Virus record (IMG/VR): IMGVR_UViG_3300046450_002329
Location: 1-21,094 of that record
Reading direction: 5' to 3' (one strand)
DNA from: a virus
Length of the DNA stretch: 21,094 nucleotides
Shown here one piece after another: positions 1 to 21,094 of this stretch. A program made the position numbers and the translations under genes. Within the stretch, counting starts at the first letter, position 1. The number at the start of each line of letters is the position of its first letter. The notes beneath the pieces were generated by a model. That model did not search any database. It was not told the DNA's origin and worked only from the letters and a program-made list of their open reading frames with translations.

Positions 1-1374
1 CTGAACTAACTCATCAGGAGTTAAGTGTTCGTACTTTAAAGGAACACCTGTATCAATATCAGTAGTACCTGCCAGGGCTGGGTGGATGATTGTTGTGGCT
101 CCAGATCTGACATCCTCTAGCGTCTCTTGAGCTGGTTGAAGATTGTAGGTTGAAGCTCCAAGCATTTCAGCATCAGTAATAATTGATTTTAATTTTTTTA
201 AATGAGCATCAGCTTGTCTTACGTCGATTGTTCCTTCCAAGAGCGGGTCAATAACTTCTCCGATAACTGAACGTAAATAGAACTCATCTCTTCCAAGTTC
301 TTTATGTTTAGTCCATTCCATTCCTCTTTGTTCCATCATTGCATAAGGGGTGTTTGTTCTTCTAACGTCAAGATTGTTCCCAGTAAATCCAATGTCCTTC
401 GTGTGACTAAAACCTGGTAAATTAGTTTTAAGAGCTGTTAGTTGTGGAATTGAGAGTCTAACTTGCCTTGAGGCACTGTCTGGGCTTATTAAGTTAAATT
501 CAACTTGAAATGACCCTACTTTCCCTTTTAACTCTCCATTTCCGTGGGGACTAACCATCCTTCTATAGACGGGGTCGGATACTCTTATCTCTCCAGATCC
601 TTTTTCTTTCAATAGGCCTAGCTTTGTCTCCAGCTCTTTAAATGCAGAAATAAATCCATTTCTCGAATTGCTTGGTAACACGGTATGGCCCATGTTTGTT
701 TTTGTCGATAGTATTCTAGTAAGATCATTAACCCTAAAGTTTGCATCCTCGGCTATAAGAAATTTATCTGAAAAATCTCTTCCCCCAGATAGGCCCTCAA
801 GTAGTTCTGACGGTCGTAAGAAAGTCGGGACAACTCCAGTTTTGATAGTTTCTTGCACCAGTGGTCTGATTTGCTGATGGTGGTTCTCTAAGAACTGCAT
901 TAGGAGGTTCGAGTCGTTTCCTGGTCTACCACTTGATCCGGAGACTGCCTGCAGTAGCAATCTCGCAAGGCGGCTTTCCTTACCATCATCTACAATGTCT
1001 ATAGGGGCAATAGCCAGAGCCTCTTGCAGCTTCGCCATCGGACCAGCCGACTTTCCTGATAGTATGTCGAGGATAGACGATTTTTCTTCCACCTTTAGTT
1101 TGTTTAATGCTCCAGTAAAGGCAGTATGAAATAATTGCTTTTGTTGTAGCCTGCTAAACGACAGGGAGTTTGGCAATGGCTTATCGACCTGTAGCTGTAT
1201 TTGGGTCTCTAGGTATTTGATGCCAGCTTGTTTCGTCTTTTCTATGGAAAGATGTGGAAGCGAATCTTGCGTTCTGGCAATCTGAGTTTTTCTTTTCTTC
1301 AAAGATCTCTTGACGTCCACTGGTCGGTAAAGACTTTGATGCAGTTTACCGTCTCTGCTGTTATCGTTAGCCAT
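1..1374 (-). CDS. Unknown phage protein, 3' end outside window
   Basis: The reading frame is open from an ATG at 1374 to the left edge, giving 458 codons without a stop, so the C-terminus lies outside the window. The start is well supported: a GGAGG lies in the last codons of the upstream gene (ATGGAGGAATAAAAAATG), whose stop is 3 bases before this ATG. The N-terminal 40 residues are basic (KRSLKKRK near residues 23-30). The rest looks soluble and mixed helical, with helical stretches around residues 70-200, and no signal peptide or clear membrane segment. I do not recognise the family. Its place at the end of the tail operon, directly after the 1317-residue protein, suggests a virion or tail-assembly protein, but that is inference only. 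The remainder of the gene may contain the domain that identifies it. Confidence 0.85.
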   Translation of the reverse strand, partial: MANDNSRDGKLHQSLYRPVDVKRSLKKRKTQIARTQDSLPHLSIEKTKQAGIKYLETQIQLQVDKPLPNSLSFSRLQQKQLFHTAFTGALNKLKVEEKSSILDILSGKSAGPMAKLQEALAIAPIDIVDDGKESRLARLLLQAVSGSSGRPGNDSNLLMQFLENHHQQIRPLVQETIKTGVVPTFLRPSELLEGLSGGRDFSDKFLIAEDANFRVNDLTRILSTKTNMGHTVLPSNSRNGFISAFKELETKLGLLKEKGSGEIRVSDPVYRRMVSPHGNGELKGKVGSFQVEFNLISPDSASRQVRLSIPQLTALKTNLPGFSHTKDIGFTGNNLDVRRTNTPYAMMEQRGMEWTKHKELGRDEFYLRSVIGEVIDPLLEGTIDVRQADAHLKKLKSIITDAEMLGASTYNLQPAQETLEDVRSGATTIIHPALAGTTDIDTGVPLKYEHLTPDELVQ

Positions 1375-1377
1375 TTT

Positions 1378-4300
1378 TTATTCCTCCATGTCTAGGGAAA
1401 CTGTTTGTCTTGATCCGGGGCCCCATTCTTTGCTAATCCCGATATCAGCTTGTATCCTTCTTGTTGCAAAAAGCTCATTCATCATTCTTTGTTGTTGATA
1501 AGGGTCTCCTGATTGAGCATCCTGCAGTCCCATCACTGCTTCATCAAGAAAGGGCTTGCTTCCTAAAGCTCTCAACTGTGTATCATAAAATCCATGGTCG
1601 TGCATGTCTTGTCCCGTTTCCAGTGCCATCTTCAATCTTATATCTTCTAGATCAACAGAGGGGTGCCAGCCTATCCAGTCAGGTCCAGGAAGATTAACAT
1701 CTGGTAGTAATTGCGTCCTTCTATACCAGTCAGGATAATTTTCTCCCGGATATTTGCTTTGCATAAAAAGCTGATAGAGTTCTGTTGTTTTTGGAAAACC
1801 CTCGTTTCTAGCATTCTCATTAGTCGAGTTTATCCTGTCAGAAGCTTCGTCAGATTGTAATGCGAATTCATTCATTCCATCTCTTGCTTTTTTCATATCC
1901 TGTGATTGATTTAATTTCCATCTAGCTAAGTAAAGCTCTCTCTGGTTCCTGGGGACAAGCTCTAGGATCCTTTTTCTTTTCTCTGGAGAGTCTGCCTCAG
2001 AGAATGCACGAAAGTAATCTCTATCCCTGGAAGGTAGCGCCCTGTAAATAGAAGAATCCTTTTGAGTGTAAGGATTCATCCCGAAAAGGGTTTCGTCTTT
2101 TTTCCTCTCAAAGATAGCTTGAGCTTCTGCATCTCTGTTTAGTTTAGCAATGTTTGAGAGTCTTGTATACTTTGCATATTTAAGCATATCGAAATACTCA
2201 TCCATGCCTCTAGTTTCTTCCTGGTGGCCGGGAATACCTTTCCAGCCTGCATAATTGTGGGCAAAACTAGTAATGTTTGGATAGATGAAATTATCAAATG
2301 GCTTGTTCCAGAAAGCTGACTTGGTGCCATAAACGTTTTCCCTTTCGTAGCTTTCGATTGAAGTCCTTCTGGGGTTAAATTTACTTTCAGGAGAGATCGG
2401 AAGCAGGTATTCGAAGGGAGACTGGAGGTGCAAGCCCCACTCTATTGCGCTTCCTATGGCCCCCAAGGGCCCTGTGGTTTCACTCCTTTGTGCTGCATTC
2501 AGCTTATTGATGCCAGCTAGAGTTAGAGAGGAGGACTCGGCTGCATACTTGTCCCCTTGCCCCATCAAGGAGTTTCTATATTCAGAGAACTCCCTGCCTT
2601 TCCTTTTTTCTTCAAGTTGCTCTAGGGTCGATTCGTATATGCTCAGGTCGAAAGAATTAAAACTATCTCTTTGCTTCTTTGCCTCTGCTGCTATCTTTTT
2701 AAATTCATGACTATTTGCAGCAACATCTGCGAGTATTTTAAATTTATGAATTAGTGGATAGTCTTCAGGATCTAGCCCCTCTAGCTCTGAAAATCTTGCA
2801 GCATAACCAACCCCAGGTAATCGATACTCACCTTCTGCTATCTTTGTATAAGGATCTCCTTCTTGAAAGTTTATCCCTCTAGATCCTGTTCCTGGTAGCC
2901 AGGATGCCATAGTGTTTTTAAGTGGGTTGTAGGTATCTCGATATTTTCTTTCACTTGGGAAAAGACGTCTATACGCCTCATTGGTCATACCCATGCCACC
3001 AAGATTCAGGTCATAAAAATCACGAGAAGCAGAGGTTACGTCTCGAAATGAGTCCATTGTTTTGTACTGGTCCATTACGCCCGGAGTTCCGGTTAGCTTG
3101 TCGATTCCGCTTTCAAGTGCATACCCCCAAAGGCCAGCTTGTTCTGTCATCTGATAGAACATGCTACTTAAGGATTGAGATGCGGAATAGGGGGATATGG
3201 CTTTACCCGGAGCTTCTCCGAGTTCTGTTGCGTAGGATTTTCCGTATCCCGGATCTTGAGCTTTTTGAAATTCACCATCTAGCCACTCTTCGTTGTGCAT
3301 AGTCATGACTGGTTTTATTAATCTACCAATTGTATTTGCCAATACTGGACCCACAAAGGCAACGTCTTCAAAAGGCAGAGAGGTTACAGGATAGGGCCGA
3401 TCATAAAAATGCTTCTGTTCCAGATTGTAAGTAAATTCCTTCTCAAAGAATTTTCTCAATGGCGACATATCGACATCTTCTTGCCACAAGGCTTTCTCTT
3501 TATACTTGGATTTCATTCTGGCAAAAGCATGCGGGCGATAGTACATGATATCATCCCCTTCATAAGAGCCTCTGCCGAATTCCCAAAAACGTCCTCTACG
3601 AACAGCTACCTCTTGCCTTCCTGCATATATGTCTTCAAGCTCTTCTGGTCTTTCGTCTGGAACTAAAATATCAAAAATAGAAGGAACTGCTGCCAACATT
3701 CCCCCAATAACTGCTGGCATAAATCCAGCAAGCTTTCCTACTGTTGCTCTTCCAAGGTTTATATTGGTAAAGGGAACCCTCAAGTCTAAAAGCTCGGCAG
3801 TCCCTGCATTTTCTGCAGGTGTTGTGAATGCTTTCCATAGTGCCGTGACGGCTCCTTTGGCTCCAAACTTTCCTTCATCGGTGTTCGCGTACCAACTACC
3901 AGGTCTAAAGGTTCCCCATTTTTCAAATTGTTTTCCAAGAAAATGACTATCTTCAAAATCGTGCTCGGTGTATCTCTTGGACAGGTCTGCCCTAGCTATA
4001 TTAAACTTTTCCCCCCAACTCTGATTTCCTGGAATTGAGCTTGCTCTTTTTACTGCCTGAAATCTTTCATACCCTCCAACAGAAAGACCTCCGAGCAACA
4101 TGCCTCCAAGCCCAAGCTTTGGTATGTTATACATATCAACAAGACCAGGAACCCACTCGTTTAGCCCATCCTGAAGGTCGTAAACATCACCAATTCCAGG
4201 CATCTCTAATGCATCGAGTACGTGTGCATAACCTAGGTGAGCTGCAACCCCTGCAGTGGCAATGGATTCTGTGATTCCAGTTCCAATGGTTTGCTCAACC

Positions 4301-5331
4301 ATCCAATCTAACTGATCATAGGCTAATGGAACTGCGGTTCCTATTACAGCTAGCTTCTTCCCTAGCTTCCAGGCTGTTCTGCCTGGGGTGGTTGCAGAGA
4401 CACCAAGACCCTTCCAATCCCCCTGAAAATACTTTCCAAGATATGGCATGTTGGCAAGCTTATCTGCCATCCATTTTGTTGCAGGCTGTTCGGTAAAATC
4501 CTCACTCAGCAGTCTATTGAATCGATAGATTCCAAATTCTGCTCCAATGGCCTTGGCTCTTCTCCAGTGGTATTGGAATTTGCTTTTTCCACCAATAAAC
4601 TGTATGGGCATCCCTGCGATTTGGGGGCTGATCGAATTGGGCATGGGATTGCCCGCTGGACTCGTTCCTGTGAAAGTCTTTTGGTTGAAAGAGGGAACGT
4701 TGTTTGATGCGCCTGGTAAATTCGATCTAACATAGGAATCACCGACAGTATTGCTGGCCCCCTCCTGCATTCGGATAACACCAGCATGCTGAACAAGGAT
4801 CTTTCCGTCATCAGCTGAGCCAAGATAGAGCTTCCCGTCCTTGAAGGTAACTCCCTTTTTCAGTATATCCTCTTGTCCGAAGATGTCTCTTGCTTTGCCG
4901 GTCTTGGCGTCAATACTGCTATCTTGAAGTCGGTGAATATAGTTGGCGGTTTTTCGATCACCTTGTTTAGCCAAGTCAAAAAACTGGCCCTTTTTGCTTG
5001 CTTCCTGAACGGTGGCTTCTCTGTGAGAAAGAATATTAGAAACCTGAAAAGTTCTACCCCAACGAAAAGGGAGAGCATAGTCTTCTACTGCCCTGGCTGC
5101 TTGAGTTGCTGTGTCCCAGAGAAAAGGGCTACTTCGCATTGCGGCATATGCGCCTCCCATGCCAGCCATTGCAGCTGCTCTAAAGCTATAGGAATGTGAC
5201 TCTTCAAAGCCAGACTCGTAGTCTCTGTCTGTCCAGACCTCTTCTTTATTTCCAAGACCCAGGGCTTTGCCGTAATATTTTCTACCTGTTTGGGGGTTTA
5301 ATAAAAAAGGCTGTGGTTCGTTGTCTGCCAC
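1378..5331 (-). CDS. Very large virion protein in tape-measure position (putative)
   Basis: A 1317-residue protein starting with GTG at 5331. The G is shared with the TAG stop of the upstream chaperone-like gene (TAGTG), so translation is probably coupled; no strong ribosome site is visible, and the next Met is at residue 55. It sits where the tape measure normally follows the chaperone genes, and its size would suit that role. The composition is unusual for one: it is rich in Tyr, Trp, Phe, Pro and charged residues, and I see no long heptad coiled coil. Hydrophobic or Gly/Ala-rich stretches lie near residues 51-65, 326-338, 350-372, 405-420 and 531-557. An aromatic segment at about 580-605 (RFWEFGRGSYEGDD, then YYRPHAFAR) resembles, from memory, a motif in large structural proteins of other phages. 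Options are a tape measure, an ejected internal protein or a large tail/baseplate component. I favour a virion protein that contacts membrane, but this is inference. Confidence 0.8.
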   Translation of the reverse strand: MADNEPQPFLLNPQTGRKYYGKALGLGNKEEVWTDRDYESGFEESHSYSFRAAAMAGMGGAYAAMRSSPFLWDTATQAARAVEDYALPFRWGRTFQVSNILSHREATVQEASKKGQFFDLAKQGDRKTANYIHRLQDSSIDAKTGKARDIFGQEDILKKGVTFKDGKLYLGSADDGKILVQHAGVIRMQEGASNTVGDSYVRSNLPGASNNVPSFNQKTFTGTSPAGNPMPNSISPQIAGMPIQFIGGKSKFQYHWRRAKAIGAEFGIYRFNRLLSEDFTEQPATKWMADKLANMPYLGKYFQGDWKGLGVSATTPGRTAWKLGKKLAVIGTAVPLAYDQLDWMVEQTIGTGITESIATAGVAAHLGYAHVLDALEMPGIGDVYDLQDGLNEWVPGLVDMYNIPKLGLGGMLLGGLSVGGYERFQAVKRASSIPGNQSWGEKFNIARADLSKRYTEHDFEDSHFLGKQFEKWGTFRPGSWYANTDEGKFGAKGAVTALWKAFTTPAENAGTAELLDLRVPFTNINLGRATVGKLAGFMPAVIGGMLAAVPSIFDILVPDERPEELEDIYAGRQEVAVRRGRFWEFGRGSYEGDDIMYYRPHAFARMKSKYKEKALWQEDVDMSPLRKFFEKEFTYNLEQKHFYDRPYPVTSLPFEDVAFVGPVLANTIGRLIKPVMTMHNEEWLDGEFQKAQDPGYGKSYATELGEAPGKAISPYSASQSLSSMFYQMTEQAGLWGYALESGIDKLTGTPGVMDQYKTMDSFRDVTSASRDFYDLNLGGMGMTNEAYRRLFPSERKYRDTYNPLKNTMASWLPGTGSRGINFQEGDPYTKIAEGEYRLPGVGYAARFSELEGLDPEDYPLIHKFKILADVAANSHEFKKIAAEAKKQRDSFNSFDLSIYESTLEQLEEKRKGREFSEYRNSLMGQGDKYAAESSSLTLAGINKLNAAQRSETTGPLGAIGSAIEWGLHLQSPFEYLLPISPESKFNPRRTSIESYERENVYGTKSAFWNKPFDNFIYPNITSFAHNYAGWKGIPGHQEETRGMDEYFDMLKYAKYTRLSNIAKLNRDAEAQAIFERKKDETLFGMNPYTQKDSSIYRALPSRDRDYFRAFSEADSPEKRKRILELVPRNQRELYLARWKLNQSQDMKKARDGMNEFALQSDEASDRINSTNENARNEGFPKTTELYQLFMQSKYPGENYPDWYRRTQLLPDVNLPGPDWIGWHPSVDLEDIRLKMALETGQDMHDHGFYDTQLRALGSKPFLDEAVMGLQDAQSGDPYQQQRMMNELFATRRIQADIGISKEWGPGSRQTVSLDMEE

Positions 5332-6281
5332 TACTTTCGTTTCTTAGAACGACTTCTCTTAAATACGTCAGCGTAGTGTTCTTCCATGGCTATTCCGGCT
5401 TGTTTCTGTCTAGAATGCTGTCCTGCAACCTTTGCCTTGTTCGCTTCTTCACGTTTTTGAGCCTCTGCCAATCTATCCTCTGGAGTCTTGATATCTAACT
5501 CTTTTCCTTCTTCCATCTGTTTCATGTAGTCTGCATAAATAATATTCGCATCTTTAGTCATCTGGTCGATACTAATACCTTCGTCTTCTTTTTCGTGACC
5601 AACCATATCGGTAGCTGAAGCCCTTATGTCAGACTGAGTTATGATCGTATCTGTTTCGTTGCGTCGTGGGGGCACAGGAGCTGATTTCCTTTCTGTTGGC
5701 TTTTCTAAGCCTTGTTCTTCTAGGTACTCCATGTACAGGTCCATAGCTCCCTTCTTATTCTCTTTGGGGGCTTCTTGCTTTTGTTTCTCGGGATCTTCAA
5801 AATTAATTCTGTTTTGTAGGATTCCAAGGTCCATGAGCTTTTGCTCTGCTTGCGCCAATCTCAGCATAAAATCTGCATACTTTAGCTTGTAGATGTCTTC
5901 TGGCTTGTAGGCTGGAAATGCCTGAGATATTAGAATCATTGTCTGGTGGATTGCCTGTGTCGCTACAATCCGAAATCCGTTTAATGCATAATTTAAGCTA
6001 TCAATAGAAACTGGTCCCGAATTCTCAATGATATCTCTTACAACAGTAGTGACCGTCCCCGCCTTTAGTACGGGGAGGTCATCGACTATAAACTCATCTA
6101 ATACGCATTTTTGAAAAATCTCATCTTCTATTGTTGCCCTGGCATAGGATTGGCCCTCAAGAAGGGCTGAGTACTCTATGAACTCGCCGATATCAAGTTG
6201 TTTCCATGGGATAACAACTCCATTTTCAAGCGTAGTTATGAATACTGATCCGTATTTTCTTCTCAAAGAGGCCAGATTCAT
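5331..6281 (-). CDS. Tail assembly chaperone-like protein, long form
   Basis: A 316-residue protein starting with ATG at 6281. The AGGAG ribosome site overlaps the TAG stop of the upstream 149-residue gene (TTTAGGAGCTACCATG). Residues 6-90 are visibly related to the upstream protein: both have a K/R-x-G-x-[VI]F start, an E-x-x-x-QKC[VL]L block (here residues 54-61) and a KAG[TS][VL]TT block (here 73-79). Residues 91-155 add a helical region rich in hydrophobics. From about 160 onward it is highly charged and probably disordered, ending in a strongly basic tail (KRSRSKKRK). Lying between the tube genes and the giant gene at 1378-5331, it matches the position of the tail assembly chaperones (lambda G/GT type) that coat the tape measure during tube assembly. 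The role is inferred from position and architecture. The next gene starts on the last base of its stop codon. Confidence 0.7.
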   Translation of the reverse strand: MNLASLRRKYGSVFITTLENGVVIPWKQLDIGEFIEYSALLEGQSYARATIEDEIFQKCVLDEFIVDDLPVLKAGTVTTVVRDIIENSGPVSIDSLNYALNGFRIVATQAIHQTMILISQAFPAYKPEDIYKLKYADFMLRLAQAEQKLMDLGILQNRINFEDPEKQKQEAPKENKKGAMDLYMEYLEEQGLEKPTERKSAPVPPRRNETDTIITQSDIRASATDMVGHEKEDEGISIDQMTKDANIIYADYMKQMEEGKELDIKTPEDRLAEAQKREEANKAKVAGQHSRQKQAGIAMEEHYADVFKRSRSKKRK

Positions 6282-6289
6282 GGTAGCTC

Positions 6290-6739
6290 CTAAAGTTTAA
6301 CACACAAAGCTGCCGCCATTTGGGGGTTTATAAAATTAGAGTTTTGCATGATTTGCTCATTAAGGGTTGTGAGGCTTCCTGCTTTATGCTCAAGGGAGGT
6401 CTCTGCCTTTGGGGAACTCCACAATAGGCACTTTTGAACAACTTGTTCTTCTAATTCAAAATTGCTAACAGGCTGATTGGAGGCCTGAACATGCTCTTGC
6501 AAGGCTACGAATTCTTTTCTATTGATTGGTCTCCAAACAATAAGTTCTTCTTCTGAAAAGCCAGAACAAAAAATCTCTCCATGTCTCTGCTTCCACTGGT
6601 CAATCTTTACATTTGATGGGGAATCTGGGAACTCCGATAGTAGTTGCGCAAGGCTTGCGCTTGCTTCGGATGTCTGCCCTCCCGCATTATCTAGCTCATC
6701 TGTATTCTCTGTATTCTCAACGGTTTGTTCTTCTGTCAT
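6290..6739 (-). CDS. Tail assembly chaperone-like protein, short paralogue
   Basis: A 149-residue protein starting with ATG at 6739 after a clear AAAGGAG (spacing 5). Residues 1-45 are acidic, Ser/Thr-rich and probably disordered. Residues 49-136 align by eye with the N-terminal domain of the next gene: WKQRHGEIF matches LRRKYGSVF, LEEQVVQKCLL matches IEDEIFQKCVL, and HKAGSLTTLNEQIMQNS matches LKAGTVTTVVRDIIENS. The protein stops shortly after the shared domain and lacks the extension of the longer paralogue. It therefore resembles the short G-type product of a chaperone pair, encoded by its own gene. The end of this gene has no obvious slippery heptamer leading into the downstream frame, and the downstream gene has its own ribosome site. 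A TAG stop lies 8 bases before the next start. Confidence 0.65.
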   Translation of the reverse strand: MTEEQTVENTENTDELDNAGGQTSEASASLAQLLSEFPDSPSNVKIDQWKQRHGEIFCSGFSEEELIVWRPINRKEFVALQEHVQASNQPVSNFELEEQVVQKCLLWSSPKAETSLEHKAGSLTTLNEQIMQNSNFINPQMAAALCVKL

Positions 6740-6769
6740 AACCGCTCCTTTCTTAAGTAATTTGTAATA

Positions 6770-7486
6770 TTATATAACATTTTTAGCATAAAAAGAATAG
6801 ACTTCTTGTACTGGATTTTCGTCAATGACAAGTGTTTGTGCTTTGCCAGTCAAGTGAACCCCTTCTATTTTATGTATGGTTTGCGAATCCGACCCTTCGT
6901 GTCCAAATTTTAAATATATATCAAAACCATTTAAGGCTTTTCTGTCGACTCTTCTCTTGTCCGTAAGCTCTTCACTTACCTGATCTGTTCCTGTTTCTGG
7001 ACCCCAAATGAGATCATTTAAAACACCTGAATTTGTAGGTGTTCCAAATTCTCTAGAGGCCGCAATTTGAGCTGCGTACTTCTCCATCAGGGCTGCGATC
7101 TCCTGTGTTGGTGGATCTAGATCAATTCCGTCAGAAACTGCAGATAGCTCTGTCTTCAATTGCTGCAATTTTGCCTTGTACCTCTCTTCTTGGGTTTCAA
7201 GGATAGAGACTGCATTATTCGGATGGAGATTGTATCCCCTTACATGATTCAAAACAGACCAAAGATAGCCAGCTTCTACAAAGTTAATACTGAAGCTACC
7301 TTGAACAATGATCGTCCCAGATGCCATCTCGTCAAAAAACTGAGAAGCATAACCGTATATAGGAACCTTTGACTGCTGAACAGTCCATTGGAGACTAGTG
7401 ATTTCGTCAATTAAAACATTCTCTATATATACTGAAGATTGCGCCCCACTATAGTAATCTAGATTATATTCAAATTTGTTTAGCAT
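6770..7486 (-). CDS. Tail tube-family protein, third paralogue
   Basis: A 238-residue protein whose ATG directly follows the TAG of the upstream tube paralogue (TAGATG), with an AGGAG placed inside that gene's last Arg codons. It has the beta-rich pattern of T4 gp19-like tube proteins. The N-terminal part carries YSGAQSSVYIENVLIDE, then a strand-rich run at about residues 32-75 with the region VPIYGY and a GTIIVQGSFSINF strand. The C-terminal part (from about 185) has FDIYLKFG, then IHKIEGVHLTGK, and ends with VYSFYAKNVI. A helical, charged insertion occupies about residues 93-145. It is the most divergent of three adjacent tube-like genes and may be a tube initiator or terminator or a baseplate-hub tube protein rather than the main tube subunit; this is inferred from divergence and order. 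The gene ends with TAA at 6770 and is followed by a 30-base AT-rich gap. Confidence 0.7.
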   Translation of the reverse strand: MLNKFEYNLDYYSGAQSSVYIENVLIDEITSLQWTVQQSKVPIYGYASQFFDEMASGTIIVQGSFSINFVEAGYLWSVLNHVRGYNLHPNNAVSILETQEERYKAKLQQLKTELSAVSDGIDLDPPTQEIAALMEKYAAQIAASREFGTPTNSGVLNDLIWGPETGTDQVSEELTDKRRVDRKALNGFDIYLKFGHEGSDSQTIHKIEGVHLTGKAQTLVIDENPVQEVYSFYAKNVI

Positions 7487-8317
7487 CTAGAATCTCCTTC
7501 TCAAATTTACAGAATCAAGCCAGCTAGAATAGGATTCATAGTTCGTCTTAAAGATATCACTGGCCTTTAAATCCCTAGATCCTTTTTTACCATCCCTGTA
7601 CGCTAGGTCCTTTATGTTTGCCATTGGATCCATGTCCAGGGCAACAAATTGAATAACCTCTTCTATTAGTAAGTCTTCGATGCTCAGTGTTTTTCCGTGG
7701 TTTAAAAACTCGACACCATATAGGGCCATCCTTGAAATGCTACCGTATTCGTTTTGAAATAAGAAAGTCAAGTCAACCGGAAGTAACTGATCTGGCAATA
7801 TGGAAGAACGGATATCTGATGTGTTATAAGCATTACTCAACATATCCTCCATTTGCTTGCATAACTTTCTTAGGGATTGCTGGTCAAGTACCGTAAAGAT
7901 CATTGAGCCTGCAATAGTTCTTGGGCCTCTTGTATAGCCTCTAACATGCGAATTCCCTAAAGACCTAACAGGACTTTTGGGTCTATGCGCCTGACAGGAG
8001 ATTGTCTGTACAGTGCCTAATTCGAAAGCAAAATTACTTAAGTTCTCTCTACTTGCGGGGAGACCGTTTAATATTGTTTGATTCTCTACTGTGTCTTTTA
8101 AGAACCAACGAGACAGGCTTCCGAAATTCAATGTTGCTATGACACTGATATCTGCCCCAGAATAACTAGAGTTAGCAAACTTGGGCTTTTCTGCCCAGCT
8201 ACCAGAAGCTATACCAAGAGTCTCGTCATCTTCATTGCGTGAGGAATCTTCATCTCCCCAGCTACCAGAAGCCCCACCACCGCCAAAGCTTCCGCCCCCG
8301 CCTGAAAATAACGCCAT
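7487..8317 (-). CDS. Tail tube-family protein, second paralogue with Gly-rich N-terminus
   Basis: A 276-residue protein starting with ATG at 8317 after AAGGAG (spacing 7). The first 45 residues are low-complexity Gly/Ser/Asp and contain ASGSW twice, 21 codons apart. From about residue 52 it follows the tube-fold pattern shared with its neighbour: YSGADISVIATLNFG, then the VRGYTRGPRTIAGSMIF block, then DQLLPVDLTFLFQNEYG and YGVEFLNHGKTLSIEDL. The upstream paralogue has matching blocks (YSRGKRGIAGTLIFLMF, DQVLPFDVTLAAANEYG, YGCEILNEGYGVSIDDI). The C-terminal 40 residues are an extra charged tail (RDGKKGSRDLKASD region) not seen in the other two. Neighbours and homology support a virion tube or tube-junction protein. 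The Gly-rich head could be a flexible linker or surface-exposed arm. A perfect 13-bp hairpin precedes the gene. Confidence 0.75.
   Translation of the reverse strand: MALFSGGGGSFGGGGASGSWGDEDSSRNEDDETLGIASGSWAEKPKFANSSYSGADISVIATLNFGSLSRWFLKDTVENQTILNGLPASRENLSNFAFELGTVQTISCQAHRPKSPVRSLGNSHVRGYTRGPRTIAGSMIFTVLDQQSLRKLCKQMEDMLSNAYNTSDIRSSILPDQLLPVDLTFLFQNEYGSISRMALYGVEFLNHGKTLSIEDLLIEEVIQFVALDMDPMANIKDLAYRDGKKGSRDLKASDIFKTNYESYSSWLDSVNLRRRF
8194..8272. repeat. 16-bp direct repeat, 63-bp period, in tube paralogue 2
   Basis: CCCAGCTACCAGAAGC occurs exactly at 8194-8209 and 8257-8272. The 63-base spacing is 21 codons, so the repeat is in frame and encodes the two ASGSW copies in the low-complexity N-terminus of the second tube paralogue. 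It looks like a remnant of an in-frame tandem duplication. Confidence 0.85.
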
Positions 8318-8335
8318 TTTTTATCTCCTTAAGGA

Positions 8336-8365
8336 ATTACCTGGCAGCTTTTGCTGCCAGGTAAT
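8336..8365 (-). other. Perfect 13-bp hairpin between tube genes
   Basis: attacctggcagc at 8336-8348 and gctgccaggtaat at 8353-8365 are exact inverted repeats with a 4-base loop. Read in the operon direction the stem is followed by TCCTTAAGGAG, the next ribosome site, and not by a T tract, so it is not a standard terminator for these genes. Read on the plus strand it is followed by TTTAGTTAATTATTTT. Likely roles are mRNA processing or protection of the upstream tube message, or a stop for antisense transcripts. Confidence 0.75.
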
Positions 8366-8382
8366 TTTAGTTAATTATTTTA

Positions 8383-9087
8383 TTAGCCGGTGATATTCGG
8401 TGCCGCAGTGCCACTAGTGGACTGTCCCTCACTTATCCTGTTGATTGCTCTCCATGGAGATAGTGTTCTGGCAACATAACTCATTTGCTGCTCAGAGACA
8501 ATATCATCAATGGATACGCCATAACCCTCATTCAGGATTTCACAACCATAAATTCTCATGATTGCTAATGCTCCATACTCATTTGCTGCCGCTAAAGTGA
8601 CATCAAATGGAAGAACCTGGTCAGAGAAAAAAGCCTCTTGTGCCTGGGCTAGGCTCGAAATCGACTCTGATCCGACATCAGTGTCCGGTGTGCCTTCTGA
8701 TCCCGCAATGGGAACTGTTCCCAGTGTGCTAGCAAGGGTCGCAGCGTCCAGACCACTGTCTGAAAGAGAAACCTCATCAGGATCTAAAAATGGTTTATAC
8801 TCTGCGGAAATATCGGAGTTGCTAATTTCTCCAAAATGTCCTAAAAAGGCATGTCTATCAAACATCAAGAAAATCAATGTTCCTGCAATACCTCTCTTTC
8901 CACGAGAATACGATCTTGGATCAGCAGACCCCATCGTATAAAGTGGTGCCTTCTCTCTACTAATAGAGTAGGAGATTGCTTGCAGTTCTCCGATAATAGT
9001 ACTACCGAATACTGCCTTAATATCTACACCTGAAAAGCTGTTAAAGCCTTGCATTTGTGGGCTTCCTGCCCCTCTAATTACACTCAT
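8383..9087 (-). CDS. Tail tube protein (probable major subunit)
   Basis: A 234-residue protein starting with ATG at 9087 behind a strong AGGAGG (AGGAGGTTATTATG), 12 bases after the sheath stop. In myoviruses the main tube gene normally lies directly after the sheath gene, which is the situation here. Recognisable blocks are FSGVDIKAVFG (about residues 19-29), YSRGKRGIAGTLIFLMF (about 59-75), LPFDVTLAAANEYG (about 159-172) and IYGCEILNEGYGVSIDDI (about 178-195). Between the two halves is an acidic, Ser/Gly-rich insertion of about 60 residues (roughly 88-148) that could project from the tube or contact the sheath. The strong ribosome site fits a protein made in many copies. It lacks the extra termini of the downstream paralogue. 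Calling this one the major tube subunit is inference from order and compactness; the family call is firmer. Confidence 0.8.
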   Translation of the reverse strand: MSVIRGAGSPQMQGFNSFSGVDIKAVFGSTIIGELQAISYSISREKAPLYTMGSADPRSYSRGKRGIAGTLIFLMFDRHAFLGHFGEISNSDISAEYKPFLDPDEVSLSDSGLDAATLASTLGTVPIAGSEGTPDTDVGSESISSLAQAQEAFFSDQVLPFDVTLAAANEYGALAIMRIYGCEILNEGYGVSIDDIVSEQQMSYVARTLSPWRAINRISEGQSTSGTAAPNITG

Positions 9088-9099
9088 AATAACCTCCTA

Positions 9100-11010
9100 T
9101 TAAGTTGCGGAAAGACCGACAACCACTGTAATTTGACGTAATTCAAAAGCTGGGACAATTTTCAATTGAACAATTGCCTGCCCCAGAATTTTCATTTGTG
9201 GCGTAACAACTACCTGATGTTGGTAGTTAGAAATTGCCCCAGTCTGGACTAAAGACTGAAGTGCTCCCTTAACTGCCGTATCAAGTGCTGCAATTTGAGC
9301 CCCTGTCATTCCCTCACCGAGGAAGGGCTCTCCCACTCGACGAATGCCATCTACACATGCTTCAACTTGTCTGATTGTTGATATTCTTGTGTAGTCGCTT
9401 GCTGGAGTCGCTGCAGTTGGTGAATCAGAAATTACAGTTTTTGTAGCTTTTCTGTTTAGACCAACAACTCTTTGTCCTGCAAGAAGATCCAATTTATGAG
9501 CAGTAATTGAGCCCAAAAGGGTTCCAACTCCTAGCTCTTTATTTGTTGGAGCGCTTTGAACTGGCAAGAAGCCACCGCATGCAAATCCTGCATAAGCTGC
9601 CGCCATGTTGCAATTGTACTGACCGCCAGATCCACTAAAGGTGATCCAGGAAGCAGTAACACTTATGTACTTACCAATATCAATCTTCTTTTTATTAGTA
9701 TCAAGTTTTTCTGCAGTATCCAGATAACCTCTTCTACTGGTTGTTTCTTCATCTGAAGCAAAGAAACCACCAGCTCCTTTATAATCTGCAGTTCCTTTAA
9801 AGCCAGGAAGACTACCAAATTGTTTCCGACCAGAAAGAAATTTATTGCCAAGGATTCCAGTGCCATTCGCTGTTACCGCTCCATCTGCATCAAAAGTAGG
9901 TAAAGTTCCAACCCACTTAGCTTCAATAGCAGCAGAACCCCAACGGATACATTCTTTGACTCCAATAAAGCCAAGTCTTGTATCAACAATTGTGCTGCCT
10001 CTATGACAGAACTCAGCAAGCTGATAAGCAAAGTTAACTTCGTGGAAGTCTGTATAGACCAAAGACTCTGTGTTGATAATATTGTATCTGTCTTCGCTAT
10101 TACTGGCTCCGTCAAGATAGTGATAATCTATGGTTAAGCCAGCAGTGTTATCCGTTGTAAGCTTATTCAAGGCATCATCAAGTGACAGCTCAGCAGCGTC
10201 AGCGGGTAATCTTTTGTAAGCATACATGAAAAAATCAGCAGTGCCCGGATGGATATAGTAATCCCCGACCTTGGTTAATTGTCCAAGTGAAGACACTTGC
10301 GAAAGAACCACATCATAGCCACCATTTAGATGGTTTGCATCCCCTCCGTTAAATGTGGTTACCATATTGCCGAAAGCGATTGCGTTGTTGTAAGCAATGC
10401 TTGTATTGGCAAGTGCAGCAAACCTGATAATTCCAGTTGCTCCAGTATAGCCCGTCGCAACCAGTGCTTCAGTTGGAACATTGGTTGCCCCGTTGTCTCC
10501 AGGGAAGGCGCTTCCAACTGAAGTTAGGTCCACGGGGTCGGCTGGAAACCACCAAGCCGGTCTCAATTCTCCGTTTACTTCTCTTACTGCGAACCTACCA
10601 AGTGGCTCAACAGCTCTTGCTGCGCCATCCATGACGTTAAGATCATCAAGATAGACACCTGCAGGCACGACCACATCTATATTCTGATCATACATAAAAG
10701 CATACGCTTCGTGCATGTTTTCATAAATAGTTCTAAGGTTATCATCAGGGTGGCCGACTCGCCAAAGTACCCAATTAGATGCACCACCTCTTGCGCTTTC
10801 TTCTAAAGCAGGGATAAGTGTTCCCTCTGTACCAAATAAAGCTCTTGCGTCTCCTACGCTAGCTACCGTATACGGATAACTAACATTCAATGGTTCTTCT
10901 ACTGAAGTTCCGAGAATCAAAAACTTAGGGGCTCCAGAATCAGGATAGACGTTCAAATTTCCGTCTAAAAGTTCTGAAAAGATCCCAGGTAAATTATTAT
11001 AAATTGCCAT
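9100..11010 (-). CDS. Contractile tail sheath protein
   Basis: A 636-residue protein starting with ATG at 11010, 9 bases after a perfect AGGAGG. Length and both ends fit the phage tail sheath family. The N-terminal half has the SVGDARALFG segment near residue 52 and the strand VVVPAGVYLDD near residue 113. The C-terminal part has the conserved helix and strands of the sheath domain: GEPFLGEGMTGAQIAALDT, then YQHQVVVTPQMKILGQAIV, and finally VPAFELRQITVVVGL. The middle of the protein (roughly 170-400) is a longer variable region, as is common for surface-exposed sheath domains. Sheath subunits form the outer tail cylinder that contracts to drive the tube through the host envelope; this is family knowledge. 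The next gene downstream is the probable tube gene, the usual sheath-tube order. Confidence 0.93.
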   Translation of the reverse strand: MAIYNNLPGIFSELLDGNLNVYPDSGAPKFLILGTSVEEPLNVSYPYTVASVGDARALFGTEGTLIPALEESARGGASNWVLWRVGHPDDNLRTIYENMHEAYAFMYDQNIDVVVPAGVYLDDLNVMDGAARAVEPLGRFAVREVNGELRPAWWFPADPVDLTSVGSAFPGDNGATNVPTEALVATGYTGATGIIRFAALANTSIAYNNAIAFGNMVTTFNGGDANHLNGGYDVVLSQVSSLGQLTKVGDYYIHPGTADFFMYAYKRLPADAAELSLDDALNKLTTDNTAGLTIDYHYLDGASNSEDRYNIINTESLVYTDFHEVNFAYQLAEFCHRGSTIVDTRLGFIGVKECIRWGSAAIEAKWVGTLPTFDADGAVTANGTGILGNKFLSGRKQFGSLPGFKGTADYKGAGGFFASDEETTSRRGYLDTAEKLDTNKKKIDIGKYISVTASWITFSGSGGQYNCNMAAAYAGFACGGFLPVQSAPTNKELGVGTLLGSITAHKLDLLAGQRVVGLNRKATKTVISDSPTAATPASDYTRISTIRQVEACVDGIRRVGEPFLGEGMTGAQIAALDTAVKGALQSLVQTGAISNYQHQVVVTPQMKILGQAIVQLKIVPAFELRQITVVVGLSAT

Positions 11011-11019
11011 AATTCAATT

Positions 11020-11025
11020 CCTCCT
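11020..11025 (-). promoter_or_regulatory. Strong ribosome binding site of the sheath gene
   Basis: AGGAGG on the minus strand, nine bases before the sheath ATG. The contrast with the preceding coupled neck genes, which have weak sites, suggests that sheath is translated at a higher, independent rate. Confidence 0.85.
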
Positions 11026-11039
11026 CGATTATGTTTTTT

Positions 11040-11744
11040 TTACTCTACATCCAATCTAATTAAGATTTCTTCAAGTTTTTTCTCCTCGAATTTTCGTAAT
11101 TTTTCTGTTCTTACAAAATAATCCAGAGGACGACCATACCATTTGTTTCCGTCGTCATCGACTGTTTGGTCTTCTCCTCTGCCCCAAAAAAGCACTCTAG
11201 ACATACCCTGTAATCGAAACCACCAAGTATAATCTTCCATAAAGTCCTCGAACCAACGAGCCCTTTCGTTAGCTTGCTTGTTGGTTCTACACCAGCAGGT
11301 AAAACGAATTAAATTGTCATACCAGTATCCAGTTATATTAAATCTATAATCTGGGTTAGCAGGATCCTTACCGCTCTCCCTAATAACAGGTCTCATGTTC
11401 TTTACTTCCCCATCAAAGGGGGCTCCCTGGCTAAAAGCTCCAGGTTCACGTCTCATCAATCTAAAGGAGATCACCTCTGTGTCGTCTTTTGCATCAGGGT
11501 CTTCTTCTGTGAAGTTGATGTAATTTCTCAAAGCTATTTCTTGTCTCGATTGATAATCAATCAGCGCTCTGTTCACCAAGTCGTAAAACTCCTTTAGGTT
11601 CTTTGAGTAGCCAACCGTTCTGCTCCTGCCAAGATCAATAGTGCTGTCCATCTGTAGCTCATAGGCCATTTCAACAGTAATTCCTATGTTGCTTTTTTTC
11701 AGCTCATCACTTAAGAGATCTTCTAAAATACTACTATCAGACAT
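11040..11744 (-). CDS. Tail completion / tail terminator-like protein (putative)
   Basis: A 234-residue protein whose ATG shares a base with the TAA stop of the upstream gene (TAATG). No good ribosome site is visible, so it probably depends on translational coupling. The N-terminal third is helical; the C-terminal half is aromatic, with RFTCWCRTNKQANERARWF (around residues 143-161), then DYTWWFRLQG and a YGRPLDYFVRTEKLRKFEEK region near the end. It sits between the head-closure candidate and the sheath. That is where myoviruses usually encode the protein that caps the tail tube and provides the tail side of the head-tail joint, so I infer tail completion. I do not recognise a family by sequence with certainty. 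After the TAA stop there is a 29-base gap before the sheath start that carries the sheath ribosome site. Confidence 0.6.
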   Translation of the reverse strand: MSDSSILEDLLSDELKKSNIGITVEMAYELQMDSTIDLGRSRTVGYSKNLKEFYDLVNRALIDYQSRQEIALRNYINFTEEDPDAKDDTEVISFRLMRREPGAFSQGAPFDGEVKNMRPVIRESGKDPANPDYRFNITGYWYDNLIRFTCWCRTNKQANERARWFEDFMEDYTWWFRLQGMSRVLFWGRGEDQTVDDDGNKWYGRPLDYFVRTEKLRKFEEKKLEEILIRLDVE

Positions 11745-12268
11745 TAATATACACCATTAAGGAACTTGTAAGCTTTCTCATGACAATCCAGCTTCCAATA
11801 TTCCAGCCTTCCGTTATCGGCTCTGTAATCTATTGCTTCGTTAATTTTAAATCGAGCTTTTCTCGTTATAGGAGTTTGAATTTCTCCCTCTTCTGTTAAG
11901 ACAAGTTCGATGATTCGATCTTTGGTTGTTATATCCACAGAGGATATGCAGTAAAAAACCATAATAGGGGCACCGTAAATAAGCTTATTTCTTTGGTCAA
12001 CCTTGTATATGTCGATATATGTTTCATCCCAAAGGTAGCCTTCACTGTGACAGACTGGGCAAAAAATATCCACATCTGGTTCATCCGTAACAGAGTCAAC
12101 ACAGGGACATTTAACAAGCTTGCTGTTTGCATCAAATCTCATTTTTCTAAACAAGGCTTTTTGAGCCTTGGAGATCTCTGGGTAATGTCCCTTAAATGTG
12201 TTTTCTAACTCTTTCCTTATATTCGGTTCGGTTGAACCACTTAAGGGGTACAGTGGCCTATTGGACAT
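11744..12268 (-). CDS. Head closure-like protein with CxC/CxxC metal-binding pattern (putative)
   Basis: I place the start at the ATG at 12268, which overlaps the upstream stop by one base (TAATG) and gives 174 residues. An in-frame GTG at 12277 would add three residues but lies inside the upstream gene and lacks support. A GAGGTGG sits about 7 bases before the ATG. The protein has four cysteines in a compact pattern, C54-x-C56 and C70-x-x-C73 (FCPVCHSEGY), which looks like a zinc knuckle. The second half is beta-rich (IMVFYCISSVDITTKDRI, then KARFKINEAIDYR). Small beta-rich proteins between the adaptor and tail-completion genes are typically head-closure (stopper) proteins, and some carry such cysteine pairs; this is from memory. 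Start, coupling and cysteines are seen; the role is inferred from position. The last base of the stop starts the next gene. Confidence 0.65.
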   Translation of the reverse strand: MSNRPLYPLSGSTEPNIRKELENTFKGHYPEISKAQKALFRKMRFDANSKLVKCPCVDSVTDEPDVDIFCPVCHSEGYLWDETYIDIYKVDQRNKLIYGAPIMVFYCISSVDITTKDRIIELVLTEEGEIQTPITRKARFKINEAIDYRADNGRLEYWKLDCHEKAYKFLNGVY

Positions 12269-13239
12269 TACCACCACCTCTTCTTATAGGTTTTTAAACT
12301 TCTTCTTCCGGTGATGGTTTGCTTGGATGAGTTTGCTGATGGGTTCTTGTTTACTCCGGTGCCTTCCCACATTCTATCAAATGTTGGCTTGTCTGGATCA
12401 AGGGATCCTTTAACAACCATTTTTGGGTTTCGAATAGCCTTGGCTCCTCCACCAGCCATTAGCTGGTCTCCCCATTTTCGCATCATTTCTTGCAAATATT
12501 CAAGTGTGTTCTTATGTGCTTCAGTATCATAGGTGACAGATAGGTCTCCTAGTGTTTTCGACTTCAATAGAGTTCCACCGACATTGCTTACGAGCCTGAA
12601 AGCAGAGGCTGCAGTTACATACTCTCTTCTTGCATGATTATATAGCTCAGAGTTTACCTCTGTAAGCGAGAAGCTAAGGGCATCCGCCTCTATGCTTGCT
12701 TCCAGTATGGCCATTGCGCTAGTTAGGTCTTTTATTTCTGTGACTAAGCTGCCCACCTCAAGACCAACTTTATTTGTGCTTGTGTAGTAAGGTGAGAGCG
12801 TCGTAAAGAATTCTATTTCTATTGGGCTGGAAAATGTCTCTCCTGTTGTTGATGCGATTCCAGGAAGCAGTGTTACCGTAACGAGGTTATTGTTAAAAAC
12901 CTGAGGGCCTTCAAATGATACAACCTCGGAGGCTCCTACCTCAACAGTGAAAGCAAGTGTAGTAGTTAATCCAGCTTGACAAGGAAGATCTCCTGTCCAC
13001 TTGTCGGTCCATTCCCCAACAGGGGTGCATGCGGTAGTGTATTGATGTTCATACACGCCCTCACCAAGATAAACCGGAGTAAATCCTGCCGGGTCTACAG
13101 CATTCGCATTATCTGAAGTATCAGCTCCTGGCTGAAAAAGGAACACCTTTACGTTTTGAGCTTCAGAGGGTTTGCCCAAGTCGTCTTTAAACTGAATACG
13201 AAGGCCTATGATGCCTCCAGCACTGATGGTTCTCGCCAC
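12268..13239 (-). CDS. Ig-like domain fused to head-tail adaptor-like domain
   Basis: A 323-residue protein starting with GTG at 13239, supported by AGGAG six bases upstream and by no competing ATG. Residues 1-102 look like one beta-sandwich (Ig-like or related): VKVFLFQPG, a GVYEHQYTT strand near 61-69 and a GEWTDKWTGD turn near 75-84. Residues about 145-262 are helical and look like an adaptor of the gp6/gp15 type: SPYYTSTNKVGLEVG, then a helix with ASIEADALSF (181-190), NHARREYVTAASAFRL (201-216), KSKTLGDLSVTYD (226-238) and a final helix ending KWGDQL. The C-terminus is basic and ends KKRWW. The adaptor would bind the portal and receive the head-closure protein, which is the next gene. 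The helical pattern fits this well, but the family assignment is by eye. The stop overlaps the next ATG. Confidence 0.65.
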   Translation of the reverse strand: MARTISAGGIIGLRIQFKDDLGKPSEAQNVKVFLFQPGADTSDNANAVDPAGFTPVYLGEGVYEHQYTTACTPVGEWTDKWTGDLPCQAGLTTTLAFTVEVGASEVVSFEGPQVFNNNLVTVTLLPGIASTTGETFSSPIEIEFFTTLSPYYTSTNKVGLEVGSLVTEIKDLTSAMAILEASIEADALSFSLTEVNSELYNHARREYVTAASAFRLVSNVGGTLLKSKTLGDLSVTYDTEAHKNTLEYLQEMMRKWGDQLMAGGGAKAIRNPKMVVKGSLDPDKPTFDRMWEGTGVNKNPSANSSKQTITGRRSLKTYKKRWW

Positions 13240-13245
13240 AAGAAT

Positions 13246-13250
13246 CTCCT
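13246..13250 (-). promoter_or_regulatory. Ribosome binding site that fixes a GTG start
   Basis: AGGAG on the minus strand lies six bases before the GTG at 13239. It is the reason for choosing this GTG as the start of the Ig/adaptor gene, since no ATG lies nearby in that frame. Confidence 0.8.
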
Positions 13251-13290
13251 ATAAATCAAATATTCATTTTTCTAATCTGTTTTACAGAAG

Positions 13291-14076
13291 TTAGATTTTT
13301 ATTGTTAGTGTTTTTCCGCTAACAATAAGCTGCTTGGCAAGTTTGCCTTTAGCTGTTCCTACGAGATTCGGATGATCCGAAGCAATTGAGGTCTGCACTA
13401 TTACACTGTCCTGAGTCACTGTGGTAGCGTCTAGGTCCTTATCAAAGTTAATTACTATTTGAGATAAGTCAGAGGCGTTGTTGATACTAAAGTCCACAGG
13501 ATTTGAAGACAAAACAGTCATGCCTGTCGCAGTTGAAACTGCAGCAGTGCCGGGCGTTAGACCCGTAGAGAGGACAGAAGAAGAGATAGATGCAGGGAGC
13601 TGCACGATCGCACCAGAGCCACTCTCAAAGGAGAAACCTACATACCCAGGCCAAGCGGTCCCTAGAGCATCAAGGGTTTCTGTAACGTGTACAGAGTAGG
13701 TTAGCAGGGGGTACAGCGGCTGAGTGGGGGTGAATAAAAGTTTTGTTCTTGCCTCTGCATTAGTAGCGAGGACTTCATTGCCGTTGGTGTCGACAATCTT
13801 AAATTCAAAACTTCCCTGAAGAATCCCTCGGTAACCTGGAGATTTTAAAAAATTCTCTAAATCACCTTGGGAAATATTCGCGGGATCTTTTAGTTCCATT
13901 AGACCTGGGCCAATCCACTGATCGGTATCAGGTCCTTCGATAAAGAAATCTTCCTTAAGTCTGCCAGTATCCATTACTCTATCGAATGTCATAGAGACAA
14001 CAGATGCGAGTGGAATACCCACATCCCCATTTGCTGGGAAATAATCTGTTATAATCTCTGAGAGTATTGTAGGCAT
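13291..14076 (-). CDS. Ig-like (Big_5-type) domain protein of the virion
   Basis: A 261-residue protein starting with ATG at 14076, five bases after the upstream TAG; a weak AAGGAA lies in the preceding codons. Two Big_5-like units can be read. The first (about 10-150) has FPANGDVGIPLASVVSMTFD and ends with FTPTQPLYPLLTYSVHVTET, the usual last strand followed by the D-x-x-G turn. The second begins near residue 190 (SSNPVDFSI, then LSQIVINFDKDLDATTV) and stops at GKTLTIKI, just before the final strand would be expected, so it looks C-terminally shortened. A Ser/Thr/Ala-rich linker (about 155-190) separates them. Such domains are common on phage heads, necks and tails, where they decorate the particle or bind host-surface sugars. 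Placement between capsid and adaptor genes suggests a neck or head-surface protein; that is inference. A 51-base gap follows, holding a weak hairpin and the next ribosome site. Confidence 0.7.
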   Translation of the reverse strand: MPTILSEIITDYFPANGDVGIPLASVVSMTFDRVMDTGRLKEDFFIEGPDTDQWIGPGLMELKDPANISQGDLENFLKSPGYRGILQGSFEFKIVDTNGNEVLATNAEARTKLLFTPTQPLYPLLTYSVHVTETLDALGTAWPGYVGFSFESGSGAIVQLPASISSSVLSTGLTPGTAAVSTATGMTVLSSNPVDFSINNASDLSQIVINFDKDLDATTVTQDSVIVQTSIASDHPNLVGTAKGKLAKQLIVSGKTLTIKI

Positions 14077-14081
14077 AACTT

Positions 14082-14639
14082 CTATTCCTTATCAGGCAAA
14101 GTGAACTCCACTTCTTCTTCTTTTAATTCTAACACATCAGGCAAATCATCCAAGAAAGTTTGAGCGTCTAGACTGCCTTTTCCTGAGTTATCTTGCAGAG
14201 ATTTGAGCGTTTTAGCCACTTGCTCTGTATGTGTTGCATAAAGGCCATCCAAAAAATTTATAACACTTTTTCTGTTTTTGCCTTTTTGTTCTAATTTTAT
14301 AACTTTTTTCAAGTCAGCGATACTGAGACTTGCCGTCTCTTTCTTGATAGTGCTAATTCTCTTAGAGAGAATCTTTTTAAGGCTTGCATCTATCTCGTCG
14401 ATAACTGGAGTTTCGATTTTTGTAGTAGTCACCTCAACGCTTAACTTGCTTTCTAAAAGACCTAGATCTCCCGTAGCTGTTAAGACTCCCTTATTGATGT
14501 TAAACAAAAACTGGAAGGCTTCTTGTTTCGTAAGGGTCTCAACATCGATAGTAACTGGTCCCGGACTCTCCGGTGTTAAAGAGATCGAACCGATAAATAG
14601 CATCGAATGTCTCTCTAGATTTGCTAAACTAATTTCCAT
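14082..14639 (-). CDS. Unknown small protein after the capsid gene
   Basis: A 185-residue protein starting with ATG at 14639, just after the capsid terminator; AAAGGAA lies upstream with about 6 bases spacing. The N-terminal 65 residues look like a small mixed domain (LFIGSISLTPESPGPVTIDV, then EAFQFLFNIN). Residues about 85-150 are a basic helical region containing LKKVIKLEQKGKNRKSVI, and the last 20 residues are very acidic (LKEEEVEFTLPDKE). No signal peptide or membrane segment is seen. I do not recognise the family. Its position as the first gene after the capsid gene and before Ig-like and adaptor genes suggests a head- or neck-associated protein. Because it lies immediately downstream of the terminator, its level, and that of all later genes, would depend on readthrough or another promoter. 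Confidence 0.75.
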   Translation of the reverse strand: MEISLANLERHSMLFIGSISLTPESPGPVTIDVETLTKQEAFQFLFNINKGVLTATGDLGLLESKLSVEVTTTKIETPVIDEIDASLKKILSKRISTIKKETASLSIADLKKVIKLEQKGKNRKSVINFLDGLYATHTEQVAKTLKSLQDNSGKGSLDAQTFLDDLPDVLELKEEEVEFTLPDKE

Positions 14640-14654
14640 AATAATTCCTTTCTT

Positions 14655-14683
14655 AAAAAAAGAGGGGGCATTGCGCCCCCTCT
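14655..14683 (-). terminator. Intrinsic terminator after the capsid gene
   Basis: On the minus strand a perfect 9-bp GC-rich stem (AGAGGGGGC / GCCCCCTCT) with a 5-base loop (GCAAT) is followed directly by six further T residues. It starts 37 bases after the capsid stop, and the ribosome site of the next gene follows at once. The structure is a textbook Rho-independent terminator facing the operon's own direction. It probably ends most transcripts after the capsid gene and lets part read through to the neck and tail genes. Confidence 0.93.
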
Positions 14684-14695
14684 AGACAAAACTAC

Positions 14696-14732
14696 TCTGT
14701 TTCTAATCTAACAAGTTAGACTAAAGAACAGA
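14696..14732 (-). other. Nested inverted repeat at the capsid gene 3' end
   Basis: An outer 6-bp pair (tctgtt 14696-14701 with aacaga 14727-14732) encloses an inner 5-bp pair (tctaa 14707-14711 with ttaga 14716-14720). The outer arm overlaps the last capsid codons. The stems are AT-rich and weak, and no T tract follows. It may be an mRNA 3'-end structure in front of the terminator, or chance in AT-rich DNA. Confidence 0.3.
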
Positions 14733-15941
14733 ATCTAAAGCACCAATGGGCCCAATGTTAGTAACTGTAGCCTGTGCAGGTAACACAATTTCATTAGGTA
14801 CAACATGAACGTTTTTCAACGTTGCAATAGCCTTGCCCTCATTTAAGATGCCAATACCATACCGCTCACGGAGCTTAATCTTGCGAATATCTACACGCGG
14901 ATCATCAAATTCCTCAGTGGTTACTTCTTCATCTACGATGAGAACACCGAGTTCAGCTGAATCAAACATATAAATGTCAGTAAGCTTACGTCTAGGATCA
15001 TAAGGTACAAATGGGCTAACGATAATCCTAAAAGGAATATTCATATAGCCGGGTAGCTGAGGTGCAGAGCTAAGCGTCTGGGGATAGGCGCTTAGGGGAC
15101 TAGCTGCTGCTCCTGCTGCATTTCCACCGGGAGTGATGTCTTGTCCTGCAGACATACCGAGACCACCTTGAGAACTATTGTCCCATGGGGCTCTTTCTGC
15201 AGGATTACCAGACCAGCTGGCAAACATATTCCCGCCATTGTTACCTAAGACAAAGGAACGTAAGGTGGCATCCTTTACGAACATCGTCCAAGTTAATGGA
15301 TGCATCAATAAGGTATTCGGAGTAAAACCCTGAGTAATAACTTGAGCATAAGCATCAAAGATATCATCCATGGTTACCGAACCGTTACCAGTACCAGCCA
15401 TATCTCGGCCAGTGGTAACACCTTTAAGTGATGAAGCTGGGTTAACGTTGTCGAAACAAGTTACACCCATACTACGAATGAAGTTAAAAATCTTAACTTC
15501 TTTATGACGAGCTAATGCCCGACCAGCTGCACGGAGATGCATACCGATTACATCAAATTGAGAATAACGAATCATTTCGTCAGTGACCTTAACGGCAACA
15601 CCTGATTTCCCAATACTAGCTGTAACGGTAGCTCCACCCATCTGGAGGCTACGCTCTGGATATTCTTGACCTTCCGCAATGTCAGCAGCCACCATGGCTC
15701 CAACAGCTGGGAAAGTAATTGTTTGTCCATAAGAATAATTAATTCTTTGGAGTAGGCTTGTGCCTACTAATAGAGGCTCTGCTGCTTCCTTTACGATATT
15801 GCTAATAACCTTAGGCATTAACATTGGCGCATTGGGGACCGAGAGAGCGTCATTTAATTTTACACGCTGGCCATTTTCGAGATTTCCGTTATTTTTCCAG
15901 AGATACTCAAATTGTTTTGCGTCTTTGATTTCAATTGTCAT
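14721..15941 (-). CDS. Major capsid protein (HK97 fold)
   Basis: A 406-residue protein starting with ATG at 15941, 9 bases after TAAGGAGG, an excellent ribosome site that overlaps the upstream stop. The layout is that of an HK97-fold capsid: an N-terminal arm, a hydrophobic strand region (GQTITFPAVGAMVAADIAEG, about 73-92), a long helix region (DVIGMHLRAAGRALARHKEV, about 129-148), the segment TPNTLLMHPLTWTMF (about 207-221), and a C-terminal half with IPFRIIVSPFVPYDPRRK and the RERYGIGILNEGKAIA strand. It lies downstream of the protease and is followed by a strong terminator, as suits a very abundant product. Arginine codons are mostly CGN here (14 of 18 by my count), whereas the sheath gene uses mostly AGA/AGG. 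Whether the N-terminus is cleaved by the protease cannot be read from sequence. Confidence 0.92.
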   Translation of the reverse strand: MTIEIKDAKQFEYLWKNNGNLENGQRVKLNDALSVPNAPMLMPKVISNIVKEAAEPLLVGTSLLQRINYSYGQTITFPAVGAMVAADIAEGQEYPERSLQMGGATVTASIGKSGVAVKVTDEMIRYSQFDVIGMHLRAAGRALARHKEVKIFNFIRSMGVTCFDNVNPASSLKGVTTGRDMAGTGNGSVTMDDIFDAYAQVITQGFTPNTLLMHPLTWTMFVKDATLRSFVLGNNGGNMFASWSGNPAERAPWDNSSQGGLGMSAGQDITPGGNAAGAAASPLSAYPQTLSSAPQLPGYMNIPFRIIVSPFVPYDPRRKLTDIYMFDSAELGVLIVDEEVTTEEFDDPRVDIRKIKLRERYGIGILNEGKAIATLKNVHVVPNEIVLPAQATVTNIGPIGALDSVL

Positions 15942-15950
15942 CTTTCAATT

Positions 15951-15958
15951 CCTCCTTA
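15951..15958 (-). promoter_or_regulatory. Strong ribosome binding site of the capsid gene
   Basis: TAAGGAGG on the minus strand, nine bases before the capsid ATG, is close to the full anti-Shine-Dalgarno complement. It includes the TAA stop of the upstream gene, so ribosomes finishing that gene could also reload here. Confidence 0.85.
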
Positions 15959-17152
15959 TCGCGATACCAGGTTGATGCGAACAACTAAGTCAGCAGCACC
16001 TGCGTAATGGACTTTATCTGATACACCACCGGTTGCAGAACCTGGCATTTGATCCATTTGACCCGCGTAGCCTGGAGAGCTACCCGAAGAATCAGTACCT
16101 AAAGGTGGATTGTATGCGGTCTTGACCATGCCAAGAGCGTCTTTATCTGCATTTTCAACTTCAATAACTTGACCAACAATGTCTCTAAAATCAACATTGC
16201 CTGCAAGTACATAGTTTGATTCTGCATCAGTGACAACAAAGTCACCAGCTTTCAAATTACCTGAAGCAGCAGCGAAAACACTGGCTCCAGTAGCCGCACC
16301 GTAGTGGTAATAACTAACAGTTAATACCCCTGCATCAACATCTACAGCAGCTACTGTCGTAGCTGTAAATAAGGTAACAACCCCTGTTGTTTGATCTAGG
16401 TGCCACTCGCCTTCTGCATCTAATTCGGCCAAGGTGTCAACTCTCACTAGGAAACTAGCAGAAAGTGCTCCAGTTCCAGCAAAAGTAACTCTTGTCCGCT
16501 GTGTATCAGCAGCAAGTGTAGCAGTATTAGTCAGTGCAGCTAAGACCAAAAGATCCGTTGCTGCATCATAAGATGTAAAGGTAGCATTTTCTGCAGCTAC
16601 GTTTACTGGTACCAAAGGTAACTCCAATACATAGTCACATAAGATTGCAACTCTGTGTTGGAGATTGTGGTTATGCTGACGATAAGCAGAAGGATTGAAT
16701 CCATCATCTAGTGCTGAACTGTCTCCTGCCCACTGCCAATAAGCATACGGGGCAACCCCTACTGGCTTACTAACTGCCATTGCTTCGCCTGTTCTTCCCA
16801 TGAAGTTGGCAACAGATCCGGCTGCATGAACTACTGCTGCTGTTACAGGATTACCTGTAGTAACGTCAATTGTTCCTGATGCTACATCGTTTGCAGTGTA
16901 AGTTACACCTTGTGTAGCATATTGTGCGGGACATACTCTCCCGTCATTGTCGAATGCGAGCACTTTACCAGGCATGACCACGAAGTATTCTTCATAATAC
17001 TTGTCAAAAAATTTGACTGGGAGCCAAGCTGCTGGCTTGAATTCCCCATGTGGCCGAACACCTTCGGAGTGCTCAACGACTGGAATCATATTTCCTACAT
17101 GATCCCAAGATTTGTGTGTGGGCGAATATCGCCCTAAACTATCAAAACCCAT
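15956..17152 (-). CDS. Head-associated beta-rich structural protein (decoration candidate)
   Basis: A 398-residue protein starting with ATG at 17152 behind GGAGGAG, ending 14 bases before the capsid start. The N-terminal 180 residues include MGFDSLGRYSPTHKSW, an aromatic KFFDKYYEEYFVVMPGKVLA segment (about 47-66) and an YAYWQWAG patch (about 136-143). Residues about 190-290 form an Ala/Thr/Val-rich beta domain, with EGEWHLDQTTGVVTLFTA followed by the strand VLTVSYYHYG. A LKAGDFVVTDAESNYV segment (about 300-315) and a Gly/Ser-rich region (350-380) follow, and it ends VVRINLVSR. Genes between protease and capsid are often head decoration or stabilising proteins (as lambda gpD), but this one is about three to four times longer than small decoration proteins. 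Decoration, minor capsid or fibre-like head protein are all possible. Confidence 0.65.
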   Translation of the reverse strand: MGFDSLGRYSPTHKSWDHVGNMIPVVEHSEGVRPHGEFKPAAWLPVKFFDKYYEEYFVVMPGKVLAFDNDGRVCPAQYATQGVTYTANDVASGTIDVTTGNPVTAAVVHAAGSVANFMGRTGEAMAVSKPVGVAPYAYWQWAGDSSALDDGFNPSAYRQHNHNLQHRVAILCDYVLELPLVPVNVAAENATFTSYDAATDLLVLAALTNTATLAADTQRTRVTFAGTGALSASFLVRVDTLAELDAEGEWHLDQTTGVVTLFTATTVAAVDVDAGVLTVSYYHYGAATGASVFAAASGNLKAGDFVVTDAESNYVLAGNVDFRDIVGQVIEVENADKDALGMVKTAYNPPLGTDSSGSSPGYAGQMDQMPGSATGGVSDKVHYAGAADLVVRINLVSR

Positions 17153-17167
17153 TTGTTTCTCCTCCGT

Positions 17168-19390
17168 TTAGTTATGTTCTTTCTCTGGAAGCTTCCCTTC
17201 TCTTCTCATACGAGAGAGATAGGATTCAGCCGCTGCCTCACTCTTACCTAGTCTTAAGTACATATAGTGCTCTTCAATTTTAGTAAGATCTTCCACAGAT
17301 ACGTTAAAATGTCCAGGTTCCTGGACACCAATTGGATCCTCTACAGTTTCTGTAGGGATGCGTGATAGTCCGTCAGTTAATTTGTCAGTAATCTTTTCTA
17401 AGCTTACTGAGCCAACGAATCTATTTAATTCAGAATCCAAACTGGAATCTGTAAATTGAGTGAAATCTCTTTCCTTAACTTCTTTCTCTTCCAGGTCAAC
17501 TAGTGTCGATAGATAGTTCTCTTTCACCTTTCGGAGAGTAGAGATATCTTCGATACGAGCATCCTGAAGAGCTTCCATGTCTTGAAATAGAGAGTTGTAC
17601 TCTTTACGGATGGCAGCAAGTTGATCTCTGAGATCCCCCGCTACTGTTTCCAATTTTTCAACTTCTTGCATGAGCTGCTCTTCTGAGTCGGAAATTACTC
17701 CGCTTTCAGTGAAAGCATCTTGCAAAAATTCTGCACCCACAACAGTTGATAGTTTAGCTACCAATTGTTTCAACGTGCTCTTATCCTCATTTAGGACTTC
17801 GACGCTATTGTCTATGTGAAAGTTCTCTTGTTCGAAAACTTGAAGTAGCTGATCGAGTAAATCAGCTTTACTGATTGTGTGTTCCTGAACAGGAGCACTA
17901 TTTTCTATGTTTAAAACCGCACCTAGGGCTTTTGCCTTTCGATTAGCAGTGGTAAGCATTTCTTCTTTTCTTTCATCTTCGTACTTATTAAGTAGTCGAA
18001 TGACTGCAAGTGCATGCGCACCATCAGTTACAGGAAAAGAGCGAGAAGAACCACAGAAGGTTGATTTTGCTAATTTAGCTCTCTGCTGTACAGAGAGTTT
18101 TGCATCCTTAACTTCTTCTGGAAGTTCTCCACTTTCAATTGCTTGTTCCACTTCGTTCCAAACAAAGTCATATAGGCTTTGTTCTTGTTCATCAGTGAGT
18201 TTAACTCCATCAAGAATCTTTGTTGTTAAATCCTCAAATGATCCATCAGTAATTTCGTTAACTTCTTCGGAAGAAACTGCAGTTTCCAAATCTTCTACAA
18301 GATTGTCTGTCACCTGCACTTCCTCCATCGGAGTCTCCTCTACTGTAGGATCGCTTACTCCCGTGGTATTTTCCACGGCAGAAGCTTCAATTTGGGGATC
18401 AACAGTAGCGGAATCTTTGATGTCTACAGGTAGTTGTTCTGACACTGCTTGTTTCTCCTTGTCTTTAGAATCATATTGAGGAAAACCTAGTTTTACCTCG
18501 TAAAGACGCCCCTTATAGTCATTTGCAATTTCAATATGATCTTGCAAACCATTATAATTTAACTCTAGAACTCTAGAGTGTTTATCTGCGGGGACATTTA
18601 CAAACGAATATTCATCGTATACTAGCTCTCCGGCAATAATGAAACATTTAGATGAATCATATACCGCGCCTGGCTTGTGATCGCAAGGACCTTCTTTGGT
18701 CCAGTCTGATTTACAGATAGAACAAACGGCCTTATCTGTGCTGGCTCCAATGGATCCGGTAATATAGCGACCATCTAGTAGTTTTTCAACTGCGTTCTTA
18801 TCTGTGATATTGGCCACTAACTCTATATGCCCCAGGCCCCGATAAGAGCTATCAGAGAGGAGGCTGTCAGTGAACATGCTTGATACGATATCGACTTGCA
18901 TGCCAAACGGCATTCGGTTGCCCACAAAGTCATTTATGAGCTGATCGGTAATAGTTCCTACTTCTTCGCCATGCTTGTTTTTTACGACCATACCATTGTA
19001 GTGTTCTGCGACTCCTTGAGAAGTGTCTCGATAGTCAGCAGCTATGATCCTTCCAACGGGATCCTTGTGGTCTTCGTGGTGTAGTAGAACTGGTTTGGGG
19101 TAACCGTCCGTGAAAGAGGAGGCCCCCTTTTTCATGCTATCTGGAAGATAGAAACCATTATTTCTGGTGATAACACCCGCATGAGTTGCAGCAATGCGTA
19201 CCTGCAGTCCTTGTCTTAGTGGGTTCGTTTGCCCGAGAGACAGGAGGCTTCCCATATTATCTTGATTGAGATTTTTGGTTTTTTCAAAATGTGAGGTGTT
19301 GTTAAAATCGTCACGAACACTAATTAACTTTTGATCAACCAAGGAAAACTTCACTAAGTCTCTGATCTTAAGGTGATTTTGATTACTCAT
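17168..19390 (-). CDS. Prohead protease with Cys-rich insertion, fused to scaffold-like region
   Basis: A 740-residue protein starting with ATG at 19390 (GGAG 10 bases upstream). Residues about 60-270 match a prohead maturation protease: PVLLHHEDHKDPVGRI (100-115) carries the likely catalytic His, YITGSIGAST (209-218) the likely catalytic Ser, and ELVYDEYSFVNVPAD (255-269) the usual following strand. Between Ser and that strand is an insertion with Cys223, Cys226, Cys236 and His238 that could bind a metal. Residues 310-430 are acidic and disordered-looking. Residues 442-460 contain STFCGSSRSFPVTDGAHA, a motif I recall from other phage head proteins. Residues about 505-640 are helical and coiled-coil-like. 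The C-terminal half is therefore probably a scaffold or delta domain removed by self-cleavage during head maturation. The next genes are the head-associated and capsid proteins. Confidence 0.85.
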   Translation of the reverse strand: MSNQNHLKIRDLVKFSLVDQKLISVRDDFNNTSHFEKTKNLNQDNMGSLLSLGQTNPLRQGLQVRIAATHAGVITRNNGFYLPDSMKKGASSFTDGYPKPVLLHHEDHKDPVGRIIAADYRDTSQGVAEHYNGMVVKNKHGEEVGTITDQLINDFVGNRMPFGMQVDIVSSMFTDSLLSDSSYRGLGHIELVANITDKNAVEKLLDGRYITGSIGASTDKAVCSICKSDWTKEGPCDHKPGAVYDSSKCFIIAGELVYDEYSFVNVPADKHSRVLELNYNGLQDHIEIANDYKGRLYEVKLGFPQYDSKDKEKQAVSEQLPVDIKDSATVDPQIEASAVENTTGVSDPTVEETPMEEVQVTDNLVEDLETAVSSEEVNEITDGSFEDLTTKILDGVKLTDEQEQSLYDFVWNEVEQAIESGELPEEVKDAKLSVQQRAKLAKSTFCGSSRSFPVTDGAHALAVIRLLNKYEDERKEEMLTTANRKAKALGAVLNIENSAPVQEHTISKADLLDQLLQVFEQENFHIDNSVEVLNEDKSTLKQLVAKLSTVVGAEFLQDAFTESGVISDSEEQLMQEVEKLETVAGDLRDQLAAIRKEYNSLFQDMEALQDARIEDISTLRKVKENYLSTLVDLEEKEVKERDFTQFTDSSLDSELNRFVGSVSLEKITDKLTDGLSRIPTETVEDPIGVQEPGHFNVSVEDLTKIEEHYMYLRLGKSEAAAESYLSRMRREGKLPEKEHN

Positions 19391-19576
19391 AAAAATATTG
19401 CTCCGATGTGAGGCTCTAATTTCTAATTTAATCTATATGATCTATATAATCTAATCTTTATTTATCTAATGATTTAAGGGTGTCAATTTCTTATATTAAA
19501 CTTATTTCCTAAAAGAATCAAGTTTTTACAGCATTTTTAAATTTAACACAATACTCGTCTACCTAAAAGTTCTTTT
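19391..19576. other. AT-rich non-coding spacer between portal and protease genes
   Basis: This 186-base stretch is the only sizeable gap in the window. I see no credible coding region in it. It holds half of the portal-stop hairpin, a candidate promoter, a cluster of ATTAGA/ATAGAT-type repeats at about 19415-19470 (minus strand), and the protease ribosome site GGAG. It is clearly more AT-rich than the flanking genes. Confidence 0.75.
19457..19486 (-). promoter_or_regulatory. Candidate promoter upstream of protease/capsid genes
   Basis: On the minus strand a consensus -35 hexamer TTGACA (19486-19481) is followed after 18 bases by AATAAA (19462-19457), a modest -10; other spacings offer GATAAA or TAAATA. 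The same patch reads GATAAATA, one base from the T4-type late promoter core TATAAATA. The -35 is exact but the -10 is weak, and AT-rich DNA yields chance matches. The position, just before the highly expressed head genes, is sensible. Confidence 0.35.
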
Positions 19577-19582
19577 TTAGGT
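19561..19582 (-). other. Hairpin overlapping the portal stop codon
   Basis: acctaaaa (19561-19568) and ttttaggt (19575-19582) are perfect 8-bp inverted repeats with a 6-base loop, and the portal TAA lies within one arm. The stem is AT-rich, and no T run follows on the minus strand, so it is at best a weak terminator or an RNA-stability element. A further copy of CCTAAAAG occurs on the plus strand at 19508-19515. Confidence 0.45.
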
Positions 19583-21094
19583 GCCTTGAATCAACCTATA
19601 ACTGCACTTGGCGTGAAAAGGGGGGACATCTTCTAAGGTGATATTCTCTAATTGTATTTGTTTCCCTTTAAGTGCATTCCCAATTTCACATGTGCCTTCA
19701 TCACTATACACATACAGGGACTGAATTCCAAGATCTCTTTGCCCAATAACTTCACCAAAATTAAACGCTTTCCTAATTTCAACATCTTCAATGAACCTTG
19801 TTCTAAATTCAAATGAATCGAATATAGCCCTAGTCTTTGAAATCAACTCATCTAAAGAAGAATCCTTTTTGACGTTCCGCCTCAAAGAAGAGACGATCTC
19901 TTCCGTTAATCTATAGATGTAGCGTTCTAGTCTATCCCTAAAGAAGGTTCTTGCAGACATCGTGCTTTCCATAAAGCGCGGATCGTAAACACTTGCGTGC
20001 TTTCCATAGCCATTTCTATACGCAAGTAGCTGCTCAGAGAGCAGTGTCTGAACGGAAGTTAGCAACTCTGTTCTAATCAATGCAGCAATCCAATCCTGCT
20101 CTAGTTTGTTTTTTACAGAAATTCTGTACAGAACGTCCTGTCTTGCTTGAACGAAGGTGTTGGTAAGGTAGCCATCTTTTTTCCTAGCCACTTCGGTGAC
20201 GGGTTTTGGATCTGGCTTTTTAGCCTTAACTAGCTCTAGCTCTTTTGACTGCTGTTCGCCAGCAGATTGGGAAAAATCCCCAGAGGTCATGCTGACTGAA
20301 TTATCCCTTGCTAATGCTTTTGAAACGGGAGAGTAAGGCTCATCAAGTGCCTGAATCAGTAGTTTCGGCATCTCGAACATCTTCCAACGAGTCTTGTGCC
20401 ATTCTGGAAAATTCGCTGCAATGTCCTGCTCGTTGTCTATCTCTTCAGGAGTCGGGATGATCAATGGCTCATAGCCCATCCGCCGTCGACCCTCATCATG
20501 CGTAATCATGTCTTTACTGAATTGATCAGCTAAGTGAGTCTCCTTTTTGATTTGAGAATCAACATCAATTTCCTTGAACTTTAACTTTACAATATTCTCT
20601 TCATTAAGAACATCATCCCCAAAGGTTGATTCTAGAAGCAACTCATTAAAAATATACTGATTAACAAAAGACTCCATTATTTGTTGAACGTTCTTAACTG
20701 AATCAATTAAATTTCTAGACATATTGTCAGCAGTTGACCTGTTTGATGTAGAGCCCTCTCCAAGGTCAACAGCAGAAATTCCAAGACCAGAAATAACTCT
20801 TTTCTTAAAATACTCAAGATAGGCTTCAGCTCTAAGAGCCCTGCCTTCTACGCCCACCGTGCTAATCTCGTGACGCTCTGGAGTGACAATGCCACCTTCG
20901 GAGGGCATAAACTGGATCTCTTGTCTGACAACATCGATTTCTCTTTGTCCGGTTTCCGTGATTCCTGCTGGAGCTTCTGCAGTTCCAACCTTATACTGGA
21001 ACAAGGGGAATAGGTGCTGATAAATCAGAAGCTCTACGTTCTCTTCGATTTTACGTAAAGCTCGAATATCATCCAAGACAGGGACTATCGTTGG
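19577..21094 (-). CDS. Portal protein with MuF-like C-terminal domain, 5' end outside window
   Basis: The frame is open to the right edge (505 codons visible). A TTG at 21076 is in frame but six sense codons precede it (reading PTIVPV), so the true start lies beyond the window. VLDDIRALRKIEENVE and ISGLGISAVDLGEGSTSNR (about residues 98-116), followed by a helix with SMSRNLIDS-like spacing (ADNMSRNLIDSVKNVQQIM), are typical of portal core and clip regions. After a charged linker (about 255-305), the last 200 residues are helical and end in a MuF-like pattern: VEIRKAFNFGEVIGQRDLG, YSDEGTCEIGNALKGKQI, then VPPFHAKCSY. In MuF/gp7-type minor head proteins this end holds CxxC and HxxC residues; here the second Cys of the first pair is Asn. 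Portals form the dodecameric DNA gate; the MuF part suggests fusion to an internal head protein. It ends TAA inside a hairpin. Confidence 0.85.
   Translation of the reverse strand, partial: PTIVPVLDDIRALRKIEENVELLIYQHLFPLFQYKVGTAEAPAGITETGQREIDVVRQEIQFMPSEGGIVTPERHEISTVGVEGRALRAEAYLEYFKKRVISGLGISAVDLGEGSTSNRSTADNMSRNLIDSVKNVQQIMESFVNQYIFNELLLESTFGDDVLNEENIVKLKFKEIDVDSQIKKETHLADQFSKDMITHDEGRRRMGYEPLIIPTPEEIDNEQDIAANFPEWHKTRWKMFEMPKLLIQALDEPYSPVSKALARDNSVSMTSGDFSQSAGEQQSKELELVKAKKPDPKPVTEVARKKDGYLTNTFVQARQDVLYRISVKNKLEQDWIAALIRTELLTSVQTLLSEQLLAYRNGYGKHASVYDPRFMESTMSARTFFRDRLERYIYRLTEEIVSSLRRNVKKDSSLDELISKTRAIFDSFEFRTRFIEDVEIRKAFNFGEVIGQRDLGIQSLYVYSDEGTCEIGNALKGKQIQLENITLEDVPPFHAKCSYRLIQGT

Follow-up and report, generated by a model that had tools for sequence, protein, structure and literature searches.

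Neighbouring genes for putative short and long tail assembly chaperones in phages related to 0305phi8-36

We describe two neighbouring phage genes, one short (S) and one long (L), that share a domain of common origin. They are very probably paralogous tail chaperone genes, carried by a large phage with a contractile tail that belongs to the 0305phi8-36 lineage; a single duplication is their simplest origin, and initiation may set the ratio of their products. Few recoding events of tailed phages are as widely conserved as the frameshifting of the tail chaperone gene. The chaperones of T4-like phages, likewise presented as an exception, are reportedly made by a mechanism other than frameshifting (so, it is said, Vladimirov, Gautam and Davidson in 2022). 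The short and long forms of phage lambda, G and GT, share a domain and are encoded before the tape measure gene (PMC5009743, PMC2147016). There, both forms come from one gene through a -1 frameshift, whereas the DNA analysed here has two genes with separate starts; the frame geometry and the heptamers of that DNA contradict a lambda-type origin of the long form through a programmed shift within the short gene.

The closest precedent is a two-gene tail chaperonin of the Bacillus thuringiensis phage 0305phi8-36, gp143/gp144, which was described as recapitulating G/GT without a frameshift (Hardies, Thomas and Serwer 2007, PMC2147016). In that paper, the two genes are neighbours that share a domain and lie one gene ahead of the tape measure gene, and no frameshift was found between them. 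The paper gives orf144 no recognisable ribosome site, whereas L has an AGGAG, and gives gp143 an extra N-terminal domain, where S has a short acidic tail of low predicted confidence. Since the two-gene form has been in print since 2007, the pair described here is correctly read but already known in kind. What is new is its breadth across relatives, the non-conserved junction, the weaker ribosome sites of L, a C-terminal signature of S, and a single-duplication history as the simplest reading.

Gene layout in the window

The window, by which we mean the whole stretch of DNA analysed, is the complete 21,094-base virus record, itself a fragment, and all of its main genes lie on the minus strand. 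The lengths, coordinates, strand and separate ATG starts of S and L are as the original prediction had given them. The features used below are as follows.

14721-15941, minus strand: major capsid protein
9100-11010, minus strand: tail sheath, upstream of the tube genes
6770-7486, 7487-8317 and 8383-9087, minus strand: three tail-tube-like genes that precede the S/L pair
6745-6750, minus strand: ribosome site of S, AAGGAG, 5 bases ahead of the start
6290-6739, minus strand: S (ORF149), 149 aa, starting with ATG; a putative short tail assembly chaperone by family profile and fold
6317-6613, minus strand: domain shared with L, S residues 43-141 (hhalign)
6323-6329, minus strand: AAACCCC, a heptamer of the X XXY YYZ type in the S frame, not conserved and at chance frequency
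6297-6299, minus strand: TAA that precedes the L ATG in its own frame and blocks a -1 shift from S to L
6293-6298, minus strand: the Lys-Leu with which S ends; this free C-terminus is conserved among S proteins
6287-6291, minus strand: ribosome site of L, AGGAG, 5 bases ahead of the ATG and overlapping the S stop codon (6290-6292)
5331-6281, minus strand: L (ORF316), 316 aa, a putative long tail assembly chaperone whose ATG lies 8 nt past the S stop
5997-6278, minus strand: domain shared with S, L residues 2-95 (hhalign)
5826-6005, minus strand: helical extension present only in L, residues 93-152, from model and alignment, conserved in the L family
5337-5483, minus strand: long predicted C-terminal helix of L, residues 267-315, from model and alignment, found in the subgroup of L proteins to which that of the window belongs
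1378-5331, minus strand: 1317-aa protein (ORF1317), whose GTG start overlaps the L stop (TAGTG)

The pair thus lies between the tube genes and ORF1317; past the latter begins another long gene, which is cut by the end of the window at base 1. Judged by sheath and tube, the closest annotated phages are Moorella MTATph1, Bacillus KLEB27-3 and Acinetobacter ME3, all three of which have the same gene order. Many virion genes of ME3 were annotated through homology to 0305phi8-36, among them ME3_35, annotated as homologous to YP_001429636.1 of that phage, which ORF1317 matches with 25.5% identity over 831 residues (E 7e-58). Likewise, the S homologue of ME3, ME3_33 (34.5% over 110 to the S of the window), carries the annotation "putative tail chaperonin" and similarity to YP_001429634.1 of 0305phi8-36. 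The comparison of the window with gp143/gp144 runs through this annotation and homology and through the BFVD models described below. The window shows these features of the 0305phi8-36 type: adjacent genes, a shared domain, an extension after that domain in one of the two, no frameshift joining them by X XXY YYZ motifs and frame geometry, and a place between the tube genes and the gp145/tape measure genes, judged by the tubes upstream and by the match of ORF1317 to ME3_35 downstream.

Two annotations of the tube-like genes deserve mention. All three paralogues match phrog_9206, labelled "major head protein", and their kin are annotated as "tail tube" in KLEB27-3 and as "major head protein" in MTATph1; the head label looks wrong for these genes. 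In MTATph1 (12868-13497), CDS0020 seems to begin earlier than its annotated start at 13018, because an open frame with homology to the N-terminus of the tube protein reaches back to about 12868.

The shared domain and its predicted fold

The original prediction held that S and L share a domain and that L alone carries an extension, and both parts are borne out. BLASTP aligns the two proteins with 23% identity over 86 residues (E 1e-07); the score of 35.4 bits was reached by none of 2000 shuffles of L, the shuffled maximum being 28.9. Profile-profile alignment of the two families, which had been proposed as a check, gives 99.6% probability and E 1.1e-24 over 92 columns in hhalign. Computation therefore shows that the two domains, of about 90 residues, are of common origin. 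The further helical extension is found only in L.

Structure prediction, proposed alongside, agrees with this. AlphaFold2 models were built from 40 sequences for S and 39 for L, and their mean pLDDT values are 86.3 and 87.8; the two domains fold alike in them, with the same predicted topology of helix, strand, strand and then helices, and pLDDT averages about 88 to 98 per block. In the L model the domain is followed by a confident helical part (residues 93-152), a loose stretch and the long C-terminal helix, the relative placing of which is not reliable given a pTM of 0.51. The S model has its acidic tail, short and of low confidence. Among solved folds, the S model best matches the unnamed 3fgx (Z 8.6), YqbN (3klu, 6.4) and the HK97 chaperone (2ob9, 6.1), with the next match at 4.1, and the L model matches 3fgx (10.8), 3klu (5.7) and 2ob9 (4.9); these Z values are moderate, and those of 5-8 may reflect merely a common arrangement. 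Among viral models (BFVD), S matches A7KUR7 and L matches A7KUR8, adjacent accessions that we take to be proteins of phage 0305phi8-36. Past the near kin come several named tail assembly chaperones with weak E values (0.02 and up), as well as phage G gp181 (E 0.22), which PMC8570332 gives as a member of a frameshifting pair.

By sequence, the pair has no name. No Phage_TAC family matched the S or L of the window above the curated Pfam cut-off, and PHROGs and Pfam returned no named chaperone family for them. Although the predicted fold resembles the HK97 chaperone and the YqbN type (YqbN being of the XkdN type, PF08890), neither protein of the window matches these in sequence; PF08890 weakly matches two of 42 L proteins (best E 0.023). 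Sequence searches of solved structures with the pair gave unrelated proteins only, up to E 1.

This namelessness would suit S and L being other small tail proteins with a chaperone-like fold, for example a tube-end or baseplate component. We consider that very unlikely in view of the fold matches to known chaperones, the position of the genes and the acidic charge of the products (-13 for S and -9 for L), and because PMC2147016 singles out orfs 143/144 of 0305phi8-36 as the sole genes close to those of the tape measure that are not structure genes. The assignment of S and L as probable tail assembly chaperones rests on predicted fold, gene position and kin.

The junction between S and L in related loci

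Relatives were found through sheath and tube searches, a search of the phage collection with L having yielded only chance-level matches (best E 0.3) and a viral scan by sheath alone a single weak locus. The survey covers 93 loci: 80 virus contigs (80 of 209 tube matches), eight genome contigs, the window itself with its nearest relative (L001), and the three annotated phages. Exactly one S and one L stand side by side in 69 of them, as sorted by profiles that were trained in rounds on these same loci; one other has S at the contig end, and 23 have neither. In 17 of these 23, less than 2 kb of sequence lies past the tube match. The remaining six are L015, L039, L076, L090, L091 and L093. One of them (L076) has its pair further along in its record, and L015 and L039 contain large inserted genes, with no S/L match in their short records. 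For L090 and L093, no tail module was seen in the ORF listing, and the sequence is host-like; these two are Acidobacteria contigs with single tube-like genes, which an integrated phage of the lineage may have left behind. A search of 32 full records found two S/L matches in 24, one in six and none in two, and never more than two; in the six records with one match, L was found in the locus by the L profile. Two further observations were made by eye. Homing-endonuclease-like ORFs lie between S and L (11152-11862) and just before S (9434-10204) in one locus, L081, and an extra tube-like ORF lies between S and L in another (L059, 10157-10576). Three near copies (L073, L074 and L079) were kept among the 62 distinct pairs of the junction analysis and left out of the tree, the Shine-Dalgarno comparison and the C-terminus counts.

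The original prediction stated that the junction has no evident slippery heptamer. Strictly, this does not hold, as AAACCCC is present in the S frame (A AAC CCC), 30 bases ahead of the S stop, and is the sole X XXY YYZ motif in the last 60 bases of S. The motif is not conserved, occurs at chance level and leads into a stop. Relative to S, L occupies the -1 frame, which opens only at 6296. A -1 shift at AAACCCC would run into the TAA at 6297-6299 before reaching the L ATG (6281), so S cannot be joined to L by this route. The motif is absent at the matching place in the nearest relative, and the TAA together with this lack of conservation rules out a -1 frameshift at 6323-6329.

The related loci were examined for a frameshifting version by means of X XXY YYZ motifs and frame geometry, and neither a conserved phase nor a conserved heptamer was found in the 62 pairs. 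The phase of L relative to S is 0, +1 and -1 in 21, 14 and 27 pairs, respectively; the two frames do not overlap in 27 pairs and have some open-frame overlap in 35. Of the 23 pairs that overlap in the -1 phase, not one contains a usable X XXY YYZ motif, and heptamers of this type occur in the last 60 bases of S in five of the 62 pairs, compared with 4.9 +- 2.0 expected from codon shuffles. A programmed shift retains both phase and signal, and the S/L family retains neither. For the chaperone locus of the Vandenendeviridae, by contrast, the -1 frame is given as open in all 56 alleles (PMC12846349).

A low-frequency frameshift, hop or stop readthrough that yields an S-L fusion beside the separate proteins could draw on the one X XXY YYZ motif in the S frame of the window, on the 35 pairs with open overlapping frames, and on the 21 same-phase pairs, which readthrough could fuse if no other stop intervened. 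The unconserved phase, the 27 pairs lacking overlap, the lack of a usable X XXY YYZ motif in the 23 overlapping -1 pairs, the chance-level heptamer count, the TAA that closes the -1 route in the window, and an S C-terminus conserved up to its last residue (see below) make such a fusion extremely improbable.

Initiation at L, the end of S and the history of the pair

Separate ribosome sites had been claimed for the two genes of the window, and both are there, AAGGAG for S and AGGAG for L, each 5 bases from its start. In 51 of 59 pairs, L starts between 5 bases before and 20 after the S stop, and in 10 of the 59 its start overlaps that stop by one base (TAATG type). Among 52 close pairs, median Shine-Dalgarno binding is weaker for L (-5.0 kcal/mol) than for S (-8.7; p 7e-05 with kinship ignored), the starts having been picked by rule; an alternative rule, taking the best candidate site, gave the same direction. 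For reference, the median anti-Shine-Dalgarno binding is -2.7 at 455 internal start codons and -9.95 at 48 tube genes. The L site is the weaker one in 37 of the 52 pairs. As it is the stronger one in 14, and as the S site also looks weak in six, weak initiation at L is no rule. In the window itself the L site is fair (-6.5 against -8.4 for S), and in its nearest relative L is essentially without a site (+1.6). The weaker L sites of the family agree with the remark of Hardies et al. on orf144, but they are variable. Indirectly, they support a ratio of S to L set by translation initiation.

The C-terminus of S is conserved. In 36 of 59 distinct pairs S ends in [KR]L-stop, and Leu is the last residue in 51. 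These ends use all six Leu codons and 20 different 9-mers including the stop, and the [KR]L end is also present where L is far away; selection therefore appears to act on the free end of the S protein. The same end is found in none of 495 other ORFs (called mechanically, at least 250 aa) and in five of 847 ORFs at 200 aa, a set that includes non-genes. [KR]L-stop is thus a signature of the short form. No chaperone C-terminal motif was found in print among open-licence PubMed Central papers.

The history of the pair was read from a tree of 118 domains over 93 columns, which is weak whichever way it is taken. The free quick tree needs four changes of S/L label, and in it S and L of MTATph1 lie close together; these two are 42% identical, compared with 36% between the S proteins of MTATph1 and KLEB27-3. 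Since S and L are closer there than S and S, a later gene conversion or second duplication is possible in that phage. As an account of the whole family, repeated renewal of the pair by more than one duplication or by gene conversion is rather unlikely: a tree with S as one clade has a log-likelihood 9.96 above that of the free quick tree and is not rejected (p-AU 0.657), and the profiles assign a single S ORF and a single L ORF to each of the 69 loci. As the tree with all S together is not rejected, it fits a single ancient duplication; most simply, the genes duplicated once, before the lineage spread. That S and L are two genes from a duplication, with no frameshift, as the core of the original prediction had it, is supported by homology, predicted fold, junction survey, position and tree; that the duplication replaced an ancestral frameshift, also proposed there, is possible.

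By analogy with lambda, the shared domain would let many S molecules coat the tape measure protein, and fewer L molecules would join the same coat by means of their own copy of it; the extension found only in L would bring in the tube protein, and both S and L would leave as the tube grows. Translation of S would start at a strong site, and that of L just past the S stop, at a site that is usually weaker and often by reinitiation. A more tentative proposal, which we think possible though doubtful, is that the free C-terminus of S is a docking tail, that L keeps the tube-recruiting extension and is often made through reinitiation only, and that the junction sets the ratio. If so, S and L would have become real specialists once freed from a shared frame, and the junction would govern how reliably full-length tails are made.

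A lineage that does without the frameshift shows that conservation attaches to the requirement for two forms at some ratio rather than to frameshifting as such. Separate genes also allow S or L to be deleted, mistimed or re-ratioed singly, which a frameshifting gene permits less cleanly.
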